Assembly: GCF_900102195.1 (NCBI RefSeq)
Contig: NZ_FNBE01000012.1
Coordinates: 124,001 to 188,000, forward strand
DNA from: Pseudonocardia oroxyli
GTDB lineage: Bacteria > Actinomycetota > Actinomycetes > Mycobacteriales > Pseudonocardiaceae
DNA: 64,000 nucleotides
Direction of reading: 5' to 3'
In this document: in pieces, positions 1-64,000 of the stretch
Layout of the letters: each line of letters starts with the position of its first letter
Numbering within the stretch: position 1 is the stretch's first letter
Notes under the pieces: generated by a model
What the model was told of the DNA's origin: nothing
Database searches by the model: none
Seen by the model: the letters and a program-made list of their open reading frames with translations, nothing else
Translations under genes and position numbers: made by a program

Positions 1-1
1 G

Positions 2-1303
2 GACGAGACGCTGGTCGCGATCAGCCACTCCGAGCACGGCGACTCCCGCCACCCGGCGCTGCGGGTGCTCACCCGGGACGGCGAGACCGTCGCCGAGAAG
101 TGGGACGGTCCCGGGAAGGGCCTGGGCGCCATCGCCTTCTCCCCGGTCCGCGGCGACCAGCGACTGCTGGTCGGGCACGAGCGCCGCGGCCGCGAGGAGC
201 TGCTGCTCTGGGACGTCGCGACGGACACCGAGACCGAGCTCGACCTCGACCTGCCCGGCGAGCTCGAGGCGGACTTCTACCCCGACGCCTCGGCCCTGCT
301 GGTCTGGCACACCCACGCCGCCCGCACCCGGCTCCACCGCTACGACCTCACGACGGGCGAGCTCGCCGAGCTGCCGACGGCGCCGGGTTGCATCGGATCG
401 GCGGACGTCCGACCGGACGGCGTCCTCGAGTACACGGTGACATCCGCCGCGCACCCGTCGTCGGTCCGTGCGCTCGGCCCGGACGGCGACCGCGTACTGG
501 TCAGCCTCGGCGCGCCCGCGCCGGACTCGGTCCCGGTTCGGGACCTCTGGGTCGGTGACGTGCACGCGCTCGTCGCCGCGCCCGCGCAGACCGGCCCCCT
601 CCCCACGATCTTCACGCTCCACGGCGGCCCGCACGCCGCGGACGAGGACCGCTTCTCGCCCGTGCGCGCGGCGTGGGTGGACGCCGGTTTCGCCGTGGTC
701 GAGGTCAACTACCGCGGCTCGACGGGCTACGGCTCCGCCTGGCGGGACGCGATCGAGGGCAGGCCGGGGCTCACCGAGCTCGAGGACGTGGCGGCCGTGC
801 ACTCCGCCGTCGTGGCGTCGGGGCTCACCGATCCCGCGCGGTGCGTCGTCGAGGGGTGGTCCTGGGGCGGCTATCTCGCACTGCTCGCGGCGGGCACCCA
901 GCCCGAACGCTGGGCCGCGGCGATCGGCGGGGTGCCGGTCGCGGACTACGTGGCCGCCTACGAGGACGAGATGGAGCAGCTGCGCGCCTTCGACCGCGCC
1001 CTGTTCGGCGGGTCGCCCGAGGAGGTGCCGGAGACCTACCGGGTCGCCTCGCCGCTCACCTACGTCGACCGGGTGCGGGCGCCCGTGCTGATCCTCGCGG
1101 GCGAGAACGACCCGCGCTGCCCGATCCGGCAGGTCGACACCTATCTGGACGCCCTGGCCGACCGGGCGGACCTGCCGTACGAGGTCGCCCGCTTCGACGC
1201 GGGCCACGGCAGCCTGGTGGTCGCGGAGACCCTGCGCCACATGGCCACGGAGATCGACTTCGTGCGGCGGAGCCTGGCGCGGATCACAGTTCCCAGCACC
1301 TAG
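2..1303 (+). CDS. S9 family peptidase (prolyl oligopeptidase type), 5' truncated by window edge
   Basis: The reading frame is already open at base 2, so the real start lies outside the window; 433 codons are visible. The first half resembles the beta-propeller part of S9 peptidases (repeated LLLWDVATDTE-like blades). The second half is an alpha/beta hydrolase: the oxyanion stretch TLHGGPH, the nucleophile elbow GWSWGG with the catalytic Ser, the acid in ENDPR, and the catalytic His in DAGHGS near the C-terminus. The family cleaves short peptides, often after proline or as acylaminoacyl peptidases; substrate cannot be read from the sequence. No signal peptide can be judged because the N-terminus is missing. 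It ends 76 nt before the next gene on the same strand. Confidence 0.9.
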   Translation, partial: DETLVAISHSEHGDSRHPALRVLTRDGETVAEKWDGPGKGLGAIAFSPVRGDQRLLVGHERRGREELLLWDVATDTETELDLDLPGELEADFYPDASALLVWHTHAARTRLHRYDLTTGELAELPTAPGCIGSADVRPDGVLEYTVTSAAHPSSVRALGPDGDRVLVSLGAPAPDSVPVRDLWVGDVHALVAAPAQTGPLPTIFTLHGGPHAADEDRFSPVRAAWVDAGFAVVEVNYRGSTGYGSAWRDAIEGRPGLTELEDVAAVHSAVVASGLTDPARCVVEGWSWGGYLALLAAGTQPERWAAAIGGVPVADYVAAYEDEMEQLRAFDRALFGGSPEEVPETYRVASPLTYVDRVRAPVLILAGENDPRCPIRQVDTYLDALADRADLPYEVARFDAGHGSLVVAETLRHMATEIDFVRRSLARITVPST

Positions 1304-1379
1304 GCGTCACCTCCGCGTAGCGATCCCGTAACGCGGCGGGGCCAGTGTGGGTGAGGACTCGGGCAAGGAGGCGGTCATC

Positions 1380-2390
1380 GTGGCGCTCTGGCGCGTGCAC
1401 GTGGAGCTGGAGGATCGGCCCGGCCGGCTCGGCGAGCTGGCCACGGCGGTCGGCCGCTCCGGGTGCAACATCCTCTCGCTGCACGTGGTGGGGGAACCGG
1501 CGGACGACGGGTCGGTCACCGACGAGCTGCTGGTGAAGGTGCCGGAGGGGATCGAGCCCGCGGGCATGGTCGCCGCGGTGGAGCAGGCCGGGATCCCGTG
1601 CTCGCTGCTGGTGCGGGCGGACGCCACGGAGCTCGCGGACACCGCCACCACCGCGTTGGCGTTGGCGCGGATGGTGGCCGCGGACCCCGGCAGCGCGCCG
1701 CAGGCCGTCGCGACCCTGCTGCGGGCCCGGATCGTCGAGCCGGGCACCCCCGGCGTGCACACGCTGCGGGTCGGCACGGCGCAGGTGCACCTCACCCGCA
1801 CCTGGCCGTTCACGGCGACCGAGCTCTCGCGGGCCGCGGCGCTGCTCGAGCTGGCGGCGCAGCTGTCGCTGGCCGGGGCCCCGTCGCCGACGGCGTCCCG
1901 GCTGGACCCGATCCTCCTGCTGCGGGACGGGTCCGAGGTCCGGCTGCGTTCGGCCACCCCGGCGGACGTCCCGCTGATCGCGGCCATGCACGCCCGCTCC
2001 TCCCCCGAGAGCCGCAGCGCGCGGTTCCTCACCGCGGCCCGCAGGCTGGAGCCCGAGGAGCTCGACGAGCTCACCGGCCCGCACTCGGTGCTGGCCCTGA
2101 CGATCGACGGCGGCAGCGCCGTGGGGATGGTCAACCTGTCGCGTCGGTCCGCGTTCGCGGTGATCGTCGAGGACGCCTGGCAGGGGCGCGGCCTGGGCAC
2201 CGCCCTGGTCCGGCGCGTCGCCGACCTGGCGGCCGACCAGGGCGCCTCCGAGCTGACGGCGGTCACCCACACCCAGAACATGAAGGTCACCCGGCTGCTC
2301 CGCCGGGCGGGCCTGCGCCCGACCGCCGAGATCAGCGGCGGCATGCTCCACGTCCGCGCCCCCCTGACCGCGACGCACGCCACCCTCTGA
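1380..2390 (+). CDS. ACT-GNAT fusion, probable amino-acid-regulated protein lysine acetyltransferase
   Basis: The 336-residue product has an N-terminal ACT domain (WRVHVELEDRPGRLGELA, about residues 4-75), a middle linker, and a C-terminal GNAT acetyltransferase (about residues 180-330) with the acetyl-CoA loop WQGRGLGTAL. ACT-GNAT fusions are known in actinobacteria as protein acetyltransferases switched by amino acids; that role here is inferred from architecture. I chose GTG at 1380 because AAGGAGG lies 8 nt upstream; a longer frame from GTG 1347 has no such site. The ACT domain hints at feedback from amino-acid supply, which fits a region rich in amino-acid genes (ask, asd, leuA), though it is not in an operon with them. 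Confidence 0.85.
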   Translation: MALWRVHVELEDRPGRLGELATAVGRSGCNILSLHVVGEPADDGSVTDELLVKVPEGIEPAGMVAAVEQAGIPCSLLVRADATELADTATTALALARMVAADPGSAPQAVATLLRARIVEPGTPGVHTLRVGTAQVHLTRTWPFTATELSRAAALLELAAQLSLAGAPSPTASRLDPILLLRDGSEVRLRSATPADVPLIAAMHARSSPESRSARFLTAARRLEPEELDELTGPHSVLALTIDGGSAVGMVNLSRRSAFAVIVEDAWQGRGLGTALVRRVADLAADQGASELTAVTHTQNMKVTRLLRRAGLRPTAEISGGMLHVRAPLTATHATL

Positions 2391-2395
2391 CTGCG

Positions 2396-2746
2396 CTAGT
2401 CGAGTAGGTCGAGGACCGCCTCGGTGGGGCGGCCTACTGTGGCGCGGTCGCCCCGGATCACGATGGGGCGCTCGATCAGGATCGGGTGGGTCGCCATCGC
2501 GTCGAGCAGGGCGCCGCGGTCCGCGGTCGCCAGGCCGAGCTCCGTGTACAGCTTCTCGCCCTTCCGCACGATCGCCCGCGGGTCGTCGGTGCCGAGCTTC
2601 ACCAGCACCGCCTCCAGGGTCGCCCGGTCGGGCGCGGCGTCCAGGTAGCGCACGACCTCCGCGTCCACGCCCTCGGCCTCCAGCAGCGCGAGGGCCTGCC
2701 GGGACTTGGTGCAGCGCGGGTTGTGCCAGATCGTGACGTCGCTCAT
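2396..2746 (-). CDS. ArsC-family arsenate reductase-like protein
   Basis: A 116-residue thioredoxin-fold protein of the ArsC/Spx class. The N-terminal active site is HNPRCTKSR with the single catalytic Cys at residue 12, and the C-terminal half has the family pattern HPILIERPIVIRGDRATVGRP that supplies basic residues for oxyanion binding. Length fits the glutathione/glutaredoxin-coupled type. It stands alone with no arsenite pump or ArsR regulator near it, so it may be a general thiol oxidoreductase rather than a resistance enzyme. It converges with the ACT-GNAT gene with 5 nt between the stops. Confidence 0.85.
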   Translation of the reverse strand: MSDVTIWHNPRCTKSRQALALLEAEGVDAEVVRYLDAAPDRATLEAVLVKLGTDDPRAIVRKGEKLYTELGLATADRGALLDAMATHPILIERPIVIRGDRATVGRPTEAVLDLLD

Positions 2747-2756
2747 GCGCTGCAGC

Positions 2757-3164
2757 CTAAGCCCCGCGTCGGACGTCGTCGGGCGCGATCACGAGCCGGA
2801 CCAGCGGCTCCGCGACCATCGCCGCCAACGCCGCCGCCTTGTCGGGCTCGGCGAGGTCCCAGTACGTCGCGGCGAGGTCGCGGGCCAGGTCGGCGGCCCC
2901 CTCGGCCTGCACCGTGACGGCCCCCGAGACCGCGACCCAGCGCTCGGCCTCGCCCTCGGGTGCCGCCACCACGAGCGACGCCCACGGGTCCTCCTGCACC
3001 CGGCGCACCTTCGGCGAGCGGGCGAGGCTGAACACCTCCACGCCCGCGTCGGTGAGCCCGAACCAGACCGGCCGGGTCACCGGGCGCACGCCCGGGCGGG
3101 GTGCCACGGTCAGGTAGCCGTGCAGCGGGCGGCGCAGCAGGTCCCGGTCCTCGTCGGTCAGCAT
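2757..3164 (-). CDS. Pyridoxamine 5'-phosphate oxidase-like flavin/F420-binding protein
   Basis: The 135-residue protein has the split-barrel fold signature of PPOX-type enzymes: LHGYLTVAPRPGVRPVTRPVWFGL near the N-terminus followed by LARSPKVRRVQEDPWASLVV, the usual phosphate-binding and dimer strand. Such small proteins bind FMN or F420 and reduce varied substrates, so the substrate is unknown. The ATG start is supported by GAGGAGG 4 nt upstream. It lies 10 nt upstream of the ArsC-like gene on the same strand, so the two may be co-transcribed. Confidence 0.8.
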   Translation of the reverse strand: MLTDEDRDLLRRPLHGYLTVAPRPGVRPVTRPVWFGLTDAGVEVFSLARSPKVRRVQEDPWASLVVAAPEGEAERWVAVSGAVTVQAEGAADLARDLAATYWDLAEPDKAAALAAMVAEPLVRLVIAPDDVRRGA

Positions 3165-3175
3165 GGCTCCTCCTC

Positions 3176-3413
3176 GACTTGGTCACTTGACTGTGATCGG
3201 CCGGCGCGCGGAAGTCCGGCGTCCGCTCCGCCCAGGCCTGGAGCTCGAGCTGGGCGGCCTGCAGCCCCGGCTCGGCGGCGGTCCAGTCCCGGAACAGCCC
3301 GCCTCCTCCGCGATCCGACGCGTGGTGGCCCGGGCCACCCCCTCCCGCGCGATCACCCGGATCGCCGCCGCGACGAGCTGCGGTCGGCGTTCCTCCTGCG
3401 GGACGTGGGGCAC
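3176..3413 (-). pseudogene. Remnant of a TetR-family regulator
   Basis: The first 40 residues read like the start of a TetR DNA-binding domain (RPQLVAAAIRVIAREGVARA followed by TTRRIAEEAG). At about 3300 the similarity leaves this frame and continues in another one as LFRDWTAAEPGLQAAQLELQ, which looks like a ligand-domain helix. The recognition helix and the residues after it are missing. The simplest reading is an internal deletion with a frame change, so no working repressor can be made. The downstream PPOX gene may once have been its target (inference). Confidence 0.6.
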
Positions 3414-3430
3414 GGGACGACACTAGGCCC

Positions 3431-3835
3431 GTGACCGTCCCGACCTCCGGCGTCCTCGTGTTCGACGGCGAATGCGGCTTCTGCACCCGCGCGCTCGGCT
3501 GGCTGCGGCTGCTCGACCGCGAGGCCCGGCTCGTCACGCTCCCGCTGCAGGGCCCCGGCGTGCCGGCCCGGGTGGGGGCCACGCCCGCGGCCTGCAAGGA
3601 GGCACTGCACTTCGCGGCGGACGGCCGGGTGCGGACCGGCGCCGCCGCCGTCAACGGGGCGCTGGCGGTGGCCCTGCAGCGGCGGTTCCCGGAGTGGATC
3701 TACGCGCGGACGGCGCGCACGCAGGAGCGGGTCTACGAGTGGGTGGCGCGTCACCGCGGCCTGCTCCCGGGCATGACCCCCTGGTGCGAGCGCTACCCGG
3801 CGGCCTGCGCCCCGACGGCCGACCCCCGGAGCTGA
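3431..3835 (+). CDS. DCC-family thiol-disulfide oxidoreductase (DUF393)
   Basis: The 134-residue protein starts with the family signature FDGECGFCTR (DxxCxxC type), then a helix LGWLRLLDREARLV and the typical end PWCERYPAAC. DUF393 proteins have a thioredoxin-like fold and are taken to handle disulfides; no exact substrate is known. GTG start follows CTAGGCCC directly, so a leaderless transcript is possible. It diverges from the TetR remnant. Confidence 0.8.
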   Translation: MTVPTSGVLVFDGECGFCTRALGWLRLLDREARLVTLPLQGPGVPARVGATPAACKEALHFAADGRVRTGAAAVNGALAVALQRRFPEWIYARTARTQERVYEWVARHRGLLPGMTPWCERYPAACAPTADPRS

Positions 3836-3891
3836 AGCCACGCTGAGTGACGCGGCCGGGTGCGCCCCGCGCTCGGGCAGACTCGTCCTCG

Positions 3892-4923
3892 ATGAGCATC
3901 GAGCCCCCCACCGAGCGCCTCCCGGTCGTCCCCCCGCCACCGGCCGCGCGGCGTCCGCGCGGTCTGGCCGGGCGGATCGTCGGCGCGGTGGCGTTCGCCC
4001 TGATGGTGTCGGTGTTCCTCCTCCCGGACCTGTGGTTCGGGTTGGACCGCTGGAGCCCGTTCACCCAGCTGATCGCCTTCCGGCCGGTCCTGGTGGTCGG
4101 GGTGGCGGTGGTCGTCGTCGTGCTGGGGCTGGTCACCCTGGGCATGCGACGGGCCTGGCCGTTCCCGGTGGCGATGCTCGTGGTGCTCGGGATCGGCGTG
4201 TCGATGCTGGTGCCGCGGATGCTGGCCGACCCGCTCCCGACGGGCGGCGAGGCCCTGAAGGTCCTGTCGTTCAACGTCTACACCGGAGACGCGGACGTGA
4301 ACGCGCTCGCCGACACGATCCGCCGCGAGCGCCCCGACGTGGTGTCGCTGCCGGAGGCGGGCGAGCGGTACCGGGCGCGACTGATGCCGCTGATCGAGGA
4401 TCTCGGCTACACGAGCCGGGCGTCAGTCGGCGAGCGCTCCCAGGACGTCAACGGCGTGGTCGCGCTGGTCTCACCCCGCTTCGGCGACGTCGACTTCACC
4501 GTGGGTCGGGTCGACGAGAACTCCCCGTTCCCCTACGTCGTGGTGACCGGCGGCGGTCTCGGTGACCTGCGCTTCGTCGCCTTCCACTCGGTGGCGCCGA
4601 CGGCGGGTTCGGTGTCGCAGTGGCGGACCGACCTCGCCGGGGCGGGCGGGTGGTGCCGCGGCGACACCCCGACCGTGGTCGCGGGCGACTTCAACGCGAG
4701 CCTCGACCACTCCGTGCTGCGGGAGGCGATGGCGTCCTGCGGGGACGCGGCCTCGCAGCGCGGATCGGCGCTGACGGCGACGTGGCCCACCTCGCTGCCG
4801 CGCTGGCTCGGGTCGGAGATCGACCACGTCTTCTCCACCACCGGCACCGCCGAGTCCTTCGAGGTCCTCGACCTGCCCGGCAGCGACCACCGCGCGGTCC
4901 TGACCACCCTGCGGCTCGCCTGA
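3892..4923 (+). CDS. Membrane-anchored endonuclease/exonuclease/phosphatase family protein
   Basis: The 343-residue product has a proline-rich cytoplasmic N-terminus, three hydrophobic segments (about residues 33-55, 70-90 and 95-115), then an EEP catalytic domain outside the membrane. Visible motifs are SFNVYTGD, a PDVVSLPEAG box with the metal-binding Glu, VAGDFNAS, GSEIDHVF and GSDHRAV with the catalytic His. This layout is common in actinobacteria; the substrate (nucleic acid, lipid or sugar phosphate) is not known. ATG 3892 is chosen over GTG 3847, but neither has a clear ribosome binding site. Confidence 0.85.
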   Translation: MSIEPPTERLPVVPPPPAARRPRGLAGRIVGAVAFALMVSVFLLPDLWFGLDRWSPFTQLIAFRPVLVVGVAVVVVVLGLVTLGMRRAWPFPVAMLVVLGIGVSMLVPRMLADPLPTGGEALKVLSFNVYTGDADVNALADTIRRERPDVVSLPEAGERYRARLMPLIEDLGYTSRASVGERSQDVNGVVALVSPRFGDVDFTVGRVDENSPFPYVVVTGGGLGDLRFVAFHSVAPTAGSVSQWRTDLAGAGGWCRGDTPTVVAGDFNASLDHSVLREAMASCGDAASQRGSALTATWPTSLPRWLGSEIDHVFSTTGTAESFEVLDLPGSDHRAVLTTLRLA

Positions 4924-4925
4924 AC

Positions 4926-4961
4926 GGCGCGTTCGCTCACCCAGGTGTGAGCGGACGCGCC
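4926..4961. terminator. Bidirectional hairpin between convergent genes
   Basis: Arms GGCGCGTTCGCTCAC (4926-4940) and GTGAGCGGACGCGCC (4947-4961) pair with one mismatch across a 6-nt loop. It sits between the stops of the EEP gene and the carbonic anhydrase gene and can serve both strands. There is no U-tract, as is usual for actinobacterial terminators. Confidence 0.7.
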
Positions 4962-4975
4962 GTCCGTCGGCAGGG

Positions 4976-5467
4976 TCAGACGGGGTCGAGGGCGAAGGTG
5001 TCCAGGTCGAGGACGAAGCCCTTGACCTCCATGTCCGGCACCGTGAACGGGCTCTCCCGCAGCCGCGCCACGCCCGCGCGCACGCTGTCGGCGGGGTCCG
5101 CGAAGGAGCCGGGGGCCCACTCCGGGGTGGCACCGCACTCCGACTCCAGCTTGGCGACGAGCTCGGGGTCGGTGAAGGTCGCCATGCCGCAGCCCTTGTG
5201 CTGCACCACGTAGACCGTGCGGGTGCCCAGCTCGCGCTGGCTGATCGTCACCGATCGCACCACGTCGTCGGTCACGATGCCGCCCGCGTTCCGCAACACG
5301 TGGGACTCGCCGGGCTTGATCCCGAACAGCGCGACGGGATCGATCCGGGCGTCCATGCAGGTGACGATCAGGGTGTGCAACGAGGGCGGCGCCGGAAGAC
5401 CCTTGGCGGCCTCGGCAGCCGAGGCGGCGCCCCCGTCCTGATGGCGAATGAGGAGTTCGTCGGTCAC
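4976..5467 (-). CDS. Beta-class carbonic anhydrase
   Basis: A 163-residue zinc enzyme that interconverts CO2 and bicarbonate. Zinc and catalytic residues are visible in CMDARID (C37, D39, R41) and HKGCGM (H90, C93). Size and motif spacing match the short actinobacterial type such as mycobacterial Rv1284 (recalled). The GTG start overlaps the asd stop as GTGA, so translation is probably coupled to asd. A larger open frame continues upstream only as a shadow of asd and ask. Coupling to aspartate-pathway genes may provide bicarbonate for anaplerotic oxaloacetate, the precursor of aspartate (inference). Confidence 0.93.
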
Positions 5468-6522
5468 GAGGCGAATTCTCCCGCGATGGTCTCGGCGATC
5501 TCGTAGGTGTTCAGCGCGGCGCCCTTGCGCAGGTTGTCGCCGCAGAGGAACAGATCGAGTGTGTTCGGGAAGTCCAGCGCCTGCCGGATGCGCCCGACGT
5601 GCGTGGCGTCCTTGCCCACCACCGCGGCGGGGGTCGGCCAGACCCCGGCGGCCGGGTCGTCGTCCAGCTCGATGGTCGGCTGCGCGGCGATCACCTTCTG
5701 GGCCGCCTCGACCGACACCTCCTGGGCGAAGGTGGCGTGCACCGCGAGCGAGTGGGTGGTGACCACCGGGACGCGGACGCAGGTCGCGGACACCTTGAGG
5801 TCCGGCAGGCCCAGGATCTTGCGGGACTCGTTGCGCACCTTGAGCTCCTCGGACGACCAGCCGTCGTCCTTGAGCGAGCCGGCCCACGGCACCACGTTCA
5901 GGGCCAGCGGCGCGGGGAACGGCGAGTCGTCGCCCAGCGGCGCGACCGCGGCGGCCACGTCCCCGGACACGGCCCCCAGGTCCTTGCCCGCCACCGCGGA
6001 CAGCTCGGCCTGCAGCCGGTCGACGCCGGCCTGCCCCGCCCCGGACGCGGCCTGGTACGAGGCCACGACGAGCGCCTCGAGCCCGAACTCGCGGTGCAGG
6101 GCACCCATGGCCGCCATCATCGACAGCGTGGTGCAGTTGGGGTTCGCGATGATCCCCTTCGGACGGTCGGCGGCCTTGTCCGCGTTCACCTCGGGGACCA
6201 CCAGCGGCACGTCCGGGTCCATCCGGAAGGCGCCGGAGTTGTCCACGGCGACCGCGCCGCGCGCCGCCGCGATCGGGGCCCACTCGGCGGAGACCTCGTC
6301 CGGGACGTCGAACAGGGCGATGTCCACGCCGTCGAACGCCTCGGGCGAGAGGACCTGGACCTCGACGCCGGCGCCGCGGATCTGCAGGACCTTGCCCGCC
6401 GAGCGCGCGGACGCGATGGGCCGGATCTCCGCCCACGGCACCGTCTCGCGGGCGTTGATGATGTCGATCATCGTGGTGCCGACGGCGCCCGTGGCGCCGA
6501 CGATCGCCAGAACCGGAGCCAT
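5464..6522 (-). CDS. asd: Aspartate-semialdehyde dehydrogenase
   Basis: Catalyses the NADPH-dependent reduction of aspartyl phosphate to aspartate semialdehyde, the branch point to lysine/diaminopimelate, threonine and methionine. The 352-residue protein has the nucleotide-binding loop VGATGAVG near the N-terminus, the catalytic cysteine in NPNCTT (C130), and the active-site histidine in the [10 protein letters not shown] stretch. The ATG start lies 3 nt after the aspartokinase stop, so both are made from one mRNA, and the stop overlaps the carbonic anhydrase start. The ask-asd pair is conserved across actinobacteria. Confidence 0.97.
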
Positions 6523-6525
6523 CGC

Positions 6526-7794
6526 CTACCGTCCCGTCCCGGCCGCGACCACGACCTCTTCCTCGGAGTCCAGCTCGAAGGCCTCGTGCAGCGCGCGCAC
6601 CGCGTCGTCCAGCTGGTCGGACCTGCAGATCACGGAGATCCGGATCTCGGAGGTGTTCATGGTCTCGATGTTGATCCCGGCGTCCGAGAGGGCCTCGCAG
6701 AACTTGGCCGTGACGCCCGGGTGGTTGCGCATGCCCGCGCCGACCAGCGAGACCTTGCCGACCTCGTTGTCGTAGATGAGCTCGGTGTAGCCGATCTCGG
6801 CCTTCGAGCGCTCCAGCGCGGCGACGGCGGCGGGGCCGTCCGCGCGGGGCAGCGTGAACGTGATGTCGGTCTTCTTGTCCGCGGCGTTGGAGATGTTCTG
6901 CAGCACCATGTCGATGTTGATCTCGGCGTCGGCCACGACGCGGAAGATCCGGGCGGCCATGCCGGGGGTGTCCGGCACGCCCGTCACGGTGATCTTGCCC
7001 TCGGACCGGTCGTGCGCCACCCCCGTGATGATGGGGTTCTCCAACGGAATCTCCTCGATCGAGCCGGCCACGAGCGTGCCGGGCTTGTCGTTGTAGCTGC
7101 TGCGGACGCGCAGGGGGACGTTGTAGCGGCGGGCGTACTCGACGGCCCGCAGGTGCAGCACCTTGGCGCCGCACGCGGCCATCTCGAGCATCTCCTCGTA
7201 GGTCACGGTGTCCAGGTGCCGTGCCTTCGGCGCGATGCGCGGGTCCGCGGAGTAGATGCCGTCCACGTCGGTGTAGATCTCGCAGACGTCCGCGTTCAGC
7301 GCGGCGGCCAGCGCGACGGCGGTGGTGTCCGACCCGCCGCGGCCCAGCGTGGTGATGTCCTTCGAGTCCTCGGACATCCCCTGGAAGCCCGCGACGAGGA
7401 CGATCTGCCCCTCGGCCAGCGCGTTCTTGAGCCGGTACGGGTTCACCTCGACGATGCGGGCGTCCCCGTGCTTGCTCGTGGTGAGCATGCCCGCCTGCGA
7501 ACCGGTGAACGAGCGCGCCTCGGCACCCAGCGAGTGGATCGCCATCGCGACGAGCGCGTTCGAGATGCGCTCGCCCGCGGTGAGCAGCATGTCCATCTCC
7601 CGCGGCGGCGGCGCCCCCGTGGAGACCTGCTCCGCCAGGTCCGTCAGCTCGTCCGTGGTGTCACCCATCGCGGACACGACCACGACGACGTCGTGACCCT
7701 CCTTGCGGGTTCGGACGATGCGCTCCGCGACCTTCTTGATCCGCTCCGCGCTCTCGACCGACGATCCGCCGTACTTCTGCACGACGAGGGCCAC
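6526..7794 (-). CDS. ask: Aspartate kinase
   Basis: Phosphorylates aspartate as the first step to lysine, threonine, methionine and diaminopimelate. The 422-residue protein begins with the kinase motif KYGGSSV, has [12 protein letters not shown] in the catalytic domain, and two C-terminal ACT domains (from about residue 265) for feedback inhibition. GTG 7794 is preceded by AGGAGG at 5 nt. In corynebacteria and mycobacteria the same gene also makes a regulatory beta subunit from an internal Met near residue 250. Here the matching codon is ATC (Ile, in [11 protein letters not shown]), so the usual internal start is absent; a TTG a few codons on follows GAGGAG and could replace it. Confidence 0.97.
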
Positions 7795-7955
7795 TCCGAC
7801 CTCCTACTGCCTTCGGCTCTCTGTGGTCGGAAGTCGAGGCTACCCGGACCGAGCTGCCGAGTTAACCCGTTTGACCGACACCACAGGGGTGTTTAGGGAT
7901 CGAGCCGTTCGGGCAGGGCACCCGCCCGTCGCGGTCTCGCGTCACGGGAGGATGA

Positions 7956-8255
7956 CGCCGCTGTCGCCGGAGCGCGGATCCGCGGGGGTCGGTGTCGACC
8001 CGCAAGCTGCACGCGACCTACCAGGGCGCCGACCTGACCTACGCGCAGACGGTGCTCGCGATGCGGGTGACCGGCTGCGCGCGCGATCTCGCCGCGGACG
8101 ACCGGAGCTCGTTGAGCGACCTCGCGGCCCGGCGGGGGTTCAGCGACCTCTCCCACATGAACCGGGTGTTCCGCGCCCACCGCGGCTGCCTGCCGTCCGA
8201 GTACCGCGCGGGTCGCGCAGGACGCGCCGAGGGGCGGCGGGGCCCCTCCCCCTGA
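7956..8255 (+). pseudogene. AraC-family DNA-binding domain remnant
   Basis: In this 480-nt gap between ask and the next gene, one frame reads VSTRKLHATYQGADLTYAQT followed by LSDLAARRGFSDLSHMNRVF and RAHRGCLPSEYRA. These match the end of the first helix-turn-helix and all of the second helix-turn-helix of AraC regulators. The sensor domain and the first half of the first motif are missing, and the frame is closed upstream by a TGA at 7953. A GTG at 7992 could give an 87-residue product, but it would hold only about one and a half HTH units. I call it a decayed 3' end; an expressed mini-regulator is less likely. Confidence 0.6.
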
Positions 8256-8272
8256 CGGGGCCGCGCCCGGGG

Positions 8273-8575
8273 TCAGCCGATGCGGCGCACCAGCCGCACG
8301 ACCACGGCCGTGATGATCAGCCAGATGATCGCGGCGGTGCCGTAGTTCAGGGTCACCGCGAGCTTGGGCTCCGCGGGCAGGAACAGGTTGTCCAGCCCCA
8401 GGTTGAAGTAGGTCGCGAGATCGCGGACGAACTCCGTGAGGAAGTTGGCCGGGTTCGCGTCGAGCAGGGTGAGCACGATGTGGACGACCAGGACCGCCAC
8501 GATCAGCATGCCGACCAGGTTCAGCACCCGGGCCAGCAGACCCGCACCCCGCCGCACGTTCGTCCCCACCGCCAT
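8273..8575 (-). CDS. Small two-helix membrane protein, unknown function
   Basis: A 100-residue protein with two strong hydrophobic segments (about residues 16-37 and 75-95) separated by a polar stretch containing LTEFVRDLATYFNLGLDNLF. ATG 8575 is chosen because GGAGG lies 5 nt upstream; a GTG 12 nt earlier has no such site. I do not recognise a named family. It is transcribed away from leuA. Confidence 0.75.
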   Translation of the reverse strand: MAVGTNVRRGAGLLARVLNLVGMLIVAVLVVHIVLTLLDANPANFLTEFVRDLATYFNLGLDNLFLPAEPKLAVTLNYGTAAIIWLIITAVVVRLVRRIG

Positions 8576-8665
8576 GTTGTCCTCCACGACCCCGCAGTTA
8601 CCGAGGAGTATGGCATCGACCGGCCCGGCCCACCGGGTCCCGCGCCGCGCCCGAACGAGTGGCGG

Positions 8666-8696
8666 TTGCGGGGGACCGGGGTCGGGGGGTTAGAGT
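8666..8696 (+). promoter_or_regulatory. Probable leuA promoter driving a leaderless transcript
   Basis: TTGCGG (8666-8671) and TAGAGT (8691-8696) form -35/-10-like boxes with 18-19 nt spacing. The expected transcription start about 7 nt after the -10 falls on the A of the leader-peptide ATG at 8703, so the leader would be translated from a leaderless end. Confidence 0.5.
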
Positions 8697-8702
8697 CGAG
8701 GG

Positions 8703-8741
8703 ATGGCGCGCCTGCTCCTTCGCCGCCGCGGCGGGGTCTGA
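8703..8741 (+). CDS. leuA leader peptide (MARLLLRRRGGV)
   Basis: A 12-codon ORF with three consecutive leucine codons (CTG CTC CTT at codons 4-6) followed by an arginine run ends 72 nt before leuA. Short Leu-rich peptides upstream of leucine genes act as sensors in attenuation: ribosome stalling at Leu codons changes the downstream RNA fold. Attenuation-type leaders upstream of actinobacterial leuA are described in the literature; this instance is inferred from position and codons. Confidence 0.65.
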   Translation: MARLLLRRRGGV

Positions 8742-10610
<1,869 letters not shown>

Positions 10611-10616
10611 CGCACC

Positions 10617-10658
10617 CGTGCGTGGTGAGTGGTGCCAGAGCACCACTCACCACGCACG
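10617..10658. terminator. Perfect 19-bp palindromic hairpin after leuA (palindrome family A)
   Basis: Arms CGTGCGTGGTGAGTGGTGC (10617-10635) and its exact complement (10640-10658) flank a 4-nt loop CAGA. It lies between convergent genes and contains the stop codon of the minus-strand gene. Near copies occur at 37431-37472 and 59979-60020. Confidence 0.8.
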
Positions 10659-11243
10659 AGCGGCGGAGCTGCCCGCCTCGAAGAACGTCCGCAGGGTCGC
10701 CTCGTCCGTGAGCTCGTGCACGGCGCCGAAGTCCGCGTTCCAGAACGGGCCGGACCGCGGCGTCCACGGCCCCACGTAGGCGTAGGGCTCCGGGTGGCCG
10801 GCGTCCCCCGGTGACACGCCGTAGTTCACCTCGTCCTTCGCGATCGCGAGATCGAAATGCTCGGGCCACAGCACGGGCTCGCTCTCCGGCGCGAACGCGC
10901 GCAACGCCCGCTCCCCGGTGCCGAACCAGCCGAGGAGCAGGTGGGTGGCCGCCTCGTCGACGACGATCTCGTCGTCGAGCGCGGCGCCCGAGTGGTCGGA
11001 GTACACCCCCTCCGGCACCCCGGGCTCCACTCCCGCCCGCGCCGCCAGGTCGCGGTAGTTGCCGCGCAGCGGCGCCCGCCCGCCCTCCCACACCAGCTCG
11101 GTCCCCGAGACCCGCAGTGACCCGCTGACCTGGCCGAACCCACCCGGCACCACGCGCAGCCGGATGGTCCCGGCCGCCCGGAACTGCGGGCCCGCGAGCA
11201 GCAGCTCGGCCACCCCGTGCAACGCGTGCCTGGTCCCGCTCAT
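10647..11243 (-). CDS. Conserved hypothetical protein downstream of the TPR-CHAT gene
   Basis: A 198-residue soluble protein I do not recognise. It has no signal peptide or membrane segment. Trp, Gly and acidic residues are frequent (ELVWEGGRAPLRG, HLLLGWFGTGERAL, PYAYVGPWTPRSGPFW), suggesting a beta-rich fold. Its ATG overlaps the stop of the TPR-CHAT gene as ATGA, so the two are translated together and may act together. The last codons lie inside the intergenic hairpin. Confidence 0.75.
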   Translation of the reverse strand: MSGTRHALHGVAELLLAGPQFRAAGTIRLRVVPGGFGQVSGSLRVSGTELVWEGGRAPLRGNYRDLAARAGVEPGVPEGVYSDHSGAALDDEIVVDEAATHLLLGWFGTGERALRAFAPESEPVLWPEHFDLAIAKDEVNYGVSPGDAGHPEPYAYVGPWTPRSGPFWNADFGAVHELTDEATLRTFFEAGSSAARAW

Positions 11244-13840
11244 GCGGCACCGAACGCGGTGAACGCGGTGTGCAGGACCAGGCCGTGCGGGTCCTCGACG
11301 TCCACGGCCGCGCGGGCCGCGTGCACGGCGTCCGCCATCGTCGCACCGCGGGCCAGCGCCCGGTGCAGGTCGAGGGAGAACCCGACGGTCACCGCGTCCC
11401 CGATCGGCGCGATGCTGGCCGCCACCGCGGCCGCCCCGCGGGCCATCAGGGCGCCGACCAGGCCCAGCACCTCATCACCCTCGACGGGCACCCCGGCCGC
11501 GGACTCGCAGACCGCGAGCACCGTGCGGCGCGGGGCGGCACCGAGCAGGTCGAGGCGGTGCACCGTCATGTCCCCGTCGGCCAGGCGCACCGCGGAGAAG
11601 ATCGGGTTGTCGGCCCGGACGAGCCCGTGGCAGGCGAGGTGGGCGAGCTCCGCCCCCGCCAGGGTCGCCGTGACGGCGGCGACGCTCGCCACCGGCGGCA
11701 CCAGCACGTCGGCGTCCGGGTGGAGTCCGTGCAACCGGGTCACCTCCTCGACCGCGCCGGGCAGCCCCGGCCCCGCCACCAGGACGGTCCGGCCGCCCGC
11801 GGCCGGGGTGCCCGCCGTCCGCGCCCACAGCGACATCGAGGGTGCGGCGGAGACCGGCCCCGGGTGCAGGGCCGACCACGGCACCTCCCGGGTGGTCGGG
11901 TCCGGCACCACGACGACGGGGGCCTGCGGATCCAGCCCCAACGGCGCGACGAGCAGCTCCCGCAACCGGCCCACCGCGTGCCGGGCCGCGGCGGGAGCGG
12001 ACCGCGAGGGCCTGCCGGGGCGCCCCAGCCTGCGCAGCGCGGCACCGAGCGCCTCCGCCTCGACCGCCACGTCCGCCCGGGCGCCCAGGCCCACCAGCTC
12101 GGTGCGGCGGGGCCGGACCACGACCGCGAAGACCCGGCCCCCGTCGGTCCCGTAGGCGACGAGCGGGCGCCCGGCCAGCAGCCGTCGGACCTCGGAGAGG
12201 GAGGCGGTGCCACCCCGCCCCGGCTCGGCCGCACGACTGCGCCAGGCCGCCTTGCGCACCCGGACCTCCAGGGTGGCCTGCTCGGCGAGCAGCGTCGCGG
12301 GTTCGGCCGCACCGTCTCGCCGCAGCTGGGCGAGCTCGGCCTGCACCGCCGCCAACGCGGCGCGCGGCGCGCGGACCTCCTCCTCCAGCGGCGGCGCCGA
12401 GGTCAGCAGGGCCGCCGCCCGGATCCGGTCGAGCCACCGCAGCACGTCCGCGGGCGGTGCCGACCGCAGCAGGGCCCGCAGGCCGAGCCTGCCGAGCTCC
12501 ACGCCGTGCCCGGAGGCGAGGGCGCGCAGCTCGGTCGAGCCGAGGGTGTCGCGGTGCCGGTTGAGGTCCAGCAGGCCGCCGCGGGCGTGGCGGACGACGC
12601 CGGCGTCGTCTCCCTCGGTGTGGGCGGCCAGCGCCCCGGCGAGCCGGGCCTGCGCCCTGACCAGCACCGATCCGCGTCTCCCCTCGGTCAGCGCGGCGGC
12701 CAGGTGGGCGCGGGCGACGGGCCGCCTGCTCAGGGCCAGTGCGGCGCGGCCTGCGGCCAGGTGGCCGTCGACGAGCGCGGCACGCTGCCCGTTCGCGGCG
12801 AGGGTGCGGACGGCGCGGCGGGCCGCCGCCAGGTCCACGGGCTCGACCCGGCCGACCGCGAGCAGCGCCGTCACCCGGACGATCTCCGCCCGGGCCACCC
12901 AGGCCGGGCGCCGTTGGGCCCGGAACGCGGCGGTCGCCGCGGCGGCCGGGGCGAGCGCGGCCTCCGGGTCCCGCCCGCGGGCCTCCACGTGCGCGAGCCG
13001 GAGCAGGGCCTCGGCCCCCATCAGGCCCGCCCCGCCCGCCGCGAACGACTCCTGGGCGCGCCGGGCGGAGGTGCGCGCCTCGGCGGTCAGCCGCAGGTCG
13101 AGGAACGTGTCGAGCTGTTCGAGGTGGAGCTCGCCCTCGGCCAGCCCGACCGCGCGGTAGCGCTGCTCGGCGGCGTCGAAGGCGCGCAGGCTGTCCGCGA
13201 GGCGGCCCGCCCGCGCGAGGACCCACCCGCGGGAGCAGGCCACGAGCGCCCCGAGTGCCGGCCCGGCGAGGGCGTCGGCGCGGTCGAGCAGGCCCAGCGC
13301 GACCTCCGGGCGCCCCAGCTGCGCCTCGATCATGGCCAGGTTGTTGGCCACCTTCGCCTCGGTCTCGCGGGTGGTCCGGGGGTCGGCGAGCACGCGGCGG
13401 CAGATGCGGGCGGCGTCGGGCAGCCTGCCCACGTTGTAGAGCACGGACGCCCGCTGCAGCTCCAGCTCGGTGTCCCCGCCCGGCGCCGCCTGCGCGGCGG
13501 CGTCGAGATCGCGCGCGGCGGGCGCGAACCGGCCCCGCTCCAGCTGGACGACGGCGCGGGACACCAGGACCTCGTGCAACCGCTCGGCCAGCCCGGCCGC
13601 CCTGGCCAGCCGGACCGCCTCGTCGAGCAGCCGTTTCGCGGAGTCGTGCGCGGTCCGGGACCGCTCGTAGGCGGCCTGCGCCCGCAGCGCGACGACGAGC
13701 GCCTCCCGCGCCACCGCGGCCCGGCGGGCCTCCGCGACGAGCGCGGGCACGGCCGGACCCGCGCTCCGCGGGTCCGCCACGACGTCCGCGTGCAACGCCA
13801 CAGCACGTATCACGAGATCAGTGGACACGTCCTGATTCAT
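11240..13840 (-). CDS. TPR-CHAT domain protein (caspase-like protease candidate)
   Basis: An 866-residue protein: a long alpha-helical N-terminal part (about residues 1-500) of TPR-like repeats rich in Ala/Leu/Arg, then a C-terminal CHAT domain related to caspases and separases. The catalytic pair is present: His in HLACHG (about residue 738) and Cys in VLAVCESA (about residue 778). There is no signal peptide. CHAT proteases are known to act in regulated proteolysis, for example the TPR-CHAT subunit of type III-E CRISPR. ATG 13840 is used; 61 nt separate it from the divergent subtilisin gene, so they likely share a control region. Its target is unknown; neighbours suggest the protein at 15214-15660 or the subtilisin. 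Confidence 0.88.
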   Translation of the reverse strand: MNQDVSTDLVIRAVALHADVVADPRSAGPAVPALVAEARRAAVAREALVVALRAQAAYERSRTAHDSAKRLLDEAVRLARAAGLAERLHEVLVSRAVVQLERGRFAPAARDLDAAAQAAPGGDTELELQRASVLYNVGRLPDAARICRRVLADPRTTRETEAKVANNLAMIEAQLGRPEVALGLLDRADALAGPALGALVACSRGWVLARAGRLADSLRAFDAAEQRYRAVGLAEGELHLEQLDTFLDLRLTAEARTSARRAQESFAAGGAGLMGAEALLRLAHVEARGRDPEAALAPAAAATAAFRAQRRPAWVARAEIVRVTALLAVGRVEPVDLAAARRAVRTLAANGQRAALVDGHLAAGRAALALSRRPVARAHLAAALTEGRRGSVLVRAQARLAGALAAHTEGDDAGVVRHARGGLLDLNRHRDTLGSTELRALASGHGVELGRLGLRALLRSAPPADVLRWLDRIRAAALLTSAPPLEEEVRAPRAALAAVQAELAQLRRDGAAEPATLLAEQATLEVRVRKAAWRSRAAEPGRGGTASLSEVRRLLAGRPLVAYGTDGGRVFAVVVRPRRTELVGLGARADVAVEAEALGAALRRLGRPGRPSRSAPAAARHAVGRLRELLVAPLGLDPQAPVVVVPDPTTREVPWSALHPGPVSAAPSMSLWARTAGTPAAGGRTVLVAGPGLPGAVEEVTRLHGLHPDADVLVPPVASVAAVTATLAGAELAHLACHGLVRADNPIFSAVRLADGDMTVHRLDLLGAAPRRTVLAVCESAAGVPVEGDEVLGLVGALMARGAAAVAASIAPIGDAVTVGFSLDLHRALARGATMADAVHAARAAVDVEDPHGLVLHTAFTAFGAA

Positions 13841-13901
13841 GACACCGCCTGCCGCCCCGGGGTGGAGGCAGGTTACGACGGCGCGCACGCAGGAGGCACC
13901 C

Positions 13902-15203
13902 ATGGCTTGGGGAAAAGAGTTCGCGATCGCGGACACCGACACCGGATACGTCCGGACGGCGGAGCAGCGGTTGGTCGACCGGCAGGGTGTCACCGCCCAG
14001 GCGGCCTACTTCGCGAGTCCCGGCGCGGAGGCCTACCAGAACGCGCTGCTACGGGAGATCGACGAGCGCGCGGGCGAGCGGGGGCCGTGCACCTGCACCG
14101 TCCGCCGGGGGGACCGCTCGGTGCTGGCCGCGCCGGACGAGCTGCTGGTCCGCACCACCCAGCTGGACGCCAACGTCCGCGCGCTGCTCACCGAGCTGGA
14201 CTTCGAGGCGGGTGACACCGCGCTCGACGGCCGGGTGACCCGGCTGCGCTCGCTCGTGTCGAACCTGCCAGTCGAGCGGCTCGACGAGGTGCTGCTGGTC
14301 CTGCAGAGCCGCGGCGTCCCGGCCTCGCTGAACCACCTGACCCCGCTCGGCCCGTGGGCGAAGGGGCAGGGCGGACCCGAGAACACCACGGGTCGGGTGC
14401 AGCCGCCGCCTGCGCCCGTCGACGACCGCCCGCTGGTGGCGGTGATCGACACCGGGGTGAACACCGACGAGCGCACCGACGGCTGGCTGTCCCGCCTGGA
14501 GCTCGCCGAGAAGGACCTGCTGACCGAGTTCGGCAAGGACCGCACACTCGGGTTCGCCGCCGGGCACGGCACGTTCGGCGTCGGCGCCCTGCTGCAGGTG
14601 GACCGGGGGGCGCGGGTGCGGGCCTACAAGGCGCTCAACTCCGACGGGATCGGCACCGAGGTGGAGGTGGCCGAGGCCATCGTCCGGGCCGCCGCGGACG
14701 GCGCGACGGTGATCTCCCTCTCCCTCGGCACCCGCACGCTCGACGACCAGCCCCCCGTGGCGATCGACGTCGCCCTGGAGTCGCTGCCCGCCGAGGTGGT
14801 CGTGGTCGCCGCGGCGGGCAACTACGGGGACGAACGCCCGGTCTGGCCCGCCGCCTTCAGCCGCGTGGTGTCGGTCGCGGCCCTGACCTCGACCGGCCAC
14901 GGCGCGCCCTGGTCCACCCGCGGCTTCTGGGTGGACTTCTCGGTGGTGGGCGAGGGCGTCGTCGCGCCCTACCCGGTGGGGACGGAGTCGGCGTTCATCG
15001 ACCCGGAGCCGGACACGTTCGGCCCGAACGCCTGGGCCGTGTGGAGCGGGACGTCCTTCGCGGCGCCCCAGCTCGCCGGGCTGATCAGCCGGCTCACCCC
15101 GCAGTGCGGCGGCAGCCCGCACGCGGCGCTGGCCGAGATCACGCGCCACGCGGTGCGGCTGCCCGACTACGGCCGTGCGCTGCAGATCCTGCCCGGTACC
15201 TAG
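13902..15203 (+). CDS. Cytosolic S8 (subtilisin-type) serine peptidase
   Basis: A 433-residue protein with a complete subtilase triad: D183 (AVIDTGV), H222 (GHGTFG) and S385 (SGTSFAAPQ), plus the oxyanion Asn in AAAGN307. About 170 residues precede the catalytic domain; they are not a signal peptide (MAWGKEFAIADTD) and no membrane anchor is seen. Subtilisins are normally secreted, so a cytosolic one suggests intracellular regulated proteolysis; the N-terminal region may be an inhibitory or docking domain. ATG 13902 has AGGAGG 5 nt upstream. It is divergent from the TPR-CHAT gene and converges with the sigma-linked gene. Confidence 0.92.
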   Translation: MAWGKEFAIADTDTGYVRTAEQRLVDRQGVTAQAAYFASPGAEAYQNALLREIDERAGERGPCTCTVRRGDRSVLAAPDELLVRTTQLDANVRALLTELDFEAGDTALDGRVTRLRSLVSNLPVERLDEVLLVLQSRGVPASLNHLTPLGPWAKGQGGPENTTGRVQPPPAPVDDRPLVAVIDTGVNTDERTDGWLSRLELAEKDLLTEFGKDRTLGFAAGHGTFGVGALLQVDRGARVRAYKALNSDGIGTEVEVAEAIVRAAADGATVISLSLGTRTLDDQPPVAIDVALESLPAEVVVVAAAGNYGDERPVWPAAFSRVVSVAALTSTGHGAPWSTRGFWVDFSVVGEGVVAPYPVGTESAFIDPEPDTFGPNAWAVWSGTSFAAPQLAGLISRLTPQCGGSPHAALAEITRHAVRLPDYGRALQILPGT

Positions 15204-15213
15204 TGGCCCGGGA

Positions 15214-15660
15214 CTAGACCGCGATCCGTCCGCTCACGATCACCCGGCCGCCCGGCAGGGTGATCGTGAGCGACAGCGCCACCGTCTCCACGGGCAGGTC
15301 GGCGGCGAAGCGGCCCAGCTCGTCCGCGGTCAGGGCGAGCGACTCGCCCCCCAGGACCAGCTCCACCGCGGCCCCGCCGCCGGGCGCGAGCTGCCCGACG
15401 AGCCGCCTGCCGTCCAGCCCCGGCACGACCTCGATCTCGATCTCCACGTCGCCCGCCTCGAAGGCCAGCGCGCGCGGTCCGGCGGCTCCGCGCACCACGC
15501 CCTCGAGCCCGTCGACCAGGGAGTCGTAGGTGAGCGCGGCGAGCTCGGCGTCGACGGTCCGCCACGCGAACAGGCCCTTGGCGGCCTCCACCACCTCGCG
15601 GGGGGCCCGGCGGTCGGCGAGGGCCGCGGCGAGCTCGGCGGCCAACTCGTCGTCAGTCAT
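15214..15660 (-). CDS. Small protein translationally coupled to the ECF sigma factor (possible sigma partner)
   Basis: A 148-residue acidic protein: an N-terminal helical part with the motif AAKGLFAWRTVDAELAALTY (residues 26-45) and a C-terminal beta-rich part of alternating hydrophobic strands. No membrane segment or zinc-binding anti-sigma motif is seen. I recall similar FAWRT-type proteins next to sigma factors in other actinomycetes but know no assigned function. Its ATG lies inside the end of the sigma gene (8-nt overlap), implying fixed stoichiometry, as expected for a sigma factor and its regulator. It could be an anti-sigma factor destroyed by a neighbouring protease (inference). Confidence 0.8.
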   Translation of the reverse strand: MTDDELAAELAAALADRRAPREVVEAAKGLFAWRTVDAELAALTYDSLVDGLEGVVRGAAGPRALAFEAGDVEIEIEVVPGLDGRRLVGQLAPGGGAAVELVLGGESLALTADELGRFAADLPVETVALSLTITLPGGRVIVSGRIAV

Positions 15661-16204
15661 CGCTGCCCACCCCCTCCGGCAGCAGCGCGCGCAACCGGTC
15701 CAGGCACCGCGCCCGGGTCGGCCCGATGCTGCCGATCGGCATGTCCAGCACCGACGAGACCTGCGCGTACGGCAGCGCGAGCACCACGACCAGCTCCAAC
15801 AGCCGGGCGCAGCGCTCGTCGAGCGCCTCGAAGGCGGCCCGGACCAGGCGGGCCCGCTCCCCGTCGAGCGCGCGCTCCTCCGGCCCCGGCTCGGTCGCCG
15901 GGGCGTCGGGCTCCGTCTCCGTCGGCGACTCCCGACCGGCCCGCCGGGCCAGCCGCCACGCCTCCCGACGGGCGGTGGTGGCCAGCCAGCCGCCGATCGC
16001 CTCGGGTTCGCGCAGCGTGCCCAGGTTCTCGACCAGCCGCAGGAACGTCATCTGCACGGCCTCGCCCGCGTCCGGCCTGCCCAGACCCTGCCGCAGGGCC
16101 ACCGACCAGACCAGCGAGGAGAAGTCCTCGACCAGGCGGTGCCAGGCCGACTCGTCCCCGTCCGCGGCGCGACGGACGACGTCCGCGACGTCCTCTCGGT
16201 CCAC
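15653..16204 (-). CDS. ECF-type RNA polymerase sigma factor
   Basis: A 183-residue sigma-70 family protein with region 2 (WHRLVEDFSSLVWSVALRQG through AWRLARRAG, about residues 15-95) and region 4 (ALDERCARLLELVVVLALPY followed by AQVSSVLDMPIGSIG, about residues 115-175); regions 1 and 3 are absent, as in ECF sigmas. GTG 16204 follows AGGAGG at 11 nt; a GTG at 16228 is possible but lacks a site. It is the first gene of a two-gene operon and may control the subtilisin and TPR-CHAT genes nearby (inference). Confidence 0.9.
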   Translation of the reverse strand: MDREDVADVVRRAADGDESAWHRLVEDFSSLVWSVALRQGLGRPDAGEAVQMTFLRLVENLGTLREPEAIGGWLATTARREAWRLARRAGRESPTETEPDAPATEPGPEERALDGERARLVRAAFEALDERCARLLELVVVLALPYAQVSSVLDMPIGSIGPTRARCLDRLRALLPEGVGSDD

Positions 16205-16396
16205 GCTCGCCCGTTCCTCCTCGGTCACCCCATGTGGTGAGGAGGAACCTATCCGACCCAGTGCCGACCATCCCAGACCTTCCCCGACGCGCATCTGTCG
16301 TGAGGAGGCGATCCGGGCCCGGGGCGATACGACTCCGACCGGGCGACGGCGGGTCACCCGCAGTGACCGGGCTGCGGGGTCGCGTACGGTCGAGCC

Positions 16397-16993
16397 GTGG
16401 TGTTGCCCGTGGCTCCCCTCGCCGCCTACCTGTTCCTGCTGTGCTGGTCGGCGATCCCGTTCGCACCGGCGGAGCCCGTGCTCCTCGCGGGTGGCGCGGT
16501 CGCCGGGGCGGGTGGCCTGCTGCTGCCGGTCGCGATCGGCGCGGCGGCACTCGGGTCGCTGGTCAGCGACCTGGTCAAGTACGCGCTGGGGCGCAGCGCC
16601 GGTCCGGCCCTGCTGCGCAGGCTCTCCCGCTACCCCGCGGGGGCGCGGGCGGTGCGGTGGATCGAGTCGCGCATGCTCGCGTCGGGGGCGTGGGTGATCG
16701 CGCCGTCGTACTTCGTCCCGTTCGGGGTCGTGACGGCCACGCTGCTGTCCGGCGCCCTCCGGCTGCCGTGGCGCAGCGTGGTCCTGGCCTCCGCGGTCGG
16801 GGCGCTGGTCTGGGCGACGGTGTTCCTCGGACTCGGCTTCGTGGGCACCGCGGTGACCGGCAACCCGTGGTTCGGCCTGGCGATCGCCGCCCCGGCCGCC
16901 CTGGTCATCGGCCTGCTGGCCAAGCGCCGCGTCGCCCGGGACTGCACCTGCGCCCCGGAGGCACACGAGTCCCCCTGCCCCCTGGCCGCCTGA
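16397..16993 (+). CDS. DedA/VTT-domain membrane protein
   Basis: A 198-residue membrane protein with about five hydrophobic segments. The central stretch GSLVSDLVKYALGRSAGPAL followed by a basic region and the late PSYFVPFGVVTATLLSGALR match DedA-family proteins, which act as lipid scramblases or flippases (undecaprenyl phosphate or phospholipid). The C-terminus ends in a short Cys-containing tail (CTCAPEAHESPC). GTG 16397 lies 7 nt after TACGGT, so a leaderless transcript is likely. Confidence 0.8.
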   Translation: MVLPVAPLAAYLFLLCWSAIPFAPAEPVLLAGGAVAGAGGLLLPVAIGAAALGSLVSDLVKYALGRSAGPALLRRLSRYPAGARAVRWIESRMLASGAWVIAPSYFVPFGVVTATLLSGALRLPWRSVVLASAVGALVWATVFLGLGFVGTAVTGNPWFGLAIAAPAALVIGLLAKRRVARDCTCAPEAHESPCPLAA

Positions 16994-17044
16994 CTCCCCG
17001 CGTCCCTCCGCATTGTGGAGCCACCACTGTCGAATCCGGTCCCG

Positions 17045-18139
17045 TTATCGGCCGAGGATCTCCTGGACGCTGCTCGCGTGGTCGGGCCCGTCCACCGGGA
17101 ACCCCGCGGCCTCGTCCACCAGGGTCGCGTCCACCTCGTGCGGGCGGATCGTGCCCGCCTTGATCGCCTCGGCGTGGTGGCAGGCCACCCGGTGCCCGGC
17201 GGGTGCGCCCTCGAGCTGCCGCAGCTCCGGGCGTTCGGTGGCGCACCGGTCCGCCTGCCTCCACGGGCACCGCGTGTGGAAGCGGCAACCGCTCGGCGGG
17301 GCGGCGGGCGACGGGAGGTCACCGGCCAGCAGGATCCGCTCGCGCCGGTCCTCGGCCTCGGGGTCCGGCGTCGGGACGGCCGAGAGCAGCGCCTTCGTGT
17401 ACGGGTGCTGCGGGTCCGCGTAGAGGTCCCCGGCGGGCGCCTCCTCCACGATCCCGCCGAGGTACATGACCCCGACCCGGTCGCTGACGTGCCGGACGAC
17501 GGCCAGGTCGTGCGCGATGACCAGGTACGTCAGGCCCAGCTCGGCCTGCAGCCGCGACAGCAGGTTGAGCACCTGGGCCTGGACCGAGACGTCGAGCGCG
17601 GAGACCGGCTCGTCGGCCACGATCAGGTCCGGCTCCACGCACAACGCGCGCGCGATCCCGATCCGCTGCCGCTGCCCGCCGGAGAACTCGTGCGGATAGC
17701 GGCGCAGCGACCCCTTCGGTAGCCCGACGGCGTCGACCAGCTCCTGCAGCCGGGCGTGCCCGCCGGTCAGCCCGTGGGCCTTCATGCCCTCCTGCAGCAA
17801 GGACTCCACGGACTGCCGCGGGTCGAGCGAGGACAGGGGGTCCTGGAAGACCATCTGGAAGCGGCGCCGCGCCTTGCGCAGCTCCTCGCCCTTCAGCGCG
17901 GCGACGTCCCGCCCGTCGAACCGCACGGATCCCCGCGTCGGCTCGGTGAGCTTGAGGATCGCCCGGCCGAGCGTCGACTTGCCGCAGCCCGACTCCCCGA
18001 CCAGCCCGTACGTCTCGCCCTGCTCGATCGTCAGCGAGACCCCGTCGACGGCGTAGACGTGCCCGACCGTCCGACTGACGAGCGTTCCCTGCGTGATCGG
18101 GAAGTGGACGGCGAGATCCTCGACCTCCAGGAGACTCAT
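17045..18139 (-). CDS. Dipeptide/oligopeptide ABC transporter ATP-binding protein (OppF/DppF type)
   Basis: A 364-residue ATPase with Walker [10 protein letters not shown], signature LSGGQRQR, Walker B LIVADEP, and the C-terminal oligopeptide/dipeptide extension with the Cys-rich iron-sulfur-like motif ([15 protein letters not shown]). It energises import through the two permeases encoded upstream. ATG overlaps the micro-ORF stop (ATGA), and a GGGAG site lies 5 nt upstream inside that micro-ORF. It is the last gene of the operon. Confidence 0.93.
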
Positions 18140-18213
18140 CGCTCTCCCTCGCTGCGCGAGCTCGGCGCTTCGCTCGGGCGCTGTGTCGACGGTTCGCTCG
18201 CAAGCTCGCTCAC
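18136..18213 (-). CDS. 25-codon micro-ORF bridging two ABC transporter genes
   Basis: The gap between the two ATPase genes is filled exactly by one ORF: GTG 18213 overlaps the upstream stop as GTGA, and its TGA overlaps the downstream ATG as ATGA. It encodes [12 protein letters not shown] followed by a Ser/Glu/Arg-rich tail. The DNA is built of GAGCGA-type units, unlike its neighbours. It supplies the ribosome site of the downstream gene, so it probably keeps ribosomes moving across the junction. Whether the peptide itself matters is unknown. Confidence 0.55.
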
Positions 18214-19181
18214 GACGCCCCCACCGGGTTGTGGCAGCGGAGGAAGCGGCCGTCCTCGACCGGCGCGGGCGTCACGGACGTGCACACCTCCAGTGCGTTC
18301 GGACACCGCGGCGCGAAGGCGCACGCGGACGTCCACGGCAGGTTGTCGTTGACCGAGCCCTTGATGGCGGCGAGGTCCTCGCCCGGCGGGCCGTCCAGCC
18401 GAGGGATCGAGCCGAGGAGCCCGTGCGTGTACGGGTGGCGCGGGGCGCGGAAGAGCTCGTGCCGCTCCGCGCGCTCCACGATCCGGCCGCCGTAGAGCAC
18501 GTTGACCCGGTCGCACAGCCCGGCGACGACGCCGAGGTCGTGCGTGATCATCACCAGCGCCGTCCCGGTCTCCGCGACGAGCTGTTTGAGCAGGTCCAGG
18601 ATCTGCGCCTGGATGGTGACGTCCAGGGCCGTGGTCGGCTCGTCGGCGATCAGCAGCCGGGGCGAGCAGGCCAGCGCGATCGCGATCAGCGCCCGCTGGC
18701 GCATCCCGCCCGAGAGCTGGTGGGGGTAGGCGTCGAGCCGCCGCCGCGGGTCGGGGATCCCCACCCGGTCCAGCAGCTCGACGGCCTCGGCGCGCGCCGC
18801 CTTCTTGTCCATCCCCCGGTGCCGGGTCAGCACCTCGGTGATCTGCAGGCCCACCGTGATCACCGGGTTCAGCGAGCTCAGCGGGTCCTGGAAGATCATC
18901 GACAGGTCCCGGCCCCGGCGTTCCCGGAGCTGGCCGTCGGACAGGGCGGTCAGCTCGTCGCCGTCCATGCGGATCGAGCCCGTCACGCGGTTCCCACGCT
19001 CCGGCAGCAGCCGCATGATGGCCAGCGAGGTGACCGACTTGCCGCAGCCGGACTCCCCCACCAGCCCGACGATCTCGCCGGGCTGCACGTCGAAGCTCAC
19101 CCCGTCCACGGCCACCGAGTCGGGCTCGCCGCGGCGGGTGAAGGCGACCTTGAGGTCCTCGACCTCCAGCAGCGCACTCAT
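18210..19181 (-). CDS. Dipeptide/oligopeptide ABC transporter ATP-binding protein (OppD/DppD type)
   Basis: A 323-residue ATPase: Walker [10 protein letters not shown], signature LSGGMRQR, Walker B LLIADEP, D-loop, and the C-terminal oligopeptide extension [14 protein letters not shown]. It pairs with the OppF-type ATPase. ATG 19181 lies 1 nt after the stop of the preceding permease gene. The stop overlaps the micro-ORF start. Confidence 0.93.
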
Positions 19182-19182
19182 G

Positions 19183-20100
19183 TCACCGCCTCCCCTTCGG
19201 ATCGAGCGCCTCGCGCAGTGCCTCGCCGAGCAGCGTGAACCCGAGCGCGACCAGGATGATCGCGATCGCCGGGTAGAACGCCAGCGCGGGCCGGACGTCG
19301 AGGTAGGACTGGGCGTTGGCGAGCATGAGCCCCCATTCGGCGCGGGCGGGGTCGCCGTCCCCGAGCCCGAGGAAGGACAGCGCGGCGGCGTCGAGGATGG
19401 ACGTCGCGAGGGTCAGCGTGGCCTGAACGATCACCGGCCCCATCGCGTTCGGCAGCATGTGCCGCACCACGATCGCACCTCGCCGCACCCCCAGCGAGGT
19501 CGCGGCGAGGACGTGGTCGGACTCCCGCTGGGCGAGCATCGCCCCGCGCAGCAGCCGGGCGAAGATCGGCACGTTCACCAGCGCCACGGCGATGATCACC
19601 GTGGTCTGACTGGGCCGCGCGGCCAGCGCCGCGATGGAGATCGCGAGCAGCAGCGACGGGATGGACAGCAGCACGTCGGTGACGCGCATGAGCACCGTGT
19701 CCACCCACCCGCCGAAGGCCCCGGCGATCGCCCCGATCAGCACGCCGAACACCAGCCCGATGAGCGTGGCGAAGACGCCGACGAACAGGGTCTGACGCGA
19801 GGCGAGGAGCAGCCGGGAGAAGAAGTCCCGGCCGTTCTGGTCCGAGCCGAGCGGGAAGCCCGGCAGGGCGCCGGGGATGGAGTCGGGCCGCAGGTTGCGC
19901 TGCAGCTCCGGGAACACCTCGGCCGGGCCGTGCGGGGCGAGGAGCGGCGCGAAGATCGAGACCAGCACGAACAGCCCGACGATCACCGCCCCGACGATCG
20001 CCACCGGGTTGCGGCGCAGCCGGATCAGCGCGTCGGCGGTCAGGGAGCGCCCGCCGAGGTCGTCGATCTTGTCCCGACGGCGGGTCAGCAGGCTCGTCAT
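19183..20100 (-). CDS. Peptide ABC transporter permease (DppC/OppC type)
   Basis: A 305-residue inner-membrane permease with the extended N-terminus typical of the C-type subunit (LIRLRRNPVAIVGAVIVGL), about six membrane segments, and the cytoplasmic EAA-type loop ESDHVLAATSLGVRRGAIVV that docks the ATPase. Its ATG overlaps the stop of the B-type permease (ATGA). Confidence 0.93.
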   Translation of the reverse strand: MTSLLTRRRDKIDDLGGRSLTADALIRLRRNPVAIVGAVIVGLFVLVSIFAPLLAPHGPAEVFPELQRNLRPDSIPGALPGFPLGSDQNGRDFFSRLLLASRQTLFVGVFATLIGLVFGVLIGAIAGAFGGWVDTVLMRVTDVLLSIPSLLLAISIAALAARPSQTTVIIAVALVNVPIFARLLRGAMLAQRESDHVLAATSLGVRRGAIVVRHMLPNAMGPVIVQATLTLATSILDAAALSFLGLGDGDPARAEWGLMLANAQSYLDVRPALAFYPAIAIILVALGFTLLGEALREALDPKGRR

Positions 20101-21101
20101 CGCACCCTCACCCTCGGGTCGATGATCGCGTAGGAGAGGTCGACGAGCAGGTTGACCAGGACGTACACCAGGGCACCGAGCAGCACGACGGCCTGCAGCC
20201 GGGGATAGTCGCGGCGCTCGATCGCCTGCGCGAGCAGGGTCCCGAGCCCGCCCCACACGAACACCTTCTCGGTGAGCACGGCGCCCGCCAGGAGCAGACC
20301 GGTCTGCAGGCCGATGGTGGTGGAGACGGGGAGCAGCGCGTTGCGCAGCACGTGTCGCTGGCGGACGGTGCCGGGGGCGAGGCCCTTGGAGTTGGCCGTC
20401 CGGACGAAGTCGGAGCCCATGACGTCGAGCACCGACGCCCGGGTGATCCGGACGATCACGGCGAGGGGGATCGTGGCGAGGGCGATCGCCGGCAGCACGA
20501 GATGGGTCAACGCATCCCAGCTGGCGTCGAACTCCCTGGTCAGCAGCCCGTCGAGGACGGCGAACCCGGTGACGTGGGTGGCCTCGATGTCGACGGCCTG
20601 CCTGCCGGACGGCGGGAACCAGCCGAGGTCCACGGCGAACCACTGCTTGAGCAGGTAGCCGAGGAAGAACACCGGCACCGCGACACCGACGAGCGTCCCG
20701 ATGATCGTGGTGGTGTCCAGCGGGCGGCCGCGGTAGCGGGCGGCGAGGTAGCCCAGCGGGATGCCGAGCACGACGGCGATCAGCAGGGCCGCGACCGACA
20801 GCTCGATGGTCGCGGGCAGCGCGCGGGCGATCTCGGTGGTGACGGGCTCACCGGTGATCAGCGAGTTCCCGAAGTCGCCGGTGATCGCCCGGCCCAGGAA
20901 CTTCACGTACTGCACCGGGATGGGCTGGTCGAGCCCCAGGACGGTGTTGAGCTCGGCGATCTTCTCCGGGGTCGCCTTGTCCCCCAGCAGCGCCGCCGCG
21001 GGCCCACCCGGCAGCGAACGCAGCCAGGCGAACAACAGCACGGACAACAGCAGGAGGGTGGGGACGACCTGGATCAACCGCCGCACGATGAAGCGCAGCA
21101 T
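20097..21101 (-). CDS. Peptide ABC transporter permease (DppB/OppB type)
   Basis: A 334-residue permease with the B-type start (LRFIVRRLIQVVPTLLLLSV), the GDFGNSLITGEPV periplasmic segment, about six membrane helices, and the EAA loop GSDFVRTANSKGLAPGTVRQ. It forms the translocation pore with the C-type subunit. The gene follows the binding-protein gene after about 100 nt that hold two hairpins. Confidence 0.93.
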   Translation of the reverse strand: MLRFIVRRLIQVVPTLLLLSVLLFAWLRSLPGGPAAALLGDKATPEKIAELNTVLGLDQPIPVQYVKFLGRAITGDFGNSLITGEPVTTEIARALPATIELSVAALLIAVVLGIPLGYLAARYRGRPLDTTTIIGTLVGVAVPVFFLGYLLKQWFAVDLGWFPPSGRQAVDIEATHVTGFAVLDGLLTREFDASWDALTHLVLPAIALATIPLAVIVRITRASVLDVMGSDFVRTANSKGLAPGTVRQRHVLRNALLPVSTTIGLQTGLLLAGAVLTEKVFVWGGLGTLLAQAIERRDYPRLQAVVLLGALVYVLVNLLVDLSYAIIDPRVRVR

Positions 21102-21122
21102 GGTGGCCTTTCACCCCGCCCC

Positions 21123-21190
21123 CCTGAGCGCATTATGGAACCTTAATGCGCTCAGGAGGGCGGTTTTCGCGCATTATGGTTCCATAATGC
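21123..21190 (-). terminator. Two tandem hairpins between binding-protein and permease genes
   Basis: First hairpin: CCTGAGCGCATTA (21123-21135) pairs with TAATGCGCTCAGG (21144-21156). Second: GCATTATGG (21171-21179) pairs with CCATAATGC (21182-21190). Both contain GCATTATGG, so they look like diverged copies. Placed inside the operon after the binding-protein gene, they probably act as a partial terminator or 3' stabiliser that gives more binding protein than permease (inference). Confidence 0.6.
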
Positions 21191-21203
21191 AGCTTCGGGC
21201 GGG

Positions 21204-22856
21204 TCAGCTCTGGGTCTTGCTGACGGTGTTGAAGCGCTCGTCGGTCAGCGGACTCGGCACCAGACCCTGGATGCTCGGCCCCACGACGATCGCGGGCGGG
21301 CTGCTGCTGATCGGCACGGCCGGCAGGTACTTGGCCATGATGTCCCGGTTGGCCTGCTCGTACTGCGCCTGTTTCTGCGCCTGGTCCGGGTTGGCGTCCG
21401 CGGCGTTGATCTCCGCATACATGGCCGGGTCCTCCGCGCCGAACTCCGGCTTCTCGCGACCGAAGAAGGTCCCGATGAAGTTGCCGGCGTCGTTGTAGTC
21501 GCCCGTCCAGCCGAGCAGGTGCAGGTCCTGCTTGCCCGCGGTCTGCACGTCGTCCTTGAAGCCGCCGTTCCACGGCCGCGGCACCGGGTTGACCGTGATC
21601 CCCACCTGACGCAGGTTCTCCGCGATCAGCTGGAAGATGTCGGTCGGGTTCGGCATGTACGGCCGGGAGACCTCGGTGGGGTAGTAGAAGTTCAGCGTCA
21701 GGTTCGACGCGCCGGCCTGCGCCAGCAGGTCCTTCGCCTTCTGCGGGTCGTACGGGTACTGCTGCACGTCGGCGGCGTAGCCCGCGACCGTCTGCGGCAT
21801 GAACTGGGTGGCGACCTCGGCCCCCTCGGGCAGCTTGGTCTGCACCAGCGCCTGGCGGTCGATGGCGTAGGCCAACGCCTGGCGCACCCGGAGATCCCGC
21901 AGCGCCGGGTTGTTCTTGGTGTTGATGCCCATGTAGAGCACGTTGAACGGGTCGCGGATCAGCACCTGCTGGCCGGACGACTTCAACGACGCGTAGTCCG
22001 CCGGGCTCGGCAGGTCGTAGCCGTCGATCGTGCCCGCGGTCAGCTCCTGCTTACGGGCGTTCTCGTCCGGGATCACCCGGAAGACCAGCTTGTCGAGCTT
22101 GGCCTTCTCACCCCAGTACTGGTCGTTGCGAACCAGCGTGATGGTGTTGGCCGTCCGGTCGTAGGACTCGAACTTGAACGCACCGGTGCCCGTCGGGTGA
22201 TCGGTGGCGTAGGCCGGGTAGGAGAACGAGTCCCCGGACTGCGTGACGTTGTCCGCGTCGTACTGCTTCAGCGCCGTCGGGCTCGAGATCGAGAACGCGG
22301 TGAGGCCGAAGGCGGCCGGGAACGCGCCCTTGTTCTTGGTCAGCGTCATGACGGCGCTGGTCGGCGAGGCCGCCTGGCAGCTGTCGTAGATCCCGCCGTT
22401 GCCCTTGAAGCCCTCGAAGACGTCCGCGTAATAGATCATGTTCGACTGCGCGGCATCGCCCTGCATGTTGGCCCAGCGATCGAAGTTCGCGCAGACCGCG
22501 GCGGCGTCGAGCGGGGTGCCGTCGGTGAACGTGACCCCCTCACGGATCGTGAAGGTCCATTGCTTGCCGTCCGGCGTGGACTCCCAGGCGGTCGCGAGAC
22601 CGGGGGTCAGCTCGGTGGTCCCCGGCTTGTACGTGATCAGCGTGTCGTACATCTGCCGGATCGGGCGGAAACTCTCGCCGTCGTCGTTGAAGATCGGGTC
22701 GAAGTTCTTCGGTGCGCCTGCGGCACCGAAGACCATCGTTCCGCCGGTCGCTCCGGCCTGCGCGTCGCCGCCTCTTTCCGAGGTCGCGCACGCCGCGAGC
22801 GAGACGGAGAGCGCGCCGGCGGCGATGACGGCGAGCAGACGTCGTGTGGTGGGCAT
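21204..22856 (-). CDS. Peptide ABC transporter substrate-binding lipoprotein (SBP family 5)
   Basis: A 550-residue extracellular lipoprotein: positively charged start, hydrophobic stretch and lipobox SLAAC with the lipidated Cys at residue 23. The mature part starts with the family-5 pattern TMVFGAAGAPKNFDPIFNDD and continues as a typical large peptide-binding protein (TFTIREGVTFTDGTPLDAA). It captures di- or oligopeptides for the downstream transporter. ATG 22856 is preferred over an upstream in-frame start because it gives a normal signal peptide. Confidence 0.93.
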   Translation of the reverse strand: MPTTRRLLAVIAAGALSVSLAACATSERGGDAQAGATGGTMVFGAAGAPKNFDPIFNDDGESFRPIRQMYDTLITYKPGTTELTPGLATAWESTPDGKQWTFTIREGVTFTDGTPLDAAAVCANFDRWANMQGDAAQSNMIYYADVFEGFKGNGGIYDSCQAASPTSAVMTLTKNKGAFPAAFGLTAFSISSPTALKQYDADNVTQSGDSFSYPAYATDHPTGTGAFKFESYDRTANTITLVRNDQYWGEKAKLDKLVFRVIPDENARKQELTAGTIDGYDLPSPADYASLKSSGQQVLIRDPFNVLYMGINTKNNPALRDLRVRQALAYAIDRQALVQTKLPEGAEVATQFMPQTVAGYAADVQQYPYDPQKAKDLLAQAGASNLTLNFYYPTEVSRPYMPNPTDIFQLIAENLRQVGITVNPVPRPWNGGFKDDVQTAGKQDLHLLGWTGDYNDAGNFIGTFFGREKPEFGAEDPAMYAEINAADANPDQAQKQAQYEQANRDIMAKYLPAVPISSSPPAIVVGPSIQGLVPSPLTDERFNTVSKTQS

Positions 22857-23009
22857 TCCTGTGACACCTCGAGGTCGTCGGGGTTTCAGATGGTGGGACA
22901 CGCTACGCATCCCACCTACCCACGGGTAGCCCTAGACGTCACGTTTGGGGCACAGCTAGCTCAAGTGGACCTCAAATGCGTGAACCGCACGTAACATGCT
23001 CACGCTGTG

Positions 23010-23204
23010 TCACGGGGTGGGGAAGTCGAACTCCCCCGCCTTCACCCCCGCCACGAAGTCCGCCCACTCCACTCCAGTAAAAGCGAGCCGAGTCACCGGG
23101 TCCTTGCTGTCGCGAATCCGGACGGTTTCGCCCGGGCCGTGAGACACCTCGACACAAGACCCCGCGGAACAGAAGCTGCTGCGCAAGAAATTCTCATGAT
23201 CCAC
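23010..23204 (-). CDS. DUF397 protein, first copy
   Basis: A 64-residue protein with the DUF397 pattern FLRSSFCSAGSCVEV, RIRDSKD and the end WADFVAGVKAGEFD. These small proteins accompany XRE/DUF5753 regulators in actinomycetes and modulate them (known from BldB/WhiJ-type pairs). GTG 23204 is preceded by GAGGTG at 7 nt. A second copy follows upstream at 23278-23472 and the cognate regulator at 23655-24527, all on the same strand. Confidence 0.85.
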   Translation of the reverse strand: MDHENFLRSSFCSAGSCVEVSHGPGETVRIRDSKDPVTRLAFTGVEWADFVAGVKAGEFDFPTP

Positions 23205-23277
23205 AGATCGTCACCTCGAGACCATGATGCCCGAGGCGTCAGCGTGGGACTAGCCGTCCAGCAATACCAGAGGGCCT

Positions 23278-23472
23278 TCAGGCGTGGAGGTCGAACTCGC
23301 CGTTCTTGACGCCGCTCACGAAAGCGCGCCACTCCTCAGCGGTGAAACTCAGGGCTCCTGCCGCCAGATCCTTGTTGTCCCGGACGAGGACCTGTCCGGA
23401 CTCGGAGACCGCGACCTCGACGCACGCTCCTGCCGAGCAGTAGCTGCTACGCACGAACTCGGACTTCAACAC
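23278..23472 (-). CDS. DUF397 protein, second copy
   Basis: Also 64 residues and clearly paralogous to the neighbour: FVRSSYCSAGACVEV, LVRDNKD, EWRAFVSGVKNGEFD. GTG 23472 is chosen because GGAGG lies 8 nt upstream; an ATG five codons earlier overlaps that site. The two copies probably arose by tandem duplication and may tune the same regulator. Confidence 0.85.
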   Translation of the reverse strand: MLKSEFVRSSYCSAGACVEVAVSESGQVLVRDNKDLAAGALSFTAEEWRAFVSGVKNGEFDLHA

Positions 23473-23654
23473 GCGGGCGACCTCCATGCGCGGGCGTCCC
23501 CATCCGGGACGGCATACACGGATGACGACCGACGCGGGCTCAGGTTGCTGAGCCTTGCACCCGATCCCCCGAAAGTGACCCGAAGATCGGCGAGCGCGCC
23601 AGAACAGCCGGTGAATGGACGGGCACGGGGGACCGACCGCATCGGGCCCCTGCT

Positions 23655-24527
23655 TCACCCGCCGATGACGTCACGGATGTAGTCGACGGATTCGACCGGC
23701 CCCAGGGTCCGCTCCCGTGCCTCATCGTAGATCGACTTGAACTTCTCTACCCCGAAGTCGCCTTCGAGGTAGGAGTTGCCGGCGTGGTTCTCCACGAAGA
23801 TCGCGTCCTGGTCCTGCGACTCTTCGAATTCCAAGACCACGAAGTTGCCGAGCGCCGCCCTGACGAAGCCCGCAGACAACGGCAACACCAGCAGATCGAC
23901 GTTCGGCAGCCGCATTCGCTGGATGAGCTGGTCGACCTGCTCCGCCCTGACCTGCGCCTCGAGCGCTCGCATCCTGAGCAGGACGCTCTCGTCGACGATC
24001 GCGTCCACCCGCAGGGGGAGCTCGGCACGGGTCAGGACGCTCTGCCGGCGCATGCGGAACTCGACGAGCTTCGCAATCTCCTCGGGCGAGTGGGCGGGCA
24101 GCATGATGTCGAGGATCGCCCGCGCGTAGGCCTCCGTCTGGAGCAGACCGGGCAGAGCGGAGTGGTCGAAGGTGCGGATCGAGGTCGCCCCCGCCTCCAG
24201 CGCCGCGTAGCGGTCTGCGCCGTCGAAGACGAAGGGGTCGGACGCGAGCAGGTGCGTGTACTCCTGCCACCAGCCGGCGCGCGCACCCTCCTTCGCCAAG
24301 CGGAGAAGCCGTTCGAGACTCCGCTCCGCCTCCTTGCCGTAAAGACGAGCCAGGTCACGGACGTCGCGTTGCTTGGGTAGGCCCTTGCCGGTCTCGAGGC
24401 GGGAGATCTTCGACGCGGAGCACTCGAGCGCGGAGGCCGCTTGCTCCAAGGTCAGGCCCGCCTCGTCGCGGAGCCGCTTGAGTTCCGAGCCGAGCCTCCG
24501 CCGAGACACCGCCTGCCCCTGGCTCAT
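23655..24527 (-). CDS. XRE-family regulator with DUF5753 domain
   Basis: A 290-residue protein: an N-terminal helix-turn-helix (LGSELKRLRDEAGLTLEQAA then LECSASKISRLETGKG, about residues 12-65), then the DUF5753 effector domain beginning near WWQEYTHLLASDPFVFDGAD and including FDHSALPGLLQTEAYARAIL. This architecture with adjacent DUF397 genes is the WhiJ/BldB-like system of actinomycetes, tied to development or secondary metabolism. ATG 24527 has AAGGGG 9 nt upstream. The promoter region holds palindromic TTGCAC sites, so it likely controls itself and the small genes opposite. Confidence 0.88.
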   Translation of the reverse strand: MSQGQAVSRRRLGSELKRLRDEAGLTLEQAASALECSASKISRLETGKGLPKQRDVRDLARLYGKEAERSLERLLRLAKEGARAGWWQEYTHLLASDPFVFDGADRYAALEAGATSIRTFDHSALPGLLQTEAYARAILDIMLPAHSPEEIAKLVEFRMRRQSVLTRAELPLRVDAIVDESVLLRMRALEAQVRAEQVDQLIQRMRLPNVDLLVLPLSAGFVRAALGNFVVLEFEESQDQDAIFVENHAGNSYLEGDFGVEKFKSIYDEARERTLGPVESVDYIRDVIGG

Positions 24528-24542
24528 CCCACTCATCCCCTT

Positions 24543-24559
24543 GTGCAATTGCACCACGG
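24543..24559. promoter_or_regulatory. Operator 1 for the XRE/DUF5753 regulator (candidate)
   Basis: GTGCAATTGCAC (24543-24554) is a perfect 12-bp palindrome just upstream of the regulator start. It sits in GCAATTGCACCACGG (24545-24559), repeated exactly at 25029-25043. Confidence 0.5.
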
Positions 24560-24693
24560 CGTTGCATCATCGAATTGCGCAGCGCGACAGAGGTGTCACG
24601 GAGCGCGGCAGGAACTGGGCGTCCACGTCTGGACGTCGGGAACCGGCACGGAGGCTGTCACAGATGGACAGCGCCCGAACGTAGCCCTTGAAA

Positions 24694-24706
24694 TTGCACG
24701 GTGCAA
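24694..24706. promoter_or_regulatory. Operator 2 (candidate), TTGCAC-G-GTGCAA
   Basis: A perfect inverted repeat with the same half-site TTGCAC lies 57 nt before the small membrane gene at 24763. It links that gene to the divergent regulator. Confidence 0.45.
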
Positions 24707-24762
24707 GTCCCTTCGGCATGGCGTGTCGCGGCGACCTCGCGAACCGCCGGAGAGGGCCCGGC

Positions 24763-24987
24763 ATGGCTACCGGTTGGATCATCACGCTCGGACTCGCGGC
24801 ACTGGTGCTGCTCGGGGTCGGGGTCGGCGTCCTGCAGGCGCATGCACAGCGGCAGGCGTGGCGGTCGATTCTCGGCGAGTCCCCCGCGCCCCGCCGGGAG
24901 CGACCGCCGCGGGCCCGCCGCGAGGAGTGCCGCACCTGTCGCACCCTCACCGTGGTGCTCGACGAGCACGTCCGGCGCACGCACTGA
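24763..24987 (+). CDS. Small membrane protein with C-terminal CxxC
   Basis: A 74-residue protein: one membrane helix near the N-terminus (WIITLGLAALVLLGVGVGVL), a basic cytoplasmic region (PRRERPPRARR), then CRTCRTLTVVLDEHVRRTH with a CxxC pair. Function is unknown. ATG 24763 has GGAGAGG about 8 nt upstream. Three more small genes follow on the same strand, and two of them encode the same helix-plus-polar-tail layout. Confidence 0.6.
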   Translation: MATGWIITLGLAALVLLGVGVGVLQAHAQRQAWRSILGESPAPRRERPPRARREECRTCRTLTVVLDEHVRRTH

Positions 24988-25028
24988 CCCCGGTCACGCT
25001 CCGAAGTTTGAGCAGGATTTGAGTTGCT

Positions 25029-25043
25029 GCAATTGCACCACGG
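25029..25043. promoter_or_regulatory. Operator 3 (candidate), repeat of operator 1
   Basis: GCAATTGCACCACGG is identical over 15 bp to 24545-24559 and lies upstream of the second group of small genes (25128 onward). Identity of this length in unrelated intergenic DNA suggests a shared binding site. Confidence 0.5.
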
Positions 25044-25127
25044 GAATCCATACCCCACACTGAGTTCAGCGAGACCCCGAGTGGTTCGCCTCACCTCCAC
25101 CCGGGGTCCAGGGAGAGGAGGGCGCCC

Positions 25128-25328
25128 GTGACCAGCAGGAACGGCAGCCGCCCCCGCCCGCGTCCGCACCCCGACCCGAATTCTTCGGGTCCACTGCACT
25201 CACGGCGAACCGCCGTCGAGGAACACACAGGAAGGTGTCTCCAGATGAGCTCGATTCGAGCTGTTCGGCCTGCCGGATCCGTGTCCAGCAAGGTCGCCCG
25301 TCGTCGATCGGGGAGGTGGTCTCCGTGA
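25128..25328 (+). CDS. Hypothetical small basic protein
   Basis: A 66-codon ORF from GTG 25128 with AGGAGG 6 nt upstream. It is rich in Arg, Ser and Pro, with no membrane segment or known motif. Its stop overlaps the next start as GTGA, which supports translation. A shorter start at ATG 25245 also has a fair ribosome site. It may serve mainly to couple translation. Confidence 0.4.
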   Translation: MTSRNGSRPRPRPHPDPNSSGPLHSRRTAVEEHTGRCLQMSSIRAVRPAGSVSSKVARRRSGRWSP

Positions 25329-25513
25329 GTGTCCTGGTTGTCGCCCTGGTCGTCGGGCTGGGTCTGTTGGCCGTCATCGGGGTCGTCGTGGGCGTCATGG
25401 ACGCCGCACAGGCCCGCGCGTGGCGGCGGGTCGCCGCAGAGCGGCGTCGCAGCTGGGAGGTCCGCCACGGCGGCGGGTACTACGACTCCTGGGGCGACGA
25501 CGACAGCGACTGA
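25325..25513 (+). CDS. Small single-helix membrane protein
   Basis: A 62-residue protein: an N-terminal membrane helix (VLVVALVVGLGLLAVIGVVV), then RAWRRVAAERRRSWEVRHGG and an acidic end (WGDDDSD). GTG 25325 has GGGGAGG 8 nt upstream and overlaps the preceding ORF by GTGA. Helix and AWRR region resemble the protein at 24763, so they may be distant paralogues. Confidence 0.55.
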   Translation: MSVLVVALVVGLGLLAVIGVVVGVMDAAQARAWRRVAAERRRSWEVRHGGGYYDSWGDDDSD

Positions 25514-25572
25514 CCGCGCAGTGCCGGGGGGTTTCTGCGCCGTCCCCGGCCCGACCACGTAGGGGAGGGACC

Positions 25573-25806
25573 ATGTACGCCGTGATCGTCGCGATCGGCC
25601 TCGTCGGGCTGATCGGGCTGTCGGTCTCGATGGGCTTCAGCATCGCTGCGGAGCGCGTCGAGGCCGACCGGAAGAAGCTCGTCGAGCGCGAGTGGACCGT
25701 GTGGCTCCGCGAGCACGAGATCATCGGGGTGGCCGAGATGACCGGGTGCCCGTGCTGTGCGCTGCTGCGCGCCCGCGCGGAACTCCAGTCCGCTCCGCCC
25801 GCCTGA
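25573..25806 (+). CDS. Small membrane protein with CPCC motif
   Basis: A 77-residue protein: a membrane helix at the N-terminus (YAVIVAIGLVGLIGLSVSMG), a charged helix (ERVEADRKKLVEREWTVWLR), then MTGCPCCALLRARAEL. ATG 25573 is preceded by AGGGGAGGG at 3 nt. The Cys cluster could bind metal or form disulfides. It ends the run of small genes tied to the XRE operators. Confidence 0.6.
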   Translation: MYAVIVAIGLVGLIGLSVSMGFSIAAERVEADRKKLVEREWTVWLREHEIIGVAEMTGCPCCALLRARAELQSAPPA

Positions 25807-25840
25807 GAGCGGTACCTCCGGGGAGACCCGGAGGTACCGG

Positions 25841-26461
25841 TCAGCTCAGGGCGCGGCGCCCCGCCAACGCGCGTCCCAACGTCATCTCGTCGGCGAACTC
25901 CAGGTCGCCGCCCATCGGGAGCCCGGACGCGAGGCGCGTCACCGAGAGGCCGGGGAAGTCCTTGAGCAGCCGGACCAGATAGGTCGCGGTGGCCTCGCCC
26001 TCGGTGTTCGGATCGGTGGCGATGATGACCTCGCCGATGTCGCCCTCGTCGCTCGCGGGGCCGGTGCCCCCGAGCCGCGCCAGCAGCTCGCGGATGCGCA
26101 ACGCGTCCGGACCGATGCCGCCCAGCGGATCGAGCGCGCCGCCGAGCACGTGGTAGCGGCCCTTGAACTCGCGGGTGCGTTCCACGGCGAGGACGTCCCT
26201 GGGCTCCTCGACCACGCAGACGATCGTGGGATCGCGGCGCGCGTCCGCGCAGTAGCGACAGCGTTCGCGTTCGGAGACGTTGCCGCAGACCTCGCAGAAC
26301 TGCACGCCCTCCTTCACCTTCTGCAGGACCTCCTGCAGCCGGGTGACGTCCGCCGCGTCGGCTGCGAGCAGGTGGAAGGCGATGCGCTGGGCACTCTTCG
26401 GCCCGACCCCGGGCAGCCGCCCGAGCTCGTCGATGAGGTCCTGAACGGGTCCTTCGAACAA
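25841..26461 (-). CDS. recR: Recombination mediator RecR
   Basis: A 206-residue protein of recombinational repair that loads RecA with RecF/RecO. It has the helix-hairpin-helix [20 protein letters not shown], the four-Cys zinc finger [16 protein letters not shown] and the Toprim motif [15 protein letters not shown]. The start is read as TTG 26461, 1 nt after the ybaB stop, giving the expected length and FEGPVQDLI beginning. The ybaB-recR pair is widely conserved. Confidence 0.95.
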
Positions 26462-26462
26462 C

Positions 26463-26807
26463 TCAGGCGCCCGGCAGGCCCAGGCTGCCGCCGAGGTCCC
26501 CGAACCCGCCCGTGAGCGGCCCCATCTTGTCCGCCTGCAGCTGCTGCGCCGCGCGGGCCGCGTCCTGGATCGCGCCGACGACGAGGTCCTGCAGCGTCTC
26601 GACGTCCTCCGGGTCCACGACCTTCGGATCGATCGTGACGGCGCGCACCTCACCCGCCGCGGTCTGTGTGACCGTGACGAGGCCGTTGCCCGCCTGCCCC
26701 GTCACCTCGGCCTCGGCGAGCTCCTGCTGGGCCCGCATCAGCTGCTCCTGCATCTGCTGCGCCTGCTGCAGGATCATCGCCATGTCAGGCTGACCACCCG
26801 GTTGCAC
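26463..26807 (-). CDS. YbaB/EbfC family nucleoid-associated protein
   Basis: A 114-residue DNA-binding protein with the family core [20 protein letters not shown] then [20 protein letters not shown] and [24 protein letters not shown] residues, and a Gly-rich tail ([15 protein letters not shown]). It coats DNA and is usually co-transcribed with recR. GTG 26807 has GAGGAG 7 nt upstream; GTG 26810 is equally in frame. Confidence 0.93.
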
Positions 26808-26868
26808 CACAAGACTCCTCGCCGTGTCGCCCACTCGAACCCAGCGTAGCCGTGTCAGGGTGGGCGCC

Positions 26869-27675
26869 GTGTCCGCCCCGCGCCGCGTCCTCGTCACCCT
26901 CGCGGCGGGGCTCGTCCTCGTGGCCTGCTCGGCGGGGGGCGTGGCCGCGCCGGCGTCGTCCGCCCCGGTCCCCGTCGCGACGACGTCCGCACCGCTCGCA
27001 CCCACGCCGCCCGCACCCGCGCTGACCGGACGGACCGTCGTCCTCGATCCCGGGCACAACGGCCGCAACGGCTCCGGCGCGGCCCGCGCCGAGGTCACCA
27101 GGCAGGTGCCCGACGGGCGCGGCGGCACCAAGGCCTGCAACACCACCGGGACCAGCACGAACGCCGGCTACCCCGAACACGCCTTCGCCTGGGACCTCGC
27201 CCGACGGGTCCAGACCCGGTTGGAGGCCGCGGGCGCGCGGGTCGTCCTGACCCGCCCCTCCGACGACGGCGTGGGGCCCTGCGTCGACGTCCGCGGCCGG
27301 GCCGGGCAGGAGGCGGGCGCCGACCTGATGGTGTCGCTGCACGCCGACGGCTCGGCCGCCCCCAACCACGGCTTCCACGTGGCGTACAGCTCGCCGCCGC
27401 TCAACCCGTCCCAGGCCGGCCCGGCCGTGACACTGGCGACCGACCTGCGCGACGGGCTGGTCGCAGGCGGCTTCCCAGTCAGCGACTACATCGGCCGCGA
27501 CGGTCTCTCGCCCCGCCCCGACCTGGCGGGCCTCAACCTCGCCACCGTCCCGGCGGCGCTGGTGGAGTGCGGGAACATGCGCAACGCCGACGAGGCCGCG
27601 GTCCTGTCCAGCCCGGAAGGCCGGGACCGGTACGCCGCCGCGATCGCCCACGGCATCGAGCGCTTCCTCAGCTGA
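26869..27675 (+). CDS. N-acetylmuramoyl-L-alanine amidase, lipoprotein-like (Rv3717/Ami1 type)
   Basis: A 268-residue exported amidase_3 enzyme that cleaves the amide bond between muramic acid and the peptide stem. The N-terminus is a signal sequence ending in LVLVAC (Cys20, probable lipobox), followed by a Pro/Ala linker. Zinc ligands are visible in LDPGHNG, YPEHAF and SLHADG, and the catalytic Glu in LVECGN. GTG 26869 is preceded by AGGGTGGG. Its place beside ybaB-recR matches mycobacterial synteny. Confidence 0.9.
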
Positions 27676-27676
27676 G

Positions 27677-30328
27677 TCAGCGCTGGTCGAGCGCCTTCGC
27701 ACCGAGCTGGGAGGACAGCAGCTCGATCGCGACCTCCTCGGGATCGCGGCGCACGGAACGTTCGGCCCGGGAGGCGTCCGCCTCGGCGATCATGGCCTCC
27801 TCGTCGTCCGGCGGCGGCTCCTCGTCCGGCGGCTCGGGGGGCAGCGGAACGCCCTCGTCGCCGCGGCCGCGACCACCCGAGGGACGGCGGAACCCACCGG
27901 ACTCGGGCCGGCCCGGACCACGGTCGTCCGCGGGCGGGCGCGGCTGCTCGGCCCGCTGGGGTCGTTGGTATTCGCCCCGCTGCGGGGCCGGCCGCGGCGC
28001 CTCGGGCTCGGGCCGCTCCGCCGGGGCCGGGTCCTCACGACGGGAGGGCCGCTGCGGCGCCGGGCGCTGCGGTGCCTGCCGGGGGGCGGCCTGGCGAGCC
28101 GGACCCGCTCCCCCGCCCTCGCCGGCCTCCACGCGGACCCGCCACTGCACCCCCAGCACGGCGTGCAGTGCGGCGCTGATGACGTCCGTGTTCCGGGTGT
28201 CCTGCAACCGGCGGGCGAGCGGCGGCGACCCGATGGCGAGCACCAGCGTGTCCCCCTCGACCGCCCGGACCGTGGAGTTGACCATCAACGCCTCGGTGCT
28301 GCGGCTGCGTTCGCGGGCCGCGGCGAGGATCTCCGACCAGACCCGGCGCACCGCGCTCGCGTCGAGCCCGGCGGCGACGGGCTCCTGCTCCTCCGCCGCG
28401 GGCTGCTCCGGCGCGGCGGCGGGCTCGGGCGCAGCGTCCACCGCGGGGCTCTCGGGCTCGGCCGCGAAGGCCCGCTGCGGCTCCCGCGACGGGCGTTCGG
28501 CCGCATGCTCGGGCTCTCGCACGGGATCCGGCCGCTGCCCGCGAGCGGTCTGCCCGGACTCCTCGGCGGCCGGCGGCTGCTCGGCAGACCCCGGCGCGCC
28601 CGCGGCACCCGAGGCGTCGGCCTGTGCCGCGCGGCCGGCGGCCGACTCCGACCCGTCGGTGGTGGACCTCGGCTGCGCCGGGTCCACGGTGTCCGACGGG
28701 GTCGCGACGTCTGCAGCCTGCGGCTCGGCCGCACGACGTTCGGTGGCGGGCTCCGTGCCAGGGCGCTGAGGCGCGTCCGCGGGCGGAGCGGCGCGATCGG
28801 CGACAGGGCTCGACGGCCCTGCGGCAGGCTCGGTCGCCTGTCCCGCAGGCTGTTCCGCGGGCTCGGCCGCCGGTCCGGCAGGCTGTCCCGCCGGCTCAGC
28901 GACCCGACCCGACGGCGCAGGCTCCGCCACCCGACCCGACGGCGCTCCGGCGGGTTCGGCGACCCGACCAGAAGGCGCCTCCGGACGCTCCGCCACCCGA
29001 CTCGCGGGCGCTCCGGCGGGTTCGGCGACCCGGCCCGACGGCGCTTCCGCGGGCTCCGCAGCGCGGTCCGACGGCGCAGGCTCGTCCTGTCGCTGCGACG
29101 GCCGCACGAACTGCGGCTTCGCCGGTTCCGCCGCCCCCGACGCCCCCGCCGCGAGCGGCTCCGCGGAGATCGCGTTCCGCCGCTCGACCCGCTCCAGCCG
29201 CTCGAGCAGCCCGGCGTCCGAGGTGGTGGCCGCGGGCAGCAGCATGCGGGCGCACAGCAGCTCCAACAGCAGCCGCGGCGCGGTGGCGCCCCGCATCTCG
29301 GTGAGGCCCGCGTGCACGATCTCGCCGTAGCGGGCGAGCGTGGCGGGCCCGAGCCGCGCCGCCTGCTCGACCATGCGCTCCAGCTCGTCCGACGCCGCCT
29401 CGACCAGCCCCTGGCTGCCCGCCTCCGGCACCGCCTGGACCAGCATCAGGTCCCGCAGCCGCTGCAGCAGGTCCTGCGCGAACCGGCGCGGGTCGTGGCC
29501 CGCCTCGACCAACCGGTCGACGGCCTGGTAGACGGCCGCGCCGTCGCCCGCGGCCAGGGCGTCCACCACGTCGTCGATCAGGGCGACGTCGGTGACCCCG
29601 AGCAGCGCCATGGCGCGCTCGTAGGTGACCCCCTCCGGCCCGGCGCCCGCGAGGAGCTGGTCCATGACCGACAGGGTGTCGCGCGCCGAACCGCCGCCTG
29701 CCCGGATGACCAGCGGATAGACGGCGGACTGGACCTGCACGCCCTCGTCCGCGCAGATCCGCTCGAGCAGCGAGCGCAGCGTGCCGGGCGGGATGAGCCG
29801 GAACGGGTAGTGGTGGGTCCGCGAGCGGATCGTGGGCAGGACCTTGTCCGGTTCGGTGGTCGCGAACACGAAGACGAGGTGCTCCGGCGGCTCCTCCACG
29901 ATCTTGAGCAGGGCGTTGAAGCCCTGCGTCGTGACCATGTGCGCCTCGTCGACGATGAACACCCGGTACCGCGACTCGGCCGGCGCGTAGAAGGCCCGGT
30001 CCCGCAGCTCGCGCGCATCGTCCACACCACCGTGGGACGCCGCGTCGAGCTCGACGACATCGATGTTCCCCGGCCCCTCCGGGGCCAGTGCGACGCAGGA
30101 GTTGCAGACCCCGCACGGATCGGGCGTGGGCCCCTCGACGCAGTTCAGCGAGCGGGCCAGGATCCGCGCCGACGACGTCTTCCCGCAGCCCCGGGGGCCG
30201 GAGAACAGGTACGCGTGGTTGATCCGCCCCGCCGCGAGCGCCGTGCCCAGCGGTTCGGTGACGTGCTCCTGCCCGACCACCTCGGCGAACTTCGCCGGGC
30301 GGTACTTGCGATACAGAGCCAGCGCCAC
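27677..30328 (-). CDS. dnaX: DNA polymerase III subunit gamma/tau
   Basis: The clamp-loader ATPase. The 883-residue protein starts ALYRKYRPAKFAEVVGQEHV, with Walker A GPRGCGKTSS (residues 44-53), the zinc-binding Cys cluster CVEGPTPDPCGVCNSC, Walker B FIVDEAHM and sensor motif. The N-terminal 380 residues form the AAA+ and collar domains. A very long Pro/Ala/Glu-rich linker with tandem repeats follows, then a C-terminal tau domain and charged tail. GTG 30328 is used because it gives the canonical beginning. It converges with the amidase gene 1 nt apart. Confidence 0.95.
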   Translation of the reverse strand: MALALYRKYRPAKFAEVVGQEHVTEPLGTALAAGRINHAYLFSGPRGCGKTSSARILARSLNCVEGPTPDPCGVCNSCVALAPEGPGNIDVVELDAASHGGVDDARELRDRAFYAPAESRYRVFIVDEAHMVTTQGFNALLKIVEEPPEHLVFVFATTEPDKVLPTIRSRTHHYPFRLIPPGTLRSLLERICADEGVQVQSAVYPLVIRAGGGSARDTLSVMDQLLAGAGPEGVTYERAMALLGVTDVALIDDVVDALAAGDGAAVYQAVDRLVEAGHDPRRFAQDLLQRLRDLMLVQAVPEAGSQGLVEAASDELERMVEQAARLGPATLARYGEIVHAGLTEMRGATAPRLLLELLCARMLLPAATTSDAGLLERLERVERRNAISAEPLAAGASGAAEPAKPQFVRPSQRQDEPAPSDRAAEPAEAPSGRVAEPAGAPASRVAERPEAPSGRVAEPAGAPSGRVAEPAPSGRVAEPAGQPAGPAAEPAEQPAGQATEPAAGPSSPVADRAAPPADAPQRPGTEPATERRAAEPQAADVATPSDTVDPAQPRSTTDGSESAAGRAAQADASGAAGAPGSAEQPPAAEESGQTARGQRPDPVREPEHAAERPSREPQRAFAAEPESPAVDAAPEPAAAPEQPAAEEQEPVAAGLDASAVRRVWSEILAAARERSRSTEALMVNSTVRAVEGDTLVLAIGSPPLARRLQDTRNTDVISAALHAVLGVQWRVRVEAGEGGGAGPARQAAPRQAPQRPAPQRPSRREDPAPAERPEPEAPRPAPQRGEYQRPQRAEQPRPPADDRGPGRPESGGFRRPSGGRGRGDEGVPLPPEPPDEEPPPDDEEAMIAEADASRAERSVRRDPEEVAIELLSSQLGAKALDQR
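28890..29075 (-). repeat. Tandem repeats inside dnaX
   Basis: The tau linker contains about six imperfect copies of a unit reading APSGRVAEPAG, encoded by repeats around GACCCGACGGCGC and TCCGCCACCCGA. Such DNA can change copy number by slippage; copy number is likely variable between strains. Confidence 0.7.
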
Positions 30329-30379
30329 GGATCCGAGGCTACCCACCGCCCCCGACAGGACCGGGAGGGGGAGAAGAAA

Positions 30380-30470
30380 GGGGACCCCGCGCACCCGCCA
30401 GAGCCCGCTGACCCTTGCTGCCTTCCGGCCCTGGGGGAGTTCACAGGATGGACGCCGCGCGGGATCCGGG
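30380..30470 (-). ncRNA. ffs: Signal recognition particle RNA (bacterial 4.5S type)
   Basis: On the minus strand the highly conserved SRP apical loop GGCCGGAAGGCAGCAAGGGT is present, flanked by pairing arms (GATCCCGCGC on the 5' side with GCGCGGGGTC on the 3' side). This forms the hairpin that binds Ffh. It lies about 50 nt upstream of dnaX on the same strand. Exact ends are estimated from pairing. Confidence 0.9.
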
Positions 30471-30543
30471 GACGAGTGTAGTCACGTCGGCGACCCGGGT
30501 CCCGCCTCGGGGGTCCCGAACCCGGTCCCGTAAGATTCTCGCC

Positions 30544-30628
30544 GGAGGATTCGCCTAGTGGCCTAGGGCGCACGCTTGGAAAGCGTGTTGGGCGCAAGCC
30601 CTCAGGGGTTCGAATCCCCTATCCTCCG
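30544..30628 (+). tRNA. tRNA-Ser (anticodon GGA)
   Basis: A full cloverleaf of 85 nt: acceptor GGAGGAT pairs with ATCCTCC, anticodon loop CTTGGAAAG with GGA, long class II variable arm, and T-loop GGTTCGAATCC. CCA is not encoded. It is followed by a strong hairpin. Confidence 0.95.
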
Positions 30629-30645
30629 CTCTCACCGAGCACAGG

Positions 30646-30675
30646 GAACGCCGGGCGGCATGCCGCCCGGCGTTC
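30646..30675 (+). terminator. Terminator of tRNA-Ser(GGA)
   Basis: A perfect 30-bp palindrome with arms GAACGCCGGGCGGCA and its complement lies 17 nt after the tRNA. Its stem core GAACGCCGGGC recurs in the terminator of the other serine tRNA (39336-39372). Confidence 0.8.
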
Positions 30676-30690
30676 TCGCGTTCCGGGGTC

Positions 30691-30756
30691 ATGATCGTCG
30701 AAAGTGTGCGCTCAGCGTGGCACCCACGACCCTGAGCGCACACTTTCGGTGATCAT
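30691..30756. terminator. Large 66-bp inverted repeat downstream of the MFS gene
   Basis: Nested arms: ATGATC (30691-30696) with GATCAT (30751-30756), and GAAAGTGTGCGCTCAG (30700-30715) with its exact complement (30732-30747); a small stem CGTGG-CAC-CCACG tops it. It probably terminates the minus-strand metal-transport operon. It shares GCGCTCAG with the hairpin at 21123. Confidence 0.7.
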
Positions 30757-30783
30757 GCCGCAGTGAGCGCACGAAACGCGCGG

Positions 30784-32004
30784 TCACGACCGCCGCCCCA
30801 CCACCTCCGCGGTCGCGAAGCCGCGGGCGCCGGGGGCGAGCATCGCGAGGGCGGGGGCGACCACGCACACCACCGCGCAGGCGACCAGCACCGGTGAGAC
30901 GCCGAAGGTCGCGATGGCCGGGGCGATCAGGGCCAGGCCCAGCGGCGCCAGGCCGTAGGAGAACAGGAAGTCCAGCGACGACACCCGGGCCAGCTTGTCC
31001 GGCGCCACCTCGCGCTGGACGGCGGTGAACCAGGGGACGTTGAACAGCTCGATCCCGATGCCGCACACCACGTACGCGCCGACCACGACCCACACGGGCA
31101 GCTCGGACAGCAGCGCCAGCGGAGCCACGGCGTAGACCGCCAGCCCGGCGAGCGCCGCCCGGCCGGGGGCGCGGGGACGGATCCGCGCGATGAGCAGCCC
31201 GCCCAGCAGCGCTCCGACGGTGTACCCGGTCAGCGCGGCGGCCAGGACGGTCGCGCCGCCGTAGACCTCGGCGCTGACCAGCGGCAACGCCACGCCGGTC
31301 GCCGAGTACCCGGTCGCGATCACCGCGGTGAGGGCGCCCAGCCCGGCGAGGAACCAGGGGTGCCTGCGTGCCTCGACGAGTCCCTCCCGGAAGTCCGCGA
31401 GGAACCGCGCGGTGGCCCTTCCGGCCGAGTCCCGAGCGGCACCCTCGAGACGTTCCGGGTCCCGACTCCGCACGATGCCGCGGGGCGGGACCGCCGCTGC
31501 GACCACCCAGAGCAGCGCGATGCCCAGGGCCAGCCAGCCGATCTCGACGACGGTGGCGAGCAGCGCCGTCAGGGCCGGGGCGATCAGTGTGGTGGCGCGG
31601 ACGGCCACCGTGATCGCCGCGTTGGCGGACTGCCGCTTCTCCTGCGGCACCACCTCGGCGACGAGCGCCTGGAACGCGGGCCTGCACGCCCCCTGCCCGG
31701 CCCCGGCCAGCGCCGCGCCGACCAGGAGCACCGCGAGCTGCCCCAGACCGGCGGCGACCAGCACCGTCCCGAGCGCCGCGGCCGCGCCGGACCATCCGAC
31801 CGTCGCGCGGCGGGAGTACCGGTCCGCCAGCACGCCGCTGATCGGCACCGCCACCAGGAACCCGGCCGTGCGCACCCCCAGCGCGAGCCCGAGCTCCACC
31901 GCGGACAGCGACCCGTCGACCACGCCCAGCCCGAGCACGAACGGCAACGCCCAGGTCGCGAGCCCGGACGCCGTCGTCCCGGTCCACAGTCGAGCGAACC
32001 TCAC
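30784..32004 (-). CDS. MFS transporter, candidate metallophore exporter
   Basis: A 406-residue membrane protein with about 12 hydrophobic segments and the MFS loop GVLADRYSRRATV between helices 2 and 3, as in the EntS-like group of siderophore exporters. GTG 32004 overlaps the stop of the binding-protein gene (GTGA), so it is translated with a metal-chelate importer. Export of a self-made chelator is the natural reading, with the biosynthesis genes on the other side of the Zur boxes. Self-resistance or drug efflux is an alternative. Confidence 0.85.
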   Translation of the reverse strand: MRFARLWTGTTASGLATWALPFVLGLGVVDGSLSAVELGLALGVRTAGFLVAVPISGVLADRYSRRATVGWSGAAAALGTVLVAAGLGQLAVLLVGAALAGAGQGACRPAFQALVAEVVPQEKRQSANAAITVAVRATTLIAPALTALLATVVEIGWLALGIALLWVVAAAVPPRGIVRSRDPERLEGAARDSAGRATARFLADFREGLVEARRHPWFLAGLGALTAVIATGYSATGVALPLVSAEVYGGATVLAAALTGYTVGALLGGLLIARIRPRAPGRAALAGLAVYAVAPLALLSELPVWVVVGAYVVCGIGIELFNVPWFTAVQREVAPDKLARVSSLDFLFSYGLAPLGLALIAPAIATFGVSPVLVACAVVCVVAPALAMLAPGARGFATAEVVGRRS

Positions 32005-32960
32005 GCGAGCCCCCGCAGGTACGCGCCGAAGCGCTCGGCCCCGTCGATGACGCGCGGGCCGCTGATCGCCTCGTTGTAGTCGAGCACGAAGAAGCGGTCG
32101 TTCTGCACGGCGGGCACGCTGCGCAGCGCGGGCAGCGACTTCAGGAAGGCGATCTTGTCCTCGGCGCTCTGCGTGCCGTAGTCCATGATCATGATGACCT
32201 CCGGTCGGCGTTCGACGACGGTCTCCCAGCCGACGTCGGTCCAGCGGCCGTCGACGTCGGCGAGGATGTTCCGCCCGCCCGCGACCCGCATGATGTCCGT
32301 GGGCGGCACCTGGTTCGCCGCCGTGGCCGGGCGTTCGGTGCCCGAGTCGTAGAGGAAGACCGGGATCTGCCCGTCCGGTGCGGCCGCCTCGACCGCCGCG
32401 ATCCGCGCTCGCATGTCCGTGATCAGCGCGGCCGCCCGCTCGGGCACCCGGAAGATGGCGCCCAGCCTGCGCAGGTCCTCGTAGAGTCCCTCGATCGGCG
32501 GCACGCGCTCGGGGAAGCCGGGATAGTTCCAGCAGCTCTCGGTGTGCATGGCCGACTGGATGCCGAGGCCGTCGAGCAGGGCGGGGGTGATGCCGCGCTC
32601 GTCGGAGAACCCGGAGCGCCATCCGGCGACGACGAGATCGGCGCGGGCGTCGACGACCAGCTCGCGGTTGAGCAGGTCGTCGCTGAGCATCTCGACCTGC
32701 GCGTACTCCGCCGCGTAGGGGGACTCGGTGACCGGTGGGTTGGCAGGCGGCATGACGTAGCCGAGGACGTGGTCGGTCAGCCCGAGCGCGAACAGCTTGT
32801 CGGCGCTGCCGCCCTCGTAGGCGACGGCCCGCTCGGGCATCCGGTACTCGACCTGCTCCCCGCACCGGGCCACCGTGACGGTGTCGCCCGCGGGGGCGGC
32901 GACCTGCGCACCACAGCCCGCCAGCAGCGGGATCAACAACACGGGAACGAAGCGGCGCAA
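32001..32960 (-). CDS. Metal-chelate ABC transporter substrate-binding lipoprotein (FecB/BtuF fold)
   Basis: A 319-residue lipoprotein with lipobox LLAGC (Cys16) and a class III periplasmic-binding fold: RAVAYEGGSADKLFALGLTD at the start of the N-lobe and PEVIMIMDYGTQSAEDKIAF in the C-lobe. Such proteins bind siderophores, heme or cobalamin and other metal chelates. It precedes the MFS gene with a 4-nt overlap and follows the ATPase gene by 9 nt. Confidence 0.9.
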   Translation of the reverse strand: MRRFVPVLLIPLLAGCGAQVAAPAGDTVTVARCGEQVEYRMPERAVAYEGGSADKLFALGLTDHVLGYVMPPANPPVTESPYAAEYAQVEMLSDDLLNRELVVDARADLVVAGWRSGFSDERGITPALLDGLGIQSAMHTESCWNYPGFPERVPPIEGLYEDLRRLGAIFRVPERAAALITDMRARIAAVEAAAPDGQIPVFLYDSGTERPATAANQVPPTDIMRVAGGRNILADVDGRWTDVGWETVVERRPEVIMIMDYGTQSAEDKIAFLKSLPALRSVPAVQNDRFFVLDYNEAISGPRVIDGAERFGAYLRGLA

Positions 32961-32969
32961 CGGATCTCC

Positions 32970-33710
32970 TCAGAAGGTGTACAGCAGCTGGGGGCGGCCG
33001 GTGGTCGGGTGCGCGACGATCTCCGCCTCGACCCCGAACACCTCCCGCAGGACGGTCGGGGTGAGGACCTCGCGGGGCGGCCCGACGGCGACGAGGCGGC
33101 CGTGCGCCAGCACGCCGATCCGATCGCAGACGGCTGCGGCGAGGTTCAGGTCGTGCAGCACGACCAGGACGGTGAGCGCGGTGTCGCGCAGGGCCGCCAG
33201 CAGGCCGATCTGGTGGGCGATGTCGAGATGGTTGGTGGGTTCGTCGAGGACGAGGACCTCGGGCGTCTGGGCCAGCGCGCGGGCGGCCAGCGCGCGTTGG
33301 CGCTCGCCGCCGGACAGGGTCAGCACGCCGCGGTCGGCCAGGTGGTCCACGCCCACCCGCTTCATGGCCTCGCGCACGATCGTGGGGTCCCGGTCGCCGT
33401 GCGGCGCCCGACCCAACGCGACGAGCTCGGAGACGGTGAAGTCGAGGTCCGAGCCGTTGTCCTGGGTCATGGCCGCGATCCGACGGGCGCTGTGCCGCAA
33501 CGGGAGCGTGCTCAGGTCGGCGTCGTCGAGCCGGACGGTGCCGCGGACCGGCCGCAGGGCCCGGTAGACGCAGCGCAGGGCCGTCGACTTGCCGCTGCCG
33601 TTGGGCCCGACGAGCCCGACGACGGTGCCGGTGGCGACGTCCAGGGACAGCTCGCGGACGATCTCCCGGCCGCCGAGCGCGACCGCGATCCCGTGCAGGG
33701 ACAGCGTCAT
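32970..33710 (-). CDS. Metal-chelate ABC transporter ATP-binding protein (FecE type)
   Basis: A 246-residue ATPase with Walker A GPNGSGKST, signature LSGGERQR, Walker B VLVLDEPTNH and the His switch in VVLHDLN. It is of the FecE/FepC group that powers import of metal chelates. ATG overlaps the permease stop (ATGA). Confidence 0.93.
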   Translation of the reverse strand: MTLSLHGIAVALGGREIVRELSLDVATGTVVGLVGPNGSGKSTALRCVYRALRPVRGTVRLDDADLSTLPLRHSARRIAAMTQDNGSDLDFTVSELVALGRAPHGDRDPTIVREAMKRVGVDHLADRGVLTLSGGERQRALAARALAQTPEVLVLDEPTNHLDIAHQIGLLAALRDTALTVLVVLHDLNLAAAVCDRIGVLAHGRLVAVGPPREVLTPTVLREVFGVEAEIVAHPTTGRPQLLYTF

Positions 33711-34729
33711 CGGGTGCTCCCGAACACGTACGCCCGGCGCCGGAGCAGGACCAGGAAGACCGGCACCCCGACCAGCGCGGTGACCACGCCGAGCGGCAGC
33801 TCCCGCGGCGCGACGACGGTGCGCGCCAGCAGGTCCACCCACACCGCCAGCACCGCGCCGACCAGCGGGGCGAGCACCAGCACCCGGCCGTGCACGGCGC
33901 CGGTGACCATGCGGACCAGGTGCGGCACGATCAATCCCACGAACCCGATCGCCCCGCTGACCGCCACCATCGCGCCGGTCATCAGGGAGGTGAGCAGGAA
34001 CAGGCGGGTGCGCAGGGCGCGGACGTCGAGCCCGGAGCTGACGGCGGTCTCGTCGCCCAGGGCGAGCAGGTCGAGATCGCCCGCCCACCGCCGCAGCACG
34101 ACCAGGCCCGCGACCACCAGCACGGCGACGACCGGCAGGGCGCCCCAGGTGGCGGCGCCGAACCCGCCGAGGGTCCAGTAGAGGACGGTCGCGGTCGACT
34201 CGCCCTGCGGGACGAGATAGACGAGCAGGGCCATGGCGGCCTGGAACGCGTAGGCGAGGGCGATCCCGGTGAGGACCAGGCGCAGCGGGCTCGCGGTGCG
34301 GGCCACGAGATGGACCAGCGCCGCGGCGGTCAGCGCGCCGAGGAAGGCCCCCAGCGACACCGCGTAGACCCCGACGACCACACCCGTGACCAGCACCGTC
34401 ACCGCGCCGACCGACGCACCCGAGGAGATCCCGAGGACGAACGGGTCGGCGAGGGCGTTGCGCACCAGGGCCTGCACCCCCACCCCGACGGCGGCGAGCC
34501 CGGCCCCGACGACGGCCGCGAGCAGCACGCGCGGGGTGCGCAGCTGCCAGATGATCTCGTAGACGGGCACCTCGTCGAGGGCGATCGTGCCGCCGGTCAG
34601 CGCGGCGCCGAGGTAGCGCAGCGTGTCCTGCGGCGGGACGGCGGCGGGGCCGAGCCCGATCGCCACGACGATCGAGAGCAGCAACGCGAGGCTCAGCCCG
34701 AAGGCGCACTTAGTGAACATGATTGTCAT
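33707..34729 (-). CDS. Metal-chelate ABC transporter permease (FecCD family)
   Basis: A 340-residue permease with about ten hydrophobic segments and family motifs RTPRVLLAAVVGAGLAAVGV, NALADPFVLGISSGASVGA and GFVGLIVPHLVRM. It is the first gene of the four-gene operon. ATG 34729 (or ATG 34720) is overlapped by a Zur-like palindrome, so repression would block both initiation and start of translation. A single permease gene implies a homodimer. Confidence 0.93.
   Translation of the reverse strand: MTIMFTKCAFGLSLALLLSIVVAIGLGPAAVPPQDTLRYLGAALTGGTIALDEVPVYEIIWQLRTPRVLLAAVVGAGLAAVGVGVQALVRNALADPFVLGISSGASVGAVTVLVTGVVVGVYAVSLGAFLGALTAAALVHLVARTASPLRLVLTGIALAYAFQAAMALLVYLVPQGESTATVLYWTLGGFGAATWGALPVVAVLVVAGLVVLRRWAGDLDLLALGDETAVSSGLDVRALRTRLFLLTSLMTGAMVAVSGAIGFVGLIVPHLVRMVTGAVHGRVLVLAPLVGAVLAVWVDLLARTVVAPRELPLGVVTALVGVPVFLVLLRRRAYVFGSTR
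34714..34728. promoter_or_regulatory. Zur-like box 1
   Basis: TGAACATGATTGTCA matches the actinobacterial Zur consensus as I recall it (TGAAAATGATTTTCA) at 13 of 15 positions and is an imperfect palindrome (TGA-n9-TCA). It overlaps the start of the permease gene. Confidence 0.55.
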
Positions 34730-34793
34730 GAACGTCTACCGGACGAACCTCGCAAAAGCCAGCGTGACCGTCGGCACCCTGTCGTCCGCTTAA

Positions 34794-34808
34794 TGAAAAT
34801 GATACCCA
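34794..34808. promoter_or_regulatory. Zur-like box 2
   Basis: TGAAAATGATACCCA matches the same consensus at 12 of 15 positions, with the left half perfect. It lies 8 nt upstream of the DUF364 gene, in AT-rich DNA that stands out from its surroundings. Two boxes serve the two divergent operons. Confidence 0.5.
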
Positions 34809-34816
34809 TTTAAGCC

Positions 34817-35611
34817 ATGCCCTCCCCCCTGACCGTCCCCTCCGTCGCCGACCTGTTCGCGCAGTCGACCGACCGGGTCGCCACCAGCGTGTTCTGGATC
34901 GGCCACGGCACCCGGCTCGCGGGCGGCGCGGTGACCTACCGCAACCACTACGTGCTGGTCCGCTGCGGCCGGGCGTTCGGCGCCGCCTCGGTGCGCGCGG
35001 GTGAGCTCGATCCCGCGGCCTGCCAGGACCTCTCCGGCAGCCCGATCACCACGTTGCTCGAGACCGCGCCCCATCCCGTGCGGATCGCCGCCCTGGACGC
35101 GCTGCTCGCCGCCGAGCTGCCCTTCCGCGACGACCCGGTGCCCGAACGCGTCACGCTGCCGGACGGGACGCCCGAGGAACGGGCCGTGGCGCGGGACGCC
35201 GCCGTCGCGGGCCTGCTCGACGTGCCCGAAGGCGCCAGGGTCGCGCTGATCGGCGTGGTGAACCCGCTGGTCGCGGCGATCCGCGACCGCGGCGCCGAGT
35301 GCCTGCCGTGCGATCTCGACCTGCGGACCACGCAGTGGGGAGACGTCGTCTCGGACTCGGCCGAGGAGGTCATCGACCGGGCCGACGCCGTCGTCGCCAC
35401 CGGGATGACGCTGGCCAACGGCACCTTCGACGGGATCGTCGCGCAGTGTCGGGCGCGCGGGATACCGCTGACGATCTACGCGCAGACCGGCGCGGCCGTC
35501 GCGCGGGCGTTCGTCGGCCGGGGCGTCACCGCGCTCTCGGCGGAGCCGTTCCCGTTCTCCCAGTTCAGCGCCGACCCGACCGTGCTCTACCGCTACCGGG
35601 CCCAGCCGTGA
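34817..35611 (+). CDS. DUF364-like Rossmann protein (putative heavy-metal chelation domain)
   Basis: A 264-residue soluble protein. The N-terminal part (WIGHGTRLAGGAVTYRNHYV) and C-terminal Rossmann-like part (GARVALIGVVNPLVAAIRDR, DADAVVATGMTLANGTFD type) fit the DUF364 heavy-metal chelation family, whose exact reaction is unknown. It is the first gene of a three-gene operon under a Zur-like box, and its stop overlaps the next start (GTGA). Confidence 0.75.
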   Translation: MPSPLTVPSVADLFAQSTDRVATSVFWIGHGTRLAGGAVTYRNHYVLVRCGRAFGAASVRAGELDPAACQDLSGSPITTLLETAPHPVRIAALDALLAAELPFRDDPVPERVTLPDGTPEERAVARDAAVAGLLDVPEGARVALIGVVNPLVAAIRDRGAECLPCDLDLRTTQWGDVVSDSAEEVIDRADAVVATGMTLANGTFDGIVAQCRARGIPLTIYAQTGAAVARAFVGRGVTALSAEPFPFSQFSADPTVLYRYRAQP

Positions 35612-36450
35612 GCGGGTCCTGTCCGTGTCACCACGGCGAGCTCCTGCAGGGCGCCTTCCGCGGCGCCGACGGCGTGCTCCGCCCCGGCCTGGTCACGCTC
35701 CCGTACCCGGGCCGCCGGGTGCACGCCCGCTTCGAGCCGGGGCCGGGCCCGAGCATCACGGTCGGCCCCGGGCACCGTCCCAAGGCGGCACGCGCCGCGG
35801 AGCTGACCCGCGCCCGCCTCACCGACGGCGTCGGGGGGCGGGTCGTGCTGTCCGGCGGCGTGGCCCCCGGGCTGGGGATGGGTTCCTCGACCGCGGACGT
35901 CGTGGCGACCATCCGGGCGGTGGCCTGCGGCCACGCGGTCGAGCTCGCCGCCGCCGAGATCGCCCGGATCGCCGTGGCGGCGGAGGCCGCGAGCGACCCG
36001 CTGATGTTCGACGACGTCCGGGTCCGGCTCTTCGCCCCCCGCGAGGGCCACGTGCTGGAGACCCTGGCCGACGCGCTGCCGCCGCTGCGGGTCGTCGGGT
36101 CGATGCTGGGCGGGCCGGTGGACACCCCCGCGACCGCGCCGCCGCTGCGGCACGAGCGCGCCTACGCGATCCTGCTGGCCCGGCTGCGAGCCGCGCTGGA
36201 CCGCGGCGACGCGGCGGGCGTCGCGCGGGTGGCCACGGCGAGCGCCCGGCTGAACCGCTCCGACCTCGGTCCGCTGCTGCGGGCCGCGGAGCGGGCGGGG
36301 GCGCTGGGCGTACAGGTCGCGCACAGTGGGAACGTCGCCGGGCTGCTCCTCGACCCGGCCGACGACCCCGGACCCGCCGCGGCCGCGCTGCGGGCCGAGG
36401 GCCTGCCCGTCACCGAGGCGTTCCTGGTCGGCGACCTGGTGCCCGCATGA
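35608..36450 (+). CDS. GHMP-family kinase (PduX-like amino-acid kinase)
   Basis: A 280-residue kinase with the GHMP ATP-binding motif GVAPGLGMGSSTADV and the N-terminal CHHGELLQG signature seen in L-threonine kinases of the PduX group. It would phosphorylate a hydroxyl, most likely on serine, threonine or a relative. Located between DUF364 and a PLP synthase with overlaps on both sides (GTGA, ATGA), it probably makes an O-phospho amino acid for the next enzyme (inference). Confidence 0.8.
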   Translation: MSGSCPCHHGELLQGAFRGADGVLRPGLVTLPYPGRRVHARFEPGPGPSITVGPGHRPKAARAAELTRARLTDGVGGRVVLSGGVAPGLGMGSSTADVVATIRAVACGHAVELAAAEIARIAVAAEAASDPLMFDDVRVRLFAPREGHVLETLADALPPLRVVGSMLGGPVDTPATAPPLRHERAYAILLARLRAALDRGDAAGVARVATASARLNRSDLGPLLRAAERAGALGVQVAHSGNVAGLLLDPADDPGPAAAALRAEGLPVTEAFLVGDLVPA

Positions 36451-37442
36451 TCGACGACCACGCGGCCGACGCGCTCGGCCGACCCGACCTGATCCGCCTC
36501 GCCCCCGACCTGCTCTGCCTGCGCTTCGAGACGATGAAGGTGCTCAGTGCGGACGCCGCCGTGCGGCACCTGCTGGACACCGGCGCGGTCGCCCCCGGGG
36601 ACGCGGTGGTGGACAGCTCGTCGGGCATCTACGCGGTGGCCCTCGCGCTGGCCTGCCACCGCCACGGGCTGCGCTGTCACATCGTCGGGTCGACCACGGT
36701 GGACCGGCCGACGGAGCTCCAGCTCGGCCTGCTGGGCGCCACCCTGGAGCGGATGCCGCGCTCGACGGACCTCAAGCTCGACCAGTCCCGGCGGGTGGCC
36801 CGGATCCGCGAGCTCCTGGCCGCCGACCCGCGGCTGCACTGGATGCGCCAGTACCACGACGAGATCCACTACCTGGGCTACCGCGCGGTCGCCGAGCGCG
36901 TCCGCGCGGCGCTGGGCCCGACCCCGCTGACGCTGGTCGGCGGGGTCGGGTCGGGCGCCTCGACCGGCGGGTTGGCCTGCTATCTGCGCGAGACCGGGCC
37001 GGTCCGGCTCGTGGGCGTGCAGCCCTTCGGGAGCGTGACGTTCGGCAGCGAGAGCGTGGCCGACCCGGACATCCTGATCGCGGGCATCGGCAGCTCGATC
37101 CCGTTCGGGAACGTCCGGCACCGCGCGTACGACGTGATCCACTGGACGGGCTTCGGCGCCGCGCTGTCCGGCGTGGTGGCCCTGCTGCGGGAGCACGCGG
37201 TGTTCGCGGGGCTGTCGTCCGGGGCGGCCTACCTGGCGGCCCGGTGGGAACGCTCGGCCGAGCGCACCACCGTGTTCGTCTCCCCCGACACCGGCCACCG
37301 GTACGTCGAGGCGGTGTTCGCGCGGCACGCCGAGGCGGTCCCGCTGGACCACCTCGCCCCGCACGAGGACCGCCTCGCCCTCCCCTGGTCCCGTCGGGAG
37401 TGGGCGGGCGCACCCGCGCCTGACGGCGCCCGTGCGTGGTAA
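36447..37442 (+). CDS. PLP-dependent cysteine synthase-like enzyme (SbnA-like)
   Basis: A 331-residue fold type II PLP enzyme. The expected PLP lysine is in FETMKVLSA (K31), the asparagine-loop equivalent reads DSSSGIYAVALAL, and the phosphate loop reads GGVGSGASTGG. The usual SVKDR around the lysine is replaced, so it is a diverged member. Relatives such as SbnA use O-phosphoserine to join two amino acids in diaminopropionate synthesis for staphyloferrin B. With the kinase upstream it could build an aminocarboxylate metal chelator (inference). The last codons and stop lie in a palindrome. Confidence 0.75.
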   Translation: MIDDHAADALGRPDLIRLAPDLLCLRFETMKVLSADAAVRHLLDTGAVAPGDAVVDSSSGIYAVALALACHRHGLRCHIVGSTTVDRPTELQLGLLGATLERMPRSTDLKLDQSRRVARIRELLAADPRLHWMRQYHDEIHYLGYRAVAERVRAALGPTPLTLVGGVGSGASTGGLACYLRETGPVRLVGVQPFGSVTFGSESVADPDILIAGIGSSIPFGNVRHRAYDVIHWTGFGAALSGVVALLREHAVFAGLSSGAAYLAARWERSAERTTVFVSPDTGHRYVEAVFARHAEAVPLDHLAPHEDRLALPWSRREWAGAPAPDGARAW

Positions 37443-37472
37443 GTGGTGCCAGAGCACCACTTACCACTCACG
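37431..37472. terminator. Palindrome family A between convergent genes
   Basis: Arms CGTGCGTGGTAAGTGGTGC (37431-37449) and GCACCACTTACCACTCACG (37454-37472) pair with one mismatch around loop CAGA. Both flanking genes end inside it with a Trp codon and TAA. It is nearly identical to 10617-10658. Confidence 0.75.
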
Positions 37473-38261
37473 ACCTCGGGTGGCCTCCTTCTCCGCGTCG
37501 GCCTGTTCGGCCTGTTCGGTCTGTTCGAACTGCGCGGCCTTGCGGGCCCTGTCCTGCTTGACGCTCGTCATCGTCGCCCGCACCGTGACCAGCACGATCA
37601 GGCCGAGGGTGACCCACAGCGCGTACCGGTCCACGAGCAGCACGACGTCCACCGCGTGCTGCCCGATCCCGTATCCGAGCCCGGCGACCAGGCCGGTCAT
37701 CGCCAGGGCCCCGAGCGCGTCCGCCAGCAGGAACGGGATCACGCGCATGCCGGAGAGCCCGGCCACGGCGAACACGGCGGGTGCGGGGATGCCCGGCAGG
37801 GCCGAGGCCGCGACGGCCAGCGGCATCGCCCAGCGCGGCCAGGACCGCACCCGCGCGACGAACCGCTGCGCGAACGCGCCCGGCGCCCACAGCGTGATGA
37901 TCTTCTCGCCCCAGCGCCGCCCCGCCAACCAGAACAGCCAGTCGAACTTGACCATCCCGAACACGCCCGCCGCGACCACCAGCCACAGGTCGCCCTCGCC
38001 GATCCGGGCGAACGCCGCACCCGCGCCGACCGCGGAGAGGCTGCCGGTGACGGCGCTGAGCGCGATGGGGTGCTCCGCGATCAGGAAGGGGCGGAACGGC
38101 ATCGACCCGAGCATCAGCACGAGGACGGCGAGCGTCGAGAACACGAGGACCTTGTCGCCGCGCGACATCGGGTGGTCCCAGGGCATGGCCTCCCGCCACG
38201 CCCGCTTGGCCTCTTCGATCTCCTCGGGCGAGTAGTCCTTGCGCCGCCTTCTCCCCGTCAT
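37461..38261 (-). CDS. DedA/VTT-domain membrane protein, long form
   Basis: A 266-residue protein with a charged N-terminus, five or six hydrophobic segments and a charged Gln/Glu-rich tail (EQTEQAEQADAEKEATRGRE). The central stretch FDWLFWLAGRRWGEKIITLW followed by RFVARVRSWPRWAMPLAVAA and GIPAPAVFAVAGLSGM matches DedA-type lipid transport proteins. It is the second DedA-like protein in the window. Confidence 0.8.
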   Translation of the reverse strand: MTGRRRRKDYSPEEIEEAKRAWREAMPWDHPMSRGDKVLVFSTLAVLVLMLGSMPFRPFLIAEHPIALSAVTGSLSAVGAGAAFARIGEGDLWLVVAAGVFGMVKFDWLFWLAGRRWGEKIITLWAPGAFAQRFVARVRSWPRWAMPLAVAASALPGIPAPAVFAVAGLSGMRVIPFLLADALGALAMTGLVAGLGYGIGQHAVDVVLLVDRYALWVTLGLIVLVTVRATMTSVKQDRARKAAQFEQTEQAEQADAEKEATRGREW

Positions 38262-38295
38262 GCGGACCAGTTCACACCATGCCGCTGCGGCACGG

Positions 38296-38865
38296 TCAAC
38301 GAGCGGCCGTCCGTGAACCCAGCGTCGACAGGAGGTCCTCGCTGATCTGCGCCAGGTCCGCGCCGCCCTCGGGCGCCTCGAGCCACTGTTCGTAGGCCGT
38401 CAGGAACACCTGGACCCCGACCCGGGCCGCGACCCGCGCCGCGCGCTCGTCGCCCCCCCGCCGCGCGAGGGCGTCGGCGAACCCGAGCGCCATCACGTGC
38501 TGCTTGACCAGGTCGCGTTCGAGGAGCTCCGAATTGGCCGCGATGACGGCCTGCCGCTCCCGCAGGGAACGGCGCGGAGCGAGGCCCTCCCAGTCGTGCC
38601 GGGCCAGCACCCGGACCACCGCCCGGAGCGGATCCGCGACATCGGGCACCTGCAGGAGCCGCTCCACGAGGGCCGCGCGCAGGCCGTCCGCGTCGGCGAA
38701 CAGGACCTCGCGCTTGTCGGAGAAGTAGCGGAAGAACGTGCGGTTGGTGACCCGGGCCTGCCGCGCGATCTCGACGACGCTGGTGTCCTCGAACCCCTGC
38801 TCGCGGAACAGCTGCAGGGCGGCTGCCCGCAGTCGCTCCTCGCTGCCCTGCTCCCACCTCGGCAC
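38296..38865 (-). CDS. TetR-family transcriptional regulator
   Basis: A 189-residue repressor with an N-terminal HTH (LRAAALQLFREQGFEDTSVV, EIARQARVTNRTFFRYFSDK) and a helical ligand domain. Two palindromic operators overlap a longer in-frame ATG at 38901, so I use GTG 38865, which would be leaderless after TACCGT. It is divergent from a small isomerase-like gene and likely represses it and itself. Confidence 0.85.
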   Translation of the reverse strand: MPRWEQGSEERLRAAALQLFREQGFEDTSVVEIARQARVTNRTFFRYFSDKREVLFADADGLRAALVERLLQVPDVADPLRAVVRVLARHDWEGLAPRRSLRERQAVIAANSELLERDLVKQHVMALGFADALARRGGDERAARVAARVGVQVFLTAYEQWLEAPEGGADLAQISEDLLSTLGSRTAAR

Positions 38866-38882
38866 GGGTCGACGGTACAGGG

Positions 38883-38933
38883 TGATGACACACCACGACA
38901 TCAGCAGTACGGTGATGTCACATCACGACATCA
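38883..38933. promoter_or_regulatory. Tandem TetR operators
   Basis: Two 21-bp sites 30 bp apart: TGATGAC-n7-GACATCA (38883-38903) and TGATGTC-n7-GACATCA (38913-38933). They differ at 2 of 21 positions and lie between the divergent genes, the usual place for TetR self-regulation. Confidence 0.65.
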
Positions 38934-38974
38934 CATCCCGCGTGCCTTGTCGCTCGACGATCCTGGGGGTCACC

Positions 38975-39283
38975 GTGAACTACCTCGTGAAGGCGACGCC
39001 GACCGGAGAACTGTCCACGCTGTCCGCCGAGGAACGCGACGAGCTGATGGCGCGGGAGCGCGAGGTCGCGACGGCGCTCATCGGCTCGGGCACGATCGCG
39101 TGGCTGTGGCGGCTCCCCGACAGCGGCACCAGTGTGGGGATCTGGAACGCCGAGAGTCCCGAGGCGCTCGATGCGTCACTCCGGACGCTGCCGATCTTCC
39201 GCTACCACTCGATCGAGATCACCGCGCTGGCCGCCCACCCGGCGTTCCCGACCTCGCTGCGCGCCACCGCGGGAGCTGCATGA
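38975..39283 (+). CDS. Muconolactone isomerase-like / YciI-like small protein
   Basis: A 102-residue protein with the dimeric alpha-beta barrel pattern MNYLVKATPTGELSTLSAEE, IAWLWRLPDSGTSVGIWNAE and LRTLPIFRYHSIEITALAAH. Family members isomerise muconolactone or act as small ligand-binding enzymes; the substrate is not known here. Start GTG 38975. It is divergent from and probably repressed by the TetR gene. Confidence 0.75.
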   Translation: MNYLVKATPTGELSTLSAEERDELMAREREVATALIGSGTIAWLWRLPDSGTSVGIWNAESPEALDASLRTLPIFRYHSIEITALAAHPAFPTSLRATAGAA

Positions 39284-39335
39284 CGCGCCGAGACGCAGGA
39301 CGCCCCTCCTGGGCGCGGACCGAGACCGGAGACGA

Positions 39336-39372
39336 GAACGCCGGGCGCTCCCGCGTGGGAGGCCCGGCGTTC
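39336..39372 (-). terminator. Terminator of tRNA-Ser(CGA)
   Basis: Arms GAACGCCGGGCGCTCCC (39336-39352) and GGGAGGCCCGGCGTTC (39357-39372) flank a 4-nt loop, 16 nt after the 3' end of the tRNA. It shares GAACGCCGGGC with the terminator of the other serine tRNA. Confidence 0.75.
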
Positions 39373-39388
39373 GCCCTGGCAGGGCTGG

Positions 39389-39473
39389 CGGTAGCGGTGG
39401 GATTTGAACCCACGGAGGCTTGCACCTCACGCGCTTTCGAGGCGCGCTCCTTCGGCCGCTCGGACACGCTACC
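39389..39473 (-). tRNA. tRNA-Ser (anticodon CGA)
   Basis: On the minus strand an 85-nt class II tRNA: acceptor GGTAGCG pairs with CGCTACC, anticodon loop CTCGAAA with CGA, long variable arm, T-loop GGTTCAAATCC. CCA is not encoded. With tRNA-Ser(GGA) it is one of two serine tRNAs here. Confidence 0.95.
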
Positions 39474-39499
39474 GCCGACAAGGTTACAAGCCCGGCCGC

Positions 39500-39967
39500 T
39501 CAGTCCCGCAGGCCCCCCGCGAAGAACCCGCGCAGCAGGTCGGCGGCCTCCTCGGCCCGGACCCCGCCCACGACCTCGGGTCGGTGGGTGAGCCGCCGGT
39601 CGCGCAGGACGTCCCACAGCGAGCCCGCCGCGCCCGTCTTCGGCTCCCAAGCGCCGAACACCACCCGCTCGACCCGGGCGAGGACGAGCGCGCCCGCGCA
39701 CATCGTGCAGGGCTCGACGGTCACCGCGAGGGTGCAGCCGGCCAACCGCCACTCCCCCCGCACCGCCGCCGCCGCGCGCAGGGCCAGCACCTCGGCGTGG
39801 GCGGTGGGATCGCCGAGGGCCTCCCGGGCATTGGCCGCGGCCGCGAGCTCGCGGCCGTCGGCGTCGACCACCACGGCCCCGATCGGCACGTCGCCACTGG
39901 CGAGGGCCCCCCGCGCGACGTCGAGGGCGCGGCCGAGCAGCGCCACGTCGGTCGGGGTGGGGTGCAC
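39500..39967 (-). CDS. tadA: tRNA adenosine(34) deaminase
   Basis: A 155-residue zinc deaminase that converts A34 to inosine in tRNA-Arg(ACG). The motifs are TAHAEV (H57, catalytic E59) and PCTMC (C87, C90). Length fits TadA. It lies near a tRNA gene and downstream of its usual partner gene (40056), an arrangement conserved in actinobacteria. Confidence 0.92.
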   Translation of the reverse strand: MHPTPTDVALLGRALDVARGALASGDVPIGAVVVDADGRELAAAANAREALGDPTAHAEVLALRAAAAVRGEWRLAGCTLAVTVEPCTMCAGALVLARVERVVFGAWEPKTGAAGSLWDVLRDRRLTHRPEVVGGVRAEEAADLLRGFFAGGLRD

Positions 39968-40055
39968 GCGCCCATGATGCCGCGCGTCCGACTCGCACCG
40001 CCCCGATGTCCGACTCGCGTGTTCGAGAGGGGACTCCCGCGTGCGGGAGTCGCGG

Positions 40056-40574
40056 TCAGCGCCCGACGAGGGCGGCGAGCTGGTCGCCGAACCCGCAGCG
40101 GCGGCCGATCACGGCCAGCTGCTCGTCCGGGTAGAGCTCGAGCTCGCCCGCGAGGATGTGCAGCTCCTCGGCGGGCAGGCCGAAGTCGGCGAGGATCGCC
40201 AGGTCCCCCTCGGGCCAGGGGTCGTCGTCGAGGGCGTCCTCGTCCGGGGGGAGGTCGATCCGCAGCAGGTCGAGCACGTCCGCGGCCACGTCGTAGTCCA
40301 GGGCGGCCGCGGCGTCGGACACCATCAGGGTGACGCCGCCGGGGACCGGGCGCAGCAGCACGAAGAACTCGTCGTCCACGTCCAGCAGGCCGACGACCGC
40401 GCCGGTGGAGCGCAGCCCGCGCAGCTCGGTGATCGCCGCGTCGAGGTCGACGAGCGCGTCCGGTTCCAGGCGGACACAGCGCCAGCGCCCCTCCTCGCGG
40501 ATCGCGGCGACCGCGTATCCGGGCAGCGACGAACCCTTCACCTGGGTCGGCGCCTCGACGCTCTGCACGGGCAT
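40056..40574 (-). CDS. tRNA adenosine deaminase-associated protein
   Basis: A 172-residue acidic protein commonly encoded next to tadA in actinobacteria. It begins near GYAVAAIREEGRWRCVRLEP and contains LDVDDEFFVLLRPVPGGVTL and DEDALDDDPWPEGDL. No catalytic motif is seen; function is unknown. ATG 40574 follows GGGG at close range. tadA follows 88 nt downstream. Confidence 0.85.
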   Translation of the reverse strand: MPVQSVEAPTQVKGSSLPGYAVAAIREEGRWRCVRLEPDALVDLDAAITELRGLRSTGAVVGLLDVDDEFFVLLRPVPGGVTLMVSDAAAALDYDVAADVLDLLRIDLPPDEDALDDDPWPEGDLAILADFGLPAEELHILAGELELYPDEQLAVIGRRCGFGDQLAALVGR

Positions 40575-40652
40575 GTCCCCACGGTAGGCCGCTTTCCGGT
40601 GTGGTACAAACCACAATTCGGGTGGACGTCACCGCGGTGACAGGATCGGGGG

Positions 40653-41870
40653 ATGCCCGACCTCCAGCGCGCGCTGCCGAGTTCACCGGCCGCTCTCCTC
40701 GGCGCCGCCCGGGCGTTGCAGCCGCGCACGGTCGCGTTCCGCAGGGCGCTGCACCGACAGCCCGAGCTCGGGCTCCGGCTGCCGCACACCCGCGACCTGC
40801 TGATCGCGGAGCTGGCGGACCTGCCGTTGACCCTGCACCGGGGCCGCGACCTCACCTCCGTGGTCGCCGTCCTCGACGGCGCGCGCCGGGGCCGGACGAC
40901 GTTGCTGCGCGCGGACATGGACGCGCTGCCGGTACAGGAGGGCGCGGGCGTCGCGTTCGCGTCGGAGGTCCCGGGCCGGATGCACGCGTGCGGCCACGAC
41001 CTGCACGTCGCGATGCTGGCGGGCGCGGCGCGGCTGCTCTGCGAGCGGCGGGAGGAGATCTCCGGCCGGGTCGTGTTGATGTTCCAGCCCGGCGAGGAGG
41101 GCTTCCACGGCGCCCGCCACATGATCGACGAGGGGCTGCTGGCGCGGCACGGTCCCGGCGGACGTCCGGACGCGGCGTTCGCGCTGCACGTCAGCGCGAC
41201 CATGCCGACCGGTGAACTGCACCTGCGGCCCGGCCCGATCATGGCGGCCGCGGACGTCCTGCGGGTCACGGTCACCGGCCGCGGCGGGCACGCCTCGGCC
41301 CCGCACCACGCCGTCGACCCGGTCCCGGCGGCCGCCGCGATGGTCGGCGCGCTCCAGACGATGATCACCCGGAAGGTGGACGCGCACGATCCCACCGTGC
41401 TCACCGTCAGCCGGATCACGGCCGGGACCACGGACAACGTCATCCCGGAGACCGCCGAGCTGGAGGGCACGCTGCGGACGATGGCCGAGCCCGTCCGACG
41501 GGCCGTGTGCCGGGAGATCGAGCGGGTCTGCACCCACACCGCCCTCGCCCACGACTGCACGGCGCAGGTCGCGATCGAGCCCGGCTACCCCGTCACGGTC
41601 AACGACCCGGCGGCCACCGCGCGGCTCGCGGACACCGGCAGGCGGCTGCTCGGCGACACCCGGGTGCACACCATGCCGACCCCGATCATGGGCGCGGAGG
41701 ACTTCGCGTACGTCCTGCAGAAGGTGCCCGGCGCGCTGGCGTTCCTGGGTGCCTGCCCGCCCGGGACCGCGCCGCACGAGGCCGCGCCCAACCACTCCGC
41801 CCGCGTCCGCTTCGACGAGTCGGCCATGCCCGCCGGGGTCGCCCTCTACGCCGCCCTCGCCATGGGGTGA
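40653..41870 (+). CDS. M20-family amidohydrolase (hippurate hydrolase-like)
   Basis: A 405-residue zinc enzyme that removes acyl groups from amino acids. Metal motifs are RMHACGHDLHVAML, PGEEG and the late GAEDFAYVL; the dimerisation/lid part has VTGRGGHASAPHHAVDP. Cytosolic, with no signal peptide. It is followed by an amidase gene 9 nt on, so the pair may degrade amides or N-acyl amino acids. Confidence 0.92.
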   Translation: MPDLQRALPSSPAALLGAARALQPRTVAFRRALHRQPELGLRLPHTRDLLIAELADLPLTLHRGRDLTSVVAVLDGARRGRTTLLRADMDALPVQEGAGVAFASEVPGRMHACGHDLHVAMLAGAARLLCERREEISGRVVLMFQPGEEGFHGARHMIDEGLLARHGPGGRPDAAFALHVSATMPTGELHLRPGPIMAAADVLRVTVTGRGGHASAPHHAVDPVPAAAAMVGALQTMITRKVDAHDPTVLTVSRITAGTTDNVIPETAELEGTLRTMAEPVRRAVCREIERVCTHTALAHDCTAQVAIEPGYPVTVNDPAATARLADTGRRLLGDTRVHTMPTPIMGAEDFAYVLQKVPGALAFLGACPPGTAPHEAAPNHSARVRFDESAMPAGVALYAALAMG

Positions 41871-41879
41871 GATCGGGGT

Positions 41880-43166
41880 GTGCTGAGCGTCCGCGATCTG
41901 TCCCTGGCCCTGCGTTCCGGGGAGCTCTCCCCCGTCGAGCACGTGCGCGAGACGCTGGCCAGGCTCCGCGACGACCCGCTGAACGCCGTGGTCGCGATCG
42001 CGCCGGACGCGGAGCGGGTGGCCGAGGAACGGGCCGCCGAGCTGGCCCGCCACGAGTGGCGCGGCCCGCTGCACGGGGTCGCGGTGGGGGTGAAGGACCT
42101 GTTCGACGTCGTCGGGCTGCCCACGCGGGCGGGCTCGGCCGTCACCGCGGACACCCCCGCCGAAGGCGAGGGCCCCGTGATCACCCGGCTGCGCGAGGCG
42201 GGCGCGGTGATCGTCGGCAAGCTCGCGACGCACGAGTTCGCCTACGGCACCACCGGGGACGTCTCGGCCGCGGGCCCGACGCGCAACCCGCACGACCCCA
42301 CCCGGATCACCGGCGGCTCGTCCTCCGGGTCCGCGGCGGCCGTCGCGGCCGGGTACGTGCCGCTCGCGCTCGGCACCGACACCGGCGCCAGCGTGCGCAC
42401 CCCCGCCGCGCTCTGCGGGGTGGTCGGACTCAAGCCCGAGTTCGGCGTGCTGTCGACCGAGGGGGTGTTCCCGCTGGCCGAGACCCTGGACACCGTCGGG
42501 GTCCTGGCCGCCGACACGCACTCGGCCGCGGTCGCGTGGGACGTGCTGTCCCGCCCGGACGGGACCGGCGGCGGCATCCAGCCGCCCGGGATCTCCGGCG
42601 CGCACGTCGGCGTGCTGGTCGACGAGTACTGGCACGCCCACGACTTCTCGCTGGACGCCTCGATCCGGCTGCTCGAGAAGGCGGGTGCGGAGATCTTCGA
42701 GATCCGGACGCCCTTCGTCGCGGAGCTCGCCGGGGTCTATGCGGACATCGTCAGCGCCGAGGCCTACGCCACGCACCGCCGGTGGCTCGCCGACGGCGCC
42801 CCCTACCAGCCCGAGACGGCGGAGCGGCTCGGCGCGGTCGCGGACGCACCCGCCTGGCGGTACGTGGCGGCCCAGCGCACCCGTCGTCGGCTGACGGCCG
42901 AGTTCGCGGCGGCCACCGCCGACATGGACGTGCTGATCGCCCCGACGACGCGGCTGCGCGCGACCCCGATCGGCGAGCGGCGGACCCCGCAGGGCCATCC
43001 GGTCCGCACGGACCTGCTGGACCTGACCTGCCCCTTCAACCTGACCGGCTGGCCGGCGATCTCCGTCCCGGCTCCGGACGAGGGCCTGCCCGCCGGTGTC
43101 CAGATCGTCGGCCGCCGCCTGGAGGAGCGCGGGATCCTGCGCGTCGCGGGCGTGCTCGAACGCTGA
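41880..43166 (+). CDS. Amidase signature family enzyme
   Basis: A 428-residue amidase with the Ser-cisSer-Lys triad: K72 in GVKDLFD, cis-Ser S147 in ITGGSSSGS, and nucleophile S171 in [12 protein letters not shown]. The C-terminal part has the substrate pocket and the end [14 protein letters not shown]. It is likely in an operon with the M20 hydrolase. GatA is less likely because no GatB or GatC gene is near. Confidence 0.9.
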
Positions 43167-43237
43167 GCCAGTGATCGACCTCACCGCGTAACACCGTTGC
43201 TGCTGTTGCATTGAGCAACGTTTCGTCTTGCAATCGA

Positions 43238-43253
43238 GTAACACAGGCGTAAC
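43238..43253 (+). promoter_or_regulatory. GlnR-type box upstream of asnB (candidate)
   Basis: GTAAC-n6-GTAAC matches the half-site spacing of GlnR boxes (GTnAC-n6-GaAAC) used by actinobacterial nitrogen control. More half-sites (GTAAC at 43188, GTTTC at 43220) and the palindrome GTTGC-n5-GCAAC (43205-43219) lie in the same 110-nt region. Confidence 0.4.
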
Positions 43254-43277
43254 AGATTGCGACGAAAGGCGGCAGGC

Positions 43278-45107
43278 ATGTGCGGCATCTGCGGGTGGGT
43301 CGACTTCCGAGCGGACCAGCGCGCGCCGGAGCGACGTGCGGTCCTCGACGCGATGACGGCGACGATGTCCTGCCGGGGCCCGGACGCCGAAGGCACCTGG
43401 GTGGACCGGCACGCCGCCCTCGGCCACCGCAGGCTCGCCGTGATCGACCTCCCCGGCGGCGCGCAGCCGATGCGGCTCGACGCGCGCCGGGACGGTGAGC
43501 CCGAGCTCGCGATCGTCTACTCCGGAGAGACCTACAACTTCCGCGAGCTGCGCGCGGAGCTCGGCGGCCCGTGGCGGACCGACAGCGACACCGAGGTCGT
43601 GCTCCGCGCGCACCGCGACTGGGGTGCCGACGCGGTCCGCCGCCTGAACGGGATGTTCGCCTACGCCGTCTGGGACCCGCAGGCGGAGGAGCTGCTGCTG
43701 GTCAGGGACCGACTCGGCGTCAAGCCGCTGTACTACCTGCCCACCGCCGACGGCGTCCGGTTCGGCTCCGAGCCCAAGGCGATCCTGGCCGACCCGGCGG
43801 TGGAGCGGCGGGTGACCCGCGACGGTCTGCGCCGGTTGCTGAGCTGGGTCCACGACCCGTCCAACGCCGTGTTCGCCGGACTGCGCGAGGTCCCGCCCGG
43901 TCACCTGGTGCGGGTGTCCCGCGCCGGGGTCCGGGAGGAGCGGTACTGGCAGCTGCAGGACACCGGCCACACCGACGACGTCCCGACCACGGTCCGGCGG
44001 GTGCGCGAGCTGCTCGACGACACCGCGAAGCGCCAGCTGATCGCGGACGTCCCGCTGGGCACGCTGCTCTCCGGCGGCCTCGACTCCAGCGCCCTGACCG
44101 CGCTCGCCCAGCAGTACACCGACGGCGCCGTGCGGTCGTTCGCGGTGGACTTCACCGGCTACGAGGAGGACTTCACCCCCGACGACGTCCGGGGCACGCC
44201 CGACGCTCCGTACGTCCGCGAGGTCGCCGAGTACGTCGGGACCGACCACACCGACATCCGCCTGACCACCGACCAGCTGATGGACCCGGCCGTCCGGTCC
44301 GCGACGCTGCACGCCCGCGACATCCCGGCGGGCATCGGGGACATGGACTCCTCGCTCTACCTGCTGTTCAAGGCGGTCCGCGCGCAGTCGACGGTGGCGC
44401 TGTCCGGCGAGTCCGCCGACGAGGTCTTCGGCGGCTACCGGGACTTCCACGACGCGGACACCGTCGCCGCGGACACCTTCCCGTGGATCGCGGGCCGGAT
44501 GATGAAGCAGGGCCCGAGCCTGCTGGCGGTGGATCTGGACCTCGACGACTACGTCGATGCGCAGTACCGCCGCGCGCTGTCCGAGGTTCCCGAGCTGACC
44601 GGTCCCGCGGCGAACGATCCGCACGAACGCCGGATGCGCGAGATCTGCTACCTCTACCTGACCCGCTTCCTGCCCACCCTGCTCGACCGCAAGGACCGGA
44701 TGAGCATGGCCGTGGGCCTGGAGGTGCGCGTGCCGTTCTGCGACCACCGGCTCGTCGAGTACGTGTTCGGCACGCCGTGGTCGCACAAGACCTTCGACGG
44801 CCGCGAGAAGAGCCTGCTCCGGCACGCCACGAAGGACCTGCTGCCGGAGTCGGTGGTGCAGCGGGTGAAGAGCCCCTACCCGTCCACCCAGGACGAGACC
44901 TACGAGAAGGCGCTGCGCGAACGCGCCGCCGACCTGCTCCGCCACGGGTCCCCCGTCGAGCCGCTGATCGACCGGGCCCGGGTCGCCGCCCGCATCGACG
45001 GTCCGATGACGGGCACCCACGACATGGGCGCCCGCACCCAGCTCGAACGCGTCCTCGACCTGGACGCCTGGCTCCGCGACTACGACGTGCAGCTCGACCT
45101 CACCTGA
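43278..45107 (+). CDS. asnB: Glutamine-hydrolysing asparagine synthetase
   Basis: A 609-residue amidotransferase: class II glutaminase with catalytic Cys2 (MCGICGW), then the synthetase domain with the PP-loop LLSGGLDSSALTA (about residue 255) and SGESADEVFGGY. It makes Asn from Asp, Gln and ATP. ATG 43278 is required so that Cys follows the removable Met. GlnR-like half-sites upstream suggest nitrogen control. Confidence 0.95.
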   Translation: MCGICGWVDFRADQRAPERRAVLDAMTATMSCRGPDAEGTWVDRHAALGHRRLAVIDLPGGAQPMRLDARRDGEPELAIVYSGETYNFRELRAELGGPWRTDSDTEVVLRAHRDWGADAVRRLNGMFAYAVWDPQAEELLLVRDRLGVKPLYYLPTADGVRFGSEPKAILADPAVERRVTRDGLRRLLSWVHDPSNAVFAGLREVPPGHLVRVSRAGVREERYWQLQDTGHTDDVPTTVRRVRELLDDTAKRQLIADVPLGTLLSGGLDSSALTALAQQYTDGAVRSFAVDFTGYEEDFTPDDVRGTPDAPYVREVAEYVGTDHTDIRLTTDQLMDPAVRSATLHARDIPAGIGDMDSSLYLLFKAVRAQSTVALSGESADEVFGGYRDFHDADTVAADTFPWIAGRMMKQGPSLLAVDLDLDDYVDAQYRRALSEVPELTGPAANDPHERRMREICYLYLTRFLPTLLDRKDRMSMAVGLEVRVPFCDHRLVEYVFGTPWSHKTFDGREKSLLRHATKDLLPESVVQRVKSPYPSTQDETYEKALRERAADLLRHGSPVEPLIDRARVAARIDGPMTGTHDMGARTQLERVLDLDAWLRDYDVQLDLT

Positions 45108-45110
45108 ACC

Positions 45111-45194
45111 CGTGAGCGGCGGCCGGGGGTCGGCAGCCGCCGGAGGCGGCGGGGTGGGCGAGCGGAGTCGCTAGAGCGACCATCGCCGCTCACG
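45111..45194. terminator. Composite palindrome after asnB (family B)
   Basis: Outer arms CGTGAGCGGC (45111-45120) and GCCGCTCACG (45185-45194) enclose a G/C-rich core and an inner hairpin GTCGCT-AG-AGCGAC (45167-45180). Its right half resembles 50341-50370. It probably terminates asnB. Confidence 0.6.
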
Positions 45195-45228
45195 GCTCGA
45201 TGACGGGTGGGCGCTACGCTGCTCCGCC

Positions 45229-46170
45229 ATGCGGGCGCTGTGTGTCGTCGGGACCGGGCTGATCGGCGGATCGTTGATGCGGGCCGCGGCCGCGGCGGGT
45301 CGGGAGGTGTGGGGCGTCGCCTGGTCGACCGGCACGGCGGCCGCCGCGCAGGCGGACGGGTTCGACGTCGACACCGACCTGGACGCCGCGCTGCGCAAGG
45401 CCGCGGACGCCGACGCCCTGGTCGTCGTCGCCGTGCCGCTCCCGGCCGTCGAGCAGATCCTGACCCGGGTCGACGCCGTCGCCCCGACGGTCCGGCTCAC
45501 CGACGCCGTGAGTGTGAAGGTGGCGGTGCAGGACCTGGTCACCACCTACGCCCCGCGGGCCCGGTACGTCGGCGGGCACCCGATGGCCGGAACCTCGGAG
45601 TCCGGTTGGGCCGCGGGGGACGGCGCGCTGTTCCGGGACGCCGCATGGGTCGTCATCGCCGACGACGGGGTGGACCTCGAGGTGTGGCGGGACGTCGCCG
45701 AGCTGGCCTGGGCCTGCGGGTCCCGGGTCGTGCCCGCGGCGTCCGACGAGCACGATCTCGCCGTCGCGCGGATCTCGCACCTGCCGCACCTGCTCGCGGC
45801 GGTCCTGGCGAGCGTCGGCGCCGGGGACCCGGACGACGACCTGGCGCTCGCCCTGTCCGCGAGCTCGTTCGCCGACGGGACCCGGGTGGCGGGCACGCGG
45901 CCGGAGCTGACCCTGGCGATGTGCGAGGGCAACCGGCCCGCCCTGCTCGCCGCGGTCGACGAGGCGCTGGGCCGCCTCGGCGTCATGCGCGGGGCGCTGG
46001 CCTCCACGGGCGGGCTCAAGGCGACCGTCGAGGCGGGCTACCTCGCGCGGCAGCGCTGGAAGTCCACCCGCGAGCCGCTCGGGCTCGCCGTGTCGCTCGA
46101 GGGCCCGAACGCCCTGGCGGAGCTCCGCGAGCTCGGCCGCCGGGGAGACGTGGTCAGCGGCTGGAAGTAG
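45229..46170 (+). CDS. tyrA: Prephenate dehydrogenase
   Basis: A 313-residue NAD(P)-dependent enzyme of tyrosine synthesis. The nucleotide loop VGTGLIGGSL is at residues 7-16; substrate-site motifs are GGHPMAGTSESGW and the His in ISHLPHLLAAV. No chorismate mutase or ACT domain is attached. It overlaps the following convergent gene by 17 nt. Its vicinity to tadA matches mycobacterial order. Confidence 0.93.
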   Translation: MRALCVVGTGLIGGSLMRAAAAAGREVWGVAWSTGTAAAAQADGFDVDTDLDAALRKAADADALVVVAVPLPAVEQILTRVDAVAPTVRLTDAVSVKVAVQDLVTTYAPRARYVGGHPMAGTSESGWAAGDGALFRDAAWVVIADDGVDLEVWRDVAELAWACGSRVVPAASDEHDLAVARISHLPHLLAAVLASVGAGDPDDDLALALSASSFADGTRVAGTRPELTLAMCEGNRPALLAAVDEALGRLGVMRGALASTGGLKATVEAGYLARQRWKSTREPLGLAVSLEGPNALAELRELGRRGDVVSGWK

Positions 46171-46948
46171 CGGGCTCCCCGCTCGCCGTCACCCGGGCGG
46201 TCAGCTCGACGCCGAGCCGCCGCGGGAACAGCCGGTGCAGGTTCGAGGTCACCCGGTTGACCCGACCCGACACCACGCTCGGGGTCGAGCGGCCGTCCAG
46301 GGCGTGCAGGGCGGTGGCCACGACCTGCTCCGGGGTCTGCATCGCCGTCGCCCGGCCCGCCGCGGCGTCCCCCGCGACGTCGAGGAACTCGGTGCTGGTC
46401 AGCCCCGGGGACAGGCACAGCACCCGCAGGTCGCTTCCCCTGGTCTCGTACCAGAGCGCCTCGGTGAAGCTCAGCACGAAGGCCTTCGACGCGGCGTACA
46501 CCGCCATGTTCGGGATCGGCTGGTACGCGGCCACGCTCGCGACGTTGACCAGGTAGCCCGTGCCCGCCCGCAGCCGCGGCAGGAACGCTCGGCTCAGGCC
46601 CACCAGGGTCCCGACGTTCAGCTGCACCATCTGCTGCAGCCGGTCCGGGTCCTGCGCGTGGACCTGCCCGTGGTCGCCGAACCCGGCGTTGTTGACCAGC
46701 GCGGTGACCTCGATGCCGCGCCGGTCGACCTCGGCGAGCAGCTCCGCGGGCGCCTCGGGTCGGCCGAGGTCGAGGGGGATGACGTGCACCGTGACGTCGG
46801 ACAGCTCGGCGGCGAGGGCCTCGAGGCGCTCGGCCCGACGCGCGACGAGCACGAGGTCCGACCCGCGACGGGCGACCTCGCGCGCGAAGGCCGCGCCGAT
46901 GCCCGAGCTGGCGCCGGTGATGAGGACGGTCTGGCTGCGGTGATCCAT
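46154..46948 (-). CDS. Short-chain dehydrogenase/reductase
   Basis: A 264-residue classical SDR: cofactor motif TGASSGIG (residues 11-18), NNAGFG, catalytic Ser in NVASVAAY and YxxxK as YAASK. The extended C-terminus (NLHRLFPRRLGVELTARV) is seen in acyl/lipid-type SDRs; substrate unknown. ATG 46948. It is divergent from a TetR gene with a palindrome between them, so likely repressed by it. Confidence 0.9.
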   Translation of the reverse strand: MDHRSQTVLITGASSGIGAAFAREVARRGSDLVLVARRAERLEALAAELSDVTVHVIPLDLGRPEAPAELLAEVDRRGIEVTALVNNAGFGDHGQVHAQDPDRLQQMVQLNVGTLVGLSRAFLPRLRAGTGYLVNVASVAAYQPIPNMAVYAASKAFVLSFTEALWYETRGSDLRVLCLSPGLTSTEFLDVAGDAAAGRATAMQTPEQVVATALHALDGRSTPSVVSGRVNRVTSNLHRLFPRRLGVELTARVTASGEPATSSR

Positions 46949-46966
46949 GTGTGCACTGTATGCCCG

Positions 46967-46985
46967 CCTGACACTGGGTGCCAGG
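46967..46985. promoter_or_regulatory. Candidate TetR operator between SDR and TetR genes
   Basis: CCTGACACTGGGTGCCAGG is an imperfect 9-1-9 inverted repeat in the 63-nt divergent region, with 7 of 9 arm positions matching. Confidence 0.45.
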
Positions 46986-47011
46986 TTGGCATCGTGAGTT
47001 ACGCTGGGGTC

Positions 47012-47578
47012 GTGAGCTTGTGGGAGCAGACCCGGCGGACCGTGCAGGACGACATCGCGGCGGCCGCCATGGACCTGTTCGTCGAGCACGGGTTCGACGC
47101 GGTGACGATGGACGAGATCGCGACCCGCGCCGGCATCTCGCGGCGGTCGCTGTTCCGGTACTTCGGCACGAAGGAGGACCTCGTGCTGCGCTCCGTCGCG
47201 GGCACGGGCGAGAGCATCGCCGCGGCGCTGCGCGCCCGCCCGCGCACCGAAGGGCCGTGGGCGGCCGTGCTCGCCGTGGCGGACGAACTGGAGTCGGCGC
47301 CGGAGTGGGACCCCGCGCGGGAGCGGGCCATCGGCCGGATGTGCGTGGAGACCCCGGCGCTGCGGGCCCGGCGCGCCGAGAAGCACCAGGGCTGGGTGGA
47401 CCTGTTCACCCCGGAGCTGGCGGCCCGCCCGGAGAGCGCGCCGGTGGGCGAGTCGGCGGCGGGCGCGATCGCCGCCGCGGCGCTGGCCTGCCTGGACGTC
47501 GCGACCGACCGGTGGGTCGCCGAGGGCGGGGTCCTCGCCGCCCACTTCGCGCAGGCCGTGGCGGCGGTGCGGAGCTGA
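47012..47578 (+). CDS. TetR-family transcriptional regulator
   Basis: A 188-residue repressor with HTH MDLFVEHGFDAVTMDEIATR followed by AGISRRSLFRYFGTKEDLVL, and a helical effector domain. GTG 47012 is used; GTG 46994 is also possible. Divergent to the SDR gene, which is its likely target. Confidence 0.88.
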   Translation: MSLWEQTRRTVQDDIAAAAMDLFVEHGFDAVTMDEIATRAGISRRSLFRYFGTKEDLVLRSVAGTGESIAAALRARPRTEGPWAAVLAVADELESAPEWDPARERAIGRMCVETPALRARRAEKHQGWVDLFTPELAARPESAPVGESAAGAIAAAALACLDVATDRWVAEGGVLAAHFAQAVAAVRS

Positions 47579-47596
47579 CCCGGGCGGCCGCGCGGG

Positions 47597-48205
47597 CTAC
47601 GCCGTGGCCGCGTCCACCCGCTCGCTGGACAGCAGCGCGGCCAGACCGGGGTAGGAGATCACGAAGCCGTCGACGTCCACCGCCAGGTCCGCCGAGAAGT
47701 CCTCCCAGGTGAACCCGACCTGCGCCGGGACGTCACCCGCACCCACCCGCAGCGTCCGGTACTCCTGCACGGCCGTGGTGACCGTGAGGTCCGGCAAGGA
47801 CACGAACACCATCGGCACCTCGACCGCACCCGCCTCCCGGTGCAGGCCCAGCCTGCGGATCGGCAGCGAGTTGAACAGCGGGCTGAACTCCAGGTCCAGG
47901 TCCACGGCGCCGTCGAAGTCCGCGCGGGTCGAGCCGGACCCGTCGTCGAGCAGCCAGAAGCCGTCGTCGGTGCGCTGGATCGTGAGGTGCTTCTCGGCGG
48001 CCATCGTGGCCGCGGTGACGGACAGCCGCAGGAGCGTGCCGTCCTCGCGCACGACGAGGTTGTAGGAGGCCGTGAGGTCGCCGGAGGGATCCGGGCGCAC
48101 GATCCGGCCGAGCGCCCGGAACCCGAGCGGGCCGGGACCGAAGTGCACCCGGACCCCCTCGAGGCCCGGCCTGCCCTCGGCCTGCCAGGTGAGCATGGTC
48201 GTCAT
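47597..48205 (-). CDS. Putative glycolipid-binding family protein
   Basis: A 202-residue beta-rich protein. The pattern GPLGFRALGRIVRPDPSGDLTASYNLVVRED-type start, SGSTRADFDGAVDLDLEFSP and FNSLPIRRLGLH fits the putative glycolipid-binding (PA1994-like) family; no enzymatic motif is visible and the ligand is not proven. No signal peptide. It converges with the TetR gene. Confidence 0.75.
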   Translation of the reverse strand: MTTMLTWQAEGRPGLEGVRVHFGPGPLGFRALGRIVRPDPSGDLTASYNLVVREDGTLLRLSVTAATMAAEKHLTIQRTDDGFWLLDDGSGSTRADFDGAVDLDLEFSPLFNSLPIRRLGLHREAGAVEVPMVFVSLPDLTVTTAVQEYRTLRVGAGDVPAQVGFTWEDFSADLAVDVDGFVISYPGLAALLSSERVDAATA

Positions 48206-48264
48206 CGACACCACCGTAGGGAGCGGGAGGCCCGGGCGCACCGCCCGGGATCGGCCGAGTGTGG

Positions 48265-48447
48265 CTAGGACGCGGGCTGGTCGGGGACGAAGTCCTTGAT
48301 CTTGTCGACGACCGCGTCGACCTGCTCGGCGTGCCCGAACCTCTCCTTGACGATCTCGCCCACCTTCTCGGCACCCTGCTCGATCGCCTCGCCGTGCTCG
48401 TTCACCAGCTTCTCGGCCTGACCCTTGAGCGCGTCGAAATCCACCAC
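48265..48447 (-). CDS. MT0933-like antitoxin family protein
   Basis: A 60-residue acidic helical protein (VDFDALKGQAEKLVNEHGEA, VGEIVKERFGHAEQVDAVVD) matching the Rv0909/MT0933 antitoxin family. GTG 48447 has AGGGGG about 7 nt upstream. The expected toxin (an SRPBCC-type protein next to it in mycobacteria) is not adjacent, so this may be an orphan or a CsbD-like stress protein. Confidence 0.7.
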   Translation of the reverse strand: MVDFDALKGQAEKLVNEHGEAIEQGAEKVGEIVKERFGHAEQVDAVVDKIKDFVPDQPAS

Positions 48448-48512
48448 GGTGGTGCCCCCTTCTCGAGCATTCGTGATCGTGCGCCATCAAACACCCCGGC
48501 GCCCCCGAGGCA

Positions 48513-49388
48513 CTAGCCCTCCCGGCGGACCTCCTCCGGCTCGACGTCCGCCCGCACCCCCCGGAAGGCGGGCTCGCGCAGCCTGCCCTCGGCCGTCCAG
48601 CCCAGGTGCGCGACCTCCACGGCGACGACCGGCTCGTACCAGTGCACCCCGGCCGCGTCCGCCCGCGGCGGCCGCTCGGCGAAGGGCGCGGACGCCCGCT
48701 CACTGCCGCTGAGCAGGTCGGACAGGGTCTGTTCGGCGGTCCGGGCGTCGACCCGGCCGACGTAGGCGAGCGCGTCGCCGTCGGGCACGCCCAGGAGCAG
48801 CACTCCCCGCCCCGGCCGCCAGCCGCCGACCAGGCAGGTCTGGGTGTGGCGGTGGGTCACCTTCACCCAGCCGGGGCCGCCGTAGGGCGCGTCGCGCCGC
48901 TTCGCCACGACGCCCTCCATGCCGCGCCGCGCGGTCGCCTCCCACAACGCCCGTCCGTCGGTATAGGTCGGTGACAACGCCAGGGTGGGGACGCCCGAGG
49001 TGTCGAGCCGCTCGAGGGTCGCCCGGCGTTCGTGCAGCGGACGCTCCTCGATCGGGACCCCGTAGAGCCGCAGCACGTCGAACACCATGAAGGTGACCGG
49101 CGTGCGCGGGCGCGGGACCGGCCGGTGCAGCCGGTCGGCCAGGGCCGCGAAGCTCGGCACGCCGTCCTGCAGGAGGACGACCTCGCCGTCGAGCAGCACG
49201 TCCGGTGCGACCGTGGTCAGCGCCGCCAGCTCCGGGAAGCTCGCGGTGACGTCCCGCCCGCCCCGGGTGAGCAGGTGCAGGACCCCGTCGGCCACGTCCG
49301 CGAGCAGCCGCATGCCGTCCCACTTGACCTCGTAGACCCACTCCGGCCCCGTCGGGAGGGTGCCGGGAGTGGCGAGCATGGGCTGCAC
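48513..49388 (-). CDS. ATP-dependent DNA ligase, stand-alone (LigC/LigD ligase-domain type)
   Basis: A 291-residue ligase consisting of the nucleotidyltransferase domain and an OB-fold. The adenylated lysine is K22 in EVKWDGMR; later motifs are LLDGEVVL, FMVFDVL, MEGVVAKRRDAPY and WVKV. It lacks polymerase and nuclease domains of full LigD. It is divergent from the Ku gene with 17 nt between the starts, indicating end-joining repair. Confidence 0.92.
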   Translation of the reverse strand: MQPMLATPGTLPTGPEWVYEVKWDGMRLLADVADGVLHLLTRGGRDVTASFPELAALTTVAPDVLLDGEVVLLQDGVPSFAALADRLHRPVPRPRTPVTFMVFDVLRLYGVPIEERPLHERRATLERLDTSGVPTLALSPTYTDGRALWEATARRGMEGVVAKRRDAPYGGPGWVKVTHRHTQTCLVGGWRPGRGVLLLGVPDGDALAYVGRVDARTAEQTLSDLLSGSERASAPFAERPPRADAAGVHWYEPVVAVEVAHLGWTAEGRLREPAFRGVRADVEPEEVRREG

Positions 49389-49405
49389 CCCGTCATGCTG
49401 TCACC

Positions 49406-50323
49406 ATGCGTGCGATGTGGAGCGGTGCCGTGTCTTTCGGGCTGGTCTCCGTGCCCATCAAGCTGTACTCGGCCACGACGAACCACGACGTCCGGTTCCA
49501 CCAGGTCCACGGCGCGGACGGCGGCCGGATCCGCTACAAGCGCACGTGCACCGTGTGCGGCGAGGTCGTGGAGTACGCGGACATCGTGAAGGGGTACGAG
49601 ACCGAGGACGGCGAGCTCATCACGCTCGACGAGTCGGACCTCGACTCGCTGCCGGTCGCCTCCGGCCACGAGATCGACGTCATCGAGTTCGTGCCCGCGG
49701 ACCAGATCGACCCGATGCTGTTCGACAAGGCCTACTACCTCGAGCCCGAGACGAAGGCCGCCAAGCCCTACGCGCTGCTGCGCGAGGCGCTCGCCGAGAC
49801 CGACCGGATGGCGGTCGTGCGGTTCGCGCTGCGGCAGCGGGAGTCGCTCGCCCTGCTGCGGGTGCGGGACAAGGTGATCGTGCTGCAGACCATGCTGTGG
49901 CCGGACGAGGTCCGCGAGCCCGCGTTCGACATCCTCGACCAGGACGTCGACCTCAAGCCGCAGGAGCTCAAGATGGCGTCCTCGCTGGTCGAGAGCATGG
50001 GCGCGGACTTCGACTCGGCCGATTTCCACGACGAGTACCGGGACGCGGTGCTGGAGCTGATCGAGTCGAAGAAGGAGCACGGCGACGCCCGCCCCGCCCC
50101 CGTCGAGGCGAAGAAGGAGGACGAGGGCGACTCCATGACCGACCTGCTCTCCGCCCTCCAGGCCAGCGTCGAGGCGGCCAAGGGCAAGGCGGGGGCGAAG
50201 GCCGACCCGGAGCCCGAACCCGAGCCCGAGAAGAAGCCCGCGCGCAAGCCCGCGGCGCGCCGGAAGAAGGAGTCCTCCGAGGAGGACAAGCCCGCGACGA
50301 CCCGCAAACGCCGCACCGCCTGA
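49406..50323 (+). CDS. ku: Ku protein of non-homologous end joining
   Basis: A 305-residue homodimeric ring protein that holds DNA ends. The beta-barrel core is clear (MWSGAVSFGLVSVPIKLYSA, a CTVCGEVV pair, FVPADQIDPMLFDKAYYLEP). The last 60 residues are a Lys/Glu/Pro-rich tail (EPEPEPEKKPARKPAARRKK) that may bind DNA. It recruits the ligase encoded opposite. Confidence 0.95.
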   Translation: MRAMWSGAVSFGLVSVPIKLYSATTNHDVRFHQVHGADGGRIRYKRTCTVCGEVVEYADIVKGYETEDGELITLDESDLDSLPVASGHEIDVIEFVPADQIDPMLFDKAYYLEPETKAAKPYALLREALAETDRMAVVRFALRQRESLALLRVRDKVIVLQTMLWPDEVREPAFDILDQDVDLKPQELKMASSLVESMGADFDSADFHDEYRDAVLELIESKKEHGDARPAPVEAKKEDEGDSMTDLLSALQASVEAAKGKAGAKADPEPEPEPEKKPARKPAARRKKESSEEDKPATTRKRRTA

Positions 50324-50326
50324 CCC

Positions 50327-50370
50327 CCGTGAGTGGCGATGGTCGCTGGAGCGACTATCGCCACTCACGG
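50327..50370. terminator. Palindrome family B after ku
   Basis: Arms CCGTGAGTGGCGATGGTCGC (50327-50346) and GCGACTATCGCCACTCACGG (50351-50370) pair with one mismatch around TGGA. The stop of the convergent LCP gene lies inside it. Confidence 0.75.
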
Positions 50371-51534
50371 GCCGTGGGCGGACTCCGGCGGGGTCTGGTC
50401 CTTCTGCAGGCTGTCGAACAGCTGGCTCGCCCGGTCCCGGTCCCACCTGACCACCGACTGGCCGCCGATCGTCGGGGTGCCGCCGACCGGGACCGTGGTG
50501 GCGACGCCGCCGTTCGTCACCCCGCGCATGGCCAGGCCGAGCTGCGCGATGTTCCAGATGTGGTCGCTGGAGTCGACCGTGATCAGGCCCGTCATGGCGT
50601 CCGCCAGCGGCACGACGCGGAACGGGTTGACCAGCGTGGTGGGGCTCGTGGCCTTCGCGATCAGCGCCGACAGGAACTCCCGCTGGCGCTGCACCCGGTC
50701 GAAGTCCGAGCCCGCCGTCGCCCGGGTGCGGACGTAGCCGAGCGCGGTCTGCCCGTCGAGCTCCTGGCAGCCCGCCTGGATGTCCAGGGCCGCCTTCGGA
50801 TCCTTGATCGCCCGCGGCACGCAGAGGTCCACCCCGCCGATGGCGTCCACGGCGTCGACGAACCCGCCGAACCCGATCTCGGCGTAGTGGTCGATGTGCA
50901 GGCCGGTGGCGGCCTCCACCGTCGAGATCAGCAGCTGCGGGCCGCCGAAGGCGTACGCCGCGTTCAGCTTGTTCGTCCCGTGCCCGTCGATCGGCACGTA
51001 CGAGTCCCGCGGCAGGCTGACCAGCACCGATCCCGAGCTGCCGGAGTGCAGCAGCATGATCGTGTCGGTGCGCTGGCCCGCGGCGTCTCCCGTGCCGAGC
51101 CGCTCCTCGTCCTCCGCGGAGAGGTCCGCGCGGCTGTCGGAGCCGACGATCAGCCAGTTCGTGCCGGACGACTCCGCCGTCGACCCCGCGGGCAGCGCCT
51201 CGACCCGGTTCATGTTCTGGTCGAGGTACACGCCCCAGCCCACGAGCGCGACCAGCAGCGCCAGCGCGATCCACTTGATCCGCCGCCCCCAGCGGCGGGG
51301 CTTGCGCACCTTCGGCGCCCTGGTCTGCACCGGCGGCCGATACTCCTGGCGGGGCGGCGGGCCGGAGGGCATCACCCGGGTGTGGGGCGGCGGCTGGTTC
51401 GACGGGATCCGCCGCGTCGGGCCCTCGCCCTGGTACCCGGGCGGCGGGCCGGGGCGGCGGGGCGGCTGGTTCGTCCACCCCGGACCCCCGCCACGGCGCG
51501 GCGGCGGGCCTTGGGGTCCGCGAGGTCCGGTCAT
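50365..51534 (-). CDS. LytR-CpsA-Psr (LCP) family protein
   Basis: A 389-residue membrane-anchored phosphotransferase that attaches polymers (arabinogalactan or teichoic acid) to peptidoglycan. A Pro/Arg-rich cytoplasmic tail of about 105 residues precedes one membrane helix (IKWIALALLVALVGWGVYL); the outside LCP domain has LIVGSDSRADL, DTIMLLH, LPRDSYV and GGVDLCVPRAI, with the catalytic Arg/Asp cluster at GYVRTRATAGSDFDRVQRQR. ATG 51534 has GAGAGGG 4 nt upstream. Confidence 0.93.
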   Translation of the reverse strand: MTGPRGPQGPPPRRGGGPGWTNQPPRRPGPPPGYQGEGPTRRIPSNQPPPHTRVMPSGPPPRQEYRPPVQTRAPKVRKPRRWGRRIKWIALALLVALVGWGVYLDQNMNRVEALPAGSTAESSGTNWLIVGSDSRADLSAEDEERLGTGDAAGQRTDTIMLLHSGSSGSVLVSLPRDSYVPIDGHGTNKLNAAYAFGGPQLLISTVEAATGLHIDHYAEIGFGGFVDAVDAIGGVDLCVPRAIKDPKAALDIQAGCQELDGQTALGYVRTRATAGSDFDRVQRQREFLSALIAKATSPTTLVNPFRVVPLADAMTGLITVDSSDHIWNIAQLGLAMRGVTNGGVATTVPVGGTPTIGGQSVVRWDRDRASQLFDSLQKDQTPPESAHGP

Positions 51535-51674
51535 GGCGCCCTCTCCCGACGTCTGGTGGTCCCGGTGCGAGCCCACGGTAGCGAGACGGCCGTACCCGTC
51601 CCTCATCCCTAGGACGCGCGAACCACCCGCCGGTTGCCCGGTGTGTCGGAATCAGCGCCCGCCGGTCCCACGGC

Positions 51675-52193
51675 TCAGCCGAGCAGCGGCTCGCCCTCGA
51701 AGCGACCGAGCTCCTCCCGGTAGAACTCCAGGCCCACCCCGTTGGGATCCCGGATGTAGAGACTGTTGTCCACGCCACGGTCCGGGCCGAGGTACTCGAT
51801 CCCCGCCGCGTCGAGTCGGGCCTTGGCCTTCTCGAACTCCTCGGGCGAGGTGGACAGCGCGAGGTGCTGCACGGCCCCGATCGTCTCGCTGAACGCCGGG
51901 TGGTCGTGGCCGGGGAAGTCGAAGAACCCGAGCAGGTTGCCCGCCCCGATGTCGAAGAAGAAGTGGCTCGACCCCGCGTAGTCCCGGTTCTCCACCAGCT
52001 CGACGAGCGGGAAGCCCAGCACCTCCTGGTAGAACCGGATCGTCTCCTCGACGTCCTTGCAGATCAGCGCGATGTGGTGGACACCCTGCACCGTCGTCGG
52101 CGCGCGGTCGGCGGGCGCCTGGAGGTACCTGTCGCGCAGGTCCTTGCGCCGGGCGCGGACCGCCTCGAGCTCGGCTCCCTCGGGCTGCGGCAT
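51675..52193 (-). CDS. VOC-family (glyoxalase/dioxygenase-like) protein
   Basis: A 172-residue protein with a single vicinal-oxygen-chelate module: VQGVHHIALICKDVEETIRF with the metal-binding His, GAVQHLALST for the next ligand, and VGLEFYREELGRFE with the Glu ligand. Enzyme type (lyase, dioxygenase, resistance) cannot be told. ATG 52193 has AAGGGGAG 4 nt upstream. Confidence 0.87.
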   Translation of the reverse strand: MPQPEGAELEAVRARRKDLRDRYLQAPADRAPTTVQGVHHIALICKDVEETIRFYQEVLGFPLVELVENRDYAGSSHFFFDIGAGNLLGFFDFPGHDHPAFSETIGAVQHLALSTSPEEFEKAKARLDAAGIEYLGPDRGVDNSLYIRDPNGVGLEFYREELGRFEGEPLLG

Positions 52194-52232
52194 CGGACTC
52201 CCCTTTCGGTCGTGGTGTCGTCGTCAACGGTA

Positions 52233-52246
52233 GTTGCACGCGCAAC
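52233..52246. promoter_or_regulatory. Palindromic operator upstream of the VOC gene
   Basis: GTTGC-ACGC-GCAAC is a perfect inverted repeat of the kind bound by MarR-type regulators (TTGC-n4-GCAA), located 40 nt before the VOC start. No regulator gene is adjacent. Confidence 0.4.
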
Positions 52247-52328
52247 ATTCCGCCCGACGTCGACGACCCACCGTGCCGGCTCGCGCACGAGACCGTCACC
52301 CGAGCCCGCCGGATGCGACGATCTCCGC

Positions 52329-53072
52329 GTGGACCTCCCCCTGCTCGAGGACGACCTGGGCCGCCCCGCCCTGCTCGACCCGCACCGCGTCGTCCCGCGC
52401 GGGGTGACCCTGCCCGAGCGGGCGGTGCTCTGCTTCTTCCCCGAGGTCGTCGCGGCCGTGGACCCGGTCCGGACGGTCCACCTGTCCTCCGAGCTCGGCC
52501 CGTGGCCGGTTCACGTCGTGGAGGTCGACGGCGCGGAGGTCGCGGTCGTGCAGCCCGGCGTCGGCGCCCCGCTGTCGGTGATCTTCTTCGAGGAGCTGGT
52601 CGCGCTCGGGGTGCGCGCCGCGGTGGCGGTCGGCGGCGCGGGGTCGCTCGTCCCGGAGCTCACGGTCGGGCACGCGGTCGTCGTGGGGTCCGCATTGCGG
52701 GACGAGGGCACGTCCTTCCACTACCTGCCCGCGGGCCGGGTCGTCGAGGCCGACCCCGCCGGGATCGCGGCACTCGTCGCGGCGCTCGGGAACGTCCCGC
52801 ACGTCGTGGCCCGCACCTGGACCACGGACGCCGTCTTCCGCGAGACGCGCAGCCGCGTCGAGCGGCGGGTCGCGGAGGACTGCGTGGTCGTCGACATGGA
52901 GGCGTCCGCCCTGATCGCCGTGGCCCGCCACCGCGACGTCCGCCTCGCGCACCTGCTCTTCGCGGGCGACTCGCTCGCGGGCGAGGAGTGGGAGCACCGG
53001 GGCTGGACCCGCGCCGCGGACGTCCGCGCAGCCCTCTACGGCATCGCCTGCGACGCGGCGACCATCCTCTGA
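52329..53072 (+). CDS. Nucleoside phosphorylase family protein
   Basis: A 247-residue PNP/UDP-family enzyme: the substrate region VGGAGSLVPELTVGHAVVV, and the conserved VVDMEASALIAVARHR with the ribose-binding Met-Glu. It phosphorolyses a purine or pyrimidine nucleoside, exact base unknown. GTG 52329 has no ribosome site and may be leaderless. Confidence 0.85.
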   Translation: MDLPLLEDDLGRPALLDPHRVVPRGVTLPERAVLCFFPEVVAAVDPVRTVHLSSELGPWPVHVVEVDGAEVAVVQPGVGAPLSVIFFEELVALGVRAAVAVGGAGSLVPELTVGHAVVVGSALRDEGTSFHYLPAGRVVEADPAGIAALVAALGNVPHVVARTWTTDAVFRETRSRVERRVAEDCVVVDMEASALIAVARHRDVRLAHLLFAGDSLAGEEWEHRGWTRAADVRAALYGIACDAATIL

Positions 53073-53090
53073 CGAGGCATGATGGAGCGG

Positions 53091-53717
53091 TTACTTGCGG
53101 CCGCCTCCGAGCAGGCCGCCGAGGAGATCGCCCAGGCCGCCGCCCAGCACACCGCCGCCCTGCTGGCCGCCGCCCGCACCACCCAGGATCCCGCCGAGCA
53201 GGTCGCCCAGGCCGCCGCCCGCGCCGCCCCCGGCGCCGGGCAGGCCGCCGCCGCCCTGCGCGCCGCCCGCCAGCTTCTTGGCCAGGTAGGACATGACGAT
53301 CGGGGCCAGGATCGGGAGGAGCTTGGCGATCAGCCCGGAGCCGCCCTCGCCGCCGAGCGCGCCCTGCGCCTGGGCGGGCGCGGCACCCGCCGCACCGCCG
53401 AGCGGCCCCAGGCCACCCAGCTGGTTGACGACCTGCGAGCGCTGGTCGCCGAACACGTGGCCGACGATCTTCTCGCCGTCCGCGGTGTCGACGTCGGCGA
53501 GGTCGACCCCGCCGTCGATCAGCGTGTCGTCGTGCTGCTGGACCGCGGCGGCGAACGAGGCGGCCCGGGCGGGATCGCCCGCGTTGGCCTGGATGCCGCC
53601 CAGGAGGGCGGGCAGGGCCGATCGTGCGGCGGACTCCGCGGTCGCCTCGTCGACGCCCAGTCGGGCGGCGAGATCGCCGAGCGACACCTGGCTGAGGATC
53701 TCGTCCACAGGGCTCAT
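53091..53717 (-). CDS. DUF937 domain protein
   Basis: A 208-residue protein: N-terminal helical domain (VDEILSQVSLGDLAARLGVD, ALPALLGGIQANA), then DDTLIDGG and GHVFGDQRSQVVNQL as in DUF937/YidB-like proteins, and a long Gly/Leu-rich tail of repeated GGLGDLLGG units. Function is unknown. It converges with the nucleoside phosphorylase gene. Confidence 0.85.
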   Translation of the reverse strand: MSPVDEILSQVSLGDLAARLGVDEATAESAARSALPALLGGIQANAGDPARAASFAAAVQQHDDTLIDGGVDLADVDTADGEKIVGHVFGDQRSQVVNQLGGLGPLGGAAGAAPAQAQGALGGEGGSGLIAKLLPILAPIVMSYLAKKLAGGAQGGGGLPGAGGGAGGGLGDLLGGILGGAGGGQQGGGVLGGGLGDLLGGLLGGGRK

Positions 53718-53770
53718 GAGCAGGACATTAGCGTGTCGATCATGGGGCGAGAAGTCGTATCGTCGACGGC

Positions 53771-54166
53771 ATGGCGTACGAGTCCGCGGTCGAGAAGGCG
53801 ATCCGCGAGGCAGTCGAGCGGGGCGAGTTCGACGACCTGCCGGGCAAGGGCCGTCCGCTCGCCGGCCTCTCGGACACCTCCGAGGACTGGTGGGTGCGGC
53901 GGTACGTCCGCCGCGAGGGCGTCCCGTCGGACGCGCTGCTGCCGGTCGGCCTCCAGCTGCGCAAGGAGCTCGAGCGGCTCCCGGAGACCGTGCGCGACCT
54001 GTCGAGCGAGCGCGCGGTGCGCGAGGTGGTGGCCGAGCTGAACGGCCGGGTCGTGGACTACGTCCGAACCCCGCGGGGGCCGGTCCTACCCCTGCGGCGG
54101 GCGGACCCCGAGGACGTGGTCGCCCGGTGGCGGGCCGCCGGGTCGGGCGGTCCTGATCTACGGTGA
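53771..54166 (+). CDS. DUF1992 (DnaJ-homologue subfamily C-like) protein
   Basis: A 131-residue protein with the domain pattern VEKAIREAVERGEFDDLPGKG followed by RPLAGLSDTSEDWWVRR and LQLRKELERLPE. It is found alone in many bacteria; role unknown. ATG 53771 sits 7 nt after TATCGT, a good leaderless promoter. Diverges from the DUF937 gene. Confidence 0.85.
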   Translation: MAYESAVEKAIREAVERGEFDDLPGKGRPLAGLSDTSEDWWVRRYVRREGVPSDALLPVGLQLRKELERLPETVRDLSSERAVREVVAELNGRVVDYVRTPRGPVLPLRRADPEDVVARWRAAGSGGPDLR

Positions 54167-54170
54167 CCGG

Positions 54171-55124
54171 GTGCCACAGCGTTGGGGTATCACGGTGCCG
54201 TTGTCCGGTGTCCCGCTGCGAGAGCAGCGCGAGCTGATCCGGGCGCTGCCCGATCTGGGGTACACGGACGTCTGGAGTGCCGAGGCGGACGGGGCCGACG
54301 CCTTCACCCCACTCACCCTCGCGGCGGAGTGGGCCCCGACGCTGCGCCTCGGGACCGCGATCGTGCCCGCCTTCACCCGCGGTCCGGCGCTGCTCGCGCA
54401 GTCCGCGGCCACCCTCGCGAGCCTGGCGCCGGGCCGGTTCGCGCTCGGGATCGGCACGTCCTCGGACGTGATCGTGGAGCGCTGGAACGGGATCCCGTTC
54501 GTGGAGCCCTACAAGCGGGTCAGGGACCTGCTGGACTTCCTGCGCCGGGCCTTCACCGGCGAGAAGGTCACCGGCGAGTGGGACTCCTTCTCCGTGCAGG
54601 GCTTCCGGCTCGCCGAGGCCCCCGAGCCCGCGCCGCCGGTGCTGGTCGCGGCGCTGCGGCCGGGCATGCTCACGCTGGCGGGCCGGCACGGCGACGGGGC
54701 GATCGTCAACTGGCTGACCAGCGCGGACGTCAAGGCCGTGGCCCCACACGTCCGGGACTACGGCAAGCCGGGGGCCGAGATCGTCGCCCGGATCTTCGTG
54801 CTGCCGGACGTGCCCGCCGACGAGGCCCGCGCCATCGCGCGGCGGGCGATCGCGGCCTACCTGAACGTGCCGGTCTACCGGGCCTTCCACGAATGGCTCG
54901 GCCGCACCGAGCTGACGCCGATGTGGCGGGCCTGGGCCTCCGGGGACCGGGCCGGGGCGCTCGCCGCGATCCCCGACTCGGTCGTCGACGCCCTGGTCCT
55001 GCACGGCCCCGCGGAGTCGGTGCGCGAGCAGGTGCGGGCCTACGTGGAGGCGGGCGTGACCACCCCGGTCCTCGCCCCGCTCGGCGGCAGCGCGGCCCGG
55101 GTCATCGAGTCCCTGGCGCCCTGA
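54171..55124 (+). CDS. LLM-class F420-dependent oxidoreductase
   Basis: A 317-residue luciferase-like barrel enzyme: ELIRALPDLGYTDVWSAEAD, LGTAIVPAFTRGPALLAQSA, LGIGTSSDVIVERWNGIPF and VLVAALRPGMLTLAGRHGDG. F420 rather than FMN is inferred from similarity to actinobacterial members. GTG 54171 lies 7 nt after TACGGT, so it is probably leaderless, and 4 nt after the preceding stop. Overlaps the convergent TetR gene by 23 nt. Confidence 0.9.
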   Translation: MPQRWGITVPLSGVPLREQRELIRALPDLGYTDVWSAEADGADAFTPLTLAAEWAPTLRLGTAIVPAFTRGPALLAQSAATLASLAPGRFALGIGTSSDVIVERWNGIPFVEPYKRVRDLLDFLRRAFTGEKVTGEWDSFSVQGFRLAEAPEPAPPVLVAALRPGMLTLAGRHGDGAIVNWLTSADVKAVAPHVRDYGKPGAEIVARIFVLPDVPADEARAIARRAIAAYLNVPVYRAFHEWLGRTELTPMWRAWASGDRAGALAAIPDSVVDALVLHGPAESVREQVRAYVEAGVTTPVLAPLGGSAARVIESLAP

Positions 55125-55680
55125 GCCCGTCCATGATCAGGTCGAGCAGGCGGCCCGCCTGCTCGCGGTCGGCCGTGGTGAGCGTGACCCCGGAGACGGC
55201 GGCCAGCACGTCCGCGGGGTCGACGTCCGCCCGGAGCGTGCCCGCCGCGGCGCCCGCGCCCACGAGATCCCCGACGGCCGTGCGCAGCCGGCCCTTGGTC
55301 TCGGTGAAGGGGTCCCCGCCGGAGGCGATGATCGCGCGCAGCGTGTCCAGCATGCCGCGCTTGGCGGTCATGTACTCGACGAACCGGTCCATCCAGGCCC
55401 GCATCGCGACCTCGGGCGGCGCGTTCTCCAGCAGGCCGGGGACGGCGTCGCAGAGCCGCGCGACCTCGCTGCGGTAGGCCGCCTCGACCAGCGCCTCCCG
55501 CGTGGGGAAGTGCCGGTAGAGGGTGCCGATGCCGACGCCGGCGGCCTTCGCGATCGCCTCGAGGGAGACGTCTCGCCCCGGCGTCGAGAAGGCCTCGACC
55601 GCCACCTCCACCAGCCGCTCACGGTTTCGGCGTGCGTCGGCGCGGAGGGGCTTGGTCACGGCCTCGTCAGTGTGACCCAC
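55102..55680 (-). CDS. TetR-family transcriptional regulator
   Basis: A 192-residue repressor with HTH VEVAVEAFSTPGRDVSLEAI then AKAAGVGIGTLYRHFPTREA and a helical effector domain resembling those that control SDR or efflux genes. Start GTG 55680 (or 55659). A perfect inverted repeat lies 17 nt upstream; the divergent SDR gene is the likely target. Confidence 0.9.
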   Translation of the reverse strand: MGHTDEAVTKPLRADARRNRERLVEVAVEAFSTPGRDVSLEAIAKAAGVGIGTLYRHFPTREALVEAAYRSEVARLCDAVPGLLENAPPEVAMRAWMDRFVEYMTAKRGMLDTLRAIIASGGDPFTETKGRLRTAVGDLVGAGAAAGTLRADVDPADVLAAVSGVTLTTADREQAGRLLDLIMDGLRAPGTR

Positions 55681-55696
55681 GCCACTTCACCACCTC

Positions 55697-55716
55697 AAAC
55701 GGAATCGCCTCCGTTT
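55697..55716. promoter_or_regulatory. TetR operator, AAACGGA-n6-TCCGTTT
   Basis: A perfect 7-6-7 inverted repeat in the intergenic region between the divergent TetR and SDR genes. Confidence 0.65.
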
Positions 55717-55792
55717 ACCCGGGGTTGGGATCGGAGGCAGCTCCGGATGCGAGTCTACGCGCCGAGCGATCTCAGCCCTGAGGAGAAGCGCC

Positions 55793-56758
55793 ATGACCAC
55801 CTTCCTCACCCCGCCGATCGTCCACCCCAGCACCAGCCGCTTCGTCGGCCCGTTCGACCGCCGCACCACCGCCGCCGAGGTCGTCCGCGGCCTGGACCTG
55901 GGCGGACGGCGGGCCGTCGTCACCGGCGCCGCCTCCGGGATCGGGCTCGAGACCGCCCGCGCGCTGGCCGCCGCCGGAGCGTGCGTGACGCTCGCCGTGC
56001 GCGACGTCGACGCCGGTGCCGCCGCCGCGGCCGCGCTCACCGCCGCGACCGGCAACGAGCTCGTGTCCGTCGCGCCGCTCGACCTCACCGACCGCACCTC
56101 GATCCGGGCCTTCGTCTCCACCTGGGACGGCCCGCTGCACATGCTGGTGAACAACGCCGGCGTCATGGCCACCCCGCTGACCCGCACGGCGGAGCGCTGG
56201 GAGCTGCAGTTCGCCACGAACCACCTGGGCCACTTCGCGCTGACCACCGGCCTGTTCCCGGCACTGCTCGCCGCAGGCGACGCCCGCGTGGTGTCCGTGT
56301 CCTCCGGCGCCCACCTGCGCGCCCCGGTGGACTTCGACGACGTCCACTTCCACGGCCGCCCCTACGACCCGTGGCTCGCCTACGCCCAGTCCAAGACGGC
56401 GAACGTGCTGTTCGCGGTCGAGGCCAACCGGCGCTGGTCCGGCGACGGCATCCACGTCAACGCGGTGATGCCCGGCGGGATCCGCACCGGCCTGCAGCGC
56501 CACCTGGACGCGCGCGAGCTCGCCGCGATGGACGCCCGGGCGGGCGACCTCTGGAAGACCCCCGAGCAGGGCGCGGCCACGAGCGTGCTGCTCGCGGCCT
56601 CGCCGCTGGTCGAGGGCATCGGCGGGCGGTACTTCGAGGACTGCGCCGAGGCCCTGCCCGCGACCGGCGTGTACGGCCGCGGCGTGGCTCCCTACGCCCT
56701 CAACCCCGAGGCCGCCGAGCGGCTCTGGGACTTGTCCGTGGCGACCCTGCGCGCCTGA
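55793..56758 (+). CDS. SDR-family oxidoreductase (extended, protochlorophyllide reductase/retinol dehydrogenase-like)
   Basis: A 321-residue SDR with TGAASGIG (residues 45-52), NNAGVM, catalytic Ser in SVSSGAHL and YAQSK active-site pair. The first 35 residues form an extension (TPPIVHPSTSRFVGPFDRRT) common in this subgroup. ATG 55793 has GAGGAG about 8 nt upstream. Likely repressed by the divergent TetR. Confidence 0.9.
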   Translation: MTTFLTPPIVHPSTSRFVGPFDRRTTAAEVVRGLDLGGRRAVVTGAASGIGLETARALAAAGACVTLAVRDVDAGAAAAAALTAATGNELVSVAPLDLTDRTSIRAFVSTWDGPLHMLVNNAGVMATPLTRTAERWELQFATNHLGHFALTTGLFPALLAAGDARVVSVSSGAHLRAPVDFDDVHFHGRPYDPWLAYAQSKTANVLFAVEANRRWSGDGIHVNAVMPGGIRTGLQRHLDARELAAMDARAGDLWKTPEQGAATSVLLAASPLVEGIGGRYFEDCAEALPATGVYGRGVAPYALNPEAAERLWDLSVATLRA

Positions 56759-56769
56759 CCCCGGAGGGC

Positions 56770-57573
56770 TCAGAGCCCGTGGCGGGACAGGAAGTCCAGG
56801 GCCCGGTCGGCGACCTCCCGCCAGCTGCTGTCGACGGCGTAGGAGTGGCCCCGGTCCGGGAAGGCGGCCCACTCGGTGACCCCCGGGCTCTTCGCGAGGA
56901 TCGTGTAGGCGGCCCTGCTGGTGGCCTCGGGCACCGTGCGATCCCGGCCCGCGCCGATCACCAGCACCGGCCCCCGCGCGCGGTGCACGTCCACCGTGGC
57001 CTCGCTGTGCAGCGCGAAGTTCGCCAGCGCGGCCTGGAACAGCGGGCGCATGGGGGACGGGACCGCGTAGGAGTCGTACAGCGCGTCCGCCTCCGCGCGC
57101 GGCACCGCGTTGGCGAACCCGGCGGCCCACGAGTCCTTCGTGTGGATCCAGCTCTTCGTCCGCAGTCCGGGCCTGCTCAGGACCGGGAAGGCCGTCTTGA
57201 GCTGGGCGGGCGGCAGCGCGAGGTTGCCCTTGAACTGCGCCGGCGAGATCGCGACGCACGCCCGGGCGCAACCCTGTCCGATCAGCTTCTCCGCGATCAG
57301 CCCGCCGAAGGAGTGTCCGATCACGATCGGCTTCTCCGGCAGCTCCTCGATCAGGGCCGCGTAGTGGTCGGTCACGGCGGAGATGCCCTGCCCGGCCACG
57401 GCGTCCGGGTCGGCCCTGGCCGCCTCGGCGGTGCCGGGCTCCCCCGGCCACCCGGGCGCGACGGGCGCGTAGCCCTTCTCCGCGAACAGCTCGACCCACG
57501 GGGTCCAGCTCGAGGCGTGCAACCACAGGCCGTGGACGAAGACGACGGGCGTTCCGGGCACGCTGACCTCCAC
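56770..57573 (-). CDS. Alpha/beta hydrolase
   Basis: A 267-residue hydrolase: oxyanion region VVFVHGLWLHASSW, nucleophile GHSFGG (Ser about 87), and catalytic His in DRGHSYAV. The fold matches small esterase-like enzymes; substrate unknown. GTG 57573 is the listed start. It converges with the SDR gene 11 nt apart. Confidence 0.87.
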   Translation of the reverse strand: MEVSVPGTPVVFVHGLWLHASSWTPWVELFAEKGYAPVAPGWPGEPGTAEAARADPDAVAGQGISAVTDHYAALIEELPEKPIVIGHSFGGLIAEKLIGQGCARACVAISPAQFKGNLALPPAQLKTAFPVLSRPGLRTKSWIHTKDSWAAGFANAVPRAEADALYDSYAVPSPMRPLFQAALANFALHSEATVDVHRARGPVLVIGAGRDRTVPEATSRAAYTILAKSPGVTEWAAFPDRGHSYAVDSSWREVADRALDFLSRHGL

Positions 57574-57658
57574 AGGGTTCCGCCGAGTCGAGCGTAGCCG
57601 GCGTGTCGATCACCCGAACGCCGCAGCACGCGCGGCCGGCCCCGTGCAGAATGCGGCC

Positions 57659-59692
57659 GTGGACCAGTTCTACTCGGCCTACCGACACGGCTTCCTGCGC
57701 GTGGCGGCGGCGACCATCCGCACCACGCTCGCCGATCCCGCCGCGAACGCCGCCGCCGTCCTGGAGTCGGCGCGCGAGCTCGCGGCAGACGGGGTCGGCG
57801 TGGCGGTGTTCCCCGAGCTCACGCTGACCGGGTACTCGCTGGAGGACGTCGTCATGCAGGACACCCTGCTCGACGCCGCCCTCGCCGGGCTCGAGGACGT
57901 CGTCGCGGGCTCGGCCGACCTGCTCCCCGTCCTGGTGGTGGGCCTGCCGATCCGGCACCGGCACCGCATCCACAACTGTGCGGCGATCATCCACAGGGGA
58001 CGGGTCCTCGGCGTCGCACCCAAGTCGTACCTGCCGACCTACCGCGAGTTCTACGAGCGCCGCCAGATGGCCCCCGGGGACGACGTGACCGGCACGCTGC
58101 GGATCGGCGACCAGGACGTCCCGTTCGGCCCCGACCTGCTGTTCACCGCCTCCGACGTGCCCGGCTTCGTGCTGCACGTCGAGATCTGCGAGGACATGTG
58201 GGTGCCGATCCCGCCGTCCGCCGAGGCGGCGCTGGCGGGCGCGACGGTGCTGGCCAACCTCTCCGGCAGCCCGATCACCGTCGGCCGGGCCGAGGACCGG
58301 AAGCTGTTGGCGCGCAGCGCCTCCTCCCGCTGCCTCGCCGCCTACGTCTACGCCGCGGCGGGCGAGGGCGAGTCCTCGACCGACCTCGCCTGGGACGGCC
58401 AGACGATGATCTACGAGAACGGGGTGCTGCTCGCCGAGACCGAGCGGTTCCCGAACGGGCCCCGCGCCTCGGTGGCGGACGTCGACCTGGACCTGCTGGC
58501 CAACGAGCGGCTGCGGATGGGCACGTTCGACGACAACCGCCGCCACCACGCCCCCGAGTTCCGGTGCGTCTCCTTCGCGCTGTCCCCGCCGTCGTCGGAC
58601 ATCGGGCTCAAGCGCGAGATCGAACGCTTCCCCTTCGTCCCCGCGGACGAGAGCAGGCTCGAGCTGGACTGCTACGAGGCCTACAACATCCAGGTCAGCG
58701 GCCTGGAGCAGCGGCTGCGCGCGATCGGGCAGCCCAAGATCGTGATCGGGGTGTCCGGGGGTCTGGACTCCACGCACGCCCTGATCGTGGCCGCGCGGGC
58801 GATGGACCGGCAGGGCAGGCCGCGCAGCGACATCCTCGCGTTCACGTTGCCCGGCTTCGCCACCGGCGACCACACCAAGGGCAACGCCTACCGGCTCGGG
58901 AAGGCCCTCGGCGTGACGTTCGAGGAGATCGACATCACCGAGACGGCCCGGCTGATGCTGGCCAACCTCAAGCACCCGTTCTCCGCGGGCGAGCCGGTCT
59001 ACGACGTCACGTTCGAGAACGTCCAGGCCGGGCTGCGCACCGACTACCTGTTCCGGGCGGCCAACCAGCGCGGCGGGATCGTGCTGGGCACCGGGGACCT
59101 CTCCGAGCTGGCGCTGGGCTGGTCGACCTACGGCGTCGGCGACCAGATGTCGCACTACAACGTCAACGGCGGCGTGCCGAAGACGCTGATCCAGCACCTC
59201 ATCCGCTGGGTGATCAGCTCCCGGCAGTTCGACGACGAGGTGGGCGAGGTCCTGCAGTCCGTGCTGGACACCGAGATCACCCCCGAGCTCGTGCCCTCGG
59301 ACGCGGGCGAGGTGCAGTCGTCGGAGGCCAAGGTCGGGCCGTACCCGTTGCAGGACTTCACGTTGTTCCACTACCTGCGGTGGGGGTTCCGGCCCGCGAA
59401 GATCGCCTTCCTCGCCCACCACGCGTGGGGTGACGTCGACCGCGGCGACTGGCCCGTCGGCTTCCCGCCGGAGAAGCGCGGGGTGTTCACGATGGCGGAG
59501 ATCCGGAAGTGGTCGGAGGTGTTCGCGCAGCGCTTCTTCTCCTTCGCGCAGTTCAAGCGCAGTGCGCTGCCGAACGGCCCGAAGGTCTCCGCGGGCGGGT
59601 CGCTGTCCCCGCGCGGGGACTGGCGCGCGCCCAGTGACATGTCGGCGCGGATCTGGCTGGAGGAGATCCGCCGCGAGGTTCCTCAACAATAA
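57659..59692 (+). CDS. nadE: Glutamine-dependent NAD+ synthetase
   Basis: A 677-residue enzyme making NAD+ from nicotinic acid adenine dinucleotide, glutamine and ATP. The N-terminal nitrilase-like glutaminase has the triad Glu (FPELTLTG), Lys ([12 protein letters not shown]) and Cys (EICEDMW); the C-terminal synthetase has the PP-loop GVSGGLDST and [15 protein letters not shown] 57659 gives a beginning ([11 protein letters not shown]) and length like the mycobacterial enzyme; GTG 57644 is also open. Confidence 0.95.
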
Positions 59693-59775
59693 TGACGATT
59701 ACTGGGCCGGACGGCGTAACGATTGGCGCTGCGTGACGACATCTCGGGCGAGTAACCCGTTCGAGGGAGCACGCC

Positions 59776-59961
59776 GTGTCCGACCGTTACGCACCGTTCG
59801 GCTACAACGCTCGCGAGCCGTGGGCCCCGCCGCAGTACACCGGTGAGCCGACCGCCGCGGAGCGCGCCCCGGGCGGCACCGCGACCCTGGTCGCCCTGGC
59901 CGTGCTCTTCGTGCTGATCGGCGGCGCCGCGTACCTGTATGGCGCCCTCGCGCTGCTCTGA
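59776..59961 (+). CDS. Small membrane protein, unknown
   Basis: A 61-residue protein: a polar Pro/Ala/Tyr-rich N-terminus and one C-terminal membrane helix (LVALAVLFVLIGGAAYLYGA). GTG 59776 has GGGAG 6 nt upstream. No named family recognised. It is followed by a palindrome. Confidence 0.6.
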   Translation: MSDRYAPFGYNAREPWAPPQYTGEPTAAERAPGGTATLVALAVLFVLIGGAAYLYGALALL

Positions 59962-59978
59962 TCTGCGGCTCCGCCGCC

Positions 59979-60020
59979 CGTGAGTGGTAAGTGGTGCTTG
60001 AGCACCACTTGCCGCGCACG
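59979..60020. terminator. Palindrome family A after the small membrane gene
   Basis: Arms CGTGAGTGGTAAGTGGTGC (59979-59997) and GCACCACTTGCCGCGCACG (60002-60020) pair with three mismatches around loop TTGA. It is the third copy of the family seen at 10617 and 37431. Confidence 0.65.
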
Positions 60021-60070
60021 AGCGCCGGAGGCGCAAGTCGCGCTTAAGCGGCGCCGCGCACAGTGCTGCC

Positions 60071-60727
60071 ATGACCACCACGGAGACCACGCCCGACCTG
60101 CTCGGCATGCGCTACGCCCACCGGATGATGCGCTTCGACCTGCACCGCTTCACCGATCTCGCCCGCCGCCTCGCCGCGGGCGAGCCGTGCGACGACCGCC
60201 GGGCCGCGGCGATCGTCGCCTGGCTGCGCACGCTGCGCCAGGAGATCCACCACCACCACACCGTCGAGGACGAGCTGTGCTGGCCGCTCATCGAGCGCAG
60301 CGCGGGCGCCGAGATCGACCTCGAGGTGCTCAGCGAGGACCACCGCGCCCTCGACCCGCTGCTCGACCAGCTGCACGCCGCGACCAGCGCGTTCGCGGCC
60401 GGGCCCGATCGTCGGGCCGCGGCGGGGCCCCTGCTCGCGATCCTGACGACCATCCGGGACGAGCTCGACGAGCACATCGAGTCCGAGGAGGCCTCGGTGT
60501 TCCCGGTGGTCGAGCGGTACGTGTCGGCGCAGGACTGGGCGGAGCTGGAGAAGGCGATCCGCAAGGGTGGGCCGCCGATCGGGTTCGTCCTGCCGCGTTT
60601 CGAGGCCGTCATGCGGCCCGAGGAGCGTGCGCAGGTCCGGGCCGCGGCGGGTCGGGTCATGTTCGCCCTGCTCGCCCTGCTGCGACCGGGGTTCAAGCGG
60701 AAGGAGCGCCTGGTGTTCGGGGGCTGA
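60071..60727 (+). CDS. Hemerythrin domain protein
   Basis: A 218-residue protein with the four-helix hemerythrin pattern: HRMMRFDLHRF, HHHHTVEDELCWP, LSEDHRALDPLLDQL and DELDEHIESEEASVFPVVER, providing His/Glu/Asp ligands for a di-iron site. It may bind O2, NO or iron. The C-terminal 60 residues form a basic helix. The 3' end overlaps the convergent SARP gene by 35 nt. Confidence 0.9.
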   Translation: MTTTETTPDLLGMRYAHRMMRFDLHRFTDLARRLAAGEPCDDRRAAAIVAWLRTLRQEIHHHHTVEDELCWPLIERSAGAEIDLEVLSEDHRALDPLLDQLHAATSAFAAGPDRRAAAGPLLAILTTIRDELDEHIESEEASVFPVVERYVSAQDWAELEKAIRKGGPPIGFVLPRFEAVMRPEERAQVRAAAGRVMFALLALLRPGFKRKERLVFGG

Positions 60728-63700
60728 CCCAGCCGACGCGGGCCGCGACCGCCGCGGCCCGCGCGCGATGCTCCGCGGCGGGCCCGCCCAGGAACTGCGC
60801 CAGCTCGCCGAGGAAGTGGGCGACCGGACCGAGGGTGAGCGTGCCGCTGCCGAGCCCTGCCATCTCGTCGGCGAACGGGAGGAGCTCGCGGTAGGTCTCC
60901 TCGGCGATCTCCCGGTCGTCGAGGGCGATCGCCACCTCGGCCCGCAGCGCCATGAAGATCTGCCAGTAGTAGCTGCGCGGCGGCTGTCGGTCGCGCTGCC
61001 ACACCGCGCGGGCCTCGTCGACCCGGCCGAGAGCGAGCAGCGCCCGCGCGGTGGGATCGGCCATCCCGTCCGGGACGACCTCGACGGCGAGGTACTCCTC
61101 GGCGATGTCCGCCAGCGCGCCCGCGACGTGGCGCACCCCGAAGCGGGCGAACGTGCCCATGACCTCGGCGTTCACCGCGCCCGCCGCCGTCAGCGCCGCC
61201 TGCACGGCGGCGTACCCCGCCTCCGCGCCCGCGATGTCCCCGGCGACCAGCCTGCGCAGCGACGCGAAGATCGCCGCCCAGCCCAGGGACTGGCCGAGCT
61301 GCCCGTTCGAGGCCAGAGCGATCGCCGAGTCGGCGTGGCGCTGCGCGGCGTCGAGGTCCAGCTGCTCGGCCTCGACCATGAACAGCAGATGGTGGCCCTC
61401 GGACTCGTAGCCGGTCAGCCCGGCCCGCGCGGCCGTGTCGATCAGCTCGCGGCCGATGCCCGCCAGCTCGCCGCGCCGGTCCGGGCCCAGCGCCGTGAAG
61501 GACCGGGCGTTGAGCGCGACGCACCGCAGCAGCGGGTCCCCCACCTCGGCCGAGAGCGCCATGGCCTCGGCGGTGACCTCGGCGGCGCGGTCGTCGTCCG
61601 CGGACTCGACCTCGAAGCACAACGCGACCAGCAGCCGACACCGCGCGACCGGGTCGTGGGTCACGGCGAGGGCCCCCTCCAGCACGGCGACGAGCTCGGC
61701 GTCGACCGCGACGTCCTGCCGGATCGTCCACGAGATCGGGGCGTCGTAGCTCGTCAGGGCGGCGACGAGCGCGTCGGTGCCGCGGGCGGCGGCGACCGCC
61801 CGCCTGCGCTCGTCGACCGCGGCGCCGACCTGTCCGGAGTGGGCCAGCGCGGACACCAGCGCGCACCGCAGCTCCACCTCCCGCTCGGGCCCCGCGAGGT
61901 CCAGCCCGGCCCGCCAGAGCCGGGCGGCCTCGCGGTACCCGCCCGTCGCCACGGCCTCCCGTGCGGCCCGCTCCACGTGCCCCCACGCCACCTCGGGCGC
62001 CACCGCGGGCCCGGCCTCCAGGGCGTGGCGGGCCAGGACCGCCGGGTCGGCCGGGCCGACCGCCGTCAACGCGGCGGCGTGCAGCCTCGTGCGGCGCAGC
62101 CGGGGGAGGTCGGCGTCGAGGGTGTCGCGGACCAGGGCGTGCGTGAACCGGACGCGCCCGGGGGCCGGTTCGGTCAGCAGGCCGGACAGCACCCCGAGCT
62201 CGAGGGCGTCGAGCACGGTGTCCTCGTCCGCGGTGGCCAGGCGCACCACCGTGTCGACGGTGAACTCCCGCCCCAGCACCGCGGCCTGGCCGAGCACGGT
62301 GCGCGCGGGCGCAGGGAGCCGGGCGACCCGGCGGCGCAGCACGTCCCGCACGCCCGCGGGGACGGCGTCCGTCGCCGCGGCCGGGCCCTCGACGGCGATG
62401 AGCCGGGCGGTCTCGCGGACGAACAGGGGGTTGCCGTCGGTGCGGTCGGCGACCAGGGCGACCGTCGCGGCGTCCGGCTCCACGACGCCGTGTCGCCGCA
62501 GCAGGGCGCGGACGTCCGGCCCGGTCAGGCCCGGCAACGGGATCCGGTCGACAATCGGGCCCGCCAGCGCGGCGAGCGTGGCCGCGAGGTCGGGGCCGAT
62601 CTCCGCGGGCCGCACGGTGGCGACGACCAGCACCGACCCGGCCTCGAACCGGGTGCCGACCACGGCCCGGAGCAGCTGCAACGTCTCCTCGTCCGCCCGG
62701 TGCAGGTCGTCGAGCACGAGGAGGACGGGGGCGTGCGCGGCCACGAGCTCGACGACCGCGCGGGACAGCCAGAACGTCTCCCCCACCGCGCGCCGCTCGC
62801 CGCGCAGCGGGGCGAGCCTGCCCGCCAGGTCCGAGCCGGGATCCGGCAGCCCGTCGACGATCTCCGACCACGCCCACGCGGGGGGCGCGCCGTCGACCTC
62901 CGGGCAGCGACCGACGACCGTGGTCCACCCCGTCAGCTCCGCGCGGAACGCCTCCACCAGGGCCGTCTTGCCGCCGCCCGCGTCCGCCTCGACCAGCACC
63001 AGCCCGTGCCCGCGCGCGGCGGCGGCCCGCAGCCGCGCCAGCTCGCGCTCCCGGCCCACGATCGTCGGCGCCGGGGTCGGCGCCGCCACGGCGACGGGTG
63101 TGGGGTCGGGTCTGCCCAGGACGTGCTCGGCGTGGCGCAGCACGTCCTGTTCGAGCGCACGCAGCGCGGGGCCGGGGTCGACACCCAGCTCCGCGGCGAG
63201 GCGCTTGCGGGCCCGGGCGAGCACGGCCAACGCGTCCGCCTGCCGCCCGCTCCGGTAGAGCGCGAGGGCCAGCAGCCGCACGGCGCCCTCCCGCAGCGGA
63301 TGGTCGCGCAGCAGCACCTCCAGGCCGGGCACGGCGTCTGCCGGGCGGCCGCGCGCGAGCCGCGCCTCGGCCAGGCGTTCGGTGGCGACGAGCCGGAGCT
63401 CGTCGAGCCGCGCGACCTCGGGGGCGGCCCACCGCTCGTCCGCGAACTCGGCGAGCGTCGGCCCGGTCCAGGCGGCGAGGACCTCGACGAGCGCCTCCTC
63501 GGTCTGGTCCGACCCGGCCAGCACCGCGGCCACCCGCCTGCTGTCCACCGCGTCCCGCGGCAGCCGCAACGCGTACCCGGGTGGCTCGCTGACCAGGACC
63601 GACGCGGGTGTCCGCGGCGCCCGGTCCGGTTCCAGGATCCGGCGCAGGTGCGAGACGTGGACCTGCAGCGCCCCGAGTGCCCGCGGCGGCGGCTCGCCGC

Positions 63701-63860
63701 GCCACAGGTCGTCGATCAGGGTGTCGGTGGAGACGACCTCCCCGCCCGCGACGGCGAGCCGGGCCAGTACCGCACGCTGTCGGCGACCCCCCAGGTCGGC
63801 GGGGGCACCCGCGACCTCCGCCCGCACGGGGCCGAGGACCGCGACCCGGACCGACTGCAC
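60693..63860 (-). CDS. AfsR/SARP-family transcriptional regulator with AAA ATPase and TPR domains
   Basis: A 1055-residue regulator. N-terminal winged helix (VRVAVLGPVRAEVAGAPADL, about residues 1-100), bacterial transcriptional activation domain (about 100-250), then an ATPase with Walker A EADAGGGKTAL (residues 291-301) and Walker B VLLVLDDLHRADEE, and long TPR-like repeats. Such large SARPs respond to ATP or protein partners and often activate secondary metabolism. GTG 63860 gives the conserved QSVRVAVLGPV start. No biosynthetic cluster lies beside it in this window. Confidence 0.92.
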   Translation of the reverse strand: MQSVRVAVLGPVRAEVAGAPADLGGRRQRAVLARLAVAGGEVVSTDTLIDDLWRGEPPPRALGALQVHVSHLRRILEPDRAPRTPASVLVSEPPGYALRLPRDAVDSRRVAAVLAGSDQTEEALVEVLAAWTGPTLAEFADERWAAPEVARLDELRLVATERLAEARLARGRPADAVPGLEVLLRDHPLREGAVRLLALALYRSGRQADALAVLARARKRLAAELGVDPGPALRALEQDVLRHAEHVLGRPDPTPVAVAAPTPAPTIVGRERELARLRAAAARGHGLVLVEADAGGGKTALVEAFRAELTGWTTVVGRCPEVDGAPPAWAWSEIVDGLPDPGSDLAGRLAPLRGERRAVGETFWLSRAVVELVAAHAPVLLVLDDLHRADEETLQLLRAVVGTRFEAGSVLVVATVRPAEIGPDLAATLAALAGPIVDRIPLPGLTGPDVRALLRRHGVVEPDAATVALVADRTDGNPLFVRETARLIAVEGPAAATDAVPAGVRDVLRRRVARLPAPARTVLGQAAVLGREFTVDTVVRLATADEDTVLDALELGVLSGLLTEPAPGRVRFTHALVRDTLDADLPRLRRTRLHAAALTAVGPADPAVLARHALEAGPAVAPEVAWGHVERAAREAVATGGYREAARLWRAGLDLAGPEREVELRCALVSALAHSGQVGAAVDERRRAVAAARGTDALVAALTSYDAPISWTIRQDVAVDAELVAVLEGALAVTHDPVARCRLLVALCFEVESADDDRAAEVTAEAMALSAEVGDPLLRCVALNARSFTALGPDRRGELAGIGRELIDTAARAGLTGYESEGHHLLFMVEAEQLDLDAAQRHADSAIALASNGQLGQSLGWAAIFASLRRLVAGDIAGAEAGYAAVQAALTAAGAVNAEVMGTFARFGVRHVAGALADIAEEYLAVEVVPDGMADPTARALLALGRVDEARAVWQRDRQPPRSYYWQIFMALRAEVAIALDDREIAEETYRELLPFADEMAGLGSGTLTLGPVAHFLGELAQFLGGPAAEHRARAAAVAARVGWVSPRTPGAPSA

Positions 63861-63921
63861 CCCGGCAGTATGCCGTGCACCGCCGAAAACAGTCGGCCCT
63901 GTCGGGAAGTAGGCTGGGTCG

Positions 63922-64000
63922 ATGGCCGCTCCGATCCCGCCCACCCGGCGCACCCAGGGCGAACGCCGCGCGAGCAGCCACCAGCTCATCCTCGACGCCG
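63922..64000 (+). CDS. TetR-family regulator, 3' truncated by window edge
   Basis: Only 26 codons are visible: MAAPIPPTRRTQGERRASSH then QLILDA, which fits the start of a TetR DNA-binding domain. ATG 63922 lies 7 nt after TAGGCT (63910-63915), so a leaderless transcript is likely. It is divergent to the SARP gene. Confidence 0.6.
   Translation, partial: MAAPIPPTRRTQGERRASSHQLILDA

Follow-up and report, generated by a model that had tools for sequence, protein, structure and literature searches.

A conserved actinobacterial module of a putative ECF54-type sigma factor, a candidate soluble partner and two proteases, with a promoter-like motif that suggests autoregulation

The locus and its proteins

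The stretch of Pseudonocardia oroxyli DNA analysed here (64,000 nucleotides, hereafter the window) contains a group of five genes, all of which were found again at the positions given in the initial annotation. Four of them are encoded on the minus strand: an ECF sigma factor (SIG, 15653..16204, with a GTG start at 16204 and an in-frame alternative start at 16228), a protein of 148 aa from a family we call FAWR (15214..15660), a TPR-CHAT caspase-like protease of 866 aa (11240..13840), and a protein of unknown function termed U198 (10647..11243). The fifth, a subtilisin of the S8 family (13902..15203; a second possible start lies upstream, at 13839), lies on the plus strand and is convergent with FAWR, only 10 nt separating the two gene ends. 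The coordinates bear out the 8-nt overlap of the FAWR gene with the sigma gene. The flanks are occupied by what we take to be core genes and transporters, among them a leuA-like gene (8925-10610), aspartokinase and asd-like genes (5464-7794) and, on the other side, an ABC transporter.

The identification of SIG as an ECF sigma factor holds, since both Sigma70_r2 (36.1 bits) and TIGR02937 (68.2 bits vs. the cut-off of 42.9) are matched above their cut-offs; Sigma70_r4_2, with 20.4 bits, remains below its cut-off of 25.7. Its region 4.2 motif, GSIGPTRxRC, is conserved in 139 distinct relatives, in every one of which the Arg residue is present (139/139), and neither a signal peptide nor a membrane segment was found in 142 sigma proteins.

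The members of the FAWR family, among which Pseudonocardia humida and P. lacus provide the closest named relatives of the window protein, have in common an N-terminal segment of about 50 residues, which contains the motif FAWRTxDxEL..YDS and which we read as helical, followed by a C-terminal domain of beta type. At a permissive threshold (E <= 0.5; best value 2.7e-7) the domain CarboxypepD_reg is matched by 62 of 100 members and CarbopepD_reg_2 by 15 of 100; the FAWR protein of the window itself gives no match to CarboxypepD_reg at E <= 0.5. A search of the PDB with the family profile detected the Ig-like repeat of the Bap biofilm surface protein (7dm0, E 1.2e-5). The matches listed for the 100 members, which represent 25 of 43 Pfam families, include no known anti-sigma domain. 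A hydrophobic segment of 19 residues is absent from all 143 FAWR proteins, and no signal peptide was seen. By its domains, i.e. a resemblance to carboxypeptidase-regulatory domains and no peptidase, the family thus appears to be non-catalytic. Because the C-terminal half is carboxypeptidase-regulatory-like in most relatives, and not a peptidase, we regard FAWR as the best candidate for the missing partner of the sigma factor, and as such it looks new.

Both proteases have the catalytic residues ascribed to them earlier. In the CHAT protein (Pfam CHAT, 82.1 bits; its TPR matches in Pfam are weak) the pair is His738/Cys778, and among 120 distinct relatives the His is found in 119 and the Cys in 118, the remainder being gaps. 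The subtilisin (Peptidase_S8, 67.8 bits) possesses the triad Asp183/His222/Ser385 together with Asn307, and all four residues are present in each of 106 distinct relatives. Such practical invariance suggests that both enzymes have been kept active. An N-terminal region of about 180 aa precedes the catalytic domain of the window S8; as had been noted, it is not a signal peptide, there being no hydrophobic N-terminus in this protein nor in any of 105 relatives (0/105), and 105 S8 proteins were free of membrane segments. A single hydrophobic 19-mer, somewhere in the sequence, occurs in five of 120 CHAT proteins. With signal peptides and membrane segments both absent from SIG, FAWR and S8, the parts of the module look cytosolic. 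We considered and rejected the assignment of S8 to the mycosins of type VII secretion (TIGR03921, 77.9 bits vs. a cut-off of 278.75; no signal peptide) and to the anti-phage protease IetS/IteS (NF042956, 11.8 bits vs. a cut-off of 900; best PADLOC IetS value 3.1e-4).

Conservation of the module and repeat arrays in the subtilisins

Within the family, a single-sequence search detected FAWR homologs in 35 of 120 genomes; within the class, a profile search did so in 91 of 296, and within the phylum the count was 37 of 296, some of the last matches being partial and weak. The neighborhoods were selected by the FAWR match, blind to CHAT and S8, and searched in six frames with the family profiles. 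This yielded 154 loci distinct in their FAWR DNA, and the 131 of them that extend 6 kb or more to either side were used for counting. Within 6 kb of FAWR, the sigma factor is present in 130 of these 131 loci, CHAT in 121, S8 in 101 and all four genes in 99, in a sample that is phylogenetically non-independent, including several Lentzea, Saccharothrix, Kribbella, Micromonospora and Nocardioides. CHAT occurs without S8 in 22 loci, S8 without CHAT in two, and eight have neither. The flanks more than 6 kb away from FAWR, in total 538 kb, contain three CHAT, no S8 and four sigma matches, and the whole genome of the window strain, 6.1 Mb, encodes four CHAT genes. The initial annotation had asked for a co-occurrence check, and its outcome is strongly positive: the four-gene grouping is far beyond chance, and it is a conserved actinobacterial module. 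Ten different gene orders contain all four genes, hence their proximity has survived repeated rearrangement. At the same time, the FAWR-sigma pair can work without the proteases, because 22 of the 131 loci lack S8 only and eight lack both CHAT and S8.

U198 probably does not belong to this set. Its gene overlaps the end of the CHAT gene by 4 nt, and the translational coupling to CHAT claimed in the initial annotation stands; membership of the gene set does not, as no locus other than the window, L031 and L108 was found to have U198 next to the module. It is present in 20 of 148 genomes of the class, and in seven other genomes that encode both U198 and FAWR it lies on a different contig or about 440 kb away. 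It has no matches in Pfam, NCBIfam, PADLOC or the PDB. U198 is probably a passenger, and we rejected it as a component of the switch.

A peculiar feature of some of the S8 relatives is a tandem array of short repeats between the prodomain and the catalytic domain. When the 115 S8 proteins with a length of 300 aa or more were searched for repeats with periods from 5 to 12, such arrays were revealed in 12, and in all 12 the period is six. All arrays stop short of the catalytic His motif, with an Asp motif following the array in 11 of the 12. The sequence of the unit is lineage-specific (NPLTRG, GYGDGV, NPFTRS, GNPSFF, GNPAYQ, GNPGYQ, SGGPFT, GHPMYD, QANPAY, GHPFWG, GHPFWV and PYPGGT), and this constancy of the six-residue period in the face of lineage-specific sequence looks new. 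Synonymous codon changes between the copies exceed the other changes in 11 of the 12 arrays, suggesting that it is the peptide, not the DNA, that is kept. Five further S8 proteins (L071, L098, L116, L126 and L161) contain three to four scattered copies of a short motif at the array position. Most others exhibit a single Pro/Gly motif there; this includes the S8 of the window, which has no tandem array and in which the single-copy motif NHLTPLGPWAKGQGGPENTT (residues 144-163; 14331..14390, plus strand), at the position of the array in its relatives, may mark the junction.

It is tempting to consider these arrays as interchangeable tags in a cascade from caspase to subtilisin, in which the TPR superhelix of each CHAT protein would bind the array of its cognate S8 zymogen, and a cut made there by CHAT would release active subtilisin as well as the sigma factor; we regard this idea as doubtful. 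The locus L218, which contains two consecutive modules with different hexapeptide units, is what would be expected if the tag separates paralogous pairs. Loci devoid of S8 would, according to this reading, have the tag in small repeat proteins that stand alone and are expressed from the same promoter. A comparison of the S8 junctions with other proteins of the same locus returned only five chance-like pairs of shared 5-mers and thus provides no direct support for a tag common to S8 and the small proteins. Dispersed clients bearing the repeat motif were also sought, and rejected: the exact GGIPHAE occurs only in the small gene of the genomes G057 and G109 (4 and 3 sites, respectively), and NPYWKVP in G330 only in S8, besides a single match of the loose client pattern to a different peptide; this pattern could not match the NPFTRS and NPLTRG arrays (G225 and G223) and is uninformative there. 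If the tag reading is true, the six-residue arrays would represent a novel type of address tag for proteases.

A promoter-like motif and the genes that carry it

When bipartite words were enumerated across 316 start regions, GTATC-N16-GCTC occurred in 31 of them, compared with 16 for the best word in random sequence. The weight matrix built from these regions describes GTATC[A/T], a spacer of 16 (less often 17) and [C/G]CTC; its low threshold is the one passed by 2% of random 300-bp stretches. At this threshold, and after removal of ten loci that duplicated the FAWR protein of another one, the motif was found in 47 of 81 start regions of the sigma gene, 26 of 104 of S8, one of ten of FAWR and three of 121 of CHAT; a slightly different cut of the transcription units gave 63 of 93 for the sigma gene, 26 of 103 for S8 and three of 124 for CHAT. 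Where the SIG gene is preceded by a module gene on the same strand, the motif is present in 29 of 32 cases. It accompanies S8 in 19 of 60 cases when this gene heads an S8-sigma unit and in five of 38 when it is the sole gene of the transcription unit.

Strong sites (score >14.5) number 237 in 2.8 Mb. Per 100 kb there are 22 of them in the 2 kb closest to FAWR and 1.4 at a distance of 8-10 kb (0.57 in a third-order random control), an enrichment that is partly circular, the matrix having been trained on these very start regions. In twenty hold-out loci, taken from other classes and outside the training set (which includes four Acidimicrobiia loci), 26 strong sites are located within 5 kb of FAWR (196 kb) vs. 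four beyond (160 kb). At the low threshold these loci have the motif before S8 in five of 11 cases, the sigma gene in three of ten, FAWR in three of eight, CHAT in one of ten and other genes in 15 of 147.

In the window, the predicted sigma-dependent promoter of SIG-FAWR, GTATC-N17-CCTCC, lies at 16304..16330 on the minus strand (score 12.9), and a candidate second promoter, GTATC-N16-CGTCC, at 13807..13832 on the plus strand (score 13.2), before S8 and within the 5' end of the CHAT gene. The probabilities of such sites in a random 300-bp stretch are about 0.004 and 0.003, respectively, for two sites that were absent from the seed set and entered the last training rounds; no site in the window exceeds the stricter cut-off of 14.5. 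The site upstream of SIG is above threshold in six of seven Pseudonocardia-type loci, L108 being the one below, while the site upstream of S8 departs from the -10 consensus and is not conserved in one congener tested (L111). Elsewhere in the same genome, 17 further sites were retrieved, the best of which (21.0) precedes a gene for a 959-aa AAA_16/LuxR-type protein that adjoins a second sigma factor with the same region 4.2 motif, to which this site may belong. A genome-wide regulon derived from so short a motif was rejected as non-specific, as the motif outnumbers its reversed control whether or not the genome encodes FAWR (e.g. 12 vs. 5 in G000, 42 vs. 25 in G002).

The motif recurs before other genes of these loci, which were not used in the training of the matrix. 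Papain-like proteases encoded in modules devoid of S8 have a site in six of seven cases: all five close relatives (L055, L056, L061, L065 and L067) do, with scores from 15.7 to 23.4, as does one of the remote relatives (L091) and not the other (L207). Sites were also found in seven of eight members of a small family with the start MTWxETHER in Nocardioides-type loci, before a Nal1/trypsin-like protein with PVTRDP repeats (L221), and before LuxR/AAA_16 regulators (L077, L081 and L105). Among nine small proteins flanking the sigma factor in S8-less loci, of which six are repeat-rich, five have sites above 14.5 and eight above the low threshold. The presence of proteases of other folds under a like promoter is the best evidence for proteolysis as an output of the system, and perhaps also as an input. 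The co-occurrence of the genes, the retention of the catalytic residues and the motif at the papain-type proteases together support a functional link between the sigma factor, FAWR, S8 and CHAT. The motif GTATC-N16/17-CTC, which lies upstream of the sigma factor, of some S8, of most linked papain proteases and of hardly any CHAT, looks new, and its distribution suggests autoregulation of the sigma factor, with CHAT as the input.

Possible mechanism and relation to known systems

We propose, tentatively and with a probability of roughly 0.45, that the island is an autoregulated module of an ECF54-type sigma factor, in which proteolysis with CHAT as the input releases the sigma factor from FAWR to act at promoters of the GTATC-N16/17-CTC type. 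The core would consist of the sigma factor and its co-translated partner FAWR, most likely a soluble cytosolic sigma antagonist or adaptor, whose N-terminal helical segment would sit on the sigma factor and whose C-terminal beta domain would sense or dock. TPR-CHAT would be made independently of the sigma factor and serve as the input protease: a cytosolic signal would meet its TPR part, upon which CHAT would cut FAWR and/or the S8 zymogen at the junction of the prodomain and the catalytic domain. The freed sigma factor would then transcribe its own operon, in a positive feedback, and, depending on the lineage, also S8 or else proteases of the papain or trypsin type or small disordered proteins. 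We take CHAT as the input because it is devoid of the promoter motif and more constant than S8, and we take S8 or its substitutes to be partly output. What we observe is the linkage of the genes, the conservation of the catalytic residues and the promoter-like motif with its distribution; the binding of FAWR to the sigma factor, the cuts, their order, the sign of their effect and the signal are what we infer here. The mechanism is partly supported, and the defined promoter makes it testable. If it is true, a common and unstudied class of actinobacterial sigma factors is under the control of a cytosolic caspase-like protease and a subtilisin, without CRISPR or membranes, and provides a testable parent case for logic of the Craspase type. 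The predicted promoter would then supply a reporter and a regulon, and the role of TPR-CHAT outside CRISPR, a long-standing question, would become testable in laboratory strains of Streptomyces.

The main rival is that proteolysis switches the sigma factor off, i.e. that S8 and/or CHAT degrade it, alone or in complex with FAWR, that the signal inhibits the proteases, and that S8 driven by the sigma factor closes a negative feedback loop, a function that the motif before some S8 and papain genes would suit as well as that of an output. This sign is the one suggested in the passages of PMC8999054 on ECF54, where proteolysis keeps the sigma factor inactive without an anti-sigma factor. However, degradation would leave no task for FAWR, the most constant neighbor of the sigma factor (130/131), and modules without S8, or without both proteases, exist; we hold this reading to be rather unlikely. 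Somewhat less probable is that the proteases are only outputs, the sigma-FAWR pair being a free-standing switch that responds to a ligand bound by the beta domain of FAWR, with CHAT, S8 and papain travelling along as effectors of protein turnover or cell death. The eight loci with sigma-FAWR and neither CHAT nor S8, as well as the papain-type proteases with their own sites in S8-less loci, would be in agreement with it, but the greater constancy of CHAT compared to S8 (121 vs. 101 of 131) and the motif in only three of 124 CHAT start regions better suit an input. An anti-phage system similar to Craspase, in which something other than gRAMP serves as the sensor for CHAT, might be considered on account of the parallel between TPR-CHAT, the sigma factor and a possible inhibitor and the Csx29, CASP-sigma and Csx30 described in the relevant part of PMC10028731. 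It is nonetheless improbable, as core genes, groEL or leuA for instance, are frequent neighbors of the loci, the CHAT protein of the window scores only 13.8 bits vs. the cut-off of 300 of the Csx29 model NF041237, and PADLOC offers no convincing match to a known defence system (the best is a generic subtilase model, 2.3e-7). A chance neighborhood of unrelated genes is practically refuted by the 99 complete loci of 131 vs. three CHAT and no S8 matches in the 538 kb of distant flank.

Among known systems, proteolysis of anti-sigma factors of the RseA/DegS type is membrane-bound and senses the envelope. The present module resembles it in the possible release of a sigma factor by a protease, and differs in that all of its parts appear to be soluble. 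Caspase-fold modules of Actinobacteria, namely EACC1, EACC2 and CATRA, have been described (PMC8195603, PMC7159879), and according to the portions of these papers that concern them, some EACC2 neighborhoods include an ECF sigma factor and a TPR protein, and the constant component of EACC1 is a TM helix; FAWR, in contrast, has no TM helix (0/143). The Pfam matches obtained for the proteins of the window include no CATRA or EACC family.

A parallel in terms of parts had been drawn earlier with the type III-E Craspase locus, which in the account in PMC10028731, as far as it covers the locus, contains TPR-CHAT (Csx29), Csx30 and CASP-sigma, the protease cutting the inhibitor of the sigma factor. 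The likeness, a TPR-CHAT protein, an ECF sigma factor and a small gene in one locus, stands, but membership in type III-E does not: we rejected it on the Csx29 score and the array search, as the window, when searched for direct repeats at close spacing, proved free of CRISPR-like arrays, in accordance with the initial annotation. In addition, no gRAMP (Cas7-11) was recognised in the window by gene lengths and names, no Csx30 chain is among the PDB matches of the FAWR profile up to E 5, and the present module includes a subtilisin and a FAWR protein of 148 aa.

The gene grouping as such is already in print under the name ECF54 (Huang 2015 and Casas-Pastor 2021, as cited in PMC8999054): the passages of this review on ECF54 place subtilase, CHAT and "carboxypeptidase" proteins around these sigma factors. 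No experiment on a grouping of this type was found among the literature matches listed. The likeness lies in an actinobacterial ECF sigma factor with a subtilase and CHAT in its context, as in the window and in 99 of 131 loci, and we infer the ECF54-type nature of the window sigma factor from gene context and domains, not from an ECF54 profile. The model ECF54 member named in the review is from Geodermatophilus, and our Geodermatophilus locus (L174) has the arrangement SIG-FAWR-CHAT plus S8. The promoter, the regulon and the repeat arrays are absent from the ECF54 passages, which list the carboxypeptidases as peptidases and mention no anti-sigma factor, whereas here FAWR is a non-catalytic candidate partner of the sigma factor. 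The published "carboxypeptidase" may well be FAWR itself, and hence no peptidase.

Promoter-like sites at small genes and beside a second sigma factor

Small proteins of 79-213 aa that look disordered adjoin the sigma factor or the CHAT protease in loci devoid of the S8 subtilisin (L048, L051, L052, L054, L057, L061, L062 and L064), and several of them carry GGIPHAE, GHVGTGSAP or GATDPS repeats. Strong sites, i.e. matches to the promoter-like motif GTATC-N16/17-CTC with a weight-matrix score above 14.5, are found at five of these eight proteins. Another family, of approximately 94-131 aa, has the sequence MTWxETHER at the N-terminus (L086, L160, L178, L180, L186 and L187), and its genes are either divergent from the module or located near it. 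A strong site is present in 7/8 members of this family, and the single member that was compared with Pfam gave no match.

The genome from which the window is derived also encodes a second ECF sigma factor (locus L242, contig C17, 252632-256237), whose region 4.2 contains the same GSIGPTRAR sequence as the sigma factor of the module, and whose gene is convergent with an AAA_16/LuxR-type gene encoding 959 aa. The latter possesses a GTATC-N17-GCTC site with the score of 21.0, the highest among the sites checked in this genome.

Duplicated modules and repeats

Two complete S8-CHAT-FAWR units are found in tandem in one genome (L218, 6799-18031), and the hexapeptide arrays of the paired S8 proteins are unlike each other (SGGPFT versus GHPMYD). 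Pseudonocardia humida and P. lacus each possess two loci with FAWR, the candidate sigma partner (L108 and L110; L109 and L111). Repeats of a different kind, 33-nt direct repeats at 28790-29080 of the window, lie within a gene encoding 883 aa (27677-30328), which we take to specify a DnaX-like protein; they probably correspond to a low-complexity linker of that protein.

Other CHAT genes

The remaining three CHAT genes of the window genome are all confined to about 26 kb of contig C37 (L190, L191), where they neighbour a caspase-like gene as well as genes for large uncharacterised proteins; this cluster is probably a further conflict-type island. A congener (G104) encodes a CHAT protein of the same family, with 36% identity to that of the window (L189), on a different contig than its SIG-FAWR-U198 locus, U198 being the probable passenger gene found beside the window CHAT. 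The small gene that precedes the G104 CHAT resembles that of a HATPase anti-sigma factor.
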